Source: a virus. Taken from it: DNA of 57,159 nt. Position 1 is the stretch's first letter. The number at the start of each line of letters is the position of its first letter. The notes under the pieces were generated by a model that was not told where the DNA came from, ran no database searches, and saw nothing but the letters and a program-made list of their open reading frames with translations. The translations under genes were made by a program, and so were the position numbers. Where the stretch lies: positions 1-57,159 of the IMG/VR virus record IMGVR_UViG_3300005294_000044. One strand, 5' to 3'. Below, piece by piece: positions 1-57,159 of the stretch.

Positions 1-111
1 GTAACGCTAGCAAGGCTTTGCAGTGCATGTTTCCCTATTTTTTGGTAGAGTTGGTGGATCCAGAAAGTACAGGTTCACGGAGGTGGATGCGTGGCGCGAA
101 GGTTGGAGGGT
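1..111 (+). repeat. Left arm of a 111-bp inverted repeat carrying a gene-start cassette
   Basis: Bases 1-111 are the exact reverse complement of 56202-56312. The repeat contains an AT-rich promoter-like block (18-51), a 5' leader, a GGAGG ribosome-binding site, the GTG start at 91 and the first seven codons (MARRLEG) of the gene at 91-360. The match stops at base 112. Because it begins at base 1, the repeat may extend beyond the window. Confidence 0.95.
18..51 (+). promoter_or_regulatory. Promoter/operator-like AT-rich element, copy 1
   Basis: A block reading TTTGCAGTGC, then TTCCCTATTTTTTGG, then TAGAGT lies about 40 bp upstream of the GTG at 91. It recurs on the minus strand in the right repeat arm (56262-56295) and, diverged, on the plus strand at 56346-56380. 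Conserved placement ahead of two genes supports a promoter or operator, but no textbook -35/-10 pair with 17-bp spacing is seen. Confidence 0.45.
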
Positions 112-360
112 CTTCCCTTCGAGCGGTTGTACTTGATCAAGGCCGACAATCAGTGGCCGGTCTACGCCTGCGAGAGCGCGTCACAGGCGATCGTTCAGGT
201 GAAGACCCTCAAGAACCAGTCGGATGATCCCCACAACATCAAGGTCCGGGTGTGGCTCCTGACCCCGCTCGGAGCACAGATCACCGTGGAGGAGCTGGAG
301 CTTCAGCAGAAGGTGATCCAGGAGACCCTGGTACCGGCCGGGTTGGCGGTTAAGGAGTAA
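91..360 (+). CDS. Small hypothetical protein (MARRLEG start)
   Basis: An 89-residue soluble protein not recognised as a known family. The GTG start is chosen because GGAGG lies 7 nt upstream inside the repeat. Its first seven residues (MARRLEG) are shared with the leftward protein at 55938-56222 because the inverted repeat extends into both genes, after which the sequences diverge completely. The C-terminal half is helical and charged (VEELELQQK). It is the first gene of a short rightward unit ending at the terminator at 906. Function unknown. Confidence 0.75.
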   Translation: MARRLEGLPFERLYLIKADNQWPVYACESASQAIVQVKTLKNQSDDPHNIKVRVWLLTPLGAQITVEELELQQKVIQETLVPAGLAVKE

Positions 361-363
361 GGA

Positions 364-651
364 ATGACCCACGAAAGGGCGCGAAGGTTGGAGGGTTGTC
401 CCGAAGCGGTATGGGTGCCTTCGCCAGGGTGGGTGGTGCCCTGCGGGGAACCACCAGTTCCAGGAGAGCACCACTGTCCGCGCCACAGACCGAAGATGAT
501 GGAGAGGACCTATGACAAACGAGGAGAGGTTCAGGTACTTCCTGATCAGGGCCGAACAGGTCCAGCTCAGGATCGAGAAGATGGAGGAAGAGGTCCTGGC
601 CCGCTACCAGGCGGACCCGACCCGCAACCAGGGCCAGGGGCCGTGGGCTGA
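364..651 (+). CDS. Possible small Cys/His protein overlapping the next gene
   Basis: An ATG follows directly on the stop of the previous gene. The first ~45 residues look protein-like, with a C...H-H-C-P-R-H cluster (GEHHCPRH) that could bind zinc, and they include RARRLEG, encoded by a 17-bp repeat of the 5' end of the gene at 91. From 512 onward the frame overlaps the better supported gene 512-799 and looks like shadow translation (G/P-rich). It may be a truncated or frameshifted paralogue of a repeat-borne gene start. Confidence 0.3.
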   Translation: MTHERARRLEGCPEAVWVPSPGWVVPCGEPPVPGEHHCPRHRPKMMERTYDKRGEVQVLPDQGRTGPAQDREDGGRGPGPLPGGPDPQPGPGAVG

Positions 652-799
652 GGCCAGCAAGGAACTGGACAAGGACCAGGGCTACCGGGGAATGGTGAAC
701 CGACGCACCGCGTACCAGGAGCAGGCGCACATGTACGGCCTGGGAGCGATCCTGGACGCGCTACAGGCGGGGAACAGCATCCGCCCCCAGGACTGCTAA
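512..799 (+). CDS. Small helical hypothetical protein
   Basis: A 95-residue, charged, mostly alpha-helical protein with a possible coiled coil over residues 5-45 (Glu/Arg/Gln-rich) and no recognised domain. The ATG has GGAGAGG a few bases upstream. It is the last gene before the strong terminator at 906-946, so it probably forms a two- or three-gene unit with the gene at 91, expressed from the repeat-borne promoter. Function unknown. Confidence 0.75.
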   Translation: MTNEERFRYFLIRAEQVQLRIEKMEEEVLARYQADPTRNQGQGPWAEASKELDKDQGYRGMVNRRTAYQEQAHMYGLGAILDALQAGNSIRPQDC

Positions 800-905
800 C
801 CTTCCCCACGTCGCACGCTTCGGAGGAACACCGAGGCGTCCCGGGGGGCCTGTACGACACCGTGCGGCCGGTTTGGGGTAGAACCCCTGGCCCTCCACCA
901 AGACC

Positions 906-946
906 AGCCCCCTGACCTGGATTGAAGCCGGGTCAGGGGGCTTTTT
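906..946 (+). terminator. Rho-independent terminator
   Basis: AGCCCCCTGACC pairs with GGGTCAGGGGGCT across a 12-nt loop and is followed by TTTTT. It ends the first rightward unit. The 106 bp between the stop at 799 and this hairpin hold no gene that can be supported. Confidence 0.92.
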
Positions 947-953
947 GGCGTCC

Positions 954-983
954 TTGACCTTGTGTACCGGGGAGGGGTAGGGT
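954..983 (+). promoter_or_regulatory. Sigma70-type promoter
   Basis: TTGACC, an 18-bp spacer, then TAGGGT lie directly after the terminator and 20 bp before the ATG at 1004. This is a likely start for the long rightward block of small genes. Confidence 0.6.
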
Positions 984-1003
984 GCTCATACGAGGAGGTG
1001 AAG

Positions 1004-1351
1004 ATGCTTGAAATCGAGTTCATCTACGACTGCGGGTGGCGGGTCATCTACGGACCATCGGTAGAGGACCGGGCCCTACCCCTGAAGGACCTGATCAAGA
1101 TCCACGAACGCGAAGCAGACTTCAAGCATGTCCTGAAATGCACCACATGTATGGAGGGGTTCAGTGTCCCAGGGCGAAGAAGACCGACAGCCACCGGACC
1201 CTTGGATGAGTTGGCGCACCCGCCTGGTCGGGTGGCTGTTCAAGAACAAGACACGGTCCCTGAGGGCGGGAGTCAACCCGATAACCCACAAGATCATCGC
1301 GGCCTACCTGACCGGGGACCAGGAGCTGATCTTCCTGATCACTATGTCTGA
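1004..1351 (+). CDS. Small hypothetical protein with CxxC
   Basis: The ATG at 1004 has a near-perfect Shine-Dalgarno (GAGGAGGTGA) 3-4 nt upstream, so it is preferred over upstream starts. The first ~55 residues look authentic (MLEIEFIYDCGW... with C-T-T-C). From 1164 on, the frame overlaps the next gene and becomes Pro/Gly/Asp-rich, so the functional part may be short and the tail incidental. First gene after the promoter at 954. No family recognised. Confidence 0.6.
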   Translation: MLEIEFIYDCGWRVIYGPSVEDRALPLKDLIKIHEREADFKHVLKCTTCMEGFSVPGRRRPTATGPLDELAHPPGRVAVQEQDTVPEGGSQPDNPQDHRGLPDRGPGADLPDHYV

Positions 1352-1415
1352 AACTGAAGCCAGGGCCTGGATCAGGGAGATCGAGGCCGCCCTCAAGGTA
1401 AGGGAGATGATGTGA
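1164..1415 (+). CDS. Small hypothetical protein
   Basis: An 83-residue basic then helical protein. The GTG start has GGAGGGG 4 nt upstream. It overlaps the preceding gene by 188 nt in another frame, but its composition (WMSWRTRLVGWLFKNK, then an Ile/Leu/Glu-rich helix ending ALKVREMM) looks the more coding-like of the two. The stop overlaps the next start as GTGA, so translation is probably coupled. Function unknown. Confidence 0.65.
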   Translation: MSQGEEDRQPPDPWMSWRTRLVGWLFKNKTRSLRAGVNPITHKIIAAYLTGDQELIFLITMSETEARAWIREIEAALKVREMM

Positions 1416-1561
1416 GCTACTTCTACATAGGAAACCACCGAGCACCTCGCGAACACTGGGATCCCCTGCACCGGCTCAACCTTCAGCTTCAGTACTGGTT
1501 CTTGGGCTTCCAGGGGTTGCTGGCCTGGGTGAGCGCCCCCTGGAAGAGGGTGGCCAAGTGA
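1412..1561 (+). CDS. 49-residue Trp-rich peptide
   Basis: A short gene starting GTG within the GTGA overlap with the previous stop and itself ending in a GTGA overlap with the next gene. The protein is rich in Trp and aromatic residues, with an amphipathic or weakly hydrophobic stretch (YWFLGFQGLLAWVSAPW) that could contact a membrane. No family recognised. Position in the coupled chain is the main evidence that it is real. Confidence 0.6.
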   Translation: MSYFYIGNHRAPREHWDPLHRLNLQLQYWFLGFQGLLAWVSAPWKRVAK

Positions 1562-1830
1562 GCGAGATGGCCGCCTGGGAGTGCCAATTGTGGGCTGAGA
1601 TCGAGGCCCTACCCATTGAACAGCGGGTCATCGTCTACGCCGAGGCGATCATGTACATCACCCGGGAGCTGCTGTCCAAGCTGGGTGACCGGCGCCGGGA
1701 GCTGATCCTTCAGATGCTGGACCAGCCGGACATGGACGCGATGAAGGTTGCCGAGCTTATCGGCAGCCGACGTAAGACGGTTCAGCGGCTGGCTGATGAG
1801 GGTCGGCAACGGCTTCGGAGTAAGGGGTAG
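1558..1830 (+). CDS. Sigma-region-4-like helix-turn-helix protein
   Basis: A 90-residue protein whose last 40 residues read like an RNA-polymerase sigma region 4 or related HTH: a helix, then MKVAELIGSRRKTVQRLADEG and RQRLRSKG. The N-terminus (EIEALPIEQRVIVYAEAI) resembles the start of sigma4 domains (leading 'L...eR.vl.l'). It lacks region 2, so it is not a complete sigma factor; a phage transcription modulator or DNA-binding adaptor is likely. GTG start coupled by GTGA to the previous gene. Last gene before a 128-bp gap. Confidence 0.65.
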   Translation: MSEMAAWECQLWAEIEALPIEQRVIVYAEAIMYITRELLSKLGDRRRELILQMLDQPDMDAMKVAELIGSRRKTVQRLADEGRQRLRSKG

Positions 1831-1958
1831 ACGGAACACCCTACCCCCGGTACATTCAGAGTTGCTTGTCTGCACGGATCGATCAACCTTCCCGGGGCCG
1901 GCGTGCTGTCGCACCACCAAGACCGCGCCGGTTCTGGGGAGTCCACAATGGAGGAATA

Positions 1959-2720
1959 ATGGAACTGAACATCCCTGACCATCTGCCCAAGCTGGCCGTT
2001 GGCTCACACGACCGTGGCAGTGGCATGGCGTGCATCATGAACGCCATCTCCTACCTCAACGGTGACATCGAGATCAGCGACGCCCCCGACTGCACTTTCC
2101 CGCTGCTGGCCGATGCCGCGATCGGGCTCAACGACACCCTGTGCAACCACCGCAAAGGCGACCCGGTCATGTGCCAGGAGTGCTCGCACCAGATGTGGCT
2201 GCTCGGGGCCCGGATCATCGGGACTGCTGAAGCAGTCGTCGGGTGGTCGGATCACCACCTGAACGTTCTGCACGTGCGTCTGGCCGCCTGGTGCGCCGAA
2301 CAGGTCCTGGACCTGGTGCCATACCCGCACCGGGAGATCTGCTGGACGGCGATAGTTGCTGCCCGGACGTGGGCCGACAGACCGAACCTGGGTAATGCCA
2401 CGGCTGCTAATGCTGCCGCCAAGGCTACCCTTTCCGCGATCAAGGCCCTTGAGGTTGACTATCCCGGGGCCTCCGCCTGGGCCGCGAATGTCGCCGACTC
2501 GGCAGCCCGAGCCGCTGCTGAAGCTCGTACCGGTCATGCTGGTCACCACACGGCCGATGCTGTGTCCACGGCCAGGCAGGCCATCGCTGCCAACGAACTG
2601 AAGCTGGAACTGTTCCACGGTCTGATCGATGAGTTCGAACGACTCACCGGCACCCGTAGTCCCGGCCTTCCTGAAGGTGCCTACGAGCAGGTGGCCCGCG
2701 AAGCGGCCCTGACCAAGTAA
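1959..2720 (+). CDS. Hypothetical protein with Cys/His site and Ala-rich helices
   Basis: 253 residues. The ATG at 1959 is preceded by GGAGGAAT and begins MELNI, the same opening as the gene at 2735 and similar to those at 3357 and 3750, so leader and start appear duplicated along this block. Residues 60-90 carry C-N-H ... C-Q-E-C-S-H, a possible zinc site. Residues ~145-205 are strongly Ala-rich helix, as in many actinobacterial small helical proteins. No family named with confidence. Confidence 0.75.
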   Translation: MELNIPDHLPKLAVGSHDRGSGMACIMNAISYLNGDIEISDAPDCTFPLLADAAIGLNDTLCNHRKGDPVMCQECSHQMWLLGARIIGTAEAVVGWSDHHLNVLHVRLAAWCAEQVLDLVPYPHREICWTAIVAARTWADRPNLGNATAANAAAKATLSAIKALEVDYPGASAWAANVADSAARAAAEARTGHAGHHTADAVSTARQAIAANELKLELFHGLIDEFERLTGTRSPGLPEGAYEQVAREAALTK

Positions 2721-2734
2721 CAGATGGAGGAATC

Positions 2735-3355
2735 ATGGAACTGAACATCGCAGGGGAGACGTTTGGCGAAGTCCCCCGCCCCAAGATGCTGGCCTGGCAC
2801 GGTGACCCGGATCTGAAGGCCGAGGCCCTGATGCGGATGAAGACCCACCAGGTCCAGGACGAGATCACCCAGGGCACGTACTTCACTGAAACAAATGTCA
2901 AGATCGGACCTGGCTTCGGATCCGGCTTCAAGGGTTGCTTCCACGGCTGCCTGACCAGCGAGAAGTACATGCAGGAGAACAAGCTCTCACGCAAGAAGTT
3001 CAACCGGATGCTCGACGCCATGGACCTGGATGCCCGTGGTGACCAGGGTGACTGGTATCACCGGCAGGGGGAACTGATCTGGGGTATCCCCGAGGATCTG
3101 GGCGGCCTGCTCGATGTCACCTTTGAAAGCATCGATGGCCCTGAAGAGGCAGCCATGTTCGCTGTCGAATCGATCGAGGCGATGGCGGTAGGAGCTGACT
3201 TGACCGGGGTCGTGCAGGCCCTCGATGACGCCGATACCGCGCTCTACAACAATGACCGCGAAGCCTGGTACGTGACCCGGAGCAACCCCATGATCGGGGC
3301 CCGAGCCGTGCTCCAGATGCTGCGCGAGGCCCCCGTACCGAACCAGGAGAGCTGA
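2735..3355 (+). CDS. Hypothetical protein
   Basis: 206 residues, starting MELNIAGETF with a GGAGGAAT ribosome-binding site almost identical to that of the previous gene. A Cys/Gly segment (GFKGCFHGCLTSEKYM) around residues 68-82 and an acidic second half are the notable features. No known family. It is followed within 1 bp by the paralogue pair at 3357 and 3750, so the four genes probably form one transcript. Confidence 0.75.
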   Translation: MELNIAGETFGEVPRPKMLAWHGDPDLKAEALMRMKTHQVQDEITQGTYFTETNVKIGPGFGSGFKGCFHGCLTSEKYMQENKLSRKKFNRMLDAMDLDARGDQGDWYHRQGELIWGIPEDLGGLLDVTFESIDGPEEAAMFAVESIEAMAVGADLTGVVQALDDADTALYNNDREAWYVTRSNPMIGARAVLQMLREAPVPNQES

Positions 3356-3356
3356 G

Positions 3357-3740
3357 ATGGAGCCGAACAAGGAACGGATCGAAAAGTGGGTGGCCGCCCT
3401 GGAGTCCGATGAGATGCAGGGACGGCAGACCACCGGTGGACTGGGAACCCCGCAGGGCTCTATGTGCGCCGCAGGTGTGGGCGTACGTGTCTGTCAGCAG
3501 GAGATGACGTATATCGGGGTGGATACACCGACGTTCATAGTGGGCTCGGTGGAAGCGGGCCGGTGGTACGGCGTCACTGAGGTTATCGCGGAGATACAGC
3601 GTCTTCCCCAGTTCTACAGCGATCTCCAGTCCCTACCGATCAAGGTCGATGAGCAGACCTACGAACTCTGGTCGGTCAACGACAACCTGAAGCTGAGCTT
3701 CCGGGAGATCGCCCAACTGATCCGCAAGCAGTACCTGTAA
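3357..3740 (+). CDS. Phage hypothetical protein, tandem paralogue 1
   Basis: 127 residues: MEPNKERIEKWVAALES at the start, a middle Cys-containing CAAGVGVRVCQQEM, a variable core, then SVNDNLKLSFREIAQLIRKQYL. This matches by eye a widespread phage/bacterial family of unknown function whose members run K-W-V-A-A-L ... C-x-x-G-V ... L-N-D ... F-x-x-I-A-x-x-I. The next gene is a diverged tandem copy, and the two share a 33-bp identical 3' end. Confidence 0.75.
   Translation: MEPNKERIEKWVAALESDEMQGRQTTGGLGTPQGSMCAAGVGVRVCQQEMTYIGVDTPTFIVGSVEAGRWYGVTEVIAEIQRLPQFYSDLQSLPIKVDEQTYELWSVNDNLKLSFREIAQLIRKQYL
3707..3739 (+). repeat. 33-bp direct repeat, copy 1
   Basis: Identical to 4055-4087. It encodes the common C-terminus IAQLIRKQYL of the tandem paralogues. 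Confidence 0.95.
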
Positions 3741-3749
3741 GGAGGAGCG

Positions 3750-4088
3750 ATGGAGCTGAACAAGGACAACCTGGAGAAGTGGGTCGGGGCCCTGGAGTCG
3801 GGCAAGTGGGAACAGACTCGTGGACAACTGGCTGAACCTGGCCCCGGTGGGGAGTTGAGGTTGTGCGCCATCGGAGTAGGTATAGCCGCCATGCTGAAGC
3901 AGAAGAAGAAGGGCGTCGTCGAGTGGAGGATTCTTTCTCACGACGAAGAGTTCAGCAAATGGCTAGGAACGCCGTGCAATCTCCCACTCATGTGGGATGA
4001 GACGGAGTCCTGTGTCGTCGACGTGAACGACGAACACGAGCAGTCGTTCCCGATGATCGCCCAACTGATCCGCAAGCAGTACCTGTAG
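3750..4088 (+). CDS. Phage hypothetical protein, tandem paralogue 2
   Basis: 112 residues: MELNKDNLEKWVGALESGKWEQ, then LCAIGVGIAAML, then DVNDEHEQSFPMIAQLIRKQYL. Same family as 3357-3740, with an AAGGAGGAGCG ribosome-binding site. The conserved ends and divergent middle suggest duplication followed by divergence or recombination that homogenised the 3' end. Function unknown. Confidence 0.75.
   Translation: MELNKDNLEKWVGALESGKWEQTRGQLAEPGPGGELRLCAIGVGIAAMLKQKKKGVVEWRILSHDEEFSKWLGTPCNLPLMWDETESCVVDVNDEHEQSFPMIAQLIRKQYL
4055..4087 (+). repeat. 33-bp direct repeat, copy 2
   Basis: Identical to 3707-3739. Only the stop codon differs (TAG here, TAA there). Confidence 0.95.
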
Positions 4089-4090
4089 CC

Positions 4091-4321
4091 ATGTTCTGGT
4101 GGGAGAAACCGAACCGGGATGCTCGCTGGATCGAGACTGCTGGCGGTGACGCGGTTCCTGAAGCAGGACCGTGTCCTGACTGCGAAAGGCTCATCGTCTA
4201 CAACGGGAACTACTTCTGCTCCAGCTACGAGGAAGGTTCCTGCCAGTGGGCCCTGGAGCATCCAGCGACTACCACCCGTGACCGGGAAGTCTGCGACAAC
4301 CTAGGGATCGGATACGAGTAG
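4091..4321 (+). CDS. Small zinc-ribbon-like protein
   Basis: 76 residues with C-P-D-C around residue 28, then C-S-S and C-Q-W about 15-23 residues later, giving a four-Cys pattern consistent with a small zinc ribbon. It begins 2 bp after the previous stop and ends 2 bp before the next ATG. Role unknown; one of many small Cys-rich proteins in this arm. Confidence 0.7.
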   Translation: MFWWEKPNRDARWIETAGGDAVPEAGPCPDCERLIVYNGNYFCSSYEEGSCQWALEHPATTTRDREVCDNLGIGYE

Positions 4322-4323
4322 CC

Positions 4324-4623
4324 ATGCCCCTGGACCCTGAGACCTATCTGAAGGCGACAGCCGCCCTGGATCGGGCTCACCGTAGTGGATGGGACCCGGT
4401 CGAGCATCTTGATCGGCTCGGCCTGGTCCTGTCCCCGGCCCAACGCACCGATATCCAGGGTCAGATTCTGACCAGTCTTCTGGTGGAGTTGGGCACCTGG
4501 CGGCCGGTGGAACTGCTACGGCGCAAGTACCACGCAGGGCACCAGTGCGCCCCAGCGGACATGTACGTGGTACTCCTGGATTTCATCGAGGAGTATCGGA
4601 ACAAGATCAAGGAGGAAGGGTGA
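4324..4623 (+). CDS. Small helical hypothetical protein
   Basis: 99 residues, all-alpha in appearance, ending in a charged helix (LDFIEEYRNKIKEEG). No Cys cluster and no recognised domain. The stop overlaps the following start as TGATG, so the next gene is probably translated by coupling. Function unknown. Confidence 0.7.
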   Translation: MPLDPETYLKATAALDRAHRSGWDPVEHLDRLGLVLSPAQRTDIQGQILTSLLVELGTWRPVELLRRKYHAGHQCAPADMYVVLLDFIEEYRNKIKEEG

Positions 4624-4793
4624 TGGAGTGGTGGGAGGCGCCTGTCCCACGTTGGTGGCATCGGTGTCAGGTTTACACAAAGGGGGTTACTGGGCTAGGT
4701 GGTCGAGTCCAGGTCCGGCGATGTGCATGCGGAGCCATCAAACTCGATCAGGGTCCATGGCTTGAACGCAATACCCGTAAGGAGAAGCGATGA
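4623..4793 (+). CDS. 56-residue basic Trp/Cys protein
   Basis: A short gene supported by stop-start overlaps at both ends (TGATG and ATGA). The protein starts MEWWEAPVPRWWHRC and has a C-A-C-G pair near residue 34, then a basic tail. With only three or four Cys/His ligands, a minimal zinc knuckle is possible. No family recognised. Confidence 0.6.
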   Translation: MEWWEAPVPRWWHRCQVYTKGVTGLGGRVQVRRCACGAIKLDQGPWLERNTRKEKR

Positions 4794-5029
4794 ACGGGAT
4801 CCTGCAACCCGCCGAGGGTGGGTCTCTGTCGGATCTGGGGTTCGCGATCCAGTCCCTGGCCACCGTCAGGGGCTATGTCAGGGCCCTGGAGGATGTGCTC
4901 AGGGACCTGGAGCCACTCTTCCAGGAGGAGGGCGTTGGCGAGGACTGGTTCAAGGCTCTGGAGACGGTCAAGTTCACCACCCGGCAGTGGCTGGACGAGG
5001 CCCGTCAGACCTTGGAGAAGCTCAGTTAG
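4790..5029 (+). CDS. Small helical hypothetical protein
   Basis: 79 residues, acidic, predicted to be a helical hairpin (VRGYVRALEDVLRDLEPL and KFTTRQWLDEARQTLEKL). ATGA coupling to the previous gene. No known domain. It could oligomerise through coiled coils, but this is inference only. Confidence 0.7.
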   Translation: MNGILQPAEGGSLSDLGFAIQSLATVRGYVRALEDVLRDLEPLFQEEGVGEDWFKALETVKFTTRQWLDEARQTLEKLS

Positions 5030-5037
5030 GAGTTTCG

Positions 5038-5391
5038 ATGAAGGTAGTACTGCTCGTCATAACCACCCTGTTCACGGCAACCGGACTATTGCTCATCGCT
5101 GGTCTCGGCTTCCCAGGCACACTCCTACGCAAGATCAAGAAACCGGGCACTGGGAAGTGGGAGAACCACCCGTGCAGGCTTCCTACCGATGTCGGTATTA
5201 CCAGTCAGGGTCGCGTGTGGCAGTGTCACTGTGGGCGTCGCTGGAAGTATCTGCGGAAGAAGAAGGATACCGACTATCCCTACAGCAGGACGTTGACCAT
5301 CTGGGAGGAACGCACCCCGGAGATGGACATGAAGGATGAGATGGAGAAACTGGAGAAGCTGACCCGTAAGGCGAAGGAGTCGGGGCTGTGA
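5038..5391 (+). CDS. Membrane-anchored Cys-containing protein
   Basis: 117 residues. The ATG at 5038 follows AGGAG at 6 nt. Residues 2-27 form one hydrophobic segment (VVLLVITTLFTATGLLLIAG), a signal anchor or uncleaved signal. The following domain has Cys spaced C...C-H-C (WQCHCGRRW) and a charged C-terminal helix. Probably anchored by its N-terminus. Function unknown; the stop overlaps the next GTG. Confidence 0.7.
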   Translation: MKVVLLVITTLFTATGLLLIAGLGFPGTLLRKIKKPGTGKWENHPCRLPTDVGITSQGRVWQCHCGRRWKYLRKKKDTDYPYSRTLTIWEERTPEMDMKDEMEKLEKLTRKAKESGL

Positions 5392-5522
5392 CCTTCATCT
5401 GTGGACCTTGCCGTGACCAGGACCATGAGCAGTGCAAGGGTGGCACCTACTGCGACTGCCTGCACCGCGTACCGAAGGGAGATACGTCCAATGTGGATGC
5501 TCGGGATCTGAAGGAAACCTGA
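5388..5522 (+). CDS. 44-residue zinc-finger-like peptide
   Basis: GTG start within a GTGA overlap; the stop overlaps the next ATG. The peptide contains C-G-P-C, then C, then C-D-C with H residues between (CGPCRDQDHEQCKGG), enough ligands for a small zinc-binding fold. Similar short Cys/His proteins are common beside actinobacterial phage replication and early genes. Confidence 0.6.
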   Translation: MTFICGPCRDQDHEQCKGGTYCDCLHRVPKGDTSNVDARDLKET

Positions 5523-5854
5523 TGCTCAAGGTTGAGGTATGGAGCCATAAGGACGGGGATCATCTAGCCATCGTCAAGGTCCCCTGGTGGTACAACCTGA
5601 ACGAGTGGCTGGCCGGCTGGGTCTGCCCTTGTCATGGCTTGTCTGGATGGTTGGCTCAACGTTCAGACCGGATCGAGGGATGGCTCCATGCCTTGTACTC
5701 TGCCTGGATCTTCTGGCCTTACAACCACCACAAAGAACAGGAGCTGTTCAAGGTCCTGATCGAGGACAGTTGCGTGGCGCAAGAGGCGATCTGGCCCAGC
5801 AAGAAGACCCTGTGCTGGAGGGAGGATTGTCCGGTCCATGAACATCTACTGTGA
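5522..5854 (+). CDS. Trp-rich hypothetical protein
   Basis: 110 residues. The ATG overlaps the previous stop (TGATG). Trp and aromatic residues are abundant (WWYNLNEWLAGW, WLHALYSAWIFWPY), with a moderately hydrophobic centre and C-W-R-E-D-C-P-V-H near the end. It could be peripheral to the membrane. No family recognised. Confidence 0.65.
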   Translation: MLKVEVWSHKDGDHLAIVKVPWWYNLNEWLAGWVCPCHGLSGWLAQRSDRIEGWLHALYSAWIFWPYNHHKEQELFKVLIEDSCVAQEAIWPSKKTLCWREDCPVHEHLL

Positions 5855-6101
5855 CAACTACTCCACCTGTAACTCCCTGGTCCTGGACCAGGGATCGGTG
5901 GCCAAGACCGTAGCCAGGGCCCGGGCCAGAGGCTGGCACCTGTACGCCGGTCCCAGTCTCACCGGCAAGAAGCTGGACGTGGTGCTGTGTGATGGGTGCG
6001 TGGGAACGTCACGGTCACGGGGGCCGGCACCACCCAAGCAGCTGGAGGGACAGGAGCACCTGTTCGCAGTGATGGAGGTACAGGAAGATGAATTGCCTTA
6101 A
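5838..6101 (+). CDS. Small Cys-containing protein
   Basis: 87 residues with C5, C11 and a later C-D-G-C, a four-Cys arrangement around a basic helix (VARARARGWHLY) that resembles small phage zinc proteins. It overlaps the previous gene by 17 nt and the next by 14 nt. Function unknown. Confidence 0.65.
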   Translation: MNIYCDNYSTCNSLVLDQGSVAKTVARARARGWHLYAGPSLTGKKLDVVLCDGCVGTSRSRGPAPPKQLEGQEHLFAVMEVQEDELP

Positions 6102-6363
6102 ATGCAAGGCTGGTGCCCTGGACCTGCGTCTGGAGCCGATCGGCAAGGTGGTGCATCCGATGCCCACCTACCGCTCCCCGGTCCGCACCTCGCCGGGACT
6201 GCGGGTGTCGTGTCTACGCTGTCGGTGCTGGACCACCTACGGATACATGGATGAAGATAAGTTCATCGAAGTCTCGGAAGGGGCTGTCTGTGAAACAGCG
6301 CAAGTATTACCCCGTCGCACCCGACGTGATCCTCAAGGCCAGTTTCGAGGCAAACGGTCGTAA
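6088..6363 (+). CDS. Small two-CxxC zinc protein
   Basis: 91 residues starting MNCLKCKAG, with a second pair C-L-R-C around residue 43, a typical zinc-ribbon spacing of about 38 residues. The last ~25 residues overlap the next gene in another frame and look less protein-like, so a functional domain of about 65 residues is likely. No specific family assigned. Confidence 0.65.
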   Translation: MNCLKCKAGALDLRLEPIGKVVHPMPTYRSPVRTSPGLRVSCLRCRCWTTYGYMDEDKFIEVSEGAVCETAQVLPRRTRRDPQGQFRGKRS

Positions 6364-6496
6364 CCTGGGTGACTGCCGCAACATCTCCTACAACGACATG
6401 TGGGACCGGTACGGGGCCATCTACAAGAACGAGTACGCCGAGTGGGAACTGAAACGGATCCATGATCGGTGGCGCCGGATCGTAGCGGATCTATAG
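6290..6496 (+). CDS. 68-residue basic hypothetical protein
   Basis: The GTG start has GGAAGGGG about 6 nt upstream. The protein is basic and aromatic (KQRKYYPVAPDVILKA... ELKRIHDRWRRI), possibly nucleic-acid binding. It overlaps the 3' part of the previous gene by 74 nt. No family recognised. Confidence 0.65.
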   Translation: MKQRKYYPVAPDVILKASFEANGRNLGDCRNISYNDMWDRYGAIYKNEYAEWELKRIHDRWRRIVADL

Positions 6497-6514
6497 ACCA
6501 AGGAGTGATATCCC

Positions 6515-6685
6515 TTGCGCAAGATAGATGGGATCACTTATGAGGAAGTGTATCTCGACGAGGAAGATGGCCGTTATCACTACCACTGCTACACGTGCTC
6601 AACATCATTCAGTGGTCCTGATGAATACAAGATCATGAACAAGGCCGACGAGCACGAAAGATCGCATCAGGAGACGAGACAGTGA
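6515..6685 (+). CDS. C2H2-type zinc-finger protein (TTG start)
   Basis: 56 residues read from a TTG preceded by AAGGAGTGAT. The pattern Y-H-C-Y-T-C, about 20 residues, then H-E-R-S-H fits a classical C-x2-C...H-x3-H finger. The stop overlaps the next GTG. TTG starts are uncommon here, but no ATG or GTG lies at the right place and the reading is unbroken. Confidence 0.55.
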   Translation: MRKIDGITYEEVYLDEEDGRYHYHCYTCSTSFSGPDEYKIMNKADEHERSHQETRQ

Positions 6686-7053
6686 CTGAACAGAACCTGC
6701 CCGCCGCACCCGTGTACCGGAACAACAACCGGGACGTTCGGGTGAACGTCTACGACCCACCGGTCATGGGGTTCACCCCCCAGGACCTGACCGAGTTGGG
6801 AGCCCTGCTGGCCTCGTCCGGGTTCACCACCATGCAGACCCGGGCCCTGATCGCCAAGGTCCAGCAGGTGGCCGCACAGGCGGCCGTATCCATGGCCCCG
6901 GACCTGTTGGAGGAGATCCGGAAGATCCAGGAGACCAGGATCCTGGAGATCCTTCAGCGCATCCGTCTGCTGCCCAACACGATGGGCTGGGTGTCACGGG
7001 ATCGGGTGCTCCAGATCATCCAGGATGTCGCCACCAAGGTGCCCCGGTCATGA
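6682..7053 (+). CDS. Helical hypothetical protein
   Basis: 123 residues. GTG start coupled by GTGA. After ~40 extended N-terminal residues (APVYRNNNRDVRVNVYDPP), the rest is helical with a Gln/Ala stretch and KIQETRILEILQRIRLL, suggesting an oligomeric coiled-coil protein. No recognised family; the overlap with the next gene continues the coupled chain. Confidence 0.7.
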   Translation: MTEQNLPAAPVYRNNNRDVRVNVYDPPVMGFTPQDLTELGALLASSGFTTMQTRALIAKVQQVAAQAAVSMAPDLLEEIRKIQETRILEILQRIRLLPNTMGWVSRDRVLQIIQDVATKVPRS

Positions 7054-7361
7054 TCGATGAATACGATACCCAGCACCCGGAAACCGGGTCCAGCAACATC
7101 TCCAAGGCCACACCCGAGTGGACAGTGGTCTTGGAGGAGGCCCGCAGGAACTATGACGGGGTCGGCTACGTGCTACACGACGCCTATGCCATTGTCAGCG
7201 AACAGGCCAAGGCTGGGGTTCCCTGGTTCAAGTGCATGAACTGTGGCTGTCCCTACCGGGCGGACCGGGAGGGAGCATCCGTCGACAGTTGTTCCCCGCA
7301 GTGCTGGGGTGACTACCTCAGCTACCTGGACAATTCCTTAGAGGGCATGTGGGACCGGTGA
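7050..7361 (+). CDS. Small zinc-ribbon-like protein
   Basis: 103 residues. The C-terminal half has C-M-N-C-G-C-P-Y-R, then C-S-P-Q-C-W, a clear four-Cys zinc ribbon resembling small phage zinc fingers that end in SPQCW-type knuckles. ATGA overlap with the preceding gene and GTGA with the next. Role unknown; DNA or protein binding is plausible. Confidence 0.7.
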   Translation: MIDEYDTQHPETGSSNISKATPEWTVVLEEARRNYDGVGYVLHDAYAIVSEQAKAGVPWFKCMNCGCPYRADREGASVDSCSPQCWGDYLSYLDNSLEGMWDR

Positions 7362-7558
7362 GGATGTTCATCACCAACGCCCTGGGGACCGTGCACCTGA
7401 TGCGTCAAGACGGCACCACCTGCCCACAAGGGACCAGGGTGCAGCGTCGCCTGGCCGTGTCCGATCTTCAGTGCAAGGTGTACAAGCTGACCCCCTGTGA
7501 CCACTGCTGGCCCCAGTCGAACGAGTTCGATCGCAACATCAACCGGAGGATCAGGTGA
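7358..7558 (+). CDS. Small Cys-containing protein
   Basis: 66 residues from the GTG in the GTGA overlap (an ATG two codons later is an alternative). Cys residues occur as T-C, Q-C and C-D-H-C-W, again a possible zinc site. It ends with a basic tail (NINRRIR) and is directly coupled to the membrane-protein trio that follows. No family recognised. Confidence 0.6.
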   Translation: MRMFITNALGTVHLMRQDGTTCPQGTRVQRRLAVSDLQCKVYKLTPCDHCWPQSNEFDRNINRRIR

Positions 7559-7737
7559 AGCGCCGGGACCCGGCCCTACTCGTAGGCGGGGCGGTGATGC
7601 TTGTCATTGGCACCGTTGGCGCCATATCCCTGAAGTCCTATGACTTCTGGGATAACACGTGGGGGTTCTTCGCAGGAGCCGGAGCCGCGCAGATAGCCGG
7701 CTACATAGAAAGGTACAGACGAAATGAACAAGACTAG
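7555..7737 (+). CDS. Small two-TM membrane protein
   Basis: 60 residues, GTG start. Two hydrophobic segments (LLVGGAVMLVIGTVGAISL and GFFAGAGAAQIAGYI) flank a short polar loop, and the tail is charged. First of three consecutive small membrane proteins. Similar pairs act as holins or in superinfection exclusion in other phages, but here they lie far from the endolysin, so function is open. Confidence 0.65.
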   Translation: MKRRDPALLVGGAVMLVIGTVGAISLKSYDFWDNTWGFFAGAGAAQIAGYIERYRRNEQD

Positions 7738-7897
7738 ATGGGCTCTGGCCCTGACGATCGCAGCCGTGACCGGAGCCGTGGTGGCCAACATCTGGTTCCG
7801 TGAGACAGTGACCGAGGCCCTGAACAAGGTTCAGGAGAAGGCCACTGAGCTGGCCGAGGCACTCGGGGTACACGGGGAAGAGATGGAGGAAAAGTGA
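7724..7897 (+). CDS. Small single-TM protein with acidic helical tail
   Basis: 57 residues: a basic N-terminus, one hydrophobic segment (WALALTIAAVTGAVVANIWF), then an amphipathic Glu/Lys/Ala helix. N-in, C-out membrane topology is likely. It overlaps both neighbours by a few bases, which supports co-translation with the other two membrane proteins. Function unknown. Confidence 0.65.
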   Translation: MNKTRWALALTIAAVTGAVVANIWFRETVTEALNKVQEKATELAEALGVHGEEMEEK

Positions 7898-8133
7898 GCG
7901 ACGCACCGTTTTATCTGGGGTCGGTCGCTGCGGTCATTGGCCTGGTCGTTGGTATTGGCGGATCAGCGGTTGCCTTCGCCAATCACTCTGATCACGTCAC
8001 CTGCCTGCGGGCCCAAGAGCAGACGGGCCTGGAAACCAGGTTCGCCCGGTCTGGCTTCCAGGGCGAGTGCTACATCAAGGTCAATGACCGCTGGGTTCCG
8101 CTGGAACGCTGGATCAACGTCGGTAGCGAGTAG
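7894..8133 (+). CDS. Small single-TM protein
   Basis: 79 residues with one N-terminal hydrophobic segment (GSVAAVIGLVVGIGGSAVAF) and a soluble part with two Cys (TC... ECYI) that could form a disulfide outside the membrane. GTG start coupled to the previous gene. Last gene before the terminator at 8141. Confidence 0.65.
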   Translation: MSDAPFYLGSVAAVIGLVVGIGGSAVAFANHSDHVTCLRAQEQTGLETRFARSGFQGECYIKVNDRWVPLERWINVGSE

Positions 8134-8140
8134 ATAGGCT

Positions 8141-8204
8141 CCCGGGTCCAGGTTGTTGCACAGGCTGCTGGGGTGTGGCCGCGCACCCTGGACCCGGGGC
8201 TTTT
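8141..8204 (+). terminator. Rho-independent terminator with large loop
   Basis: CCCGGGTCCAGG (8141-8152) pairs perfectly with CCTGGACCCGGG (8187-8198), followed by GGCTTTT. The loop is 34 nt. It closes the 1.0-8.1 kb unit; the next ribosome-binding site (AAGGAGGAG) follows at once, so the next transcript may depend on read-through or on a promoter inside this region. Confidence 0.85.
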
Positions 8205-8216
8205 AAGGAGGAGTAG

Positions 8217-8429
8217 ATGAAAGATCCCAAAGACCACGGCTACTGGGCGGGGGACGTGTTCCACTTCACCCCACCGCTGGAGTTTCCAGGCAAAGATGAT
8301 CTGCCCCATACCGTCAGGTCGATCGACTTGTCCCAGTTGGTTTTGGGCGAGAACATCAGCCGGGATGATGTAGTCCACGCCATGCTCAATTCAGTCCATC
8401 ACGCCATCGAAGGAGAACCTGATGCTTAA
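8217..8429 (+). CDS. Small hypothetical protein
   Basis: 70 residues, acidic and His-rich. The ATG has AAGGAGGAGTAG directly upstream, one of the strongest ribosome-binding sites in the window. No recognised domain. It overlaps the secreted I36-like gene by 8 nt, so the two may be translated together. Confidence 0.7.
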   Translation: MKDPKDHGYWAGDVFHFTPPLEFPGKDDLPHTVRSIDLSQLVLGENISRDDVVHAMLNSVHHAIEGEPDA

Positions 8430-8886
8430 CCGGATCAAGAGCGCTGTGATCGTGGGGCTACTGGCCCTGACCGGGATCGGAGTCGCTGCCGCTCCGGCCC
8501 ATGCCGACCAGAACGCCGGCTACGAGTACTTCGATCCACACGATCAGGACGTGCACGGGGACCAGCCCAAGTTCGGTGAGTTCGGGTACAAGGTCGCACC
8601 AGTGGGGTTCACCGCTGCACCAGCGACGATGATCTCTTGCCCGGCTGCGTACCTATGCACGTATGAGGATTACGGGTACGCCGGTCAGATGTACTACTAC
8701 ACGGGCCCGTTCAACGCCTGTATCACGGTCGGCGCCCCGTGGACCAACATGATCTCGTCGGTGATCAACAACAAGTCGATACCAGTGCGCCTGTACTACA
8801 ACATCTGTTCGTCCAACCTGTTCAATCAGAACATGGGTCCCAACAGTGACAAGTACACCTTGGGGCCGCACTGGACAACCACGTGA
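8422..8886 (+). CDS. Secreted peptidase-inhibitor I36/crystallin-fold protein
   Basis: 154 residues. The N-terminus is a classical Sec signal peptide: basic MLNRIK, hydrophobic AVIVGLLALTGIGVAAA, cleavage after AHA. The mature part contains CPAAYLCTYEDYGYAGQMY and later WTNMISSVINNKS, the hallmark of the peptidase inhibitor family I36 (beta/gamma-crystallin-like), first known from Streptomyces. Four Cys probably form disulfides outside the cell. In a phage, an exported protein of this sort may protect against host proteases or modify the cell surface; that part is inference. Well-supported start (GGAGAACCTG before ATG). Confidence 0.8.
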   Translation: MLNRIKSAVIVGLLALTGIGVAAAPAHADQNAGYEYFDPHDQDVHGDQPKFGEFGYKVAPVGFTAAPATMISCPAAYLCTYEDYGYAGQMYYYTGPFNACITVGAPWTNMISSVINNKSIPVRLYYNICSSNLFNQNMGPNSDKYTLGPHWTTT

Positions 8887-8947
8887 AGTCGATGTGGATC
8901 GGATTCACGCCACCGCACTAAGTGACAGCAACGGAAACAGGAGCAGC

Positions 8948-9466
8948 ATGATCTCACCGATAAAGCTGGGCTGGATGGCCGGGGTTATTGACCTTAAAGG
9001 CCGCCTGGTCCACAAGAAGAACCAGATGCGGGCCACCCCACAGATCGTGCTCATGGTGGAGACCAAGGAGTTCGGGGTGGTCCGGGAGCTGAGCAACCTC
9101 ACCGGCACCCGGCCCGAGGCCATGGACCGGCGTCCGGTCAAGGACTGGATGCGTAGGGGCTGCCTGGAGCACTGCCCAGAGGCCCACATCCACGTGTACG
9201 ACATGAACCGGGACGAGTCTTATATGCCACCGATCGCCCGCTGGACCATCACCGGGGGCGGGATGTACGTGGTGCTGGACAGCGTGCTGCCCTTCATCCA
9301 GATAGACCGAGGCTATCCAGAAGCCATGGACCAGGTCATGGTCAACACTCCACTGACGGGACAGGGATCCGCTGCGGTGATCAACTCCCTGCGCCGGCTG
9401 CATGGCCTGGGCTGGGAGATGCCCGAAGAGTTCAAGGAGGTTGTTGGCGATGCCGCTTCCACCTGA
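8948..9466 (+). CDS. LAGLIDADG-like DNA-binding protein
   Basis: 172 residues from the ATG at 8948 (AGGAGCAGC upstream). The opening KLGWMAGVIDLKGRLVHKK matches the pattern of a LAGLIDADG helix (W-x-A-G-x-I-D-x-x-G) followed by beta strands, but the catalytic acidic residue after D is replaced by Leu/Lys and only one clear motif is visible. It may be a domesticated, non-cleaving relative used for DNA binding. It is followed directly by genes that look recombination-related. Confidence 0.6.
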   Translation: MISPIKLGWMAGVIDLKGRLVHKKNQMRATPQIVLMVETKEFGVVRELSNLTGTRPEAMDRRPVKDWMRRGCLEHCPEAHIHVYDMNRDESYMPPIARWTITGGGMYVVLDSVLPFIQIDRGYPEAMDQVMVNTPLTGQGSAAVINSLRRLHGLGWEMPEEFKEVVGDAAST

Positions 9467-9635
9467 CATGCCCAAGGTCATTCGGCTGCTCCGACAGATG
9501 CACCGCCAACAGGTGGAAACTGATGACCTGGGTCAACGCGAGATCGCTTGGTACTACTGGAGCGGGGATATCGAGGAAGCACTGGGGCTTGACCCTGGAG
9601 CTATTACCGGAGAGGACCCAGATGCCGCTTCCTGA
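9450..9635 (+). CDS. Small hypothetical protein
   Basis: 61 residues from the ATG at 9450, chosen for AAGGAGG 9-10 nt upstream. Begins MPLPPDMPKVIRLLRQM and ends in an acidic tail. The next gene also starts MPLP after a near-identical ATGCCGCTTCC string. No known domain. Confidence 0.6.
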   Translation: MPLPPDMPKVIRLLRQMHRQQVETDDLGQREIAWYYWSGDIEEALGLDPGAITGEDPDAAS

Positions 9636-9990
9636 CAAGTATGCGGATGAGCCGGTAGTGGAGTTGGACAAGGACAAGGTCACGCTCTGGCGCAACGCCC
9701 AGGATGCCGCCGATCAGTGGCAGGCCCATGCTGATGCCTTGAAGCGGGAGCTGATCGAGGTGGTCGGGGCCAACCACGCCGGCACCGTGGACGGCCAGAA
9801 GGTGATCACCTACCGGCCCATGAACAAGTGGGCTGAGGCCCAGCTGCGGGAGCAGTACCCGGATCTGGTCCGGCACTATCTGGTGGAGCGGCTGGAGTCC
9901 AGGCTGGACATCGAGGCGTTTAGGCGCCAGCATCCGGACGTGGTCGACAAGTACCAGGTGCGCCAGTTCCGGTTCGTGGAGGAGACGTAG
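9622..9990 (+). CDS. Conserved-type phage hypothetical protein
   Basis: 122 residues from the ATG at 9622. The features DKVTLWRNAQDAADQW, then HAGTVDGQKVITYRPMNKW, then KYQVRQFRF match by eye a protein often found next to recombination or exonuclease genes in actinobacterial phages, with no established activity. It shares the wording of YqaJ/RecB accessory regions (DGxKV), but the nuclease residues are absent. Upstream of the resolvase-like gene at 10230. Confidence 0.65.
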   Translation: MPLPDKYADEPVVELDKDKVTLWRNAQDAADQWQAHADALKRELIEVVGANHAGTVDGQKVITYRPMNKWAEAQLREQYPDLVRHYLVERLESRLDIEAFRRQHPDVVDKYQVRQFRFVEET

Positions 9991-10233
9991 ATGGATGACA
10001 CCGGCTTCGACTGGGAAGCGCACACCTACTCCTACATTTCCAGTGGTGGGGTGCGGAATATGGTCCGGGAGAACACGTGCTCCCGCTGCGGATACAAGGT
10101 CACCGAGACCTGGGTCTTGAACCACATTCCTGACACGTATCCGCCGCAGGGAACCTGGAGTTACTACGTCCTGGGGGACACGAACCATGATCACCCAGAT
10201 CCGGAACCGGTCGGTGCCAGGATGGCGGCATGA
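9991..10233 (+). CDS. Small CxxC protein
   Basis: 80 residues starting immediately after the preceding stop. One C-S-R-C-G pair (residues ~31-34) and several His residues near the end (HDHPDP) could bind a metal. The stop overlaps the next start (ATGA). Unknown function. Confidence 0.65.
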   Translation: MDDTGFDWEAHTYSYISSGGVRNMVRENTCSRCGYKVTETWVLNHIPDTYPPQGTWSYYVLGDTNHDHPDPEPVGARMAA

Positions 10234-10607
10234 ACCCACGAGCGATCAAAGCCAAGGGTCGTGACGCGGAGAACGCCATCGTGGACCTGTTGCGCACCTC
10301 TGGCTGGCCCCTGGCCGAACGGAGACGCCTGACCGGGACCCTGGACCGGGGTGACATCACCGGGGTCCCTGACGTGGTCCTGGAGTCCAAGTCTGGGGCC
10401 ACCATCAAGCTGGCGGAGTGGCTGCGGGAGACCGAACGGGAGCGGCTCAACGACAATGCCCTGTATGGGGCCCTGGTCATCAAGCTGCGGGGGGTGGGGG
10501 CTACCCGGGCCCACGAGTGGCCGGTCCTGATCCCCCTGGGGCAGTTCCTTGCCCTGCTTCGGGAAAGTGGACGGGGGGGACCCTTAGAACAGGAGGATCA
10601 ACCATGA
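10230..10607 (+). CDS. Holliday-junction-resolvase-like PD-(D/E)XK nuclease
   Basis: 125 residues with the order expected of Hjc/PDDEXK-type resolvases: KGRDAENAIVDLLR (Glu in the first helix), RRLTGTLDRGDITGVPDVVLESKSG (the D-(x)n-E-x-K core: GVPD, E-S-K), then LRETERERLND. In DNA metabolism this would resolve branched replication or packaging intermediates or act as a nicking nuclease. Resolvases normally lie beside replication genes, and here the neighbours are small early-type genes. Confidence 0.7.
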   Translation: MNPRAIKAKGRDAENAIVDLLRTSGWPLAERRRLTGTLDRGDITGVPDVVLESKSGATIKLAEWLRETERERLNDNALYGALVIKLRGVGATRAHEWPVLIPLGQFLALLRESGRGGPLEQEDQP

Positions 10608-10816
10608 GAGATGGGACAGCGTTAGGATATTGCCAGACGCACAGTAAGCTGATGTATCCGGACCGTAAGAGTGCCCGCAAGGCAGCTCACCGCCTGTCCG
10701 GGCATCTCAACGCCTACCGATGCACGGCCGTGCCCATGTTCTGGCACGTCGGCACCCTGAACCCCTACGTGATCCAAGGTCACGTAGACCGGTCCACCTG
10801 GTACCAGGCGGCCTGA
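10604..10816 (+). CDS. Small Cys/His protein
   Basis: 70 residues from the ATG at 10604 (GGAGG upstream, ATGA overlap). The spacing C-Q-T-H ... H ... H-L-N-A-Y-R-C resembles one finger of the small bacterial C2H2-like proteins often seen in phages (CxxH...HxxxYxC, including the RLSGHLNAYRC tail). Likely nucleic-acid binding. Confidence 0.65.
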   Translation: MRDGTALGYCQTHSKLMYPDRKSARKAAHRLSGHLNAYRCTAVPMFWHVGTLNPYVIQGHVDRSTWYQAA

Positions 10817-10992
10817 TGGACACCATGTCGCAGATCCAGCAGAAGGCCCGGGACCGGGCCGAGATGGTGCGACAGATCTACAGGCGCAAGGCCGCCCGCA
10901 AGATCTGGCGCCAGGCCAAGCAGGAGAAGTGGTCGGCCTACGACCTGGACCTGGTGCTGGGATCTTTAGGGCTTGATGATCTAACTCAATAG
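10816..10992 (+). CDS. 58-residue basic helical protein
   Basis: The ATG overlaps the previous stop (TGATG). The protein is basic and helical (QKARDRAEMVRQIYRRKAARKIWRQAKQEKW), probably binding nucleic acid, with an acidic tail. It is the last protein gene of the rightward arm. No family recognised. Confidence 0.65.
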   Translation: MDTMSQIQQKARDRAEMVRQIYRRKAARKIWRQAKQEKWSAYDLDLVLGSLGLDDLTQ

Positions 10993-11296
10993 CTTGGGTA
11001 TGGGGTGTCAACGGGTCCATTCCGCACGAGATCCGACACCGCCCGAAGGCTGGTCATGACAAGGAATCCGATCCCTCTAGCCAGACCTGCGCCCCATACC
11101 CTCACCCCCCTGGTACCATGGAACATGAAGGACCCATGGTGCCTGGGGAGACCCCAGGACAGCCTTGAGGGGTGACTCGCATCGGCCATGAAACAGGTCC
11201 TTCACTAGCTTGGGGGTACGCCATCAACACCAGGGCGTATCTGGTTCAAGGTTCGGCGGGGCGCCTTGCCCAGAAAGCCCCGCCTCCTAAATTCAT
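10993..11296. other. Non-coding gap with inverted and direct repeats
   Basis: About 300 bp without a supportable gene. It holds a 10-bp inverted pair GGGTATGGGG (10996-11005)/CCCCATACCC (11092-11101), a repeated TAGCTTGGG (10990 and 11206 regions, each followed about 10 nt later by TCAAC), and an 8-bp hairpin GGCGGGGC/GCCCCGCC (11255-11284) with no T-run. It could hold control sites for the tRNA or a replication or packaging site; nothing decisive is seen. Confidence 0.4.
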
Positions 11297-11368
11297 AGCG
11301 GAGTAGAGCAGCAGTAGCTCGTCTGGCTCATAACCAGAAGGTCACAGGTGCGAATCCTGTCTTCGCCA
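11297..11368 (+). tRNA. tRNA with anticodon CAT (Met or Ile2)
   Basis: A 72-nt cloverleaf: acceptor AGCGGAG/CTTCGCC, D-stem GAGC/GCTC, anticodon stem TCTGG/CCAGA with loop CTCATAA, variable AGGTC, T-stem ACAGG/CCTGT with loop TGCGAAT, discriminator A. The 3' CCA is not encoded. The anticodon loop resembles elongator Met or lysidine-type Ile tRNAs. Position 1-72 is an A-C mismatch, the D-loop is short (AGCAGTA, lacking the usual GG), and the T-loop has TGC in place of TTC, so it may be degenerate or phage-specialised. Confidence 0.8.
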
Positions 11369-11404
11369 CGACGCCACCGAGTAAACCGCCAAGCTACACA
11401 GCGG

Positions 11405-11490
11405 TTCCGAGGCAGTCTGAGGTCGCTAAGCTCGGTAAAGGGCGGCCTCGCTTAATCTCGGAAACATTCCTTCGGGGCGCCAGTGTTTCC
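11405..11490 (+). other. Structured intergenic RNA candidate
   Basis: TTCCGAG (11405-11411) pairs with CTCGGAA (11457-11463); inside it GAGGTCGC (11419-11426) pairs with GCGGCCTC (11442-11449), with a symmetrical 7x7 internal loop. A second hairpin GGAAACA (11460-11466)/TGTTTCC (11484-11490) uses four of the same bases, so the two folds exclude each other. It lies between the tRNA and the terminator at 11494. Function unknown. Confidence 0.45.
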
Positions 11491-11493
11491 GGC

Positions 11494-11537
11494 CAGGGGC
11501 CGTTACTGGGGTGAAACCCGGTAGCGGCCCCTGTTTT
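11494..11537 (+). terminator. Strong rho-independent terminator
   Basis: A 17-bp stem (CAGGGGCCGTTACTGGG with CCCGGTAGCGGCCCCTG, two G-T pairs), GTGAAA loop, then TTTT. It stops rightward transcription from the small-gene/tRNA arm. The stem overlaps the last codons of the leftward gene 11503-11829. Confidence 0.9.
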
Positions 11538-11829
11538 CGTGTGGGGGCAGGTTCTCCCACATCGGCTCAGGTACCGAGGTGCCCCGCTTCCCGATCGACT
11601 CGTAGACCTGGGTGGCCAGCCACATGGCCCGGCGGTGACACCACCACTGGTCCCGGCCACACACCTCGAAGCTGAACGTGAGCCGGGCAAACGGGGCCCC
11701 GGTCACCTCCGGCTCGTTGTACCACCAGAACTTCTCGGCCAGGTGGCGCAGCAGGCCCAGGATTTGATCATGCTTGTCTTCGGCGTACACCCCAGGATGT
11801 TGGAAGAAGTACCGCCGATGGGTGGTCAT
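11503..11829 (-). CDS. Hypothetical protein, last gene of the late operon
   Basis: 108 residues, Trp/His-rich (KFWWYNEPEVTGAPFARLTFSF... DQWWCHRRAMW). The ATG overlaps the stop of the DUF4082 gene (ATGA). No recognised domain. It reads like a small soluble alpha/beta protein. Its position at the end of the glycan/late block suggests a virion- or glycan-related role, without direct evidence. Confidence 0.65.
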   Translation of the reverse strand: MTTHRRYFFQHPGVYAEDKHDQILGLLRHLAEKFWWYNEPEVTGAPFARLTFSFEVCGRDQWWCHRRAMWLATQVYESIGKRGTSVPEPMWENLPPHENRGRYRVSPQ

Positions 11830-12416
11830 TCCAGACCCACACCCAGGCTCATCATCGGGATCGCGGAGCGGTGCTGCTGGTGATGTCCATGGGCGTGACC
11901 GCCACCGGGGAGCACAGTGTCGAACAGGGTGTCCACGAAGTACAGGCCACCACCGAAGGAGTCTTCCGGATAGGTCAGGGCAGCCCCCACATGGAACTTG
12001 CCGTTCTCGATGGTGGCGAACGGGGCGGTCTGATCCTGGATGGCGGTCAGGTGCCCGTTGGTGACCTGCTGACCCAGGAAGAACAGCGGGGTGGCTGCGT
12101 AGTTGTCAGCTATCAGGACCGTGGTCACGTAGAGCTGCGGGTTGGGAAGGATCACCTGGGCCAGAGGGAACAGCACCTCGTTCCAGGTGTTGGCGACCAG
12201 GGGCCCGAAGTTCACCTGTTGTAGCAGGATCCCCGTGGCGTTGTCAGTGACACTGAACAGGGCCCCGGTCACCGTTCCCGAGGGCAGGGCCACCGGTGCG
12301 TACCATCTGACCCCGAAGACGAACCCGGGCACATCGCTGTAGAAGATGGTGCCCAGGCTGTACGGCCCATCGTTTCCCTGGGTCGTAGGCGTCTGCGAGG
12401 TGAAGATGGACTGCAT
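11826..12416 (-). CDS. DUF4082-domain protein (possible tail/receptor-binding component)
   Basis: 196 residues from the ATG at 12416. Residues 1-~165 follow the DUF4082 pattern: TPTTQGNDGPYSLGTIFYSD, then GVRWYAP, GTVTGALFSVTDNATG, NTWNEVLFPL, YVTTVLIADNY, FATIENGKFH. DUF4082 is a beta-sandwich found in extracellular carbohydrate-related proteins of actinobacteria. The C-terminus has a His-rich stretch (HAHGHHQQHR). Lying after the glycosyltransferases and leftward of the tail genes, it may be a surface-exposed virion module or the acceptor of glycan modification (inference). Confidence 0.7.
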   Translation of the reverse strand: MQSIFTSQTPTTQGNDGPYSLGTIFYSDVPGFVFGVRWYAPVALPSGTVTGALFSVTDNATGILLQQVNFGPLVANTWNEVLFPLAQVILPNPQLYVTTVLIADNYAATPLFFLGQQVTNGHLTAIQDQTAPFATIENGKFHVGAALTYPEDSFGGGLYFVDTLFDTVLPGGGHAHGHHQQHRSAIPMMSLGVGLE

Positions 12417-12423
12417 AGGTGGA

Positions 12424-13026
12424 TCATGCCACCGCATCACCCTTGGTGGGCAGACCTGAAGTGTTCTGGCCATGGTGGCGCCATAACCACGTCTTGCGGA
12501 CCAGGTGACTGATCTTGGCACCAGCGGCCAGGCACTCCAAGGTGAACCGTCGATCCTCACCCGAGTTCGTGTTGTGCCCCCGGTTCAGCACCTGGAACCC
12601 CACCTGCTTGGCCAGCTCAGTCCGGACCAGGGTGGTGATGGTGGTCTCGATCGGGTTGTCCGGATCGAACGGCATCATGTAGTGGGTCAGGGGGAAGATC
12701 GGATCCTCCTCCAGGACCTGACCGTCAGCGGTCAGGACCTTAAACCACGAATAACAAAAATCTGCACCGGTCTCTTGGGCGTGCTTGGCCAGCAGCTCCA
12801 GGTGCCGGGGCAGGAACATGTCATCCGAGTCCAGGAACGCCACCCAGTCGGTCTGTACGGCGTCCAGGGCCCGCTGGCGGGTTGGGGCAGCACCTTGTCG
12901 GTCTACGTCCACAGCGACGCTGATAGCGGCCGGGGGCAGGGTCTGTAGCGCTACCGAGTTCATCGCCTGAACGAACAGGCGGTTGCGTGGGCCCAGATGC
13001 GTGGGGGTGACGACTGTGATCTTCAT
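12424..13026 (-). CDS. Family-2-type glycosyltransferase
   Basis: 200 residues, a GT-A fold: MKITVVTPTHLGPRNRLFVQAMNSV, then QTDWVAFLDSDDMFLP (the D-x-D metal/nucleotide-sugar site) and GEDRRFTLECLAAG (E-D-x-x-F acceptor motif). Cytoplasmic, transferring a sugar from a nucleotide-sugar donor. The ATG overlaps the previous stop (ATGA). With three other glycosyltransferases and two methyltransferases it forms a glycan cassette between the lysis genes and the operon end. Confidence 0.85.
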   Translation of the reverse strand: MKITVVTPTHLGPRNRLFVQAMNSVALQTLPPAAISVAVDVDRQGAAPTRQRALDAVQTDWVAFLDSDDMFLPRHLELLAKHAQETGADFCYSWFKVLTADGQVLEEDPIFPLTHYMMPFDPDNPIETTITTLVRTELAKQVGFQVLNRGHNTNSGEDRRFTLECLAAGAKISHLVRKTWLWRHHGQNTSGLPTKGDAVA

Positions 13027-13559
13027 GGGACCATCGCCGTCACACCGGGGATAAAATCGAAGTCTGCTATGCCCGGCCTACGCGCCAGTAGGAACACCCC
13101 AGGCGCCTCGGGATCGTCTTCAAGCTCCTCAACAGTGAGCCCTACCAGTCTGGCAATCGCATACATGGCATCCACCGTGTAGCGCCAGGTGTCGATCGGA
13201 TACGGATGGTACGGGAACCCCGGGGACCGGGTGGTGACGAGCAGGTAGCCGCCCGGGATGACCAGATCCGCCAGCGCCAGCACACTGATCTTCCAGTCGA
13301 CCACATGCTCCAGCATCTCGGTGCTGATCACGAGTTCGAACTGGCCGAAACGCGACCGGGCCTGAGCTAGGTCACATACCTGATCCACGCCAGGGCCAGC
13401 CCCAATGTCAATGCCCAGGTAACTGTCTGGCCCGAGCGCCCCCACGATCGGACGCACCGATCCATTCACGTTGTATGAGCCAACCTCGATCACCCGTTGA
13501 CCACGGACATGCTCGACTGTCAGGACTTTTCTGGTCCAGGCCAGAACTGAATCATGCAT
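13023..13559 (-). CDS. SAM-dependent methyltransferase (class I)
   Basis: 178 residues from the ATG in the TAATG overlap at 13559. Motif I is VIEVGSYNVNGSV, motif II YLGIDIGAGPGVDQV, then STEMLEHV (post-I acidic/aromatic loop), IPGGYLLVTTRSPG and HPYPIDTWRY. This matches the Methyltransf_11/23 group that acts on small molecules or sugars. A substrate within the phage glycan pathway is likely from context. Confidence 0.8.
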   Translation of the reverse strand: MHDSVLAWTRKVLTVEHVRGQRVIEVGSYNVNGSVRPIVGALGPDSYLGIDIGAGPGVDQVCDLAQARSRFGQFELVISTEMLEHVVDWKISVLALADLVIPGGYLLVTTRSPGFPYHPYPIDTWRYTVDAMYAIARLVGLTVEELEDDPEAPGVFLLARRPGIADFDFIPGVTAMVP

Positions 13560-14761
13560 TACAGCACCACCGGATACGGGATCGGGACCAGCCATTTGGT
13601 GGACTTGTAGTGGCTCAGGTCAGACTTGCGTAGCACTGAGCCCAGGTAGTTCCAGGCCAGCAGCAGGTACAGGTCGGGGTAGCCGCGCTCCAGCTCCTGC
13701 TCGGGGGAGATGATGGGGATTCTGGTGCCGGGGGTGAACTTACCCACCTTGGCTGGGGTGGTGTCCACGACGTAGTCGATGACATCGGAGTCCAGGCCAC
13801 AGAAGTTGAGCAGGGTGGTGGACTTGGCCGTGGCCCCGAATCCGGCGATGGTGCCGTAACGGTACTGGTCGATCAGGCTGAAGAGTCGGTGGGCTACGTG
13901 CTGGACCCGACCCTGGAAAGAGCTATAGGTGTCAATGTTTCGAAGCCAGCTCTCAGTGTAGAGCTGGTGATGTCGAGCCTTGGTCCAGTCCTTACTGACA
14001 CTGACCCGGATCGACCCACCCTGTGGTTCAGTCTTTCTGATGCCCTGGATGTGCAGCCCCGCCCGCTGGAGCAGGTTGCTCAGGGAGTTGATCGAGAAGT
14101 AGAACCGGTGCTCGTGGTAGACGTGGTCGAACATGTTGCCAGCCAACAGGTCCCCCAGGTACTGGACCTCGAATACGGCCACACCATCAGGGGCCAGCAG
14201 ATCGGCCACCCCGTTGAGGAAGTCGTGCGGATCCGCAACATGGGCCAGGACGTTGTTGGCGATGATCAGACCAGCCTGACCGTGCTCCGCCCGCACGTCC
14301 TGGGCCAGGGCCCGGTTGAACGGCTGGGTGAGGATGTCCAGGCCAGAGTCCCGGGCCACCTGTGACGGTCCTCCGGCCGGGTCAATGCCCAGGGTGCGTC
14401 CTCCATGATCGGCGAAGTGACGTAGCAGGGAACCATCGTTGCTGGCGATCTCCACCGTGAGATCTTTGATCTGCCAAGGGTAGCGCTGGATCAGGTCCAG
14501 GGCATAGTCGCGGTGATAGCGCTGGATCGGGGCCAAGGTGCTGGAGTAGAACATGTAGTCCTGGTTGAACAGGACCTCATCCGGCACCACCTCGCGAAGC
14601 TGGACCAGGAAGCAGTTCTCACACACCAGCAGGCTCAGGTCGTAGGTGTCCGGGTCGTCGTCCACCTTGTCCATGAAGGCGCCGGCCAGTGGTGTGGATC
14701 CAAGCTCCAGGAAGAACCTCAGTTCCATGGACCCGCAGCTGGCACATTCTTCACGAATCAT
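13559..14761 (-). CDS. Sugar C-methyltransferase-like enzyme (TylC3/NovU type)
   Basis: 400 residues with the three-part layout of NDP-hexose C-methyltransferases: an N-terminal zinc site (C6, C9, C47, C50: ECASC and CENC), a central SAM fold (VEIASNDGSLL, LGIDPAGG, NNVLAHV at the post-I loop, VFEVQYLGDLL), then the C-terminal domain with AGFGATAKSTTLLNF and AWNYLGSVL. Relatives add a methyl group to carbon 3 or 5 of deoxysugars in antibiotics and O-antigens. In a phage this suggests a branched or methylated sugar is made for transfer by the adjacent glycosyltransferases. Confidence 0.8.
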   Translation of the reverse strand: MIREECASCGSMELRFFLELGSTPLAGAFMDKVDDDPDTYDLSLLVCENCFLVQLREVVPDEVLFNQDYMFYSSTLAPIQRYHRDYALDLIQRYPWQIKDLTVEIASNDGSLLRHFADHGGRTLGIDPAGGPSQVARDSGLDILTQPFNRALAQDVRAEHGQAGLIIANNVLAHVADPHDFLNGVADLLAPDGVAVFEVQYLGDLLAGNMFDHVYHEHRFYFSINSLSNLLQRAGLHIQGIRKTEPQGGSIRVSVSKDWTKARHHQLYTESWLRNIDTYSSFQGRVQHVAHRLFSLIDQYRYGTIAGFGATAKSTTLLNFCGLDSDVIDYVVDTTPAKVGKFTPGTRIPIISPEQELERGYPDLYLLLAWNYLGSVLRKSDLSHYKSTKWLVPIPYPVVL

Positions 14762-15635
14762 AGACAGCCTCCCATAGATGAATGTTCCGCTCGATGGTGA
14801 AGTTCAGTGCCGTCTGGTAAACCGCCTTACCCAGCTCCAGCTGAACGGCCGGGTCCATCATCTGGCGCAGTTGCCAGTGCCAGTCACTGTCCAGATCCGG
14901 GTGCACCAGCAGCCCGTTCTTGCCGTGCTCGATGAAGTCCGGGTACTGGCCGATGTTCTGCGCCACCGCCGGGATGCCTTTGGCGGCGTACTCCAGCACC
15001 TTGCAGTGCGACTTCATGTCGTTGAACGGGCTACGCAGCAGTGGCACCACCCCGAAGCTGAAGTTCATCTGGCTGTGGTAAGCCTCCATTGTGGACCAGT
15101 TGGTGAACCGGACCGGCAACTGGTAGCCAGCCAGATAGTTGGCCCCCATGGTATGGAAGGACATCTGCGAGTGCTCGCGAGCCAAAGACTCCAGCTCCCC
15201 CGGCAGCGTCAGCCAGTCCTGCTTATGGAACATGGACCCGGCCCAACCGATCACCGTGGGCGCCGGTGGGGGGCGGTAGTCCATCCACGACTGGGGCAGA
15301 CAGTTGGGTAGCACGAACAGCCGGTCCCCCAGGTGCAGTTGCCGGTCCAACATCTCGGCCAGTTTCGGGGTCGACACGCTCACCCGGTCCGCTATGAAGA
15401 TGTTGTACCAGGTGTCCTCGGTCATGGGGTTGTAGATGCTGTAGATCGCCTCGTTCTGCGGGTCCACGTGCAGCAGATCGTCGTCCAGGTCGTAGACAGC
15501 CAAGGTGTCCGGATCAGCGCACACCTTCTCCCACAGCTCGTTCTTCCCCGCGATGCGCTGTCCGATGACCACGTCATAGTCGAGGATGTCAGGACCGGGG
15601 GATCCCCAGTGGGCCCGGAACTTGTGCTTGTTCAA
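14751..15635 (-). CDS. GT-B-type glycosyltransferase with disrupted 5' end
   Basis: 294 residues from a TTG at 15635; GT4-like features are DYDVVIGQRI, TLAVYDLDDDLL, VIGWAGSMFHKQDW, GVVPLLRSPFNDMKSHCKVLEYAAKGIPAVAQNIG (C-terminal donor site) and HGKNGLLV. The frame is open to a TGA at 15711 and codes YRLYWPLNQLNK, the expected N-terminal piece, but the first ~13 residues (KRIFAIQTDTAGC) lie in another frame from a GTG at 15714. A one-base offset follows the Cys codon. Either the 5' end is frameshifted, a programmed shift occurs, or translation starts internally. See the GIY-YIG entry. Confidence 0.75.
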   Translation of the reverse strand: MNKHKFRAHWGSPGPDILDYDVVIGQRIAGKNELWEKVCADPDTLAVYDLDDDLLHVDPQNEAIYSIYNPMTEDTWYNIFIADRVSVSTPKLAEMLDRQLHLGDRLFVLPNCLPQSWMDYRPPPAPTVIGWAGSMFHKQDWLTLPGELESLAREHSQMSFHTMGANYLAGYQLPVRFTNWSTMEAYHSQMNFSFGVVPLLRSPFNDMKSHCKVLEYAAKGIPAVAQNIGQYPDFIEHGKNGLLVHPDLDSDWHWQLRQMMDPAVQLELGKAVYQTALNFTIERNIHLWEAVYDS

Positions 15636-15650
15636 CTGGTTCAGGGGCCA

Positions 15651-15708
15651 ATAGAGGCGGTACAGGAAAGCATCCAGCCGTGTCTGTCTGTATTGCGAAG
15701 ATACGTTT
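15651..15708 (-). repeat. Imperfect direct repeat, downstream copy (glycosyltransferase 5' end)
   Basis: 58 bp aligned without gaps to 16259-16316, with 40 identities. Nearly all differences upstream of the Cys codon are at third codon positions of KRIFA-QTDTAGC. In transcription order this copy follows the GIY-YIG stop and joins the intact glycosyltransferase body. Confidence 0.85.
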
Positions 15709-16258
15709 AGTCACGACGGTCATCACGAGCCGCAGCTCGTTCCCTGCCTTGCTTCTCCAGGTACGCCATACGAGATGCCCTCATTCTGGCTCGTGTTTCG
15801 TCTGTTATTACTCGCACTCTCAGTTTTGCCTTCTGCTCCTCGGTCATCGGCTTGCCCTTGTTGGATGGAACGTTTCCCATGAGCGACTGAGAAATCTTCC
15901 TGCGCACTTCTTCAGACGGTGGTCCATTTTTTCTGCCCTTATTCCACGATGGATGCGTGTACCCGAAGTTGCCTCCACCGTTCACGTTCAGAAGATCATG
16001 ACCCCTTCGGCGTAGTTCCAGGATCCACCAGTGCTCTCGATACCGCCTCTGATCATGGCAATCTGACTCTAGGAGAGTTGCAATTACACGGTTTCCCTTA
16101 TCAGCCTCTTCCCTGATCCAGTGTGCCAAAGGGGTATTTTGCTGAAATCGGGACGCATACCACTGCGTAGCTCTTTTGGTCACGTCCTGATACTTGGTGG
16201 CACCCACGTAACGATAGGTCGAGCCATCAATAGACAGTGCATAGACGTTGTACTCCAT
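15707..16258 (-). CDS. GIY-YIG homing endonuclease with NUMOD3 motifs
   Basis: 183 residues. NVYALSIDGSTYRYVGATK carries the two strand motifs (VYA...YVGATK, a variant of GIY-YIG), with a following RATQWYASRF and the catalytic Glu in HWWILELRRRG. Residues ~95-150 contain NUMOD3-type DNA-binding repeats (HPSWNKGRKNG, SEEVRRKISQSL, PSNKGKPMTEEQKAKLR). Its codons look less G+C-rich than those of the neighbours, a sign of transfer. It sits inside the 5' end of a glycosyltransferase gene, flanked by two diverged copies of that end. Confidence 0.88.
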   Translation of the reverse strand: MEYNVYALSIDGSTYRYVGATKYQDVTKRATQWYASRFQQNTPLAHWIREEADKGNRVIATLLESDCHDQRRYREHWWILELRRRGHDLLNVNGGGNFGYTHPSWNKGRKNGPPSEEVRRKISQSLMGNVPSNKGKPMTEEQKAKLRVRVITDETRARMRASRMAYLEKQGRERAAARDDRRD

Positions 16259-16319
16259 ATAGAGACGATACCAAGCGGCAGCCGGCTGTGTCGGTCTGCC
16301 AGGCGAAGATCCGCTTCAT
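16227..16319 (-). pseudogene. Stranded 5' end of the interrupted glycosyltransferase
   Basis: The ATG at 16319 overlaps the previous stop as ATGA, the normal arrangement of this operon. It codes MKRIFAWQTDTAGC, then runs out of frame and stops after 30 codons. The expected continuation YRLY is present one base out of phase and leads straight into the GIY-YIG reading frame. This is the apparent native start of the gene at 14751. Confidence 0.7.
16259..16316 (-). repeat. Imperfect direct repeat, upstream copy
   Basis: Partner of 15651-15708. It codes the same KRIFA-QTDTAGC and YRLY segments with G+C-richer synonymous codons, and shares the same 7-nt interval between the Cys codon and the Tyr codon. 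Confidence 0.85.
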
Positions 16320-16597
16320 CGGAGCTCCCTGTAGGTGCGGTACAGCGCCATCACTCGAACCACTTCAGGGTGTTTAGCTAAGTCGAAACCAAAGTCTGGC
16401 TCCCAACCGACGACCATATGCGAGAGCACATCAGCGAGATCATTTACCAACACCTCGGCTGGCTCCAGCTCATCGATCCGCTTCAGGTACAGGTCGCATG
16501 CCTTGAGAGCAAGCCCCAGGCGTTCCTTGTCGCTGAGCCAGACGTGACCTTCAGCGATCCCGTGCCATGCTCCAGGGCTCTCGTTCAGATCTACCAT
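16316..16597 (-). CDS. Helical hypothetical protein
   Basis: 93 residues, mostly alpha-helical (LALKACDLYLKRIDELEPAEVLVNDLADVLSHMV). Its start overlaps the previous stop (ATGGTAG) and its stop overlaps the stranded glycosyltransferase start (ATGA). No domain recognised. Its place between two glycosyltransferases suggests an accessory role in the glycan pathway. Confidence 0.65.
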   Translation of the reverse strand: MVDLNESPGAWHGIAEGHVWLSDKERLGLALKACDLYLKRIDELEPAEVLVNDLADVLSHMVVGWEPDFGFDLAKHPEVVRVMALYRTYRELR

Positions 16598-17265
16598 GGT
16601 CTGCCTCCATACTTCGCCGCGAACGTCTCCCCGTCCTTACCTGCCTGTTCCCCCAGGTGGCTGTAAATGTTTGTAAACTCGCCCATCTTCTCGTTGGGTA
16701 CCACGGGTCCGGGGGCAATCACCATGCCGCCAGCCTTACGTCCAGTGAAGTCCATGAACGTGTCACCCCACCACCACTTCAGGTCCTCATCCGCCTCGAA
16801 ACCCTTCTCGCCGCGCATGATGAACGCCCACGGGCACATCCGGTTCCACACATCATGATCCGGTTCAGTCTTCAGGATCGGCTGGGATACGGGACTGACG
16901 TGATGGGTGGAGCCGATCACCGCGTCGTGGTTCCTGATGCAGGTGCTCACGTCGGAGAACCAGCCCGGGTGCACGATGGCGTCATCACACAGGAAGGCCA
17001 CGTCCCAGGTCTGCGGACCGGACGGGAAGTCGATGAACATCAGAACAGCCCGCATACCCCGGTTCCACAGCCGGGACAGGTTGGGCGGCTGCTCGTCGTC
17101 GCGGATCACAATCATGGGATCAGACCCGAACGTGTTGACCGGGGGGTCAGAGGCGTTATCGATGACGATTACTAGATCTACCTGAGGGCCGACGGCAGCT
17201 ACACACCGCTCCAGAAGCTCGGGTCGGTTGTGGGTGAGGATGATGGCGTATCTACCGTGGGTCAT
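16591..17265 (-). CDS. Family-2-like glycosyltransferase
   Basis: 224 residues from the ATG at 17265 (ATGA overlap with the previous gene). GT-A pattern: YAIILTHNRPELLERCVAAV, LVIVIDNASDPP, LSRLWNRGM, DVAFLCDDAIVHPGW (the C-D-D aligning with the D-x-D site), then a C-terminal acceptor region (KWWWGDTFMDFTGRKAGG). It probably transfers one sugar of the phage glycan. No membrane segment. Confidence 0.8.
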   Translation of the reverse strand: MTHGRYAIILTHNRPELLERCVAAVGPQVDLVIVIDNASDPPVNTFGSDPMIVIRDDEQPPNLSRLWNRGMRAVLMFIDFPSGPQTWDVAFLCDDAIVHPGWFSDVSTCIRNHDAVIGSTHHVSPVSQPILKTEPDHDVWNRMCPWAFIMRGEKGFEADEDLKWWWGDTFMDFTGRKAGGMVIAPGPVVPNEKMGEFTNIYSHLGEQAGKDGETFAAKYGGRPW

Positions 17266-17486
17266 GCCATCCCCAGTCCGTGAAATCGTCGCCAGCAACT
17301 CGTGCACCGCACAACTGGCACGCCTGCGTTCTCTCTTAGTCCCCACTGGTTTACTCGGTCGGTGTGACCAACCTTCAGGGCGTCAGCTCCGCAGTCTGCG
17401 CACGTGCCCATGATCATGGGGCCGTGCAGCGTGACGTAGTAGCTGTAGTCATTCAGTGTGACCTTGGAGCCGATCTCCGGGTTCAC
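17262..17486 (-). CDS. Small zinc-ribbon protein
   Basis: 74 residues from the GTG at 17486, which overlaps the preceding stop as GTGA (an ATG 30 nt upstream would overlap the previous gene more). Two Cys pairs (GTCADCG and VRCTSCWRRF) about 30 residues apart form a clear zinc ribbon. No specific function; it is co-translated with two glycosyltransferases. Confidence 0.65.
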   Translation of the reverse strand: MNPEIGSKVTLNDYSYYVTLHGPMIMGTCADCGADALKVGHTDRVNQWGLRENAGVPVVRCTSCWRRFHGLGMA

Positions 17487-18541
17487 CCGCGCTCCATCTC
17501 GTACGCCCGGGTCCACGCCTCCATCTGACGCCAGGCGTTGACCTCATAGGTTTGATCTTGCATGTACGTCCTCCCCGCTTCGGCCTGCTCCTTGCGGAGA
17601 ACCTCATCGGTCAACAGGGCCTTGAGCTGGCTGTACCACTGTTTCGGGTGATCGGCCAGCAGGCCCGCCCCCGCCTCCCGGGTCAGCCTACGGTATTCCT
17701 CCCGGGGGGAGGCAACCCATGGGATCCCGAGGGCGAACATCTCGATCCCCTTCAAGCGGGACTTGGCCGCATTGAACGTGGACGGGGACAAAGGGGCCAT
17801 ACCCACATCCATGGTGTCAGCGATCGTCAAAGCCCACTTGTCCAGGGTCATGGAGCCGGTCATCTGCGGAGCCTCGTTCAGCTTCAAGGCGGCCTGGACC
17901 TTGCGGTCGCCGCCCACGATCCGCAACTGGTGCCCCTCGTCGACCAGTTGTTGGGTGGCCTTACCGGTCACCTGAAGGTCGTCCGGGTGGCTGTTGGTGG
18001 TCCCGGCCCAGCCAAAGCATCCGGTGTTGGGCTTGTCAAAGTTCAGGTACGCCTGGGGCACATAGTTGTCGATGACCATTCCCCGCCCATGCTTGGCATA
18101 GGTCTTGAGCAGGGCCCGGGTGGAGCAGGTGACCAGAGTGGCCCGCTTGCAGGACTCAGCCGCCCACTTCCACGAGAACGGGCTACCGGAGCGGGGCCGG
18201 TACATCTGAAAGGCGCTGTTATTGGGGTGGATCGTGGACATGTCATCATCCATGTCCACGACCACCGCCACCTTGTTCTGACGCAGGCAGTCAATCATCT
18301 GGGGCTGTAGTGGGTGAGCTGGACGCTGGATCACTACCACGTCCATGTCCTCGGGCATTTGGATCGAAGTGAGGATCTCCTGGCCGTTGGATCCCTCCAT
18401 CGTCTTGGCCAGGAAGCCAGAGCCCTTTTTCGGTGGCACGATCTCGATGTTGTGGCCCTGCTTCTGGAGCACGTTGGCCGGCCAGATCAAACGGTTGTGA
18501 CCACAGGCGTGAGCGTCAGCCGGGATTACGTACACCTTCAT
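17483..18541 (-). CDS. GT-B-type glycosyltransferase
   Basis: 352 residues. An N-terminal Rossmann half starts MKVYVIPADAHACGHNRLIW, then MDVVVIQRPAHP and VAVVVDMDDDMSTIHP. The C-terminal half has CFGWAGTTNSHPDD, GMAPLSPSTFNAAKSRLKGIEMFALGIPWVAS (donor-sugar site). It is a distant relative of the enzyme at 14751 and shows what that gene's N-terminus should look like (A-C-G-H-N-R-L-I-W). It overlaps the holin gene by 26 bp. Confidence 0.82.
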   Translation of the reverse strand: MKVYVIPADAHACGHNRLIWPANVLQKQGHNIEIVPPKKGSGFLAKTMEGSNGQEILTSIQMPEDMDVVVIQRPAHPLQPQMIDCLRQNKVAVVVDMDDDMSTIHPNNSAFQMYRPRSGSPFSWKWAAESCKRATLVTCSTRALLKTYAKHGRGMVIDNYVPQAYLNFDKPNTGCFGWAGTTNSHPDDLQVTGKATQQLVDEGHQLRIVGGDRKVQAALKLNEAPQMTGSMTLDKWALTIADTMDVGMAPLSPSTFNAAKSRLKGIEMFALGIPWVASPREEYRRLTREAGAGLLADHPKQWYSQLKALLTDEVLRKEQAEAGRTYMQDQTYEVNAWRQMEAWTRAYEMERG

Positions 18542-18872
18542 TGGAACTCCCTAGCTCAAGGATCTTGTCCTCTAGGGAGGTTAAGGCAGGTCGAGGTTGC
18601 ACGGAAAGTGCGAGGTTGGTCAGTTGCTGCTGAGTTTCCCGCTGCATCTCCATCAGTTTGGTCAGGTTGCCGTTGCTGGCCTCTTTGACCTGATCCAGCT
18701 TCTGGTACACGGCCACGCCAAAGGCACCCAGAACTGGTACCGCGACCAGACCCGCCAGGGTCAGGATCACTGACGGATCCTTGTCCAGAAGGGTCAGGGT
18801 CACCGATCCGGCCACCAGGATAAAGATGATTATCACTGCTGCCCAGATGGTGTTGGGGTTCTTCATTTCCAT
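18516..18872 (-). CDS. Probable holin
   Basis: 118 residues with two hydrophobic segments (TIWAAVIIIFILVAGSVTLTLL and VILTLAGLVAVPVLGAFGVAVY), then a long polar, probably coiled-coil tail (QVKEASNGNLTKLMEMQRETQQQL). Size, topology and position directly after the endolysin gene fit a class II-like holin or lysis regulator. No family signature was read, so context carries the call. Confidence 0.65.
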   Translation of the reverse strand: MEMKNPNTIWAAVIIIFILVAGSVTLTLLDKDPSVILTLAGLVAVPVLGAFGVAVYQKLDQVKEASNGNLTKLMEMQRETQQQLTNLALSVQPRPALTSLEDKILELGSSNEGVRNPG

Positions 18873-18887
18873 ACCCTGAAAACCGGG

Positions 18888-19634
18888 CTATTCGGCCAGC
18901 CGCTGAGCTAGTTCGTCAGCGATCTGTTCCACGGTCGGTGCCGGAGTACCAGGAGTGCCGCCAGCCTGCACCAGGGCCAGGATCTGGCCTACCTGGGTCT
19001 CCAGGACCTTCAGACGCCGGGCAATCATGAACGGGTAGGTCTCGGCCCCGTTGACCTGGGTGATGTTGTCGGCGTCGAACAGAACAGCCGTGTTGGTCCG
19101 GTCCAGATTGGCCAGCATCCGGTGTTCGTCGGGGGTCATGTCCTCTACCTCTTCCTGAACAGGAACCAATTTCCAGGCACCCAAAGTGGTGTACTGGTGA
19201 TCGGTCCGGGCCGACAGATGGATGTGGTCGAAATGACCAGCCGCGTCCTTGCCTATCCAGCCACTACGCACATCGTAGGACTTGCCCCGCCAGATCAGAT
19301 ACTTGAGCCACGGCATGCGCCCGGCCCGAGCCTCTTTGATCCAGTAGTTGAATAGGACAAAGCAGTCCACGCCCAGGTCCGGGCGGTGCATCACATCGGT
19401 GGCAAAAACTACCCACTGTGGGGAAACCTTAGGCCAGCCGGTAGACGAAAACGGGGTGTGGTCCTGGGGCGGTTCAGCCTGATAGTGGGCCTCGTTGGCG
19501 TACCAACTGAACAGGTGCTCTGTTGCTGCCTGCGGATAGGCGACCTTGAGCCGGTTCACCACATCCCGGATCGGCTGCGCAGGCTCCAGTGGTCTTCCCA
19601 GCCGGTCCCAGGCGTAGTACAAGGCGACTGCCAT
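18888..19634 (-). CDS. Endolysin, Zn-dependent M15-like peptidase
   Basis: 248 residues. The catalytic domain (~residues 40-145) has DHTPFSSTGWPKVSPQW (H59), VVFATDVMHRPD (D80/H83), and GHFDHIHLSAR (H137, H139), the H-F-D-H-x-H ending typical of D-Ala-D-Ala carboxypeptidase/L-Ala-D-Glu peptidases (M15/VanY-like). It would cut cross-bridges or stem peptides of host peptidoglycan at lysis. The C-terminal ~90 residues are helical (LKVLETQVGQILALV... VEQIADELAQRLAE), perhaps for multimerisation or wall contact. No signal peptide, so it depends on the neighbouring holin. Confidence 0.8.
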   Translation of the reverse strand: MAVALYYAWDRLGRPLEPAQPIRDVVNRLKVAYPQAATEHLFSWYANEAHYQAEPPQDHTPFSSTGWPKVSPQWVVFATDVMHRPDLGVDCFVLFNYWIKEARAGRMPWLKYLIWRGKSYDVRSGWIGKDAAGHFDHIHLSARTDHQYTTLGAWKLVPVQEEVEDMTPDEHRMLANLDRTNTAVLFDADNITQVNGAETYPFMIARRLKVLETQVGQILALVQAGGTPGTPAPTVEQIADELAQRLAE

Positions 19635-19645
19635 CAGTTCACCTC

Positions 19646-20395
19646 CTACGTCAAAGCAAACGCTGAATTGGCCAGGCCAGTCAAGGTGGTAGCGCTACCC
19701 ACTCTGTGGGCGGTGACCGTCAGTGGCTGATTCGTGTCACCAAAAAGGGATACATTGGCCGCACCCACTGAACGCTGGACCGTTAGCGACAGCAATGTGG
19801 AGATGGTGCCACCTGTCGTGTTCTTGATATAGGACCGGGCGTAGAAGTACGGCACACTGCCGCCGATACCAGCCACCAGGTTGACCTGGAAGAACCCCAA
19901 CAGGGTGCCGGTGATGGTCGCTGCACCTTCCCGGAGTCGGATGCGGGCCTGATGCAGGGTGCCGGCTGAGTCGAACACCCCACCGGACATGTCGCAGGCG
20001 TAGATCGAATCGTCAAGAAAATCGAAGGACGGTTCGAAGTCCCAGGATCCGGAGGGTACCGCCACCTCGGTCCCAGCCGCTGTGGCAACCGTGCCCTGAG
20101 TGGTGGAGTTGGCGTCCAAGTCCCCGATCTCGGTAACGAACCCGATGATGTAGTTACCGGCCGGAGGGACCTTCACCGCATAGACCCGTGTTGCCGGGGG
20201 GATCGGTCCCACCATGGAGGTCATGGCGATGCTGGCAGTGTCGCCGTCATAGGCCGCGATGACCGCTACCGGATCCGATCCGTCTGACACAGTGGCCGGT
20301 CGCAGGTCCCAGGTCAGACCGAGAGCGTCTGCACGTTCAACAACGGTCTGGATCCCGACGCTGATCAGTTCGGGGGCTTCCTTGGAAGGGTTCAC
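19646..20395 (-). CDS. Minor tail protein
   Basis: 249 residues, beta-rich, with YDGDTASIAMTSMVGPIPPATRVYAVKVPPAGNYIIGFV near the N-terminus (an OB-like strand pattern seen in minor tail proteins) and a Gly/Thr-rich C-terminal half. The start overlaps the stop of the previous tail gene. Follows the hub-like protein in the tail cassette; probably part of the tail tip. Confidence 0.7.
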   Translation of the reverse strand: MNPSKEAPELISVGIQTVVERADALGLTWDLRPATVSDGSDPVAVIAAYDGDTASIAMTSMVGPIPPATRVYAVKVPPAGNYIIGFVTEIGDLDANSTTQGTVATAAGTEVAVPSGSWDFEPSFDFLDDSIYACDMSGGVFDSAGTLHQARIRLREGAATITGTLLGFFQVNLVAGIGGSVPYFYARSYIKNTTGGTISTLLSLTVQRSVGAANVSLFGDTNQPLTVTAHRVGSATTLTGLANSAFALT

Positions 20396-21456
20396 TGGTA
20401 CCCCTTACGGAGCAAGTGATTCATGGCCCCACCCTCCACAAGGGACATGGACCAGGCCAGCTCCAGCCACAACGCTCCCTGCCACTTGATCACGTTGTAG
20501 GAGTCGTGGCGTGGATCAGGAGCAGTGGACAGGCTCACTCTTTCGAAGACTGTCTGGCGGTTGACCAGTCCCTCCACCACCGCCTGGGCCTGACTCTGCG
20601 TGGACAGTTGAAGGTTCTGCGTCAAAGAGATGACGAACCCCCTGTTGGGCACCGAGTGGGGCGCACTGACCGGAACGTCAGCGGTGGCGAACACAGGAAC
20701 GTCACGGTCCTGCGCCGCATTGGAGATGACAGCAAACCGGTTCGGTGCCGTGAGCAGGTCATCGGTCTCAAGGATCTGATCCCGGTACACCTTAAACCCG
20801 GTGTCATAGTCCAGGTCTGCGACAGCCTTGGCCGGATCGAAGGTGCGGATGAACCGCATGATTCCATTGTTATCGAACCAGGGGCTGAAGTAGTCACCCG
20901 ATATGGCTAGCGCCTCCAAGACCTGCCCTCGGGAGGTTCCTGAACCCCATGCTTCGGCACTGATGAAACCTGCCGGCTCCAACTGGAACGAGATAGGCAG
21001 TCCGGACAGAGCTGTGGCAATCACGTCGGCTGTATCAAACCCCACCCCATTGATCCCGGCGGTGATCTCCTGGTCCACCAGGAACATCTCATCGTTCAGG
21101 GCCATGGCCCCTAGGCGTCCTGCCGTAGTCAGCACCCGGGCCGCGTCGGTGAACATGTACCGACCCAATGGGTACTGCGTTCCATCGGCCATCACCATGA
21201 ACACCAGCACCCGGTCCGTGATCGTGTTCACGGCAGCGGTGTCTTCCACGCCCAGTGGGAGCGTGAGCTGACGCTTGATGGTCCGGGTGGTGTCGTGGGT
21301 CAGGGAGGCGGCCCGGATCGGGGTGATGTCGCCTAGATGCTGGCCGGTCACCCCGTTGATGAGCTGGAACCGGAACGTGCAGGAACGCTGCCCGATCCCG
21401 GTGTTCAGATCCAGGATCGGGTTATTGGGCAGTGTGGTCAGCGTCGGGCCACTCAT
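20392..21456 (-). CDS. Minor tail protein (hub/baseplate-like)
   Basis: 354 residues. CTFRFQLINGVTGQHLGDITPIRAASLTHDTTRTIKRQLTLPL and YPLGRYMFTDAARV, then a middle domain with LEALAISGDYFSPWFDNNGIMRF, fit the tail-tip proteins (DUF5047-like) of actinobacterial siphophages, which resemble the gp27/hub fold. GTGA/ATGA-type overlaps on both sides. It acts at the distal tail in adsorption. Confidence 0.75.
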   Translation of the reverse strand: MSGPTLTTLPNNPILDLNTGIGQRSCTFRFQLINGVTGQHLGDITPIRAASLTHDTTRTIKRQLTLPLGVEDTAAVNTITDRVLVFMVMADGTQYPLGRYMFTDAARVLTTAGRLGAMALNDEMFLVDQEITAGINGVGFDTADVIATALSGLPISFQLEPAGFISAEAWGSGTSRGQVLEALAISGDYFSPWFDNNGIMRFIRTFDPAKAVADLDYDTGFKVYRDQILETDDLLTAPNRFAVISNAAQDRDVPVFATADVPVSAPHSVPNRGFVISLTQNLQLSTQSQAQAVVEGLVNRQTVFERVSLSTAPDPRHDSYNVIKWQGALWLELAWSMSLVEGGAMNHLLRKGYQ

Positions 21457-24400
21457 GGGTCCACCGGGAAGGCCGTGTCGGTCACTTGGATCACCGTCAC
21501 CGGGGCCATGTAAATTGTTCGGTTCAATTGAACTCGCCCAGACGGAACAACTACGGTGGCGAACCAGCGGTTGCCGTCCTCGTCACGTACACAGATGTAC
21601 GGGACCGTGTCCCAGGCCATGTCCCGCAGGGCTGTGAAGTCCCCCAGGGTCGGTGGGGAGATGGCGGCAGCCTGGACCAGGACAGAGCGGGTGAACCGCT
21701 CCCCGCCCCGCTCCAGGGGCCGGAAGGCGGTGACGAAGTCCTTGTTGTACATCTTCTGAAGCTGGACATCGCCCACCTCGGGGAACTCGAAGTCCTCCGA
21801 GACCGAGGCGTTGCCGTCCCATACCGAGGAGTAGGCCAGGTTGATCGAACCGTCCTGGCGGGAGTTGGAGGTGAACAGCAGGACATGTCCACCGTCACAC
21901 TCAATCTCCAGGCCAGGCTCAGTCAGTGTGGACGTGATGGTGCTGGACCAAGGGCCAGCGAAGCTGTACACGTCCACCGCCCGGATCCGGTACGAGGACA
22001 ACACCCCCACCCGGGCCTCGTAGTCAGCGAACGTGATCTGGGCCGGACTGGTGGCCTTCATGATGGTCTGCCAGTCGGTCAGGTCATCCATGCGTTGCAG
22101 CTCGTAGTAGCCGAACCAGTAGCCAGGAGGAGTGATCACCAGGTTGTCGTAGGACATGGTGTGACCGGTGCTGGTGGACCCGTCCCGACCAAAGACCCCG
22201 GCGAAGTTGCCGGTGGTCAGGTCCGTGTCGGTGGTCTCGATGTCCCACATGGGGGGTTCGGGATCCTCGGCCTTCCAGATCTTGGCCTTGAGGAATGTTC
22301 CGTAGCCGATGATCCGGATCGTCAGGGCCGCTCCGATGCCCCCGGACAGGTCCGGTCGATTGGTCAGGGCGATCTGGGTGATGACGCTAGCTACCCGCTT
22401 CTCCAGGCGCAGCTGCACCACTCCAGCAGAGGTGATGTCCGCCGTGGCGTAGTAGTTGTTGCCGGAGTCGGTGTACCGACCCACCGGTCCACCACGGATC
22501 AGTCCACCACCGTCGGGTGTGGACAGCGGGGAGATGTCCACGGTCACGTCAAAGTCGATGGCACCAACATTGAGCACTGCGAAGCGGGCAGAGTTCACCG
22601 CACTGAACGTGATCAGCCCATGGTCGGTCGTATCCCATGGAGGCAGGGAGGTCCCCACGGAGAAGTCGGCAGCGGTACCGCTGAGCGTGTAGGCACCACC
22701 CACGTCGGCCGTACCCCAGGAACCGGCCGCAACACTACGGGCGAAGCCATCTGACCCGATGCCTGTGTTGATGGGCTTGGACCAGGAGATCGCGTTGTAG
22801 AAGATCTCGGTGGGTATGCAGCACGGATCCAGGCCACAGTCTGGTCCGATGCCGGACACTGCCTGACTGGACTCGATGAGGCTGAAACCGGTCACCGGCA
22901 ACATGTCCTGGGCGAAGATCAGAACACCATCGGAAGTCTGGTCATCACTGGTAGCGGTGACCGCTGGGGCGTACTGCGGGACCCAGCCGAAGTTGACAGT
23001 GTCACCGACCGTGGGGGCGCCGTAGGTGGCCAGGGAAAGCTGATTAGGGCTCGGCACCCGGTTCAGCAGGTTGCCTGGAATCCCCGACAGTGCTGGTGCC
23101 ATACATCCCAGCACCTCCCACCGGTCCCCGGAGTTCTCCCCGTTGGCCGACCAGCGCCACTGGGTCGGACCCGCAGCCCCCATGGTGGGGGCGGTGCTGA
23201 ACCGTAGGGTGACCTCTTTCCAGCCGTCGATGATCTCGTCCAGCTCGTCAAAGTCCTGGGGTGAGATCTGCACACTCAGGCCGGAGCCAGTGATGGTGGG
23301 GGAGTCCAGCAACAGGGGCACGGTGGTGGACCCGAAACGACGGGCGTAGTAGCGCACCTGGGGCCAGGACTTGGCCGAGCCAACCGCCGAATCCAGAACC
23401 TCCTGGGTGGCGGTGATGGTGCCGTAGACCTGGGCTATGGCCTGGCGTCCGTAGACGTGCACCTCGGTCAGTGGACCACCGGAGGTGTGCACCGAGATCT
23501 GCGGCAGGACATGGGTGGTCTCGGCGCTGAACGTCTCCCCCAGATGATCCCCCACCGGGAACGGGATGTTGTTCTGGATCCCCGGATGTGGCGGGATTGC
23601 GTAGTACTCCCGCAGGCCATTGAGCAGGGGATAGGCCGAGGAACTGGTGACACTGGCCAGGGCCAGGGATGTGTCCCCGACGTTGGGTGCAGTGAGAAGG
23701 GCCGTATATTCGCCCACCGGTAGGGCCGGAAGTGAGGCGCCGGCCAGGGTGCGCATGGTGACGATATTGGCGCCAGTAACAAATGGTTGATCCGAACTGG
23801 TGTAGGCGCCGAAGGACTTCATACCTACGGCGACACGCTTCTCTTCGCAGAAGGTGACCACCAGAGCCGCGTAGGTTAGTACGAAGCTGCCACCGAAGTC
23901 GGTCTGGTTCGCCCAGAAGATACGGCCCATGATTCGACCTGAAGCCGAGGCTTCCAGCTTCTGAAGATCAGCGTAAGTCCAGGGGACCCGCTCCACTGTG
24001 GACGTAAACGGCACGCCATTGAACAGTGGGCTTACCTCGCCAAGATCAGCGTAGAAAAGCTGGTCTATGACAATGTCCGGATCGAAGCCCTGAAGAAGTC
24101 CATACAGTGGACCAACCGAAGCGTCGGTGGTTATCTCGACGTTGCCGTTCAAGGGGCTTGGCGAACCCGCATGACTCACGCCGGCTACATAGGCCAGCTT
24201 TACGTCCAGGATGCGCTTCCCGTTCAATTGAGGCGCATAAGCGTTGGTAGCGAAGAACACCGTGATGTTGTTGGCACTACCTTGGCCCGCAAGGATCTGG
24301 ATGTACTTGCCGTCGCTGGGGTCAGAGAGCGCGTCAACAACGGTGGAGGAATTGGCGAAGGCGATACCAGACCCGGTGGTGCCCCCATTGTTCACCGGGA

Positions 24401-24662
24401 TAATCACTTCCCGGATGGGCCCAGTCTGGTCCTCGCTGCCGGTCGGATATACCGACACCGCCATGACCCGGTTGGTTACCACCGCTGGAGCAAACGTATT
24501 CAGGTAGAAGCGGCCATCTTGCAAGATACGAGCTGTGGTCAAAGTGAAGCTATGGCCCAGCTCTACAGCATTCACGGTAGGGGAGAAGGTGATGTCCTCA
24601 TCTCGGATGGGAACCCATTCCTCACCCAGGATCTGCGGCACATGGCTGTTGTAGTTGCCCAC
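21453..24662 (-). CDS. Large minor tail protein
   Basis: 1069 residues, the largest tail gene after the tape measure. Beta-rich throughout; residues ~830-900 contain a fibronectin-III-like stretch (YYELQRMDDLTDWQTI... YRIRAVDVYSFAGPWSS), and the end resembles a carbohydrate-binding or tail-tip domain. The C-P-C-C tract (LDPCCIPTEIF) near residue 620 is Cys-rich. Its stop overlaps the next gene's start. It probably forms the distal tail or tail fibre and contacts the host surface. Confidence 0.75.
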   Translation of the reverse strand: MGNYNSHVPQILGEEWVPIRDEDITFSPTVNAVELGHSFTLTTARILQDGRFYLNTFAPAVVTNRVMAVSVYPTGSEDQTGPIREVIIPVNNGGTTGSGIAFANSSTVVDALSDPSDGKYIQILAGQGSANNITVFFATNAYAPQLNGKRILDVKLAYVAGVSHAGSPSPLNGNVEITTDASVGPLYGLLQGFDPDIVIDQLFYADLGEVSPLFNGVPFTSTVERVPWTYADLQKLEASASGRIMGRIFWANQTDFGGSFVLTYAALVVTFCEEKRVAVGMKSFGAYTSSDQPFVTGANIVTMRTLAGASLPALPVGEYTALLTAPNVGDTSLALASVTSSSAYPLLNGLREYYAIPPHPGIQNNIPFPVGDHLGETFSAETTHVLPQISVHTSGGPLTEVHVYGRQAIAQVYGTITATQEVLDSAVGSAKSWPQVRYYARRFGSTTVPLLLDSPTITGSGLSVQISPQDFDELDEIIDGWKEVTLRFSTAPTMGAAGPTQWRWSANGENSGDRWEVLGCMAPALSGIPGNLLNRVPSPNQLSLATYGAPTVGDTVNFGWVPQYAPAVTATSDDQTSDGVLIFAQDMLPVTGFSLIESSQAVSGIGPDCGLDPCCIPTEIFYNAISWSKPINTGIGSDGFARSVAAGSWGTADVGGAYTLSGTAADFSVGTSLPPWDTTDHGLITFSAVNSARFAVLNVGAIDFDVTVDISPLSTPDGGGLIRGGPVGRYTDSGNNYYATADITSAGVVQLRLEKRVASVITQIALTNRPDLSGGIGAALTIRIIGYGTFLKAKIWKAEDPEPPMWDIETTDTDLTTGNFAGVFGRDGSTSTGHTMSYDNLVITPPGYWFGYYELQRMDDLTDWQTIMKATSPAQITFADYEARVGVLSSYRIRAVDVYSFAGPWSSTITSTLTEPGLEIECDGGHVLLFTSNSRQDGSINLAYSSVWDGNASVSEDFEFPEVGDVQLQKMYNKDFVTAFRPLERGGERFTRSVLVQAAAISPPTLGDFTALRDMAWDTVPYICVRDEDGNRWFATVVVPSGRVQLNRTIYMAPVTVIQVTDTAFPVDP

Positions 24663-26701
24663 TACAGTGTCCTTACCGCTAGACGTGTCTGCTGTGCGGC
24701 CAGCATAGCGTTGATGCCATTCCCCACTGCGGTACCAGTACGGGTCGCCTGCTGCTCGGTGTCAAAGTTCCCATTGACCTGAATAGCACCCCGACCAAAG
24801 TTGATCTGGCTCATGGCGTCAGTGCTCACTTCACGAAGTTCCGGGGCTTCCATCTTGATACCTCGGATCAGGTCCTGCACCATGCGCTGACCCCGGTACA
24901 GGGTGTATCCGGATCCAGAGAAAGGTCCTTCTTCTGCTGGGGATCCGGGCATGAACCTGGCGACCTGGCTCACGATCCAACCACCAGCGCTCAGTAACGG
25001 CGCCACCATGCTCTTGATGCCGTCAATGAAGCCTTGGACCAGGTTGCGTCCTGCTTGGAACAGGGTCTTGCCTAGGTTCACCAGAGCCTGTTGGGCCCGG
25101 TCTGGTAGACCCCGGACGAAGGCAATGGCCTCATTGAGACGGGCCGAGATGGTGTCCCGTAGGTTGATGAAGGTGGTCTGGACCGGGGTGTACAGGCCCC
25201 GGAAGAAGTCGATGATGCCCTGACCTACGCTGCCCACCTTTTCAAGGATAGAAACGAACCAGTCCCCGATGGCAGGTCCGACTATGTCGATGAGGAACGA
25301 GAAGAAGGCGTGGACTGCCTCACCCATGACCTCCAGCAGGGCCAGTAACCCCAGGATGACAAGGACCAGGCCACCGACAACCTGGATGCTGAAGATCAGT
25401 AGGTCAATGAGTCCTTCCAGGGCTTTCTGACCGGCCGGACTGGACAGGAAAGCGTTCATGATCATGAAGAACCTGACCAGTTCGTCGATCAGCTTCTTGC
25501 CGCCAGCCTCGTCCAACTGGGCCAGCAGGATCACGATGAACTCGGTGACCTGTCCCAGCAACTCGAACACCGACTCAAGTGTCTTTTCCATCGAGTCCAG
25601 CCACTGCCGGGCCTTACCCGAGTTGAGACGGTTGGCGATGAAGTTGCTCAACGAGATCAGGGCGTTGGCGAACATCATGCCGAACTTTTCCAGGAACGGC
25701 AGTGCCAGGTCCGCCAAGGCTATGAACACTCGTAGCAGGTGGATCAGGGCGGGACCGGCTATCTGGATCCATGCGATCGTGGCGGGGAAGATGTCCTTGA
25801 CGAACTGAATGAAGATCGGGGAGTTGAAGAACTGCGCCAGCTCCCGGAAGAAGAACCCTAGAGCCAGAGCCACGTCACTAAGCCCGTGGGTCAGGATCGG
25901 CCGCAGGTTCTTGATCAGGTCGGTGATGGGTCCAGTACCCAGGGCCCGGAAGAAGCTCTCCTGGACCAGGGTCTTGATGTCTGTGAAGAGTTGCTTGAGC
26001 GGCAGCAGGGCCCTGACGAAGTTCTGGGCCGAAGGGGTCAGACCCTGAAGGGCCTTGTTCAACTCGGTGACGTTCTTGGCCGCGAAAGCTCCACTGATCG
26101 CGGTACCCATGCCCTGGAAGGCTATGAATAGAACCCCCACCTGGACCCCGATAGAGGCCAACAGTGCAGGGAGTGTGGCAGCCAGGGCAATAAGGCTGTT
26201 CAGGGCCTGGATCGCTGCCACAACCAGGGCGACGATGGAGGCCACTAGGGGTACCAACAGGGCGATCAAGGGCGATCGACCACTGATATTGAAACTGGCC
26301 CCCACCGCGTCAGCAAAGCCTTGTCCGATACGGTCTAACGGTCCGCCAGGGCCAGCTGCCCGAGCGACTTCCTTCTCTACCTCTTCTTCAAACATCCGCA
26401 CGAAGCGACCAGCAGCATCGTGAAGTCGGCCCCGGCGATCGAAGACGTACCGGACGCCGTCAATGTGCACGGTTTTACCACGGACGCTGCGCTCCATCGC
26501 GCGCCCGAAGTCGTCGCCATGCTTACCTAATTCCTTGCTGGTTGAGTCGGCAAGATGCTCGCCCCAACTTTCGCCAACCTCATCCAGCAGCTTTTCAGCA
26601 TCTCTGGAGGACGCCTTAATCTTCCGTTCAAGCTCCCGCTCATAAGGATCGGTGTTAGCGTGAACGTCGATGAAGGCTTCACCCTCGGACCCAAAAGCCA
26701 C
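24662..26701 (-). CDS. Tape measure protein
   Basis: 679 residues: a charged helical N-terminus (ANTDPYERELERKIKASSRDAEKLL), two or more hydrophobic segments between residues ~145 and 215 (IALLVPLVASIVALVVAAI), and further helical/hydrophobic stretches (LLIFSIQVVGGLVLVILGLLALL). This is the normal signature of a siphophage tape measure that fixes tail length and helps DNA entry. It is modest for the type, suggesting a tail of roughly 100 nm (length rule is established knowledge; the value is inferred). Confidence 0.85.
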   Translation of the reverse strand: MAFGSEGEAFIDVHANTDPYERELERKIKASSRDAEKLLDEVGESWGEHLADSTSKELGKHGDDFGRAMERSVRGKTVHIDGVRYVFDRRGRLHDAAGRFVRMFEEEVEKEVARAAGPGGPLDRIGQGFADAVGASFNISGRSPLIALLVPLVASIVALVVAAIQALNSLIALAATLPALLASIGVQVGVLFIAFQGMGTAISGAFAAKNVTELNKALQGLTPSAQNFVRALLPLKQLFTDIKTLVQESFFRALGTGPITDLIKNLRPILTHGLSDVALALGFFFRELAQFFNSPIFIQFVKDIFPATIAWIQIAGPALIHLLRVFIALADLALPFLEKFGMMFANALISLSNFIANRLNSGKARQWLDSMEKTLESVFELLGQVTEFIVILLAQLDEAGGKKLIDELVRFFMIMNAFLSSPAGQKALEGLIDLLIFSIQVVGGLVLVILGLLALLEVMGEAVHAFFSFLIDIVGPAIGDWFVSILEKVGSVGQGIIDFFRGLYTPVQTTFINLRDTISARLNEAIAFVRGLPDRAQQALVNLGKTLFQAGRNLVQGFIDGIKSMVAPLLSAGGWIVSQVARFMPGSPAEEGPFSGSGYTLYRGQRMVQDLIRGIKMEAPELREVSTDAMSQINFGRGAIQVNGNFDTEQQATRTGTAVGNGINAMLAAQQTRLAVRTL

Positions 26702-26719
26702 AAGGTCATGTTACGGGAA

Positions 26720-27331
26720 TTACTGACCAGCCATCAGTGCCGCAAAATCCTGTGCTGGCATTTCCATCTCATCGAACGGATCGACGCCAGGTAACGGTGC
26801 CTCTAGCTTGGCCAGGAACATCGTCACGTCCTTGGAATCCATGGACCGGATCATGATCAGGAGTGCAGCGTCCAGCCAAGCCGACAGGGATAACGTGGCG
26901 GCATCAATGTGCCGGAACACCATCTCGGAACCGACCACATCCCATGAGGCTTGGGCGCTGCCAATCAGCCTCAAAGCGATATGCCATGGTCTTCCAGCCA
27001 CCTGATCAATGACCTGGAAGGCCAGGTCAACATAATCCTGCAAAGACAGGCGCTCGGTGAACAGGGCCTCATCAAGGGCATCGGCCAGGTCTGGCGCCAG
27101 GGCTAGGAACAGGTTGCTCACATCTAGGGAGTCCGACATCAGCGTGGCCAACCACTCGGCAGCCGGCAGTGCCGGAATCTGAATGGTCTGCCCATCCACG
27201 CTCACATCCAGTGGCCACGGTTGCAGCGACCACACAGGGTCCGTGACCAGTTTGGGTACACGGATCCCGGAATTGGACGCAGGAGCCGAGGTGGCGGGTG
27301 GATTAAACGGGCGTCTTGCGCGGCCGGCCAC
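26720..27331 (-). CDS. Tail assembly chaperone, second reading frame
   Basis: 203 residues as read from a GTG at 27331, overlapping the first chaperone gene by 29 nt. PVWSLQPWPLDVSVDGQTIQIPALPAAEWLATLM and YVDLAFQVIDQVAGRPWHIALRLIGSAQASW match the C-terminal chaperone partner of actinobacterial phages. This frame is +1 (equivalently -2) relative to the upstream gene, so it may be made as a frameshift fusion or from its own start. It lies just before the tape measure, as expected. Confidence 0.75.
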   Translation of the reverse strand: MAGRARRPFNPPATSAPASNSGIRVPKLVTDPVWSLQPWPLDVSVDGQTIQIPALPAAEWLATLMSDSLDVSNLFLALAPDLADALDEALFTERLSLQDYVDLAFQVIDQVAGRPWHIALRLIGSAQASWDVVGSEMVFRHIDAATLSLSAWLDAALLIMIRSMDSKDVTMFLAKLEAPLPGVDPFDEMEMPAQDFAALMAGQ

Positions 27332-27653
27332 GGCGCACCACCGGCTTAGCCGGCTCCTTTTCCTCGCCGAAGGCTTTGATAACGCCGAACAGGTCGCCCA
27401 GCTCCAGGTCCCCGGCCACGTTCAGGTTGGTCAGATAATCCCGGTCCTCCGGCTGCACGATGGCCGACTCCAACACGTCCATCAGCCGACCGATCGCCAC
27501 CAGCTTGCGGCGGTTCTCCACATCATCACGCTCTACCAGTTGCGCTTCACGCATCAGCAGAACCATCTGGGCGTCACGTAACTGGCGCACCACAACCTGG
27601 CGCCCTTTGATCGGAACGATCCGAGTTTCCCGGCCGGGATCTTCTTTGGTCAT
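27303..27653 (-). CDS. Tail assembly chaperone, first reading frame
   Basis: 116 residues: VRQLRDAQMVLLMREAQLVERDD, NRRKLVAIGRLMDVLESAIVQPEDRDYL, DLFGVIKAFGEE, then a basic Pro-rich tail. This is the gpG-like member of the chaperone pair that guides tail tube polymerisation around the tape measure. The stop TAA falls in ACG CCC GTT TAA, where the second frame continues; see the frameshift finding. Confidence 0.8.
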   Translation of the reverse strand: MTKEDPGRETRIVPIKGRQVVVRQLRDAQMVLLMREAQLVERDDVENRRKLVAIGRLMDVLESAIVQPEDRDYLTNLNVAGDLELGDLFGVIKAFGEEKEPAKPVVRRGRPRKTPV

Positions 27654-27667
27654 AAATCAGCAGCCTA

Positions 27668-28105
27668 CTACCGTTCGTAGATGACGTAGCGCATGTGGTT
27701 GATCCGGGCGATCTCGGCCAGCGGTGCGGTCAGATAATGCTTCCCCTTCTGACCGGGGTGGCTGACTGATTTAAGCCAGACCGTGTGACCCACCTTGCGC
27801 CAGAAGAATTTCAGATGGTACGGCGGGTTGTGGGGATAAATCTTGTGCCGGGGGGCACCGGACTGAGGGTAGGCGGCATAACGCAGCTTGCTGCCCACCC
27901 GCCCCCGGACCCCGTTGGGGGTGGTAACGGTCTCCCGGGTGATTGAGGCGGCCAACTTCCCGGTCGTGTATGGGCCCACCAGAAGTGTCACCCGGGCTCG
28001 GAACTGGATCTGGTAGGTGACCCGGTCGACCAGCTTCTTGGCGGCTGCACGACTGTGCAGATGCGCCTCTAGGCGATGGATCCGGACTCTGGCCACATCT
28101 AACAC
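27668..28105 (-). CDS. HK97 gp10-like tail/connector protein
   Basis: 145 residues from the GTG at 28105 that overlaps the previous stop. A basic N-terminal helix (VRIHRLEAHLHSRAAAKKLVDRVTYQ), then LLVGPYTTGKLAASI, RVGSKLRYAAYPQSGAPRH and a beta-rich end match the gp10/tail-completion family (DUF-type 'minor tail protein') that joins head connector to tail. Longer upstream readings would overlap the preceding gene in the wrong frame and are not used. Confidence 0.7.
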   Translation of the reverse strand: MLDVARVRIHRLEAHLHSRAAAKKLVDRVTYQIQFRARVTLLVGPYTTGKLAASITRETVTTPNGVRGRVGSKLRYAAYPQSGAPRHKIYPHNPPYHLKFFWRKVGHTVWLKSVSHPGQKGKHYLTAPLAEIARINHMRYVIYER

Positions 28106-28656
28106 TCGCAGTTGGGGAACTGCGCCGCAATGGTGCAGTAGCGCTCCACGCAGCCACCTGACGGGGTGCTCTGGATCTGTCGTTCCATGACGATCGACAT
28201 GCCCAACATGGCGTCTTCCAGGTTCACGAACCAGTTGCGGAAGCAACACTGGGCCGCCCGCAGGGACCGGGCGTCCCACATGTTCTGGATGAAGGCGGCG
28301 TTCCACTCCGTGTCGGTGGGGGGGAAGTTGATGTCCCCGGTCGGAGCGCAGCGGATGATGCCCATCCGGAACTGGATCCCCCAGCCTGGCGGGGAACAGG
28401 TGCTGTTGGCCTGGCGCACGATGTCCTGTTCCGGGAACGACTGCGAAGACGGCCACGAGTCACCCAGGGCCACGTAGGCGATACCTTCACAGCAGTAGTC
28501 CACCTCGGCACCAATGTCGTGGGCGATCTCCACCCCGACCCGGTAGGCGATGTGCTGCGGTGTGCCTGGAGCCCCGGATACGGCCGTGGACAGACAACTC
28601 AGCAGGGCCTGAGCCATCAGGGGAACAAACGGGTCCAGGGGATCGGGGCTGGTCAT
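28099..28656 (-). CDS. Cys-rich head-tail joining/tail completion protein
   Basis: 185 residues with an unusual number of Cys in paired positions (DYCCEGIAYV, CCFRNWF, GGCVERYC, FPNCEC). Family features of actinobacterial phage connector proteins: IAYVALGDSWPSSQSFPEQDI and PPTDTEWNAAF, then VMERQIQSTPSGG. Disulfides or bound metal may stabilise the neck. Coupled by overlaps to genes on either side. Confidence 0.7.
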   Translation of the reverse strand: MTSPDPLDPFVPLMAQALLSCLSTAVSGAPGTPQHIAYRVGVEIAHDIGAEVDYCCEGIAYVALGDSWPSSQSFPEQDIVRQANSTCSPPGWGIQFRMGIIRCAPTGDINFPPTDTEWNAAFIQNMWDARSLRAAQCCFRNWFVNLEDAMLGMSIVMERQIQSTPSGGCVERYCTIAAQFPNCEC

Positions 28657-29477
28657 GGAATGATCGTCGTTCTACTGGCCGGCGGCCAGTCCGGGGACAC
28701 TATCCGAGGTCGGGACCGTAGGCCGTACGGGTTGTACGAGGCGATGACAGAGTCCACCGTCTCCACTCCTGTCAGTCCTCGCCGGAGCAGGTCGTCGATG
28801 CTGACCATGGAGATGGACACACCCTGGCGCGTGAGCGACTGGACCCGCTGTGGTAGGCGGCATGGCTGGCCCAGGCAACTTTTGGCCCACTCGCACGCAA
28901 GCTCGCCCGCAGCCCGGGATAGGACCGAGGGGACCTCCAGGCCCTGCTGATACGTAACGAAGAAGGTGCCCACACCAGAATCAACGTTGTAGTCCTGGCA
29001 TTCTGGCCAGCAGTCACCGTCTGTACGTACCAGCCAGGTTCCGTTGTCAACGTCCACTCTCCAGGCATCGACCGGAACGATCTCCCCGTCCTGGGAGATG
29101 CCGGTGGCCGGGATTGCTGCGACCGGGCCGTTGAGCCACACCTGACAGGCTGGTTCACAGGTGCAGCAGCCCATACCGCCATCACAGCCGCACCAGCAGT
29201 TACGCCACACCCCGTTGAAGATGTACGGCAGCCAGGTCCCATCGGACCAGAAGTAGCCCGAGTTTCCCCGCTGGTTGCAGGTACGTCCACAGGGGCGAAC
29301 GGTACGGGTGCACAGCCCGAACCGGCGTCCGGTGGCCGCCCAGACGGTGAACGCCCCGTACTCGGCAGCCGAGACCTGAAGTTCGGGGCTCAGCGTCTCC
29401 CAGAAGTCATCGCAGCAGTCGGTGGTAACGTCCCACGTACAGGGCAGAGCGGGAGCCATGGTGGTGAAAACTTCCAC
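28653..29477 (-). CDS. Head-to-tail adaptor protein, Cys-rich
   Basis: 274 residues. RVQSLTRQGVSISMVSIDDLLRRGLTGVETVDSVIASYNPYGLRSRPRIVSPD is the conserved C-terminal segment of the actinophage adaptor family. The N-terminal half is very Cys-rich (NCWCGCDGGMGCCTCEPACQ). It builds the connector ring below the portal. ATGA-type overlap with the next gene. Confidence 0.75.
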   Translation of the reverse strand: MEVFTTMAPALPCTWDVTTDCCDDFWETLSPELQVSAAEYGAFTVWAATGRRFGLCTRTVRPCGRTCNQRGNSGYFWSDGTWLPYIFNGVWRNCWCGCDGGMGCCTCEPACQVWLNGPVAAIPATGISQDGEIVPVDAWRVDVDNGTWLVRTDGDCWPECQDYNVDSGVGTFFVTYQQGLEVPSVLSRAAGELACEWAKSCLGQPCRLPQRVQSLTRQGVSISMVSIDDLLRRGLTGVETVDSVIASYNPYGLRSRPRIVSPDWPPASRTTIIP

Positions 29478-29519
29478 GGCTCCCGCTCCTTTCTGGACTG
29501 CCCATCAAGCTGCCCCAGC

Positions 29520-30227
29520 TTACGGCGTCAGGTCAGCCAGCGTCGTGCACCCACAGGTCGGGTCCGGTGGCGCCAGCCGAGTCTCGAAGAATCTTCGATG
29601 CTCGGTGGAGCGTATTGCCGTCAGTAGCGGTATCTGTGTGGTCGACCCGACCGGGTTGTCCGAGTAGTCGACCATGTATGGGCCGGTGCCCCACGGGGAA
29701 CGGTTCGAGGTGCGACCGGCGATGACCAGATCCACGGTGTCGTTCTGGAACGTCATCGCCTGGATCGTGGCCTGGGTGATCCAGGGCAGGACCCCGTAGC
29801 CGTACTCCACCCCACCGGTACAGGGCGTGGAGGTGTTAGCCAGTCGGGTCCACAGCTCCAGGGCGAAGTTGGCATTGGCCGCCGCACCTGTGTCGCTGGA
29901 CCAGCCGATGGCGTTGGGAGTAGCGGCGTCGTCGTAGACCCGCTGCTCGGCCGAAGTGATGGCGATCAGGTCCGGGTCCACGTCACACATGGTCAGCGTG
30001 ACGTTGTACCACTTCAGGATCGGGGCGTTGGTCACTTCGACACAGAAGGTCCCGTCGCCGTTCTTCTTGAAGAAGTCCTGACGCTCCTCGTATTCGGGTT
30101 CCATCTCCACAGAGATGACCCCGGAAGAGACCACCGTCGAACACCCGGTCTGTGGCACGCCACAGGAGTTGAGCAGCGTTGCCCGGATTCGGGGGATCTT
30201 CCAGATAGTGAAGCACTGGGTGGTCAT
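29520..30227 (-). CDS. Probable major tail (tube) protein
   Basis: 235 residues from the ATG at 30227, which overlaps the previous stop. MTTQCFTIWKIPRIRATLLNSCG, then VISVEMEPEYEERQDFFKKN, WYNVTLTMCDVDPDLIAI, LELWTRLANTS and GVLPWITQATI resemble tail tube proteins of Streptomyces-type siphophages. Expected place is near the connectors, which fits. An upstream start would overlap the preceding gene and lacks a ribosome-binding site. Confidence 0.6.
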   Translation of the reverse strand: MTTQCFTIWKIPRIRATLLNSCGVPQTGCSTVVSSGVISVEMEPEYEERQDFFKKNGDGTFCVEVTNAPILKWYNVTLTMCDVDPDLIAITSAEQRVYDDAATPNAIGWSSDTGAAANANFALELWTRLANTSTPCTGGVEYGYGVLPWITQATIQAMTFQNDTVDLVIAGRTSNRSPWGTGPYMVDYSDNPVGSTTQIPLLTAIRSTEHRRFFETRLAPPDPTCGCTTLADLTP

Positions 30228-31084
30228 TACGTGCCCCCTCCGGAGGTGGTACAGGTTCGGGTGACTTGGATTGCCCACACGCCGCATTCCACGGCCACGG
30301 CATAGGGACGCTCAGCCACCAGGGAAAGCTGGTTGGTGGACTTGTCCAGCACCTGTCCCGGGTCCGGAACCCAGATCTGCGGGTCCTGCCAGACCAGCAC
30401 CCGACCCGAGGCGTACATCCACTCGGTGGTGGCATCGGCCGCCTGGCCGGTGGGTCCCGATCCGTCGTACCCTCGCCCGAACACCAGCGGGGTACGGATG
30501 ACCGTGGACAGAGCCCGACCGTTGAGGTTCTGGTAGTGGATCAGGTAGTTGTTGGTCAGGTGGGCTGACATCCCGGGCCGGGCGTGGATCATCCCCCCCG
30601 GCACGTCGTTGTCGGCCAGGGTCTGTTCCAGGATTTCGATCGCCTCTACCGGGCAGCCGGCCGAACCCAGGTTGACCGCGTTGCGGAACAGGCCGGTGAT
30701 GGTGCCCAGGGCGCCGCTGGTTCCCGACCACACCCGCTGCTCCACGGCCGTCTGCTCCCGCATGGCCATACGGATACGGACCCGTCGCTCTGCTTCAGCG
30801 AAGGAGAAGCTGAGCGAGCCACAGGTGTAGCTGGTCAGCACCGAGAACGGGGCACCGGAAACCGAGCCTTCAACGGCATCGAAGGTCTTGGTCCCGGTGA
30901 TGGGCGGGCAATCCAGGGGAACCAGGTAGTAGTTGTCCTCACAGATGTCCGGGACGTACTGGACCCCACCACCCATGGCCTGGGGGTTGGGGAACGGCAT
31001 CGGACCCAATGCCACATCGAACAGCCCGTAGGGCCGCTGAGGTGGAGCTGGAGGGTCAATAACGACCGGGGGTATCAGTGCCAC
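30227..31084 (-). CDS. Head-region structural protein
   Basis: 285 residues. PYGLFDVALGPMPFPNPQ at the start, several Cys, then AEAERRVRIRMAMREQTAVEQRVWSG, LADNDVPGGMIHARPGMSAHL and RTPLVFGRGYDGSGP. Encoded directly after the capsid gene; the central helix plus beta layout suggests a second capsid-type subunit (penton, decoration or HK97-like paralogue), but no named family could be assigned. Confidence 0.6.
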   Translation of the reverse strand: MALIPPVVIDPPAPPQRPYGLFDVALGPMPFPNPQAMGGGVQYVPDICEDNYYLVPLDCPPITGTKTFDAVEGSVSGAPFSVLTSYTCGSLSFSFAEAERRVRIRMAMREQTAVEQRVWSGTSGALGTITGLFRNAVNLGSAGCPVEAIEILEQTLADNDVPGGMIHARPGMSAHLTNNYLIHYQNLNGRALSTVIRTPLVFGRGYDGSGPTGQAADATTEWMYASGRVLVWQDPQIWVPDPGQVLDKSTNQLSLVAERPYAVAVECGVWAIQVTRTCTTSGGGT

Positions 31085-31145
31085 CCGATCCTCCTTCCGG
31101 TAGGGGTGGCGTGGGGGCGACCGAAGCCGCCCCCACTCCTATCCG

Positions 31146-32864
31146 TCAGGAACAGGTCGGGCAGGTCAGGGTGCCGGTTGCTGTGGTCTTACCGCTCGGG
31201 CACACCGGAACCGTGTAGACGCGGGAAACCGGGCACATCTTCACCATGGCCCAGCCGGTCTCCGTGAACAGGTGGGTCACCTGGTTGGTGGCCAGCTTGG
31301 TCGAGTCGTAGACCGAGTTCAGGGTGATCACATCCGACACCGCCCGGACCCAGGTGCCGGCCGGGTAGACCAGGAACTGGAGCGAGCAGGGAAGGTTGTT
31401 GATCGGAGTGTCCGCGCCCGGCGAGCCGGTGGCCGCACCGGTGGCGAAGGCGTCCTGCCAGTCGTAGACGTACTGGACCCGGGCCCCACGGCAGGAGAAC
31501 GCCGAGGCGATAGCCGAATCGGCCAGGCACAACATGTCGGAGTAGTCCCCGCCGTTGCGACGGATCCAGTCAGCCCGCATCTGGGCCAGGATCCAGTACG
31601 GCATGACCACTTCCAGAGTGGCGCTGCGCTGCATGCGCAAGCGGTACTTGATGTCCACGATGGCCATCTCGACCGCCGACAGGACCTGGGACACGGTCGA
31701 ACCGTCAGTAGCCCACGGGGCAGCAGCGGTCAGGTTCACGGCGGTGGAGCCGGTCACCACATCGGCGATCTGCTCACGGTTGATCTGGTGGGCAGAAGCG
31801 GCCAGGGCGCCACGAACGAAGGTGGCGGTGAACTCCGGGTAGCCCCGGTTGGCCAGGATGTTTCCGGTCAGACACAGACCGGTCACGCCCAGGCGGGTGT
31901 CGGTGAAGTCGGGGCAGGGAATCTCCAGACAGGTCTTAGTGGTGCCGGAGATGACCTGGGCCTCGGTCAGGTCGAAGTAGCCGGTGCCGGCACCGAAGAT
32001 CGAGTCGAACTCGATACCGGTGTTGTGCCGGATGCCACCACGACGGGCCTGCACCTCAGGCACGTCGTACATGCCATCGGTGGTGATCTGAAGACAGATG
32101 TCGTAGTCGGTCTCCGAAGGGGCACACCAACCCTGGGCCGCCACCAGGGCGTCCCGCTCCGGGTGCTGGGCCTGGATCTCCTTGAACCGCTGCTCCACCG
32201 AGCGCAGCAGCGAACCACCGGGCAGCCGGGTCTCATCAGCCACGGCCAGCAACTTGACGTAGTCACTCTCGTCACCGTTGACCGAGAACTCGGCCGGGTA
32301 GTCGCGGCGCATGACCGCCACCGGGTAGTGCACCGGTCCGGCCACGCTGGGGGCCTTGGATCCGGAGAAGCCCATCGAGCGGGCCTCGAACGCCTTGGCC
32401 ACATCCAGCAGGGTGGGGAATTCCTGGCCGGCTTCGAAGTTGGGGACGCCGGCTGCCGCCACTAAAGACGAGTAGCGGGGGCGAACGTCACGCTTGCCGA
32501 CGTCCTGGGTGACCTTGTCGTTGTTCGCGATGATGTCGTTGAGGGAGACGTTGATGACGTTGGCCGACGCGGTCACCGCAGCCGGTTCCTCTACGACCTC
32601 GTCGTCGGCCCCTTCCTCACCCTCGGGCTGGGTGCCCAGGGCAGCGAAGGCGTCCTTGCGCCGCTTGCGACCCTGTACCTCACCCGGGACCGTGTCGCGG
32701 ATGAACTCCTGCAACGCCTGGGCGTGCTCGATCTGCTCATCGGTGATGGTGTCGGGAGTGGCGCCGGACATGATGGCCGTGAACTCGGCCTCAGCCTTGC
32801 TGCGCATGTCCTCGATTGCCGTGAACGTGTACGGCGTGAGGTCGTCGGGGATCTGGAATGGCAT
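31146..32864 (-). CDS. Major capsid protein with N-terminal scaffold-like region
   Basis: 572 residues. The first ~120 are charged and helical (MRSKAEAEFTAIMSGA... GRKRRKDAFAALG... EGEEGADDEVVEEP), like a delta domain that the phage protease would remove. The rest reads as an HK97-fold capsid (GQEFPTLLDVAKAFEARS, GSLLRSVEQRFKEIQ, TATFVRGALAASAHQINREQIADVV, RLRMQRSATLEVVMPYWILAQMRADW), ending in C-P-T-C-S. Position and size fit the shell subunit. Confidence 0.82.
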   Translation of the reverse strand: MPFQIPDDLTPYTFTAIEDMRSKAEAEFTAIMSGATPDTITDEQIEHAQALQEFIRDTVPGEVQGRKRRKDAFAALGTQPEGEEGADDEVVEEPAAVTASANVINVSLNDIIANNDKVTQDVGKRDVRPRYSSLVAAAGVPNFEAGQEFPTLLDVAKAFEARSMGFSGSKAPSVAGPVHYPVAVMRRDYPAEFSVNGDESDYVKLLAVADETRLPGGSLLRSVEQRFKEIQAQHPERDALVAAQGWCAPSETDYDICLQITTDGMYDVPEVQARRGGIRHNTGIEFDSIFGAGTGYFDLTEAQVISGTTKTCLEIPCPDFTDTRLGVTGLCLTGNILANRGYPEFTATFVRGALAASAHQINREQIADVVTGSTAVNLTAAAPWATDGSTVSQVLSAVEMAIVDIKYRLRMQRSATLEVVMPYWILAQMRADWIRRNGGDYSDMLCLADSAIASAFSCRGARVQYVYDWQDAFATGAATGSPGADTPINNLPCSLQFLVYPAGTWVRAVSDVITLNSVYDSTKLATNQVTHLFTETGWAMVKMCPVSRVYTVPVCPSGKTTATGTLTCPTCS

Positions 32865-32908
32865 TGTGGGCCAGCCTCTCGGAAGCCGTGGTTAATAGGC
32901 TCCCGGCG

Positions 32909-32971
32909 CGGCTCACAGCTCAGCCACCGGACGGTGGTCAGATCCCGATACGGCTCACAGCTCAGCTACCG
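32909..32971 (-). repeat. Two 21-bp direct repeats with an internal hairpin upstream of the capsid gene
   Basis: The element at 32909-32929 and its copy at 32951-32971 share the 16-bp CGGCTCACAGCTCAGC and differ at one base over 21 bp; centres are 42 bp apart. Between them CCACCG-GA-CGGTGG (32925 region) is a perfect small hairpin. This lies in the 126-bp leader before the capsid start, so it could act as an mRNA element, a protein-binding site or a late promoter region. Confidence 0.7.
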
Positions 32972-32990
32972 ACGATCAAGGACACTATAA

Positions 32991-33143
32991 CTATCTGCGA
33001 CTGTAAGTGCCACCACCGGCCATGGTGATGGCGATTTTGGCATCGTGTTCGGTCTCCACGATCCGGACCTCCCCATTGGGAAGCCGGACCTCGAACGAGG
33101 ATCCATTGGCCGTTTGTTCGGCCGTCTTACCGCAGTTGCACAT
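32991..33143 (-). CDS. 50-residue DUF7196-like head protein
   Basis: Protein MCNCGKTAEQTANG followed by SSFEVRLPNGEVRIVE, HDAKIAITMAGGGTY. The start Cys-x-Cys, the EVRLPNG strand and the AITMAGGGTY ending match the small protein of unknown role (DUF7196 type) found between head genes in actinophages. ATG at 33143 with GGGGGAGTG upstream, just after the previous stop at 33147. Confidence 0.75.
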   Translation of the reverse strand: MCNCGKTAEQTANGSSFEVRLPNGEVRIVETEHDAKIAITMAGGGTYSRR

Positions 33144-33146
33144 GGG

Positions 33147-36100
33147 TCACTCCCCCTCTGTTTCTTCAGAATACCGGTGGATCAGCTCCTGGATCAGAGA
33201 GGACCTGGTGTTTACCCTCTTCGGGATGCCCAGAGAATCAGCCCACGCCCGCAACTCTTCCAGCGACAGGTCGGCTATAAGGTCACCGATCCGTTTCGGG
33301 GTCGCCTCACCAACGTTCAGTTCGTCAACCTGGTCCCGGATGCCCCTCCACTGAGTCGGGGCGGACTCTGACCGACTGGCCCGCAACTCCTCCTTCCGAG
33401 CGTCCATGAACATCAACAGGTGTCGGTCCTTGGCCCCGATGTGAACGCCCGCATCGCGTTGCCGCTGAGTCAATGTCTTCTGGTTCGACTCACCGATCAG
33501 TTGGGCTTTACGGCTACGGTTCATCGCATGCAGAACACGGTCAACCTGCTCCCGGGGGAACTGGTCGTCAAGAGCGTCACGAAGATCGGCCAACGAAACG
33601 ATGTTGGCACTAGCTCCCTCTGTCGCCTGTCGATCGACCATATCTAGGAACGTATCCTCGATGGTGCGCTGGACCGCAGTATCGTCCACTGGGCCTTTGG
33701 GTGCCGCATACCGATCGATCAGGCCCTGGATGATCCAGTCCCTGCTCCGGGTGCTAACCCCATGCTGACCGCTCAGTTCCTTCAGCTCCTTGAACGTGAG
33801 CCCAGCCACCGCATCACGAACCTGCTGCTCGGACTTGGCACCCTGCAACCGCTCCAGGGCACCTTGGAGCAGGCGCCCTTCCAGGGAGTCAGCCTTAGCT
33901 TCAGCAGCCTTGACCGCAGGGGCCACCTTCTTGGCCGGGGCAGCCTTGACCGAGGGGCGCTTGGTGCCCTGGAGACGCTTGGCCAGCTCAGAAAGTTGAT
34001 CCGCCTCTGCGTATCTAGCGAGCTTCAGCCTCTCTCTCTCGGCGATGAATTCGGGATCGTAGAAGGGGCTTGAAGGATCCGTCATTGAACTGTTGCCAGC
34101 CCCGTAACGTATCGCGGCAGAGCCCCTCCGAGCACTTGCACTGCGCTCTAACCATCTACCGATAGCCGCAGGCGTGGAGTTCTTCGGCAATCCGCCTACT
34201 GATTCACCATCAAGAGCACGTTGAACGTCGTCAAGATACGTCGACTGTCCTGGAGCCAGAGCCTGATCCCACTTTTCAATGCCCAGACCCTCGGCCAGGA
34301 TCCGGGCATCGAGCTTGCCCTTCTCCTTGGGTAGGGCCGGTGGGGCCGCCTTCTTCGGTGCCGCCTTCTTGATCGGAAGTCGCCGGGGGGAAGGATCACC
34401 GAATAGGACCGCGTTCTGTTCTTCGCCACCAAGGTTCACCGCAGCGGCGCGATCCCGGTCCGTCAACGCCTTCCGGTTCGCGACCGGGATCAACCGCACA
34501 CTCTTCTTGCCAGTGAAGTCGTACCCACCGCCGAACCCGATGATCCCGGCGATCGCCTCGTCCTGCTGGTCGCGGGTCAGGTCACTTAGCGCGGGGTGCT
34601 CACGAAGGTCGGCCAAGCCCACCCATTCGCCTGGACTACGAAGATCGCGATAGGCGACCCGGACCCGGTTATCGAGTTGCACCGCACGTACGGCCGGATC
34701 AGTCGACAGCCCCGACGGGCCACGGCCCTCAAGGTCCGCCGCCGACGTTGTCTTGCGGGGAGCAGGTTTCTTGGCAGCACGACGATCCAGCTCCTGCTGC
34801 GCCACCTGACGGGCGATGTCCTGGATCACTTCATCCTTGGTCTCGCCCTTGGGTCGCTTCAGGCCCTGACGCTCCACTTCGTCTTTCAGTTGCTCAGGAG
34901 TGGCCTTCTGGAGCGCGTCATGGACATCGGCCGGCAGTTCGAGCTGGAGGACTTCCTTCTCAGTGAGTGGGGCCTCTTCCTTGAAGTGGTCCCGCATGAA
35001 GCTGGACGCCTTCTCCTGGGCTGCGATCCCCTCCTCCAGGGCGTCAGCCTGGGCGATGAGCTTGCGCCGCTCAGCCGCCGGCATGTCGCCACGTAGCGTG
35101 GCGTCAATGTCGGCCAGCTCGTCCTTGTTGAGGGAGACCTCACTCTCCAGACGCCGGACCCCCTCCTCCGGACTGATCTTGCCCGTGGCGACATCGTCAC
35201 GGATCTCGGTCAGGGAACGTCCAGCCGACCCGGGCGCCTTGATGTCAGCCGAGTTCCAAGCCTCTTTGAAGGAAGCCTTGCGTTCCGTGGAGGCGATCGG
35301 AACCTGAGCCTTGGGACCGGGAACCGACCCTTCCGGGACAAGCTTCTGGGCCTTGACCGTGGCCGGGGAGGCTTCCACCACCTGGGGCTTGAACAGGCGA
35401 ATGTCCTCGTCCCCGCGCTTGAAGCTGTAGCCACGGCGCACGATCTCCACCGGGGTGCCAGCCTTGATCCCGGTACCACTGTGCTTGGCCGAGTCAAAGG
35501 GAACAACCTCCCCCGCCTTGTTGATCGGGGTCAGGCCAGCTTCGGAGGCAACCTCATCAACCAGCCGGGACAGGGCAGGTGTGTCGCCTCTGTCGACGGC
35601 CTGTAGCCAACGGTCCCGAACGTCGTCAGGAACACCGAGACGCTTGGCAGTACTGGTGATGGTCCGTCTCACCACGGCCGGATCGGCCTGGTTGTTGAGG
35701 ATCTCATCAACCTCGGACGCGGCGGTGGCGATGGACCCCACCTTGTTGATGTCGGCCTGACGAGTGTTGGCAGCCGCTTCTGCTGCTGGGACTAAGGGGG
35801 CTGCCTTCTTGGCTGCTCTGCTCCCGGCTGCGCTGCGCAGGTCCCGACTGTCCTGGATGGCCTTGACGATGTCAGCCTTCAGGGCCTTCTTGGGCAGGGT
35901 GATGTTCTCGTCCAGGGCAATCTTGCGAAGCTCGGAGACAGTGTTCTTCTCCAGTGGTCGTTCTGCTCCAGCAACAGCCTTCTTTGCCGGTACCTTCTTG
36001 GCTACCTGCTTCGCCTCCTGCTCCAGGCGCTGGGCTTCCTCGACAGCCCCCCGTTCACGACTGACTTCCGCGTCGCGACGTAGCAGCTTCGCCTCATCGG

Positions 36101-38195
36101 CAGCGGTGACCCGGTCGCCACGCTCCAGGGGCTTGGTCGGTGCAGTCTTACTGTCCCGGGAGCGCTGGATCTCCTTGACGATGTCGGCCTTGAGCATCTT
36201 GGACTTGAGTTCAACGCCCTCAGTTCCAGCGATGTCCCGAAGTTCTTTGATCGTGTTCTTCTCAAGGGGGCGTTCGGCTGGAGCCTCGGGTACTGCCTTC
36301 TTAGTGACACCGCCACCTGGACTCAACCATGCCCGATGGGCGCTACCTCCAGAGTTGACTAGCTTCCCGGTTTCCGGGTCCATGAGGTCATACATCCCGG
36401 CACGGGATTCGATCCGAACAAGACGACCATCAGCCTTCGGACCTTTACGGTCACTGCCGTGATACATGACAATGTCGCCAGGTTTAGCCCCAAAGCTCTT
36501 GATCGTGCCCCACGAAGGCTTGCCAGCTTCCGGAGCCGCTTTGGGAACAGCCTCCTTGACTGGTACTTCTGAAGCCTTGGGTGCAGCCGGTGCCGCCTTC
36601 TTGACCGCCGCCTTGGGCGCGACCTTCTTTGCCGGACCCTGGATCTGGTCCACAAGGGACTGAAGTCGCTGGTGTTCCGGGTTGTCCGGGTTGAACTTGC
36701 CCTCCTGGTGCATCCGCTCGACCCGGTTGACCACAGCCTGACGCTGCTCCGGGGTCAGACCGGCAGCCTTGGTCCCACCTTGGGAGGAGACAGCTTTACG
36801 GGCAGCCTTGGTAGGCGCTGGCGCTTCGGGGGCGGCAGGAGCCTGCGGCGTGGCGGGAGCAGGCGCTGACGGTGTCGAGGTTTCCTGCTTCTGGTCAAGG
36901 TTGTACTTCTCCCTGATCAGGTCAGCCAGTTGCTCCTGGGCCTTGATGTCATCGGCCAGGTGCTCGTCAACCCGACCGGCGCTGCGATTACCTTCCAGGG
37001 TCGACTTGTTGACCCTGATGTCGGTCTCCAGCTCTCGCAGGGCGTCACCAGGGTCCTTCTTCCCGGCGGCTACCCCCAGGTAGGCGGAGTTCCACTGCTG
37101 GCGCCGGGGCCCGGCCGAAGGGGCAGGGAGCAGGGCATCGCGCACAGCGGTGCGGAACTCTTCAGGCGTCGGGACCGTGGAAACTGCCTCGGGTGCCGGG
37201 GCTTCGCCTGGTGCCGTCGGAGCCTGGACCGGCTCGTTGCGTGGCTCCACGCCCTGGGGCAGTTGCTCGGAAGTCTGGGGGGATGGAACCGCTGGCTCAG
37301 ACTGACGCAACCTCGTGTCCGGCTGCTCGTCCAGCTTGCGCTGCGCCTCCTGGGCGGTAGCGGCACGCTGGTTGGCGGACTCGATCTCTCGTAGTTCCGA
37401 AGGGGGATGGGCGTAAGAAGTTGCGGCCCGAGAAATCCTCTCCTCGCGCTGCGCTTCAGTTAACGGTACGCCCCGGGGGCTACGACTGATCGGCTCCGGG
37501 GTGGCTCCCTTGGTGCGGGGGGTGGCCACGGCCATCACGTAGTAGCCGCCGGCCCCATCAGGCTGGACCTTTGTTATCCGGATCTCTTGATCATGGTCCA
37601 GCATGATGGTTCGACTGTCCCGGTCACGGGCCGGAATAATCGCTGTGGTTCCCTTGGGTACCGCGATGCGAACCGAGATCTTCCCCTTCCCGGGAGGTTC
37701 AGTTTGTCCCGTGATAATGCCACCAATATGTGCCCCGCTATATGCCCGGTCAGCGATCAACTGACCCATGAGCTGGTCTTTCAGGCCACCTTCTGGCAGA
37801 TCTAGTTGATCTTCCGTCAAGCCAAAGGTCTCTGGTCTGACAGTTCGGGTAATGATGATGTCGTCAGGTAGAGAGAGTTTGTGACGATCCATCATCGCCA
37901 CAAACTTCTTGGTGGTTTCATCAATGTCGCCAGACCGTAGATGCTCATTGGTCTGGTCGATGTCCATACTCAGTCGAGTCAGATCTGAAGCCTCGAAACG
38001 AGTATGTGGCAGATTGAATAGGTACTGGGCGGCCTGACCATCACTTCGAAAGGTCCTGGGACTGAAGCCCTCCAAGAACTTCAAGATGCGTTGAGCTACC
38101 CCAGTGGCCATCTTCCACTTGGTCCGGAACTTGCCGTCAGGACCGCGCGGATGCAGCAACTCATCCGCAGTGCCCCAAACGTGCCCGATACCCAT
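33147..38195 (-). CDS. Giant virion-type protein: ADP-ribosyltransferase-like domain plus SAP/Rho-N-like repeats
   Basis: 1682 residues, the longest gene in the window. Residues ~45-215 have an ADP-ribosyltransferase layout: an Arg-bearing strand (DIIITRTVR), a Ser in the second strand (YSGAHIGGII), and a final D-Q-E motif (LDHDQEIRI) in place of Q/E-x-E, E204 being the likely catalytic Glu. Then come Ala/Lys/Pro linkers; two SAP/Rho-N-like helices at ~644-685 and ~747-790 (PLEKNTIKELRDIA, PLEKNTVSELRKIA), more at ~1467 and ~1643, and two winged-helix-like segments at ~1190-1265 and ~1532-1585. ART domains fused to head morphogenesis proteins are known in phages as injected effectors. Encoded in the head operon; DNA binding and injection are inference. 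Confidence 0.75.
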   Translation of the reverse strand: MGIGHVWGTADELLHPRGPDGKFRTKWKMATGVAQRILKFLEGFSPRTFRSDGQAAQYLFNLPHTRFEASDLTRLSMDIDQTNEHLRSGDIDETTKKFVAMMDRHKLSLPDDIIITRTVRPETFGLTEDQLDLPEGGLKDQLMGQLIADRAYSGAHIGGIITGQTEPPGKGKISVRIAVPKGTTAIIPARDRDSRTIMLDHDQEIRITKVQPDGAGGYYVMAVATPRTKGATPEPISRSPRGVPLTEAQREERISRAATSYAHPPSELREIESANQRAATAQEAQRKLDEQPDTRLRQSEPAVPSPQTSEQLPQGVEPRNEPVQAPTAPGEAPAPEAVSTVPTPEEFRTAVRDALLPAPSAGPRRQQWNSAYLGVAAGKKDPGDALRELETDIRVNKSTLEGNRSAGRVDEHLADDIKAQEQLADLIREKYNLDQKQETSTPSAPAPATPQAPAAPEAPAPTKAARKAVSSQGGTKAAGLTPEQRQAVVNRVERMHQEGKFNPDNPEHQRLQSLVDQIQGPAKKVAPKAAVKKAAPAAPKASEVPVKEAVPKAAPEAGKPSWGTIKSFGAKPGDIVMYHGSDRKGPKADGRLVRIESRAGMYDLMDPETGKLVNSGGSAHRAWLSPGGGVTKKAVPEAPAERPLEKNTIKELRDIAGTEGVELKSKMLKADIVKEIQRSRDSKTAPTKPLERGDRVTAADEAKLLRRDAEVSRERGAVEEAQRLEQEAKQVAKKVPAKKAVAGAERPLEKNTVSELRKIALDENITLPKKALKADIVKAIQDSRDLRSAAGSRAAKKAAPLVPAAEAAANTRQADINKVGSIATAASEVDEILNNQADPAVVRRTITSTAKRLGVPDDVRDRWLQAVDRGDTPALSRLVDEVASEAGLTPINKAGEVVPFDSAKHSGTGIKAGTPVEIVRRGYSFKRGDEDIRLFKPQVVEASPATVKAQKLVPEGSVPGPKAQVPIASTERKASFKEAWNSADIKAPGSAGRSLTEIRDDVATGKISPEEGVRRLESEVSLNKDELADIDATLRGDMPAAERRKLIAQADALEEGIAAQEKASSFMRDHFKEEAPLTEKEVLQLELPADVHDALQKATPEQLKDEVERQGLKRPKGETKDEVIQDIARQVAQQELDRRAAKKPAPRKTTSAADLEGRGPSGLSTDPAVRAVQLDNRVRVAYRDLRSPGEWVGLADLREHPALSDLTRDQQDEAIAGIIGFGGGYDFTGKKSVRLIPVANRKALTDRDRAAAVNLGGEEQNAVLFGDPSPRRLPIKKAAPKKAAPPALPKEKGKLDARILAEGLGIEKWDQALAPGQSTYLDDVQRALDGESVGGLPKNSTPAAIGRWLERSASARRGSAAIRYGAGNSSMTDPSSPFYDPEFIAERERLKLARYAEADQLSELAKRLQGTKRPSVKAAPAKKVAPAVKAAEAKADSLEGRLLQGALERLQGAKSEQQVRDAVAGLTFKELKELSGQHGVSTRSRDWIIQGLIDRYAAPKGPVDDTAVQRTIEDTFLDMVDRQATEGASANIVSLADLRDALDDQFPREQVDRVLHAMNRSRKAQLIGESNQKTLTQRQRDAGVHIGAKDRHLLMFMDARKEELRASRSESAPTQWRGIRDQVDELNVGEATPKRIGDLIADLSLEELRAWADSLGIPKRVNTRSSLIQELIHRYSEETEGE

Positions 38196-38203
38196 GACCT
38201 ACC

Positions 38204-40804
38204 TCACTGCGCTGATGTCTGCTGTACGGGCGTTGGAGTAACGGGAGTTGGTTGTACGAGTGCCGGCTGGGCTGGCGCTGGAGCGGGTTCCTGTGGAACT
38301 TCCTCAGTTTCCATGCCCGGCTCTGCCACAATCGAATACCTGGCGTCCTCTTCCAGGGCCACTTGCCAAGCATCCCAGTCTTGTACTCCAGCAGCCTGAT
38401 CGGTGGCTGATTCCCCGCTCTGGCCCTGTGGGGCATTCGGATCTACCGGCATCCCAGGTGCGGCCGGTGCCGGAACCGGGGGCTGCACAGGAACCGGTTC
38501 GGGGGCGGCGGCGAACAGCATCTGGAACCGGGCCGCCCGGTTGCGTTGGGCGTAGATGGCCTCGTCTTCCATGATGTCCTGGAAGCGCTGCCAGCGTTCC
38601 TCAGCGTCACCATCGCCTTGGGCATCGAACTGTGCCGAGACCTGCTCCCTGATGGCGTCAACGATCCCGGTGGGCGGGGCTTCGTACACTGTGTCCTCCT
38701 CGTCGGCGAAGACCATGCCGGCAGCGGTCAGGGCGAGGCGTTCCTCGTTGTCCATGGCGTAGACCGGGAACGCTGGGAAGTTCACCGCCAGGGCGGCAGT
38801 TAACTCCAGGTTCCCCTGCACGGCGCGCCAGTCCCCGGACAGGGGGCTGCGCCGTAGCTTGGCTGCCTGCTTGGTGGTGGCTTCCGGGACCAGGGCGCCA
38901 GCCACCCAGATGCCGAACTCGTCCTCACCGGCTCGTACAGTGGCGATCTCGTATCCGGTGTCGTCGTAGTGGCGCACCACATTGGAGTAGTTCCACGAGA
39001 TCGGGGCGTGCCCGGTGTCCATGGTGATTTTCCCGGTGCGCACCAACTGCCCATCGGAGGTGAGCGTGGAACCCAGGTGGAAGGGGCGGTAGCCCAGCTT
39101 GGTCCGGGGGGCCAGCACACATTCGCGCATGGTCACGTCACGGTGGCACTCGTTCCAGGCGGCCAGGTGACCGAACACCCGACCGTCACCAGTCACCTGG
39201 AGCGGGGTGCGCTGCTTCAGGCTCGGGTTGTCGAACCAGTCGGCCGGCGGGGAGACGGTGGAGTCGAACGTGTCCACTTCGGTCACCGCGTAGCCGGAGT
39301 TCTGTTCGGAGTCCGAGACGTTGACCCCATACTTCTTCAGGGCTGCGGAGATCCGACCCTTGATCTGGTCCAGTTCCTTGGCCGAGTACTGACGGGCGTT
39401 CTTGGGCATGTTGATGTACGACCAGGCAGCTCTACAGTGTTCCTCGGAATCGAGGGGATACCGCTTCTTGCCGTCATCCTGGTAGCCCGGGTCGGCGTAC
39501 TGAACATCACCGTAGGGTTCCTTGGGGTCCTGTGCGGCGAAGTCTTCCATGGCTAGTTGCACTCCTTCCTTCGCCGAGCGATCCCAGGGGGCCCGGATAT
39601 CATTGTCGTTGAATTCACGTGCCATTACCGGATAGATGTCGCTGATCACACTACGCAACTGGGCCATGTCTTCAGTAGAGATGCCCGGCAAACCACCATG
39701 GGCCCCCGACAGCAACGCTGCGGCGGCATAGACGGCGTGATAGATCAGGGTCAGGCGACCATTGATGATGTCGCCTACCGGAAGACGGTACGAGGTGGTC
39801 GCTGTCTCCGGCTGGGCCGGGTCCCGCCACAAGAATGCGCGGCGGAGCTTACCGATATCAGCACCTTGTGCACTGACCTGAGCCCAGGCTGCGATTCGCT
39901 TGACCGCGTCGTCATTGTCAAAGACCGCATTTCGAGGCGCCAGGGGGAGCCCATGCCACCCGGTCGTGTTGACGGTAAAGACCTCTTGGAGGTCAGCATC
40001 CACACTCGCTCGGTACCGCTGGTCCGAGCAACCACAGTCATCGGCGTCGTCGCCAAGTTCCCCCACCATGTCCGGATCGTCATCGGGCCAGTCCCCGTCC
40101 CCCAGGTCCATCAACCGCATGGCGGCGAAAGCTGGGATGGAGACCAGGGTGGCCCCACCGATCGTGTACATGGTCATGTGGTCGAACCCGGTCTCCGGGT
40201 TCACCGTAGCGGAGATCCGACCCCCTGGGTCCACGCTGGGTCCGGCTACCCCCATCTGCACCAGGTGTCGGGCCTGCTTCACCTGGGGGACGATGTCCTC
40301 GTTCAGCCAGTCCCCCCAGGCGTAGGCCCAGTCCTTCCCCTCGTGGTCGGGGCCGTAGGTGATGCCCAGGATCCGGCCCACGGTGACGGCACCATCGTGC
40401 CCCGGGCCGGTCTTCTCCCGCCAGGCCAGCGGGAGCGGCAGCATCCGGTGGGACAAGGCGCCGTGCTCGAAGATCCGGGTCTTGTTGGGTTCCCCGGTGG
40501 GGCGTCCGATGGGCGCGATGGGTCCAGCCCAGACCTGCCCCAGCTCCGGCTGCATGTCCATCAGAGCCTGAGCGGCAACCAGGGCGCGTTCCCCTGGATG
40601 TCCTTTCCCGGGTGGGGCTCCTACTGCCTTCTGGTGCAGAATATTGCACAGGCCCTTAGGGTCCTTGGGGAAATACTTCTTCAGTTGCAAGACGCATCGA
40701 TAGAAGTCATTGGGCATACGCCAGCGAATCTTGGCAGCACCTTTACCCACGAGCCAGTAGCGAGCTAAAGGTAAGGGCATACCCCTAAGAGGATTGGGGT
40801 CCAC
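38204..40804 (-). CDS. Capsid maturation protease/structural fusion with DUF6582-like segment
   Basis: 866 residues from the GTG at 40804, which sits 11 nt after AGGAGG (a GTG 12 nt upstream overlaps the ribosome-binding site). Residues ~100-240 resemble an HK97-type prohead protease: IFEHGALSHRMLPLPLAWREK, DGAVTVGRILGI, then GATLVSIPAFA. Residues ~480-530 contain RYPLDSEEHCRAAWSYINM and DQIKGRISAALKKYGV, the DUF6582 motif; ~560-720 carries GRVFGHLAAWNECHRD, LTSDGQLVRTGKITMDTGHAPISW, ALSGDWRAVQG-type sequence common in actinophage head proteins; the last 90 residues are Pro/Gln-rich. It probably processes the capsid protein and also becomes part of the head. Confidence 0.7.
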   Translation of the reverse strand: MDPNPLRGMPLPLARYWLVGKGAAKIRWRMPNDFYRCVLQLKKYFPKDPKGLCNILHQKAVGAPPGKGHPGERALVAAQALMDMQPELGQVWAGPIAPIGRPTGEPNKTRIFEHGALSHRMLPLPLAWREKTGPGHDGAVTVGRILGITYGPDHEGKDWAYAWGDWLNEDIVPQVKQARHLVQMGVAGPSVDPGGRISATVNPETGFDHMTMYTIGGATLVSIPAFAAMRLMDLGDGDWPDDDPDMVGELGDDADDCGCSDQRYRASVDADLQEVFTVNTTGWHGLPLAPRNAVFDNDDAVKRIAAWAQVSAQGADIGKLRRAFLWRDPAQPETATTSYRLPVGDIINGRLTLIYHAVYAAAALLSGAHGGLPGISTEDMAQLRSVISDIYPVMAREFNDNDIRAPWDRSAKEGVQLAMEDFAAQDPKEPYGDVQYADPGYQDDGKKRYPLDSEEHCRAAWSYINMPKNARQYSAKELDQIKGRISAALKKYGVNVSDSEQNSGYAVTEVDTFDSTVSPPADWFDNPSLKQRTPLQVTGDGRVFGHLAAWNECHRDVTMRECVLAPRTKLGYRPFHLGSTLTSDGQLVRTGKITMDTGHAPISWNYSNVVRHYDDTGYEIATVRAGEDEFGIWVAGALVPEATTKQAAKLRRSPLSGDWRAVQGNLELTAALAVNFPAFPVYAMDNEERLALTAAGMVFADEEDTVYEAPPTGIVDAIREQVSAQFDAQGDGDAEERWQRFQDIMEDEAIYAQRNRAARFQMLFAAAPEPVPVQPPVPAPAAPGMPVDPNAPQGQSGESATDQAAGVQDWDAWQVALEEDARYSIVAEPGMETEEVPQEPAPAPAQPALVQPTPVTPTPVQQTSAQ

Positions 40805-40812
40805 GGTGATCC

Positions 40813-41328
40813 TCACCTCCTAGGTCGCCGCTTGGCGTCGCCCCTCCGGTCACCGTTCCGCTTGCACTCCAGGCAGGTCCGTGCCCCATAGGTATTGACG
40901 TACCAGGACTCAGGCTTCGTGATGTCGTGCAATCCGCTACGACAAACTTTACGGATCGCATATGAGTTAATTCCTCGGGCGATATTGATCGACGAGGTAG
41001 TGGGGTCCAGGTGTGATGGATTAACGCACAACTTGGTTCGACAGAGGTGATCGAGTACAAGTCCGTCAGGTATTGAGGCTCGAAGCAATTCGAAAATAAC
41101 ACGATGAGCTTTTTGACCATGGAAGATTCCATAGCCATACATCTTGCTGACTTCGCCACGCCATAACCAGCACTCATCCGCTGGGCCTTCTGTCCAGCAT
41201 TCCTCCAGCTTCCATTGCGATCGCTTCTTCGTAAAGAGTGGATCTCCGTAACGCCACCAGCGCTTGTAATGCTTATCGCACATACCTCGGGTACCGGAAG
41301 GACCGTCACAGCCAGGAGTGCAGCACAT
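40813..41328 (-). CDS. Free-standing HNH endonuclease
   Basis: 171 residues. A Cys/His finger at the N-terminus (MCCTPGCDGPSGTRGMCDKH), then the HNH core: GYGIFHGQKAHRVIFELLRASIPDGLVLDHLCRTKLCVNPSHL, followed by a C-terminal Cys-pair region (CRSGLHD... ARTCLECKRNG). Likely a homing-type nuclease inserted between the MuF gene and the capsid protease gene; its A+T content looks higher than that of its neighbours. Weak ribosome-binding site, typical for such elements. Confidence 0.85.
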   Translation of the reverse strand: MCCTPGCDGPSGTRGMCDKHYKRWWRYGDPLFTKKRSQWKLEECWTEGPADECWLWRGEVSKMYGYGIFHGQKAHRVIFELLRASIPDGLVLDHLCRTKLCVNPSHLDPTTSSINIARGINSYAIRKVCRSGLHDITKPESWYVNTYGARTCLECKRNGDRRGDAKRRPRR

Positions 41329-41356
41329 GTGCCAATACTACTGGATTGTCCTACCA

Positions 41357-42082
41357 TCACCGGCCCCCTTCAACTATCACTACATCGCACCGACAGCCGA
41401 TAACTTCCTCGGGTGGTCCCATTGGATCACCTGGGAACATCAGAGGGAAGTTGCCGACCACGAATGGAGCATAGAGTTCTACAGTTTGTCCATCGGCAGC
41501 GGCGTGTGTTGGACGTACCCGTCGATCACGCTCAGAGTCCCACCGCTTAAGAAGCCGGCGTCCAGAAACTCGGCTCTGCTCCAATCCAGCAGCAACGGTG
41601 CCAGCCCCATATGCTCGCGTTGTTTCCGTAACTGCAATAACTCTCGCCCGATTCGGCCATCGCTCACTATCGGTATAGGTGAGCACCCGATCGACTCGTT
41701 GAGCGACCTGCTCCACAGATCCACCACTGTTCGTGGCATCAGTTATCTCCGTAAAGATCAGGTTGTAGACCTCGGACGGGATCCGGACCAGAAGGTTCTG
41801 GGTCTGGGCCAGTTGACTCATGACGAAGGCGTGCCGGGATACTGGCGGCAGGTTGGTGGCCTCGTTCCATGCCCCCATGGAGATCTGCCCGATGACGGAC
41901 AGGATCGTGTCCACCTCATCATCCCAGTCGCCCTGGGTCTGGAAGATGTTGGCCGGGTCCGGCATCATCTTGTACCGGTTCCACGGATCCATGACCGCAT
42001 CTTTGGCCTTGCTCAGCCAGCGACGCAGGGCCCCCGACACGACCCCGAACAGGTGTTGTTCGTCGCGTTCACGGTTGGGCAT
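41357..42082 (-). CDS. MuF-like head morphogenesis protein
   Basis: 241 residues. An alpha-helical first part, then the MuF core: RARVIAVTETTRAYGAGTVAAG, VRPTHAAADGQ, and the Cys-rich end PPEEVIGCRCDVVIV. The family is needed for head assembly or DNA injection. The start overlaps the end of the portal gene by 14 bp, as usual for portal-MuF pairs. The HNH gene follows after 28 bp. Confidence 0.88.
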   Translation of the reverse strand: MPNRERDEQHLFGVVSGALRRWLSKAKDAVMDPWNRYKMMPDPANIFQTQGDWDDEVDTILSVIGQISMGAWNEATNLPPVSRHAFVMSQLAQTQNLLVRIPSEVYNLIFTEITDATNSGGSVEQVAQRVDRVLTYTDSERWPNRARVIAVTETTRAYGAGTVAAGLEQSRVSGRRLLKRWDSERDRRVRPTHAAADGQTVELYAPFVVGNFPLMFPGDPMGPPEEVIGCRCDVVIVEGGR

Positions 42083-44981
42083 CGAGGAACCCTCTGGTTC
42101 GCAGAGCCTCCCCTAGGGCGTTGGCATCATGCTCCGCGCCACTGGCCAGGGTCAGGGTGCAGTAGCTTTCCAGCACGTTGCGCAGGGCATTGGTGTCCAC
42201 GGTCATGGACAGGTTGTCGGTCAGGACCGACAGGTGATCCCACACTCCCCGCAGCAGGGTCTGGGCGTGCACCACACCCTTCACTTTGATCTTGGTGTGG
42301 AGCTGATGCGGTGGGGTATCCGGATACTGGCCCCGGGTGGTGGGATCCAACAACCGCTTCCCGGCCACCTCCAGGGCCCGCAGCGCTACCGCGTTGGCGA
42401 CCACGAAGGTGGTGATGGGGGAAGGCACCGAAGCTGACGCGGTGCGGGCCTCTACTGGGGTACTAGCGTTCTGGCCCGGTCCAGCCAGGGCATTGGCGGC
42501 GGTGGAGTTGACCGGCATCGGGGGCGGCACCGTCTCCTGGATCCCGGTGGGCGGTGCCGGCGGGGGTGCGGGGCCGGCACCGTTGCTCTGGGGTGTGACC
42601 ACCGTGTCGGCCGGCAGGATCGCCTGGGTGTAGCCGGCCACCTCCCGCAGTTTGGCGATCTGGAACAAGTTGGGATCCCTGAGCATAAGCTCGCGGGTGA
42701 AGCGCTTGAGGTCCTCTTCATCGGACGGGGCATCGGTGAGCTTGTAGTCCCCGGCGATGAGCACCGCCTCGTTGGAGACGATGCCCTTCTCTTGTAGATT
42801 CAGGGTGTCCTGAAGCCTTTGTGGACGGACGACTAGCGGGGCCGTGTCGTAGGAGAACGTGTACCGGTCCGGGTCCTTCTTGATCGCCTTCAGGGCCGGG
42901 GTCAGGTACGTCATCGACAGCGCTTCACAGATGCGCGTCATGATCGGTTCAATGTGGACTTTGACGTTCTCAGCGCCTACGTGCCAGGCGCTGTTACCGG
43001 TGTAGTAGGTGGTGCCGTTCCGTTTGGCGAACCAGGTCCCGTTGTCGGTGACCGGGCACCATACAGTGCCGGTGTATTTGACAACCTCTTGGTCATGGGT
43101 TCCAGTCAGCGACTTCATGGGCCGGACCGTGCTACGAACCCAGTTACCAACGGCATGGCCACCGTCAGACTGAATGGTAGATACCATTCGTCCGGACAGG
43201 ACTAGGGCCAACTCGTAAGCGTCCAGGGCACGAGGATTCCGTTGCCAGATGTCTAGGTTTCGGGGGTAGTGCCAACCGTCACCCTGGCACGACACATCGA
43301 TGAACAACTCCAGTTGGGCCCTGGTCAGGTTCTGGATGAAGTCCAGGGAGACGATCTTGCTAGGAGCCAGGGGGCGCAATTGATCCCCGGCCAACTTATT
43401 GAGCCGGAAGACAGTAACCGGGCCACCGTACGATGAAACGCAATCTTGAATGGCGTCCGTCCATGACGGCACGACCGACTTGCGAAGAGTCGTCGCCCTG
43501 GCTCCGAACAATCGCGTCAAGCATCCTCTGATCCGATCGACCTTGACGGGGTTCTTGGTATGCGACTGACAGATGGTGATACGACCGCTATCGCTACCCT
43601 CGGTCCAGTACCAGGCCATCAACTCAACGAAGTCGTCAAGATACTTCGGCTCAGTGGGTAGGTCTGCTGCCGGAGCAGCCGTGGGTATGGCGTGTTCGCG
43701 GAATAGTTCCTGAGTGGTAGTGAACTCACGAGCCAGGTACCTGACACCGTCTTGGTAGCGCGGTCGCAGGACCGGCCAACGATGCTCCGGAGTGGTCAGT
43801 GACGAGTGACCCTTACGCTGCATCGAGAGCATCGGTTCATCTACGACCTCAGCTCGGTAGATGTCCTTGACGGGCCCCCACTCACTGAGCCCGGTCTCGT
43901 GGTTCAAGGTCAGGACCTGATCCCCGACCTGGATCTCGCTCTCCTTCTTCCATCCATCTCGGGTGAGGATCTGGGTCTGGTCATCGACGCACCAGTGATT
44001 TGCGTCCCCGGTTCCCAGCAGAATTTCCGGCGCCATATCCATCGCTAAAGCGAAACGTCTCACTGCTTCTTGGCGAAGGTCCAGAGCCTGTCGGCTCAGC
44101 TCGCTGGCGAAGTTCACCAACTGGATCTTGCCCAGGGCGTCCAGCGGAACTTCCATGATGGTGGGGACCACTCCAGCGGCAGTGCCCTCGCCTTTCAAGG
44201 AGGCCGAGCCAGTGCGCAGCAGCTTGGTGGTCAGGCCCTCGGCACCAGTGAGCCTGCCATCTTCGTCACTGTCATCGTCCGGGAAGCTGATCTCTTGTGG
44301 GATCGGTAGAAGTCCAGCAGACACCAGGCGAGAGTCAATCTGGGCAAACACATAACGTGTGAGACGCTCGATCTCCCACAACATAGGCAAAGCCGCCCGC
44401 GTCGGAGAATCAGCCCAGATATTGCGGCGCGGGTGGGGAGTCCAGACTCGGATAACAAGGTCAGAGTTAGGGTCCAGGTATTCCTTGGAGCCGTCCGGGT
44501 AGATGTAGGCAATGTTGCCTCCCCATCGCCTCAGTTCCGAACAGGAGACGATGAACCATTTATCTGGATCATCGTCGTTCTTGGCCCCGCGTCCGACGAT
44601 GTAGAAGTCCCCCGCCACCGTCAGGTTGATCCCTGCCAATCTCAAGGCTTCAGCCTTGGAGCTGGGACCTCCGAGCACAGTGTCGGCAATGGCGGCAACC
44701 TTCGGGTCGGTGCTCTCCTGCTGGACCCGGCCGTTCTTGTCCACGTCGGCCACATAGATCCGCACCCGGGAGCAGGCTGAGCCCACCCAGTTGGCGGCGA
44801 ACCGTAGCTCTCCCACGATGTCGTAGAGGCGCCAGGCTTCGGACTGCCACTCGTCGTTGCCGAACCGGTAGGTGCGCCAACTCTGACCCTCCAGGTTGAC
44901 CCGGGCGGCCGAGGCAACCAGGCTGGAGGCTGCCTCATGGGGCGGTGGGGTGACCTGTGGGGTGCGCCGGAACCGTCCCAT
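42069..44981 (-). CDS. Portal protein, interrupted by an intein
   Basis: 970 residues including the intein at 331-663; the joined portal would be 637 residues. Portal features (phage_portal/SPP1-like): SEAWRLYDIVGELRFAANWVGSACSRVRIYVAD, AGDFYIVGRG, DSPTRAALPMLWEIERL, then RRFALAMDMAPEILLGTGDANHW, and after the intein SAWHVGAENVKVHIEP and SFPTxLL-type helical C-terminal region with a Pro-rich end. The portal dodecamer is the DNA entry pore at the head vertex. The ATG overlaps the previous stop (TGATG). Confidence 0.92.
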   Translation of the reverse strand: MGRFRRTPQVTPPPHEAASSLVASAARVNLEGQSWRTYRFGNDEWQSEAWRLYDIVGELRFAANWVGSACSRVRIYVADVDKNGRVQQESTDPKVAAIADTVLGGPSSKAEALRLAGINLTVAGDFYIVGRGAKNDDDPDKWFIVSCSELRRWGGNIAYIYPDGSKEYLDPNSDLVIRVWTPHPRRNIWADSPTRAALPMLWEIERLTRYVFAQIDSRLVSAGLLPIPQEISFPDDDSDEDGRLTGAEGLTTKLLRTGSASLKGEGTAAGVVPTIMEVPLDALGKIQLVNFASELSRQALDLRQEAVRRFALAMDMAPEILLGTGDANHWCVDDQTQILTRDGWKKESEIQVGDQVLTLNHETGLSEWGPVKDIYRAEVVDEPMLSMQRKGHSSLTTPEHRWPVLRPRYQDGVRYLAREFTTTQELFREHAIPTAAPAADLPTEPKYLDDFVELMAWYWTEGSDSGRITICQSHTKNPVKVDRIRGCLTRLFGARATTLRKSVVPSWTDAIQDCVSSYGGPVTVFRLNKLAGDQLRPLAPSKIVSLDFIQNLTRAQLELFIDVSCQGDGWHYPRNLDIWQRNPRALDAYELALVLSGRMVSTIQSDGGHAVGNWVRSTVRPMKSLTGTHDQEVVKYTGTVWCPVTDNGTWFAKRNGTTYYTGNSAWHVGAENVKVHIEPIMTRICEALSMTYLTPALKAIKKDPDRYTFSYDTAPLVVRPQRLQDTLNLQEKGIVSNEAVLIAGDYKLTDAPSDEEDLKRFTRELMLRDPNLFQIAKLREVAGYTQAILPADTVVTPQSNGAGPAPPPAPPTGIQETVPPPMPVNSTAANALAGPGQNASTPVEARTASASVPSPITTFVVANAVALRALEVAGKRLLDPTTRGQYPDTPPHQLHTKIKVKGVVHAQTLLRGVWDHLSVLTDNLSMTVDTNALRNVLESYCTLTLASGAEHDANALGEALRTRGFLDAQP
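42993..43991 (-). mobile_element. Portal intein with LAGLIDADG endonuclease
   Basis: 333 residues from Cys331 (CVDDQTQILTRDGWKK, block A) through block B (LTTPEHRWPV), two LAGLIDADG-type motifs (DDFVELMAWYWTEGS and LELFIDVSCQGDG), to block F/G (FAKRNGTTYYTGN). It excises between Trp330 and Ser664: ...GDANHW / SAWHV. The last two residues are Gly-Asn where most inteins have His-Asn; the +1 residue is Ser. Confidence 0.92.
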
Positions 44982-45265
44982 CAGCTATCACGGTCCAGCA
45001 GCAGGCCGCAGATCATGGAGGCGGCCGGTATGGCCAGGACGCTGATCACCCAGACGTTGGGGAACAAGGTGACCACCGGCATCACCGGGATCGCCACCCA
45101 GATACTGGTGCACCAGACGCAGTGGGCCAGATAGGCGGCCAGCGACTGGGGACCCCACTTTTTCACCACCCACTGGCGATAGCCGACCGCTAATTTGTCC
45201 TCGACAAGTAGCCGGGTCACCCGGGCTACTGCGAGAACCCCCACGATCAAACTGACGACCAGCAC
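44981..45265 (-). CDS. DUF1360-like membrane protein
   Basis: 94 residues. A hydrophobic N-terminus (MLVVSLIVGVLAVARVTRLLVEDK), then the DUF1360 signature LAAYLAHCVWCTSIWVAIPV, and a second membrane region ending in AIPAASMICGLLLDRDS. DUF1360 proteins are found in phages and actinobacterial genomes without an established role. Its stop overlaps the portal start as TGATG, so the two are coupled. Confidence 0.75.
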   Translation of the reverse strand: MLVVSLIVGVLAVARVTRLLVEDKLAVGYRQWVVKKWGPQSLAAYLAHCVWCTSIWVAIPVMPVVTLFPNVWVISVLAIPAASMICGLLLDRDS

Positions 45266-45317
45266 GCCTCATACTCTAAGGCCATTGATCACGCAATAGG
45301 TAGTAGCCGCGTTATCC

Positions 45318-47642
45318 TCAGAGGAGTCGGCCCAGGTCGTAAAGCTCCTGGCCGAGACGGAAATCGTACTTGCCTGGATCCGACACCCGCATCCGTCGTT
45401 TCTCCCCCGCCATCAGGTATCGACAGGCATGGACCAGGGCGTCCATCCGGTCCGGGGAATCGCGGGTGGACTCGGGATCGAACAGAACCATCTGGTTCTC
45501 CAGCTCCTCGAATTCCGCGCACTGGGACAGGTCCACTACACCACAGGTGCAGACCATATGCAGGCGTCCCTGTTCGTTACGCATAGCCACCGGCTCGGCC
45601 CGGGTCTTCTTCCCGTGCTTGGAATCCACACCCTTCATGGGGGGGGTGGTGCCGGGCGGGAACAGCCTTTCCTCGTCGCGTAGTTCCACGTACGCATCCT
45701 GGAGCACTTCCTGCATCCAGCGCTTACCCAGGTTGGTTTCATAGACGAGAAGATCTGCTCGGTACTGGGCCAGGACCCGCCACATGTGAATAGCAGCCGC
45801 TCGACCAGTGCCAGGGAAGCTGTGATCTGCGAGCACGAACATTTCGTCCGCCGGGTCCCGACCCACCACCACGATCCCGGTCTCGGCCTCTTCGCCGGTG
45901 AGGTTCGGGTCCACTCCCACAACGCGGGCAACCAACTCATCGGGAACTCCTACGATCCGGTTGCGGTAGATGTCCATCCGTTTGAACAGTCCGCCCCCGG
46001 TGGCGTCAAGCATCTTGCCGTACAACTCCTGCTCACCCAGGGCGGTGCCGGCGTAGCGGTTCTTCAGCTCCCGCAGCACGTGCTGGGACAGGTTGTCAGC
46101 ATTGTCGAAGGTGGATCCACCCATGACGTGGACGGTCCCGTCACTGCGGGACAGCCATTCGATCAGGAGCTTGATCGGCTTGGGGGTGGTGGTGACGAAT
46201 GCCCGTGGGTGATCGTCGACAAGGTCGATGCGGAGCGAAGGCAAGATGCCTTCATACCAAGACTCGTATGGCTTGGGCCACTTGGCTAACTCGTCGCAGT
46301 TGTGGATCTTGATACGACCTGAACCAGCGAAGAACTCGGGAACATTCTCCACGACCAGGTCAAAGACATCAGCGGGGTTGATCTCCCGCTCTACGTGCAG
46401 CACGACCACTGGCACCGTATCTACGGGCTGATTCTCGTCGACAGTCGTCTGAACAGCGTTTGGCTCGCATCCCGGTACTGAGGAAGGTACTACCGCACAT
46501 GTCGCAGATAACTGGACGCGGTTCCCGTCGTTGCCAGTAGGCCCGGAGCCGGTCGCGAACCGCCTCTGGTGTCTGGTGTCTCGTCCACGCATCATCGTCT
46601 CGTTGCAGGGCAGTAAGTCTGCGATGGTCTGAGATGGTGAGAAGTTCAAGGTTCGATAGGGAGTTGTTACTTCGGCTTCGATCGATGTGATGGATCTCGT
46701 AGCCCTCGGGGATGACTCCATGGACGCTGATCCAGACGGCTCGATGCAGGAGCATCCCGTCTCGGTTGTAGTAGTACCTGGCCCGCTTGTTGTAGAACCA
46801 GGACTCTCCTCCCCACTCGAAGAAGGCGGGGGCTGAGGATGGCACAGGATCTGCGTATCCATTTTGGATGACCATGACGATAAGGTATCACCAATATGGA
46901 CCTGATCTGCTCTTACCCAAGATCCATTAGCCCATATTCGGTGATCGCCGGTGACGGCAACGGAACCTTGCGAGGTGTGTATGCGGAGTACTTGGGCACC
47001 CTTGCCGGACAACCCGCTTCGAAGCACCCGCCGCCATCCCTGAGTGGTCGCCACCAAATCTCCGGGCTGAACGTTTTCTATGCTTACTGGGCCCTTGAGG
47101 GTGACGACAGGTTCGCCCTCAGCCACGCACCAACAGCCCGAGGCGTTGTATCCACGCCCCACATCCTCGTCATCCGCACCTTCCGCGTAGACCTTCACCC
47201 CATCCGGGAACAGGACCATGGGACGGGGGGACTGCTTGTAGCGGTGGGGCATCTTGCGCCGGTCCAGAACGGAGAGCATGCCAGCCGGCCCGTCCATACA
47301 GATGGTGCGGGTATCGGCCAGAGTCTCCCCGATGACCAACCACTCGGTGGGGCGCCCAGCTCGGTCGACCGGGTGCTTCTGGATCTGGTCAGTGAGCCAC
47401 TCCGAACCGGCCCGACTCTTCCCCCAACCTCTGCCGGCAAGAGCCAGGGCGACCAGCCAGTCCCCAGGTGGGGGGATCTGCTCCGGTCGGGCGACCCACC
47501 ACCACTCTCCCCGGGCCATCTCCTCCAGGGCCAGGTCGGACTGTTCCGACAGCCACTGTTCCCGGACATCTGTCGGAAGTCGGGAAACTCGTTTGAGAAG
47601 GGACAGGCCCACGAGATGATCATAAACGGCCTGTAGTATCAA
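45318..47642 (-). CDS. Terminase large subunit, interrupted by an intein
   Basis: As read from the TTG at 47642 (ATGs at 47708 and 47810 are also in frame but overlap the divergent gene, so the true start is uncertain; GTG at 47612 is another choice). ATPase part: GDWLVALALAGRGWGKSRAGSEW (Walker A), intein in the Walker B region, W-C-D-E-L-A-K-W after splicing, TTTPKPIKLLIEW (motif III), then the nuclease part VVGVDPNLTGEEAETGIVVVGRD and RDSPDRMDALVHACRYL. It is of the COG5323/gene-transfer-agent group. The motor cuts and packs phage DNA. Confidence 0.92.
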   Translation of the reverse strand: MILQAVYDHLVGLSLLKRVSRLPTDVREQWLSEQSDLALEEMARGEWWWVARPEQIPPPGDWLVALALAGRGWGKSRAGSEWLTDQIQKHPVDRAGRPTEWLVIGETLADTRTICMDGPAGMLSVLDRRKMPHRYKQSPRPMVLFPDGVKVYAEGADDEDVGRGYNASGCWCVAEGEPVVTLKGPVSIENVQPGDLVATTQGWRRVLRSGLSGKGAQVLRIHTSQGSVAVTGDHRIWANGSWVRADQVHIGDTLSSWSSKMDTQILCHPQPPPSSSGEESPGSTTSGPGTTTTETGCSCIEPSGSASMESSPRATRSITSIEAEVTTPYRTLNFSPSQTIADLLPCNETMMRGRDTRHQRRFATGSGPTGNDGNRVQLSATCAVVPSSVPGCEPNAVQTTVDENQPVDTVPVVVLHVEREINPADVFDLVVENVPEFFAGSGRIKIHNCDELAKWPKPYESWYEGILPSLRIDLVDDHPRAFVTTTPKPIKLLIEWLSRSDGTVHVMGGSTFDNADNLSQHVLRELKNRYAGTALGEQELYGKMLDATGGGLFKRMDIYRNRIVGVPDELVARVVGVDPNLTGEEAETGIVVVGRDPADEMFVLADHSFPGTGRAAAIHMWRVLAQYRADLLVYETNLGKRWMQEVLQDAYVELRDEERLFPPGTTPPMKGVDSKHGKKTRAEPVAMRNEQGRLHMVCTCGVVDLSQCAEFEELENQMVLFDPESTRDSPDRMDALVHACRYLMAGEKRRMRVSDPGKYDFRLGQELYDLGRLL
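46299..47129 (-). mobile_element. Terminase intein (splicing domain with out-of-frame HNH gene inside)
   Basis: 277 residues from Cys (block A CVAEGEPVVTLKGPVSIENV), block B SVAVTGDHRIWANGSW, to block F/G VFDLVVENVPEFFAGSGRIKIHN followed by Cys. It splits the conserved W-C-D-E-L of the ATPase between Trp and Cys. The residues between ~313 and ~467 of the full reading are Ser/Thr/Pro-rich and carry no endonuclease motif; on the same strand, another frame of that segment encodes a full HNH protein. Confidence 0.9.
46369..46875 (-). CDS. HNH endonuclease nested out of frame inside the terminase intein
   Basis: 168 residues in a frame different from that of the terminase (start positions differ by one, modulo three). 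Features: YYYNRDGMLLHRAVWISVHG, EGYEIHHIDRSRSNNSLSNL (the HNH core H-H-x-D...N...N-L) and a C-terminal zinc pair ICDMCGSTFLSTGMRAKRCSDDC. Its own ATG and stop lie within the intein, and it overlaps the last intein splicing block by ~20 codons. The ribosome-binding site is weak (GGTGAT about 12 nt upstream). A homing nuclease that mobilises the intein is the likely role; the arrangement is unusual. Confidence 0.88.
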   Translation of the reverse strand: MVIQNGYADPVPSSAPAFFEWGGESWFYNKRARYYYNRDGMLLHRAVWISVHGVIPEGYEIHHIDRSRSNNSLSNLELLTISDHRRLTALQRDDDAWTRHQTPEAVRDRLRAYWQRREPRPVICDMCGSTFLSTGMRAKRCSDDCRRESARRYGASGRAARRAGDQPR

Positions 47643-47648
47643 AGGACC

Positions 47649-47676
47649 ACCCGGCGTCTTTGGCGCCGGGCTTCTT
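47649..47676. other. Hairpin between divergent terminase and dual-HTH genes
   Basis: CCCGGCG (47650-47656) pairs with CGCCGGG (47664-47670), with CTTCTTTT following on the plus strand. It lies in the 64-bp gap between divergent starts, where a terminator has no upstream gene to end, so it may be a regulatory fold in the leader or a remnant. Confidence 0.5.
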
Positions 47677-47706
47677 TTGTCGTATCCAGGGGGTACCCTG
47701 ATCAAC

Positions 47707-48129
47707 ATGACTTCCGAAATGATTGAACACGTTCTTCTTGGCCGTGAAGTGGTAGAAGACGGCCGTCTCAAGCAGCTTCGCGAGCAGCTCGGATTTTCGG
47801 TGAACATCATGTCCGAGGTGCTCTACATGAATGCTGTCAGCTACCGACGTTGGGAATCTGGCACTGGTGCGGCCCTTCGTCCCTCTATTGCCGAGCGACT
47901 CGGTCGGTTCTATATCCAGGCCAATAAGGCGCTGGAGTTGCTGAGCGAACAGGGCCTGGACCTAGGGGGACTAATTCCGTTTCATCTGGTCGCCGGGGCC
48001 GCTGGGCTTCCCCATGAAATCCTGCTCCAGCACTGTCGCCAGGGTCGGGTCAACGGAGTGGACCTGGGCATCCTGGGGATGTGGCTTCGTCGCAGTGATC
48101 TGGACAAGTTCATGGCGGATGTGCGATGA
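47707..48129 (+). CDS. Dual helix-turn-helix DNA-binding protein
   Basis: 140 residues from the ATG at 47707 (only 7 nt after TACCCT at 47694, which could be a -10 for a near-leaderless message). The N-terminal half is XRE-like (LKQLREQLGFSVNIMSEVLYMNAVSYRRWESG), the C-terminal half resembles an excisionase/MerR-type HTH (HLVAGAAGLPHEILLQHCRQGRVNGVDLG... WLRRSDLDKFM). It probably regulates transcription of the replication or late genes from the divergent region. The stop overlaps the nuclease start. Confidence 0.75.
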   Translation: MTSEMIEHVLLGREVVEDGRLKQLREQLGFSVNIMSEVLYMNAVSYRRWESGTGAALRPSIAERLGRFYIQANKALELLSEQGLDLGGLIPFHLVAGAAGLPHEILLQHCRQGRVNGVDLGILGMWLRRSDLDKFMADVR

Positions 48130-48959
48130 CCTTTGTCAACTGCCCGATCTGTCAGACCCCGGTTGATCCAGCAGCTGGCACCACCCATCCAGGTTGCGCC
48201 CCTTGGGCCGATGCTGGAGAAAATCCTGATGCAGCCCTGTTGAAACATGAACTTATGCAAATGATTCTATGGGCTGATCGGGATGCCCCCCGCTCCCGGC
48301 AGAAGATGATCGGACCCTCGCAGATCGGCGTGGTCTGTGACCGTCGCATCGGCTACCAGGTCGCCGAGATCCCTGAGGTCAATGTGGACGATGACCCGTG
48401 GCCAGCAATCGTGGGCACTGCAATCCACACCTGGCTGGATGCTGCGGTGACCAACTGGAATCTGGCCAACTCCTCCACTCGCTGGGTGACCGAGCGGACC
48501 CTTCCGGTGACCGATTTGATCACTGGCCGGGGTGATCTTTTCGATACTCACCGGGGCGTGGTCATCGACCATAAGGGGGCTGGCTCGACCGTCATGAAGC
48601 AGGTTCGAGTGCAGGGACCAAAGCCTGAACATCAAGTACAGGTTCAGCTTTACGGCCTGGGATACCTGAATCTGGGATACAAGGTCAATAAGGTGGCCGT
48701 CATCTACTACCCCCGTGCCGGATGGTTACGTGACAGCTACTGCTGGGTTGCTGACTTTGATCCGCAAGTGGCCTACGATGCTCTACATCGCCTTGGAGAG
48801 ATCAGTCGCACCGTTATAGGTCTGGACGTGCTGTCTAACCCCCATCGCTGGGAGCAGGTAGACGCTTGGCCCGGTAACGGTTGTGGACTGTGCCCGTGGT
48901 ATGACCCAGGGCGGGACAGCGAGCGCGGAGCAGACGACAGGGGCTGCCCCGGACGGTGA
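48126..48959 (+). CDS. Cas4/RecB-like PD-(D/E)XK exonuclease
   Basis: 277 residues. An N-terminal zinc site (C6, C9, H21, C24: CPICQ...HPGC), then RQKMIGPSQIGVVCDRRIGYQ, AIVGTAIHTWLDAA (H-x-x-x-D), GRGDLFDTHRGVVIDHKG (the G-D...D-x-K nuclease core), EHQVQVQLYGLGY (motif III Q-x-x-x-Y), and a C-terminal Cys cluster (CGLCPWYD ... GCPG), as in Cas4 and AddB-type iron-sulfur nucleases. Likely a 5'-3' exonuclease for phage recombination or DNA repair. Coupled to both neighbours. Confidence 0.82.
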   Translation: MTFVNCPICQTPVDPAAGTTHPGCAPWADAGENPDAALLKHELMQMILWADRDAPRSRQKMIGPSQIGVVCDRRIGYQVAEIPEVNVDDDPWPAIVGTAIHTWLDAAVTNWNLANSSTRWVTERTLPVTDLITGRGDLFDTHRGVVIDHKGAGSTVMKQVRVQGPKPEHQVQVQLYGLGYLNLGYKVNKVAVIYYPRAGWLRDSYCWVADFDPQVAYDALHRLGEISRTVIGLDVLSNPHRWEQVDAWPGNGCGLCPWYDPGRDSERGADDRGCPGR

Positions 48960-49573
48960 CGAGTAGAGACGGAGAACGAGACGTGGAAGAGGAATGGGGA
49001 GAACCCAATCTTTCCGGCGATCGGCTCAACCCCCGCGAGATCGTGGGACACCTGCTGATCCTGTGGCCGGTGGACTACATCGCCCACAGCCCGACCAAGT
49101 TCACCCGACCGGACAAGCCCAGTGACGCCGTCATCCTGGATGTGTGTGACCTGGATCTCCCCGATGAGGTGGGCGTACCCGGGAAACTGTGCCGGCGGGT
49201 GTGGTGGCGTCAGTCGCGGCTCATCATGATGCTCAAGGAGAAGATCGGCATCCGGATGCTCTGCCTCATGACCCAGGGCACCGCTAGTACCGGGTTCAAT
49301 GCACCGTTCGAACTGATCTCGGTGCTGTCTGATCCAGACTGTCGGGCCCGAGCCGAGACCTGGCTCAAGGCCAATCCGGACTTCTGCCCCAGTACCCCGG
49401 CCAATAAGCCGCAGCCTGGTTCCATCAGTGCGGTAGCGGCGCCGGCCGAGGTGCCATACGTGGCCCCGACCACCAACGTGGCTGCGATGACCACTCTGGA
49501 GCGACTGGCCCGCCAGTCCCAACAGGGGGTCCATCTGCCACCGCCTCCGCCGCGCGAAGGCATCCCTTACTGA
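48956..49573 (+). CDS. Hypothetical protein next to the exonuclease, possible ssDNA-binding partner
   Basis: 205 residues (GTG at 48956 overlaps the previous stop; GTG at 48983 has a better GGAG). The middle has GHLLILWPVDYIAHSPTKF, VILDVCDLDLPDEVGVPG and LIMMLKEKIGIRMLCLMTQG, an OB-like beta pattern often seen in the protein beside the exonuclease in actinophages; the tail is Pro/Ala-rich and flexible (LPPPPPREGIPY). An SSB- or annealing-type role is plausible from the neighbours, not shown. Confidence 0.6.
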   Translation: MTSRDGERDVEEEWGEPNLSGDRLNPREIVGHLLILWPVDYIAHSPTKFTRPDKPSDAVILDVCDLDLPDEVGVPGKLCRRVWWRQSRLIMMLKEKIGIRMLCLMTQGTASTGFNAPFELISVLSDPDCRARAETWLKANPDFCPSTPANKPQPGSISAVAAPAEVPYVAPTTNVAAMTTLERLARQSQQGVHLPPPPPREGIPY

Positions 49574-49636
49574 CTGGCGCGCCACTGGCGCAACCAGCCG
49601 ATCAGGATGATGATGTAGGACTACAGGGCCGTAAAC

Positions 49637-49680
49637 CACTGATGGCCCCCATACCTCAGCAGGAGGGGCCATCAGTGTGG
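49637..49680 (+). promoter_or_regulatory. Strong leader hairpin before the primase-helicase
   Basis: CACTGATGGCCCC pairs with GGGGCCATCAGTG (13-bp, perfect) across a 15-nt loop holding CAGCAGGAG, and no T-run follows. The gene's own ribosome-binding site lies just after the stem (GAGGAGATGCG before ATG). It may control translation or message stability. Confidence 0.55.
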
Positions 49681-49694
49681 AACGAGGAGATGCG

Positions 49695-52124
49695 ATGAGC
49701 TTAGCAGAAGCTGCCCGCACATGGCATCTTGCCGGCGTGTCGACGATACCGGTGATGGCGAATGGCACTAAACGTCCAGCCGTTCGCTGGGGTGAATACA
49801 TCGCGGCCCCACCCTCAATGGAGAAGGTCAATTACTGGTGGGGTAACGGCCAGGAGTATGGACTGGCCTTGATCTGCGGAAAGGTCTCCGGCGGCCTGGA
49901 GATGACCGAGCTGGAGGCACGGGCCGCCGAGCCCGATCAGCTCACCAAGATTGCCGCCGAGATGACCACTCCGGACCTTTCCGGGATCTGGGAGATCTTG
50001 TGTCAGGGATACATGGAGTGGACCCCTTCCGGGGGCATCCACTTCCTGTACCGGATCTCTGATCATGATGTTCCGGGCAACGAGAAGATCGCCCAAGACG
50101 CCTCAAACCACGTCATGGCCGAGACCCGGGGCGAGGGCGGCTACGTCATCGTGGCCCCCACCTCGGGCCCGGTGCATGCCACCGGGGAGCCGTGGACGCT
50201 GGTTCATGGCAGCTTCGGCAAGGTCCCCGAGATCACCTGGGAGCAGCGCTGCCTGTTCCACCAAGCCCTGCGTGCCGCGCTAGACTCGCGTGCGGTGGTT
50301 CCGGTTCCTCCATCCCAGATCCACCCATCGGCCCCGCTCCCGATCACGTCCCCCCCGGGGCGCCGGTTGAGCGGGGCCACCTTAACCCCGGGTGATGATT
50401 TCGAGCTGCGTACCGACTGGGCCGAGATCCTGGAGCCGCACGGCTGGTCCCTGGAGCATGCTCGGGGTCAGGAGCGGCACTGGACCCGGCCAGGGAAGAA
50501 TCCTCGGGAGGGAGCTTCGGCCACCACCGGCCGGGCCAACGATCGGGACCGTCTGTACGTTTTCAGCACCTCCACGGTCTTTGAGGCGAATACCTGTTAC
50601 ACGAAGTTCGCCGCTCACGCCATTTTGAACTTCGGGGGGAACTTCCACGCTGCTGCGGTTGAGCTAGCATCCAGGGGATATGGGTCCCGTGCGGTTACGC
50701 CACCAGAACTGGAAGAGTGGATCATCGATGGAGTGGAGTACGTAGATCCGTACTACCGCAACAACGATGACGGAAACGGACGCTACTTGAGAGACCGCAT
50801 CAGAAACCGGTACGCCTACGTGCGCCAGGAGCGGCAGTTCTACGTCTGGGACGGCAAGGTCTGGGCTCCTGACCTGGGCAACAGCATCGAGTATGAGTTC
50901 AAGATCCTGGCCCGGGAGATGTGTGACCGGGCCGAGGCCAACGGGGACGAGAAGGCGCTGAAACGCTGGATTCTGGCCGGCAACATGGCCCGGATCCAGG
51001 CGGCCGTCAACGCCCTGAAGACTGAGCCGACCATGACCATCGGGACCGAGGATCTGAACCCGGACCGGCACCTGGTCAACCTGGACAACGGCATCCTGGA
51101 TCTTGAAGACGGACAACTGCACCCCCACGACCCGGGTAAGCGCATGACCCGGACCATGGGTGCCGCCTTCGACCCGCAGGCCGCCTGTCCCAACTTCGAC
51201 CAGTTCATCGAACAAGTCCTGCCTGATGAGGCAACCCGGGACTATGTCCAGCGGGCGGTGGGCTACACCCTGCTCGGGGACGCTGACCAGCGGGCCATGT
51301 TCCTGATCCATGGACCCTCCGGAACAGGCAAGAGCCAGTTCGTTCGGATCATGGAGATGGTCTTCGGGGACTACGCGGCCACCGCACCACCAGGCACGTT
51401 CAAAATGTCCCGGGACAAGGCCCCCTCCAATGATCTTCACCGCCTGCGGGGTCGTCGCTTCGTCTCCACCTCCGAGACCGCCGACAACGCCAGCTTCGAT
51501 GAGGATCTGCTGAAGCGGATCACCGGCCGAGACCAGATCTCTTCCCGGGGCCTGTACCAGGAGTATCAGGAGTGGACGCCGGAGTGTTCCCTGTGGCTGG
51601 CCACCAACCATCCCCCTCGGTTCAACTCTGATGACGATGCCATCTGGCGTCGGGCCAAGCTGATCCCGTTCACGACCCAGTTCGGCCGCGAGCAGGTGGA
51701 AATCCCCGACATCGCCCGGAAGATCTTGCAGGCGGAGTCTGACGGGATCCTGAACTGGATCTTGGAGGGTGTGCGTGAATTCCAGGCCCGGGGTCTAGAT
51801 GAACCGGACCCGATCCGCCGTAGCTCATCGGAGCACCGCTCCAAGTCCGACTCGGTGGTCCGGTTCCTGGACGACAAGATCAACGATGGGGTGCTGGTCC
51901 TGCAAGAGCATGAACGGGTCAGCCTGCTGGAGCTGTACAACATGTACTCGACCTGGAGCCAGTCGGTAGGCGAGCACCGGCTGGGCAGCCGTCGCTTCAT
52001 GCGGCGCCTGGAGTCCTGCGACTACCCCATCACCCGGACCCCTGAGGATCAGCCGGGTACGGCCTTCTGGATCGGTCTGGGCCGTGCCCGCATGGCCAGC
52101 CTGCTGGGTTCCTTCATGACTTGA
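49695..52124 (+). CDS. Primase-polymerase plus D5-type SF3 helicase
   Basis: 809 residues from the ATG at 49695 (GAGGAG upstream). The N-terminal ~200 residues are a prim-pol/AEP-like domain: AARTWHLAGVSTIPV, YGLALICGKVSGGLEMTELEARA (the catalytic acidic strand), WTPSGGIHFLYRI and ETRGEGGYVIVAPT. The C-terminal part is a phage/plasmid helicase: NLDNGILDLEDGQL, then the Walker A GPSGTGKSQFV (~residue 540), and STSETADNASFDEDLLKRITGRD, WLATNHPPRF of SF3. It would start and unwind phage DNA replication. No separate polymerase is encoded nearby, so host polymerase is likely used. Confidence 0.85.
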   Translation: MSLAEAARTWHLAGVSTIPVMANGTKRPAVRWGEYIAAPPSMEKVNYWWGNGQEYGLALICGKVSGGLEMTELEARAAEPDQLTKIAAEMTTPDLSGIWEILCQGYMEWTPSGGIHFLYRISDHDVPGNEKIAQDASNHVMAETRGEGGYVIVAPTSGPVHATGEPWTLVHGSFGKVPEITWEQRCLFHQALRAALDSRAVVPVPPSQIHPSAPLPITSPPGRRLSGATLTPGDDFELRTDWAEILEPHGWSLEHARGQERHWTRPGKNPREGASATTGRANDRDRLYVFSTSTVFEANTCYTKFAAHAILNFGGNFHAAAVELASRGYGSRAVTPPELEEWIIDGVEYVDPYYRNNDDGNGRYLRDRIRNRYAYVRQERQFYVWDGKVWAPDLGNSIEYEFKILAREMCDRAEANGDEKALKRWILAGNMARIQAAVNALKTEPTMTIGTEDLNPDRHLVNLDNGILDLEDGQLHPHDPGKRMTRTMGAAFDPQAACPNFDQFIEQVLPDEATRDYVQRAVGYTLLGDADQRAMFLIHGPSGTGKSQFVRIMEMVFGDYAATAPPGTFKMSRDKAPSNDLHRLRGRRFVSTSETADNASFDEDLLKRITGRDQISSRGLYQEYQEWTPECSLWLATNHPPRFNSDDDAIWRRAKLIPFTTQFGREQVEIPDIARKILQAESDGILNWILEGVREFQARGLDEPDPIRRSSSEHRSKSDSVVRFLDDKINDGVLVLQEHERVSLLELYNMYSTWSQSVGEHRLGSRRFMRRLESCDYPITRTPEDQPGTAFWIGLGRARMASLLGSFMT

Positions 52125-52149
52125 CAGTCCCTCGTGGACGAGCTACGTT
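52121..52149 (+). promoter_or_regulatory. Sigma70-type promoter for the ParB-like pair
   Basis: TTGACA, 17-bp spacer, then TACGTT, beginning at the stop of the primase gene. The leader runs ~40 nt with a small AGGGG/CCCCT hairpin and GGAGGAG before the ATG at 52196. This is the best promoter match in the window. Confidence 0.8.
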
Positions 52150-52195
52150 GGGCTCGTAAGCAAGGGGGTACTCCCCTAGATGGAGGAGTTCGTGA

Positions 52196-53020
52196 ATGGT
52201 CGAAGATGTAGACATTGACTCATTGATCATCGATCGTCCCATCCGAACGGGACCCGTTGAGGTTCAGGCGGCCCTGGAACAATCGATCAAAAAAGTGGGG
52301 ATACAGCAACCCCTCGTCGCCCGTCCGGACCATGTTGTCATCGACGGGGTACGTCGTATCGCTGCGGCCAAGAACCTCGGCATCACGCACGTGCCCGTGG
52401 TAGTGACCAGCGACTTTGATCTGGTCGTCGAAACAATGACCAGCACCCTCAAGGATGGGTTACACGCCGTACCAGCAGATCATTACCGCGCCTGGTACCT
52501 CTACCAGGTGACTCGACCCATACTTGCGGGTGTTGGGTCTCGCCTACGGAGGTGGAAGAAGACACCAGGAATGGCGGGGGTTGTCGCCAGGAAGAACAAT
52601 GACACCGCGTTTAGTCAGCGGGTCTTGCTGGGGGAAGCCATAGGCTATCACCAGGGGAAACTTCAACAGGCGGTCTTCCTGCTCGCCCGGGTGTGGGACC
52701 CAACCCATCCTGACCACGAGCACGCTTTGAAGGTGCTTGAACAGGTAGACAGGGGTGAACTGACAGTTTATTCGGCGGGCCCCAGGGTTCAGTTTCTTCG
52801 TCGCCGCCTAGCAAACCCTTCCTACGAGGAACAGTGGTCGATCCTGACCAATTCGGTCGTAACGATGGGCGCCTCTGTCAAGGCCCTACAAGGGATCTTG
52901 GAGGTGCATGACAAGTTCGCTGCCGAAGAACTGGATCGGTTTATCGACACGTTCATGAAAGATCGGTTCGACCTGTACCAAGTGATCAAGAAACTGCGAC
53001 GCAAACGAGGAGAAAAATGA
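52196..53020 (+). CDS. ParB/Srx-domain protein
   Basis: 274 residues. VQAALEQSIKKVGIQQPLVARPDHVVIDGVRRIAAAKNLGITHVPVVV is the ParB N-terminal nucleotidase fold (including the D-G-x-R-R box). The rest is helical with a basic end (IKKLRRKRGEK) and no standard ParB HTH. Phage ParB-like proteins act in transcription control or DNA modification and nuclease activity rather than segregation; no parA is seen. Own promoter; its stop overlaps the next start (ATGA). Confidence 0.75.
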   Translation: MVEDVDIDSLIIDRPIRTGPVEVQAALEQSIKKVGIQQPLVARPDHVVIDGVRRIAAAKNLGITHVPVVVTSDFDLVVETMTSTLKDGLHAVPADHYRAWYLYQVTRPILAGVGSRLRRWKKTPGMAGVVARKNNDTAFSQRVLLGEAIGYHQGKLQQAVFLLARVWDPTHPDHEHALKVLEQVDRGELTVYSAGPRVQFLRRRLANPSYEEQWSILTNSVVTMGASVKALQGILEVHDKFAAEELDRFIDTFMKDRFDLYQVIKKLRRKRGEK

Positions 53021-53826
53021 GCAGGAACAAGTACAGCGAGGAAGAGATCGGTGTCGGCGCCCTCACCATCGACCACAAGGTTCAGCGGGCCGCGATCGAC
53101 ATGGCCAAGGTGCAGAACATCGTCAGCAACTACAACCCTGACGCCATCGGTGTCATCACCGTGTCACGGCGTGACGAGGACAACCAGGTCGTCCTGGACG
53201 GCTGGCACCGGGTGGAGGCCGTACGCCGCCTGACCGACAACCAGGGGACCGTGCCGGCCCGAGTGTTCGAGGGCCTGACCTTGCAAGAAGAGGCCAGCAT
53301 GTTCCTGGCCCTGAACACCACCAACCAGCCCAAGCTGTACGACCGGTGGAACGTTCGGGTCACCGAGGGCGACCCGGTAGCGGTGGAGGTCACCGAAACG
53401 CTGCGCCACTTCGGCTGGAAGCCGAACAACCAGCAGGCTGACGGCTCCATGTGTGCCATCGGCTCCCTGGAGCGCATCTACCTGCTCTCCGAGAAGGCCC
53501 AGGTGGAACCCAACCTGGTCCACGCCACCATCATGGTGCTGACCAAGGCGTGGGGTCACAACCGCTTCGCCGTGGTGGCACCCATCTTCGAAGGTGTCGG
53601 GCGCCTGATCGCTGAGCACGGCTCCAAGCTGGATCTGACCAACCTGATCGCCGTGCTCAAGGAATACAAGGGCGGCCCTCAGTCCCTGCACCAGGAGGCC
53701 CGGGTGCTGGCCAACCTGCGCAACGTGCGCATTGCGATGGCGGTAGCCGACCAGCTCACCGAGCGGTACAACAAGGGCAAGAAGTCAGAGAAGAATCAAC
53801 TGCCCGCCTGGCGTCACCGGGTGTAG
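53017..53826 (+). CDS. Second ParB-like protein (DUF6551 type)
   Basis: 269 residues. AALTIDHKVQRAAIDMAKV, ISNYNPDAIGVITVSRRDEDNQVVLDGWHRVEAV (the D-G-W-H-R form of the ParB fold), then ARVFEGLTLQEEASMFLALNTTNQPKLYDRW, typical of DUF6551. Same architecture class as the gene before but clearly different sequence. The pair is co-transcribed from the promoter at 52121 and ends at a strong terminator. Confidence 0.75.
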   Translation: MSRNKYSEEEIGVGALTIDHKVQRAAIDMAKVQNIVSNYNPDAIGVITVSRRDEDNQVVLDGWHRVEAVRRLTDNQGTVPARVFEGLTLQEEASMFLALNTTNQPKLYDRWNVRVTEGDPVAVEVTETLRHFGWKPNNQQADGSMCAIGSLERIYLLSEKAQVEPNLVHATIMVLTKAWGHNRFAVVAPIFEGVGRLIAEHGSKLDLTNLIAVLKEYKGGPQSLHQEARVLANLRNVRIAMAVADQLTERYNKGKKSEKNQLPAWRHRV

Positions 53827-53830
53827 ATGC

Positions 53831-53871
53831 AAAGAAGCCCCTACCGGATCCCGGTAGGGGCTTCTTTGTTT
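53831..53871. terminator. Bidirectional terminator
   Basis: A perfect 17-bp stem (AAAGAAGCCCCTACCGG with CCGGTAGGGGCTTCTTT), 3-nt loop, T-rich both ways (CTTCTTTGTTT on plus; TTCTTTGCATC on minus). It serves the ParB pair (rightward) and the convergent gene 53875-54579 (leftward). Confidence 0.92.
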
Positions 53872-53874
53872 GAG

Positions 53875-54579
53875 CTAGTTGACATCGATCAGTTCGGCAC
53901 CGTTGAGACTGCGCAGTTCCTTGGCCAGGGTGCTGGCGTATCCCTCGGATACACCGGCTCGTTGGGCCAGGACCTTGATTGTCACGATCGGGTCCTTCGC
54001 CAGGACTGCCATCACCCGCTCGCGACCGTTAGGTCCCCGCTCCTTCTGGAGCGGAAGCTCCGGCTCCTGGGTCTTGACGACCCGGTTGCCGGCCGCAATG
54101 TACGCCTCCACCTTCTGGATCTGGAAGCCCAGTTCGATGAGTGAAACCGAACCAACGATCATCAGACCGTCGATAGCCAGCGGCAGAAGATACGCCGCGA
54201 GCTGGTCGCCTTCGCTGTGCAGGAAGATGGCGTCACGCTGGTGGAAGTACGACAGGATGGCGGTGATGGCCGCGATCGAGGCGGTGCCAACGACCCGAAG
54301 GATCTTGAACCACCAACTGCGATCAGGGTCCATCGGGATCCGGGTGACGATCTCGAAGGCCACGAACAGGAACGTTGGCGCGACCAGTGAGATGCCGATT
54401 CCGAACGGTGTGTGTGGTGCGTGGAGCACGTTTCCAATGGCTGAGGTGGTGAAGCCGAACGTTGTCGCTGCCCGGCACGCCTTCTTGAGCCACAGGAGCA
54501 TTTCCAGCTTCTTTTCGTGCATGACTACGTTCCCCTTTCTAAGGGCTTTAAGTGATTGGTCCGGGGTTAACGGGGGCAT
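53875..54579 (-). CDS. DUF2637/SpdB-like membrane protein with C-terminal HTH
   Basis: 234 residues (an ATG at 54522, M20, has AAAGGGG upstream and is an alternative start). Four hydrophobic segments between residues ~35 and 150, the last (AAYLLPLAIDGLMIVGSVSLIEL) matching the DUF2637 hallmark of Streptomyces plasmid spread proteins. The C-terminal ~45 residues form an HTH (ERVMAVLAKDPIVTIKVLAQRAGVSEGYASTLAKELRSL). A membrane-tethered regulator or plasmid/phage spread factor; it has its own promoter and palindrome. Confidence 0.72.
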   Translation of the reverse strand: MPPLTPDQSLKALRKGNVVMHEKKLEMLLWLKKACRAATTFGFTTSAIGNVLHAPHTPFGIGISLVAPTFLFVAFEIVTRIPMDPDRSWWFKILRVVGTASIAAITAILSYFHQRDAIFLHSEGDQLAAYLLPLAIDGLMIVGSVSLIELGFQIQKVEAYIAAGNRVVKTQEPELPLQKERGPNGRERVMAVLAKDPIVTIKVLAQRAGVSEGYASTLAKELRSLNGAELIDVN

Positions 54580-54602
54580 AGCCTCGCCCGTTCAACTTCA
54601 CC

Positions 54603-54620
54603 GGTACCATGAACTGTACC
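54603..54620 (-). promoter_or_regulatory. Operator-like palindrome at the start of the DUF2637-like gene
   Basis: GGTAC, 8 bp, GTACC (54603-54620) spans the -10 and the transcription start of the promoter at 54613-54640. This is the layout of a repressor site, perhaps for the HTH protein itself. Confidence 0.5.
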
Positions 54621-54640
54621 AGGGATCTCTGGGGTGTCAA
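54613..54640 (-). promoter_or_regulatory. Sigma70-type promoter, leftward
   Basis: On the minus strand: TTGACA (54635-54640), 16-bp spacer, TACAGT (54613-54618). The expected start near 54606 leaves a ~27-nt leader to the ATG at 54579. Confidence 0.72.
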
Positions 54641-54651
54641 GGGCTGGGCAG

Positions 54652-54693
54652 AAAAAGAACCACCCTCCCGGCGTGAGCACGGGAGGGTGGTTC
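54652..54693 (-). terminator. Leftward rho-independent terminator
   Basis: GAACCACCCTCCCG pairs with CGGGAGGGTGGTTC (54657-54670 with 54680-54693); on the minus strand the stem is followed by TTTTTC. It ends the beta-helix gene and insulates the next promoter. Confidence 0.88.
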
Positions 54694-54732
54694 GTGGGGG
54701 AGGCTCCCCCCGGAAGGGGGCCGGTATCTATC

Positions 54733-55941
54733 CTAGGGGGTCTCGGGACAGTTAGCCACCCTGGCGCCCAAGGTCAGGATCCGGTAGCTGGAGTCGATCG
54801 TAGCCACCCGGTTGTCGTGCCAGCGGGCCACGAGCGAGCAGTTGTCTACGTCTGCTGGCCCGAAGCCCCAGCTCTTGTCGATCACCCGGTTCCCGGAGAT
54901 GTCCGGGTAGAAGGCCGACCCCGAGGTCAGGAACCGCAGCACGTAGCCGCCGCCACCCACCAGGTTGTCCTTGAACACCCCACCGAAGCCGGCTGCCCCC
55001 ACCGCGATCGCGGCGTTGGCCTCAGGCTGTCCGATCCGGGCGTCGATGGTGTTGTGGATGACCTCCATGCCCCCGGGGATCCCGTCGAACTCCTGGATCC
55101 CGTCAGCGTGGGTCTCCACGTTCCCGTCCTGGACCAGCTTGACGAAGCTGTCCTGGATGGTCACCTTCTGGCAGCGGTTCCCCGAGTCACCACCGCCACC
55201 GATACGGAATCCTTCAGTGCTATTCCGAATATGAACCCGGATCGCGGTGTACCCACACACACCAACCGCCCCGGTTCCGCCCCGCAGAATGCCGCTGGGC
55301 GGGCCGACTGTGGTGTCCATGATGAGCAGCCCGTTGTAGGCCCGGTTAGAGACCTGGTTGTAGATCTGCCCGTAGACCATCGAGTTCTTGACCGTCACGT
55401 TCTGGGCCCGGATGAACAACGTCCCCTTGACCAGGAAGTTGTCCAGCACCCGCCCGTCCTGACTCACCGTCAGATCCCCGTTCACCGTGGTCACCGGATG
55501 CCAGGTGGCAGGCACACCGGTACAGCTCGCGGTCGGGTACGCCGGCAGTGCACAGGGCCACGTGGGTGAGGTGGGCGTGGGCGAGGGGGTAGGCGAGGGG
55601 GGTGCTGTGGTCGGGACAGAGGTAGGTGAAGACGAAGGTTCCGGCGTCGGTGTAGACGTACTCGAAGGCGTGGGTGTCGCCGAGAGCCGGTCCAATGCAC
55701 GTTGCGTGTCCTGTAGACATTCCTGCGCTCGCTGCTCCTGTTCGGGTGTGGTGGCCGACTCCAGCTTCACCTGGCAGCCGGCCAGGTCCAGTTGCAGGTG
55801 GTGTACAAGCTCATCGACCGGCACCGGATCTGCTACCGGTACCGGTCGACTGAGCGGGATCGTGACGGCCAGGACCAGCAGGCTCAGGGTTCCCAGCACA
55901 GCCGTGATCCAGTGTCGATTGCGTTGCATGGATCTGGTCAT
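54733..55941 (-). CDS. Secreted or anchored beta-helix protein with Pro/Thr/Ser linker
   Basis: 402 residues. N-terminal signal or anchor (WITAVLGTLSLLVLAVTIPL), a helical region to ~85, an ~40-residue P-T/S-P linker (TPTPEPSSSPTSVPTTAPP), then a right-handed beta-helix (~145-402) with the repeated strand rhythm of pectate-lyase folds (NVTVKNSMVYGQIYN, RVHIRNSTEGF, KVTIQDSFVKLV, MEVIHNTIDARIG). Such folds act as polysaccharide lyases or tailspikes. Unlike a tailspike it is outside the tail operon and carries an export signal. The ATG overlaps the previous stop. Confidence 0.75.
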   Translation of the reverse strand: MTRSMQRNRHWITAVLGTLSLLVLAVTIPLSRPVPVADPVPVDELVHHLQLDLAGCQVKLESATTPEQEQRAQECLQDTQRALDRLSATPTPSSTSTPTPEPSSSPTSVPTTAPPSPTPSPTPTSPTWPCALPAYPTASCTGVPATWHPVTTVNGDLTVSQDGRVLDNFLVKGTLFIRAQNVTVKNSMVYGQIYNQVSNRAYNGLLIMDTTVGPPSGILRGGTGAVGVCGYTAIRVHIRNSTEGFRIGGGGDSGNRCQKVTIQDSFVKLVQDGNVETHADGIQEFDGIPGGMEVIHNTIDARIGQPEANAAIAVGAAGFGGVFKDNLVGGGGYVLRFLTSGSAFYPDISGNRVIDKSWGFGPADVDNCSLVARWHDNRVATIDSSYRILTLGARVANCPETP

Positions 55942-56222
55942 GGCTCCAGAGTAGGCGCCTTGGTCGCGGGGAGCGGTTCATAGAACTGCACCCCGTAGGT
56001 GTCCTCGTCCACACGCCAGAATCGCAGCCGACCCTTGCGGTAGTACGCGGCAGAGTACAGCCGCTGATGCAGGGTCTTGGCCGGCCAATGGGTGGGGAAG
56101 TCTTTTGTCCGGACTAGGTGCCAGACGTCCCCGTTCATTACATCGTCAAGGAACTCGAACTGGAACCGGAACACTCGCTCCATCTCCAGCCGTGCCTCTT
56201 CACCCTCCAACCTTCGCGCCAC
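55938..56222 (-). CDS. Small hypothetical protein (MARRLEG start), leftward
   Basis: 94 residues from the GTG at 56222 within the right inverted-repeat arm, so its leader, GGAGG site and first seven residues are identical to those of the gene at 91. After that it is unrelated to that gene: helical (EARLEMERVFRFQFEFLDDVMNG), then an RKGRLRFWRVDEDTYGVQFYEPL strand pattern. Forms a leftward pair with the beta-helix gene. Function unknown. Confidence 0.72.
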   Translation of the reverse strand: MARRLEGEEARLEMERVFRFQFEFLDDVMNGDVWHLVRTKDFPTHWPAKTLHQRLYSAAYYRKGRLRFWRVDEDTYGVQFYEPLPATKAPTLEP

Positions 56223-56312
56223 GCATCCACCTCCGTGAACCTGTACTTTCTGGATCCACCAACTCTACCAAAAAATAGGGAAACATGCACTGCAAAGCCT
56301 TGCTAGCGTTAC
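56202..56312 (-). repeat. Right arm of the 111-bp inverted repeat
   Basis: Exact reverse complement of 1-111. It places the same promoter-like block, leader, ribosome-binding site and seven codons in front of the leftward gene 55938-56222. Confidence 0.95.
56262..56295 (-). promoter_or_regulatory. Promoter/operator-like AT-rich element, copy 2
   Basis: Identical, in the opposite direction, to 18-51. It faces leftward toward the GTG at 56222. Confidence 0.45.
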
Positions 56313-56345
56313 GTACCCCTTCAAGATCAACTACGCTATAGACAC

Positions 56346-56380
56346 TTTGCAGTGCGTTATTCCCTATTTTTGGTATTGTT
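56346..56380 (+). promoter_or_regulatory. Promoter/operator-like AT-rich element, copy 3
   Basis: TTTGCAGTGC, then TTCCCTATTTTTGG and TATTGT, one T shorter than copies 1 and 2. It faces rightward, back-to-back with copy 2, but no gene with a good ribosome-binding site follows, so it could drive a short RNA or only bind a protein. A fourth partial match (TATTTTTGGT) lies on the minus strand at 56491-56500. Confidence 0.4.
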
Positions 56381-56430
56381 TAGAACCTGATACAGACATA
56401 AACGGTTCAAGTATCAGCTTCTGGGCACGA

Positions 56431-56466
56431 AAAAGGGACCCTAGACGGCAATCTTCTAGAGTCCCT
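56431..56466 (-). terminator. Leftward terminator
   Basis: AGGGAC-C-CTAGA pairs with TCTAG-A-GTCCCT (one mismatch); on the minus strand it is followed by CTTTTTCG. It ends the gene at 56522-56878. Confidence 0.75.
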
Positions 56467-56521
56467 GCGCTTTACGAAAATGCGGAAAGTACCAAAAATA
56501 AGTTAGTTGATCTTGCGGAAC

Positions 56522-56878
56522 CTAGGAGCGGTTTTCCATCTCCTCGATCTGGGCCCTCACGATGCCCTGAATCCCCGCTCGACCCTCAAGATCGGCATCA
56601 GGCATCGAGGATTGTGGGGCATGTAGGCGATACAAGGAAGAGAGACGATCGAGGATTCTGAGTCCGGCTTCAATGAACCGGGGATCGGGCCTCATCACTA
56701 GACCAGTGTCCGGATTGACCTGCACCTGGATGTGTGGATCACAAGCCCTCCACGCCTGTTCCAGGCGCTGCACCACCAGGGCCCGCACGAAGGGCACGGA
56801 CGCGGTCACGTCCTCGTCCCTGATCCCAGCCTGTCCGGCTTCAAGTTCCCACATGCCCATCAGGATGCAGGCAAACAT
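56522..56878 (-). CDS. Possible terminase small subunit-like or DNA-binding protein
   Basis: 118 residues as read from the ATG at 56878. ATGs at codons 7 and 9 are alternatives (ILMGMWELEAG). ASVPFVRALVVQRLEQAWRACDPHIQVQVNPDTGLVMRPDPRFIEAGLRILDRLSSLYRL looks like the central part of phage small terminase-type proteins, but no HTH was read. No good ribosome-binding site precedes these ATGs; an upstream 32-residue reading with an excellent one lies in another frame, so the start or frame is uncertain. Confidence 0.5.
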   Translation of the reverse strand: MFACILMGMWELEAGQAGIRDEDVTASVPFVRALVVQRLEQAWRACDPHIQVQVNPDTGLVMRPDPRFIEAGLRILDRLSSLYRLHAPQSSMPDADLEGRAGIQGIVRAQIEEMENRS

Positions 56879-56939
56879 GCAGTGTTGGGAAGATGCATAT
56901 CAACATGCACTCCGCTACACCATAATGTTCCTGGGTCAT
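56841..56939 (-). CDS. Upstream reading frame overlapping the start of 56522-56878
   Basis: A 32-codon frame from the ATG at 56939 with GGGAGG 4 nt upstream (protein starts MTQEHYGVAECML). It ends within the first codons of the following gene, out of frame with it. It may be a leader peptide for coupled translation or the true 5' part of that gene after a frameshift. Confidence 0.4.
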   Translation of the reverse strand: MTQEHYGVAECMLICIFPTLHVCLHPDGHVGT

Positions 56940-57159
56940 GGTCCCTCCCCCGCCAGGAGAATCAGGGCCCACGTTCAAGACATTGAACAAGAGTCATGGA
57001 TCAGGGAACAAGGGCACGGATCAGGGTGCTATGCGTAGCCTGGACCGGCCCCGTGTTCGTTTCCTCCGGTGCCTGCTTCTGGATCTTGTACCTGGGGGTG
57101 GATCTTGGAGCGTGGGCGTGTTCCCCCCTCATGATCATGGGGGGGGGTGGTCATGATCA
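56940..57159. other. Non-coding right end
   Basis: 220 bp with no supportable gene. It has a run of G (about 10 G at 57140), repeated TCATGATCA close to the end, and short repeats of GGATCAGGG and GGATCTTG. No overlap with the left end of the window was seen. Confidence 0.5.

Follow-up and report, generated by a model that had tools for sequence, protein, structure and literature searches.

A terminase intein with an out-of-frame HNH endonuclease gene in an uncultivated virus and its relatives

A terminase gene with a second gene inside its intein

We analysed a 57,159-nucleotide stretch of viral DNA (IMG/VR record IMGVR_UViG_3300005294_000044, positions 1 to 57,159), referred to here as the window. 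The features of interest lie on the minus strand and are listed in Table 1. The terminase large subunit precursor ORF matches Terminase_6N (E=3.3e-13). None of its 830 codons is a stop, and the frame stays open across an in-frame insert that occupies terminase residues 228-504. Related terminases without the insert, 66-85% identical to the window C-extein, read GRGYNASGAW directly followed by (C/L/V)DE; this is the empty site. Hence, the insertion point can be placed exactly, just before the Walker B acidic pair.

Table 1. Features of the terminase locus in the window
Feature	Position	Strand	Basis
Terminase large subunit precursor ORF (N-extein, intein and C-extein), 830 aa	45318..47810	(-)	Terminase_6N, PHROG 38/2/979; uninterrupted relatives
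N-extein, ATPase part; ends GRGYNASGCW right before the Walker B acidic pair	47130..47810	(-)	Alignment to insert-free relatives
Intein, 277 aa; Cys1 to Asn277, then Cys+1	46299..47129	(-)	Pfam, invariant residues in 36 homologues, profile, fold
N-terminal Hint half, residues 1-88; pLDDT about 97	46866..47129	(-)	AlphaFold2 model
TGA, as TGn of an extended -10, preceding TACCTT	46888-46890	(-)	Sequence
TACCTT, a TANNNT (-10-like) box 6 nt before the HNH ATG; overlaps the intein Gly-Asp codons	46882..46887	(-)	Candidate leaderless promoter
HNH endonuclease CDS, ATG to TGA, 168 aa; -1 frame relative to intein	46369..46875	(-)	ORF, Pfam, homologues, AlphaFold2
HNH_3 motif (HH...N...H), HNH protein residues 42-86	46618..46752	(-)	Pfam; invariant residues
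Cys4 zinc-finger-like part of HNH protein	46441..46506	(-)	Conserved cysteines
Linker of intein frame, residues 89-234; Ser/Thr/Pro-rich, predicted disordered; shares DNA with most of the HNH gene	46428..46865	(-)	AlphaFold2 model
C-terminal Hint half, residues 235-277; pLDDT about 97	46299..46427	(-)	AlphaFold2 model
C-extein, starts CDELAKW	45318..46298	(-)	Uninterrupted relatives 66-85% identical

By sequence and predicted fold the insert is an intein, which would excise itself from the terminase. It ends in His-Asn, with Cys at +1. C1, T60 and H63 (the block B TxxH motif) and N277, the splicing residues expected of a class 1 Hint domain, are invariant in 36 homologues. The Pfam matches of the window intein, to Intein_splicing (E=9e-5) and Hint_2 (E=0.004), are both below their cut-offs. 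The assignment is firmer than this because a profile of the relatives' inteins matches a solved intein, the DnaX mini-intein 7cfv (E=4e-18), and because of the predicted fold. The AlphaFold2 model, built from an alignment of the 36 inteins, has a Hint fold with 7cfv as the top Foldseek match (TMt 0.81). Its splicing parts comprise 88+43 residues. The 146 residues between them are modelled with pLDDT of about 50 and no secondary structure. Mini-inteins with no HNH gene occupy the same sites as HNH-bearing ones (L036 and L044). That of L036, at the same terminase site, is 134 aa long.

The HNH ORF is offset from the intein frame by +2 (equivalent to -1) on the same strand. Its stop codon falls 70 nt ahead of the intein end, within the C-terminal splicing block, and its 3' end overlaps the C-terminal Hint half. 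The encoded protein matches HNH_3 (PF13392, E=1.2e-15) and PHROG 15471 (E=1e-22), and has both an HNH motif and a Cys4 zinc site. Among 39 homologues, H62, H63, N75 and H84 are invariant, as are the zinc cysteines C124, C127 and C141; C145 is nearly so. With these homologues, AlphaFold2 predicts an ordered fold (mean pLDDT 86). The best solved relative, both by profile and by fold, is I-HmuI (1u3e). Both matches are weak, as is Foldseek and PDB support outside the motif. According to the two models, one stretch of DNA would specify two products: in the intein frame a Hint fold whose linker is disordered, and in the other frame an ordered HNH protein. The HNH protein is probably a homing endonuclease that would spread the insert.

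A preliminary description of this DNA had proposed an unbroken terminase frame through a 277-residue intein, with a complete HNH ORF on the same strand. Both are present, and the HNH coordinates, with their own ATG and stop and the overlap with the last splicing block, are exact. It had also described the middle of the intein frame as Ser/Thr/Pro-rich, and the splicing parts as the size of a mini-intein. The compositional claim applies to the 146 residues of the linker, and the size agrees with that of the HNH-less relative. Profile searches of each frame and comparison with terminases lacking the HNH gene, both suggested there, yielded the matches and the clean empty site given above.

The adjoining portal gene (42069-44981, minus strand) contains an intein-like insert of its own, which begins CVDDQTQILT and ends YYTGN, followed by S. 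This gene matches PHROG 776, with the match broken at residue 331. Read by eye, the insert has a possible in-frame LAGLIDADG-type nuclease. Hence, inteins of two different kinds may be present in the neighbouring portal and terminase genes, both of which serve packaging.

Recurrence in other genomes

Further loci were found by database scans with the HNH proteins and the intein. Sorting relied on HMMs of the N-terminal Hint half, the C-terminal Hint half and the HNH protein. We required an unbroken terminase ORF, both intein halves and an HNH gene in another frame within. At least 88 distinct loci, including the window, have this arrangement. The counts given here do not measure prevalence because one scan kept the best 80 of at least 567 relatives, and the HNH queries came from overprinted members. 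The preliminary description had called an out-of-frame nuclease unusual. The layout is real but belongs to a recurrent class and is no lone oddity; the window on its own is statistically weak.

Phages, both cultured and uncultured, contributed loci, as did genome records of bacteria and archaea. Named phages are Acinetobacter phage Highwayman, Tetrasphaera phage TJE1 and Rhodobacteraceae phage LS06-2018-MD07. A human faecal phage contig also has the arrangement. Bacterial isolates are Rhizobium lusitanum and Beijerinckia mobilis; in the latter the intein shares the Walker B site of the window. Metagenome-assembled genomes represent Bacteroidota, Chloroflexota, Nitrospirota, Patescibacteria and Thermoplasmatota. 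The GC content of the loci ranges from 0.32 to 0.71. The intein occupies several positions in the terminase, of which the nuclease domain is the most common and Walker B is rarer. The GenBank entries for Highwayman, TJE1 and MD07 (L045, L050 and L051) annotate only the long terminase and omit the hidden HNH gene.

The HNH stop codon overlaps the C-terminal block in 86 of the 88 loci. The offset is also constant, at +2 (equivalent to -1) in 86 loci including the window and +1 in two (L160 and L163). We considered whether L160 and L163 were classifier errors. This was rejected; the sequences, when read, contain a real intein and HNH gene with the other offset. Among the matches listed, no locus with the same HNH family has the HNH gene in frame in a terminase intein. 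A plasmid search found no HNH relative.

Other arrangements of the same parts were also found. In at least 16 distinct loci the intein is split around the HNH gene. For example, in Lactobacillus phage CL2 (L055, 506-2774) the annotated terminase ends inside the N-intein and the HNH gene is next. Downstream are an unannotated C-intein and the terminase C-terminus; this is apparently a split-intein (fractured) terminase. L119, L120, L124, L136, L181, L184 and L191 resemble it. Free-standing HNH relatives adjoin terminase genes. One, in Brevundimonas phage Poludnitsa (L052, 2378-2953), is unannotated and lies between the terminase and portal genes. In Pectobacterium phage Amona (L046, 1952-5062), the helicase gene is broken in two, with N-intein and C-intein sequences at the ends of the two ORFs and a LAGLIDADG gene that lies between and overlaps them. 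The overprinted, split and free-standing forms are intermingled in a tree built from 124 HNH proteins. This tree implies at least 15 switches between the overprinted arrangement and the others; with its weak resolution it does not fix the direction or number of origins.

The nearest HNH relative of the window among the matches listed, with 53% identity, is at L138 (1238-3808). Its intein is inserted past the Walker B DE, a few residues beyond the window site. Hence, related elements occupy neighbouring sites. The TerL inserts of Microbacterium phages A3Wally, Pumpernickel and Cece (L038, L039 and L040) were considered as relatives and rejected. These intein-like inserts, which begin EGEALALDT and end KTHN before S, are nearer the terminase N-terminus. 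They represent another intein, without a long HNH frame.

Selection, chance and start signals

Differences in the overlap between related loci, summed by HNH codon position, number 1721, 1464 and 3226 for positions 1, 2 and 3, respectively. This third-position excess is the pattern of purifying selection on the HNH protein. The intein-frame linker diverges faster than the HNH protein; for example, L054 and L122 are 48% identical in the former and 74% in the latter. Hence, the linker need only stay open. Codon-position analysis had been suggested in the preliminary description, which also named stops in the HNH frame of relatives as evidence against overprinting. The relatives keep this frame open, with conserved catalytic residues. 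The element may also move; in L054 and L183 the intein and HNH gene are 64-67% identical and the N-exteins 34% identical, a mosaic that suggests transfer as a unit.

The HNH gene might instead be a decaying, unexpressed passenger, and the intein a mini-intein with filler. This would suit the weak expression signals of the window copy described below. It does not explain why the HNH frame is intact in 88 loci with invariant catalytic and zinc residues, or why changes concentrate at HNH third positions. We consider it improbable.

We then asked how often the intein frame would be open by chance, by permuting synonymous codons within each HNH protein of the 88 loci. The expectation is 204 stops, with about 10 loci open; the observed number of stops is 0. 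Because an open frame is a condition for inclusion in the class, the 88 open loci are best set against the 16 split loci that also have both halves, and since loci are related, per-locus probabilities are not fully independent and summed probabilities are inflated. The evidence that the intein frame is open beyond chance across the 88 distinct loci is overwhelming. For the window alone it is weak, with a probability of 0.01-0.12 that the intein frame would be open given the HNH protein. In the third frame every locus has stops, 16.3 on average. The same offset recurs in 86 of 88 loci because that frame receives few stops from the HNH gene itself. L160 and L163 use the stop-rich frame, with 12 and 7 expected stops, yet are open.

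These data bear on whether the terminase frame is open by chance, or the insert does not splice, being retained or marking a dead gene, as proposed for the non-intein ShiLan insert. That insert has an open frame and no splicing motifs (PMC11855218), and a second open frame is not unusual in high-GC copies like the window, as the probability above indicates. However, overprinted copies of low GC content are equally free of stops, the catalytic residues of the intein are invariant and a Hint fold is predicted at pLDDT 97. Furthermore, the insert is located at essential terminase motifs. We consider a chance open frame or an insert that does not splice slightly less probable still than a passenger gene.

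If translated separately, the HNH gene needs a start. A candidate start codon is present in 86 of the 88 loci, and the one chosen is ATG in 75. The overprinted frames of L131 and L182 have no ATG, GTG or TTG near the expected HNH start. Pairing with a Shine-Dalgarno (SD) sequence upstream of the HNH starts averages -5.1 kcal/mol, compared with -3.0 kcal/mol for control starts in the same off-frame of exteins (P=4e-10). SD sites, exemplified by AAAGGAGATATTTCATG and GGAGGGAATCACATG, occur in about half of the loci.

Loci with a weak SD have a different signal. A -10-like box ends exactly 6 nt before the start, with a mean score of +2.5 versus -5.8 in controls (P=1.7e-15). By the same scoring, strong-SD loci show no -10-like box signal at the 6-nt spacing. 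In the weak-SD half, TANNNT at exactly 6 nt was observed 23 times, against 6.5 expected when synonymous codons were resampled and the intein protein held fixed (P=4.5e-11). The published signal of bacterial leaderless genes is a TANNNT whose first T lies about 12 bp upstream of the start codon (PMC3160421). A TANNNT that ends 6 nt before the start has its first T 12 bp upstream, and hence is at the published position. In many copies, the Gly-Asp codons that close the N-terminal Hint half also provide the TG of an extended -10. The window carries TGATACCTT, 6 nt and then ATG, with the first T at -12; in this copy alone the signal is weak (P=0.17). Start signals for the HNH gene are embedded in the intein codons, as an SD in some relatives and a leaderless -10 box in others. 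The window probably has the latter.

Alternatively, the HNH protein could be made solely by -1 frameshifting, as a fusion to the N-terminal Hint half without its own start. The -1 offset in 86 of 88 loci is what this would predict, although stop statistics already explain that bias (the third frame averages 16 stops), and L160 and L163 use the other frame. In the sole possible frameshift window, slippery heptamers occur in 3 of 86 loci, equal to background (control 2.9%). Conversely, start codons are present in 86 of 88 loci, and SD or TANNNT signals are enriched beyond what the intein protein requires. We regard a frameshift product as being just as doubtful as an insert that does not splice. 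Finally, the window is a single uncultivated contig and conventional in-frame HNH inteins exist (phage CL131, PMC6293099), but a pair of indels that mimics overprinting of an HNH gene truly in frame has a negligible probability: the same -1 layout is present in independent assemblies, including cultured phages Highwayman and TJE1 and isolates of B. mobilis and R. lusitanum, in-frame examples number 0 among the matches listed, and an error in one contig is excluded as the cause because the HNH frame is likewise unbroken in relatives, where its catalytic residues are conserved.

Proposed mechanism and comparison with known systems

The best interpretation of our data, to which we assign a probability of roughly 0.85, is a splicing terminase intein that carries an overprinted homing gene translated independently. 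An intein with splicing parts of mini-intein size would hold a complete -1-frame HNH gene where an in-frame endonuclease domain normally sits. In the terminase frame, the HNH DNA would be translated into some 146 residues of disordered linker, flanked by Hint halves that would pair up, fold and splice themselves out of the terminase. Separately, ribosomes would initiate at the HNH gene's own ATG, using signals within the intein codons. In some relatives this would be an SD; in others, and probably in the window too, a leaderless transcript from the -10 box. The HNH protein would then cut intein-less terminase genes, and repair would copy in the whole element.

A broader proposal seems to us evenly poised. 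Here, a widespread class of terminase inteins would carry its homing nuclease by overprinting, in the frame that needs the fewest stop-avoiding codons. Codons within a conserved block of the intein would double as a promoter or ribosome-binding site. The nuclease could then be made independently of the late terminase, and perhaps earlier.

Overprinting would be a third way for an intein to carry a homing gene, beside in-frame fusion and split genes. The loci, at least 88, form a large natural set of gene overlaps that require a folded product from one frame and only an absence of stops from the other. This makes it possible to measure what overprinting costs and how it originates. The nuclease escapes gene callers, which give one long terminase, as in the GenBank records noted above. 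HNH-less, overprinted, split and free-standing forms coexist and provide a testable series for the invasion of inteins by homing genes and for the origin of split inteins.

Out-of-frame HNH insertions in phage DNA methylases, the ShiLan domain and the Pacc40 insertion, were described by Arsenault et al. 2025 (PMC11855218). As in those cases, the window insert hides an HNH gene in another frame while the host frame stays open. The ShiLan and Pacc40 inserts have no splicing motifs, and the authors found no evidence for an intein or intron (PMC11855218). Unlike them, the window insert has both Hint halves, and the element is found in terminases, at several sites and with positional evidence for SD or leaderless starts. 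For ShiLan, no SD was seen and leaderless initiation was suggested (PMC11855218). The start signals within the intein codons account for how a nuclease gene in a second frame could be expressed; for ShiLan this had been left unanswered.

The dCTP deaminase of phage CL131 contains an in-frame HNH intein for which splicing was demonstrated (PMC6293099). Similarly, the window has an HNH_3 nuclease between Hint halves inside a phage enzyme, and is predicted to splice. The CL131 nuclease is in frame, within one polypeptide, whereas the window HNH gene is out of frame with its own putative start. Neither the window nor any other overprinted locus has the endonuclease in the frame of the splicing domain.

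Fractured genes, as reportedly set out by Dassa et al. in 2009, have an endonuclease gene that stands on its own between the two parts of a split intein. The window likewise has an endonuclease gene between N- and C-intein, and split relatives exist (L055 of phage CL2, L119, L124 and others). Unlike in fractured genes, the window host frame does not end between the intein halves but is open throughout the nuclease gene; splicing would hence be in cis. The window element lacks the defining feature of in-frame HNH inteins, of ShiLan-type inserts and of split inteins alike. Within the searchable part of the open-access literature, we found the ShiLan paper but no report of an out-of-frame HNH gene inside a splicing intein.

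Kelley et al. 2016 (PMC5050341) describe mycobacteriophage inteins that lie at functional motifs of the terminase large subunit (TerL), and the window intein is similarly placed. The window intein has an HNH gene in another frame, which passages of that paper on the mycobacteriophage inteins do not mention. I-HmuI (1u3e) is the closest solved homing HNH nuclease to the window protein, if weakly so by profile and fold. It resides in a self-splicing group I RNA intron, whereas the window HNH gene resides in an intein.
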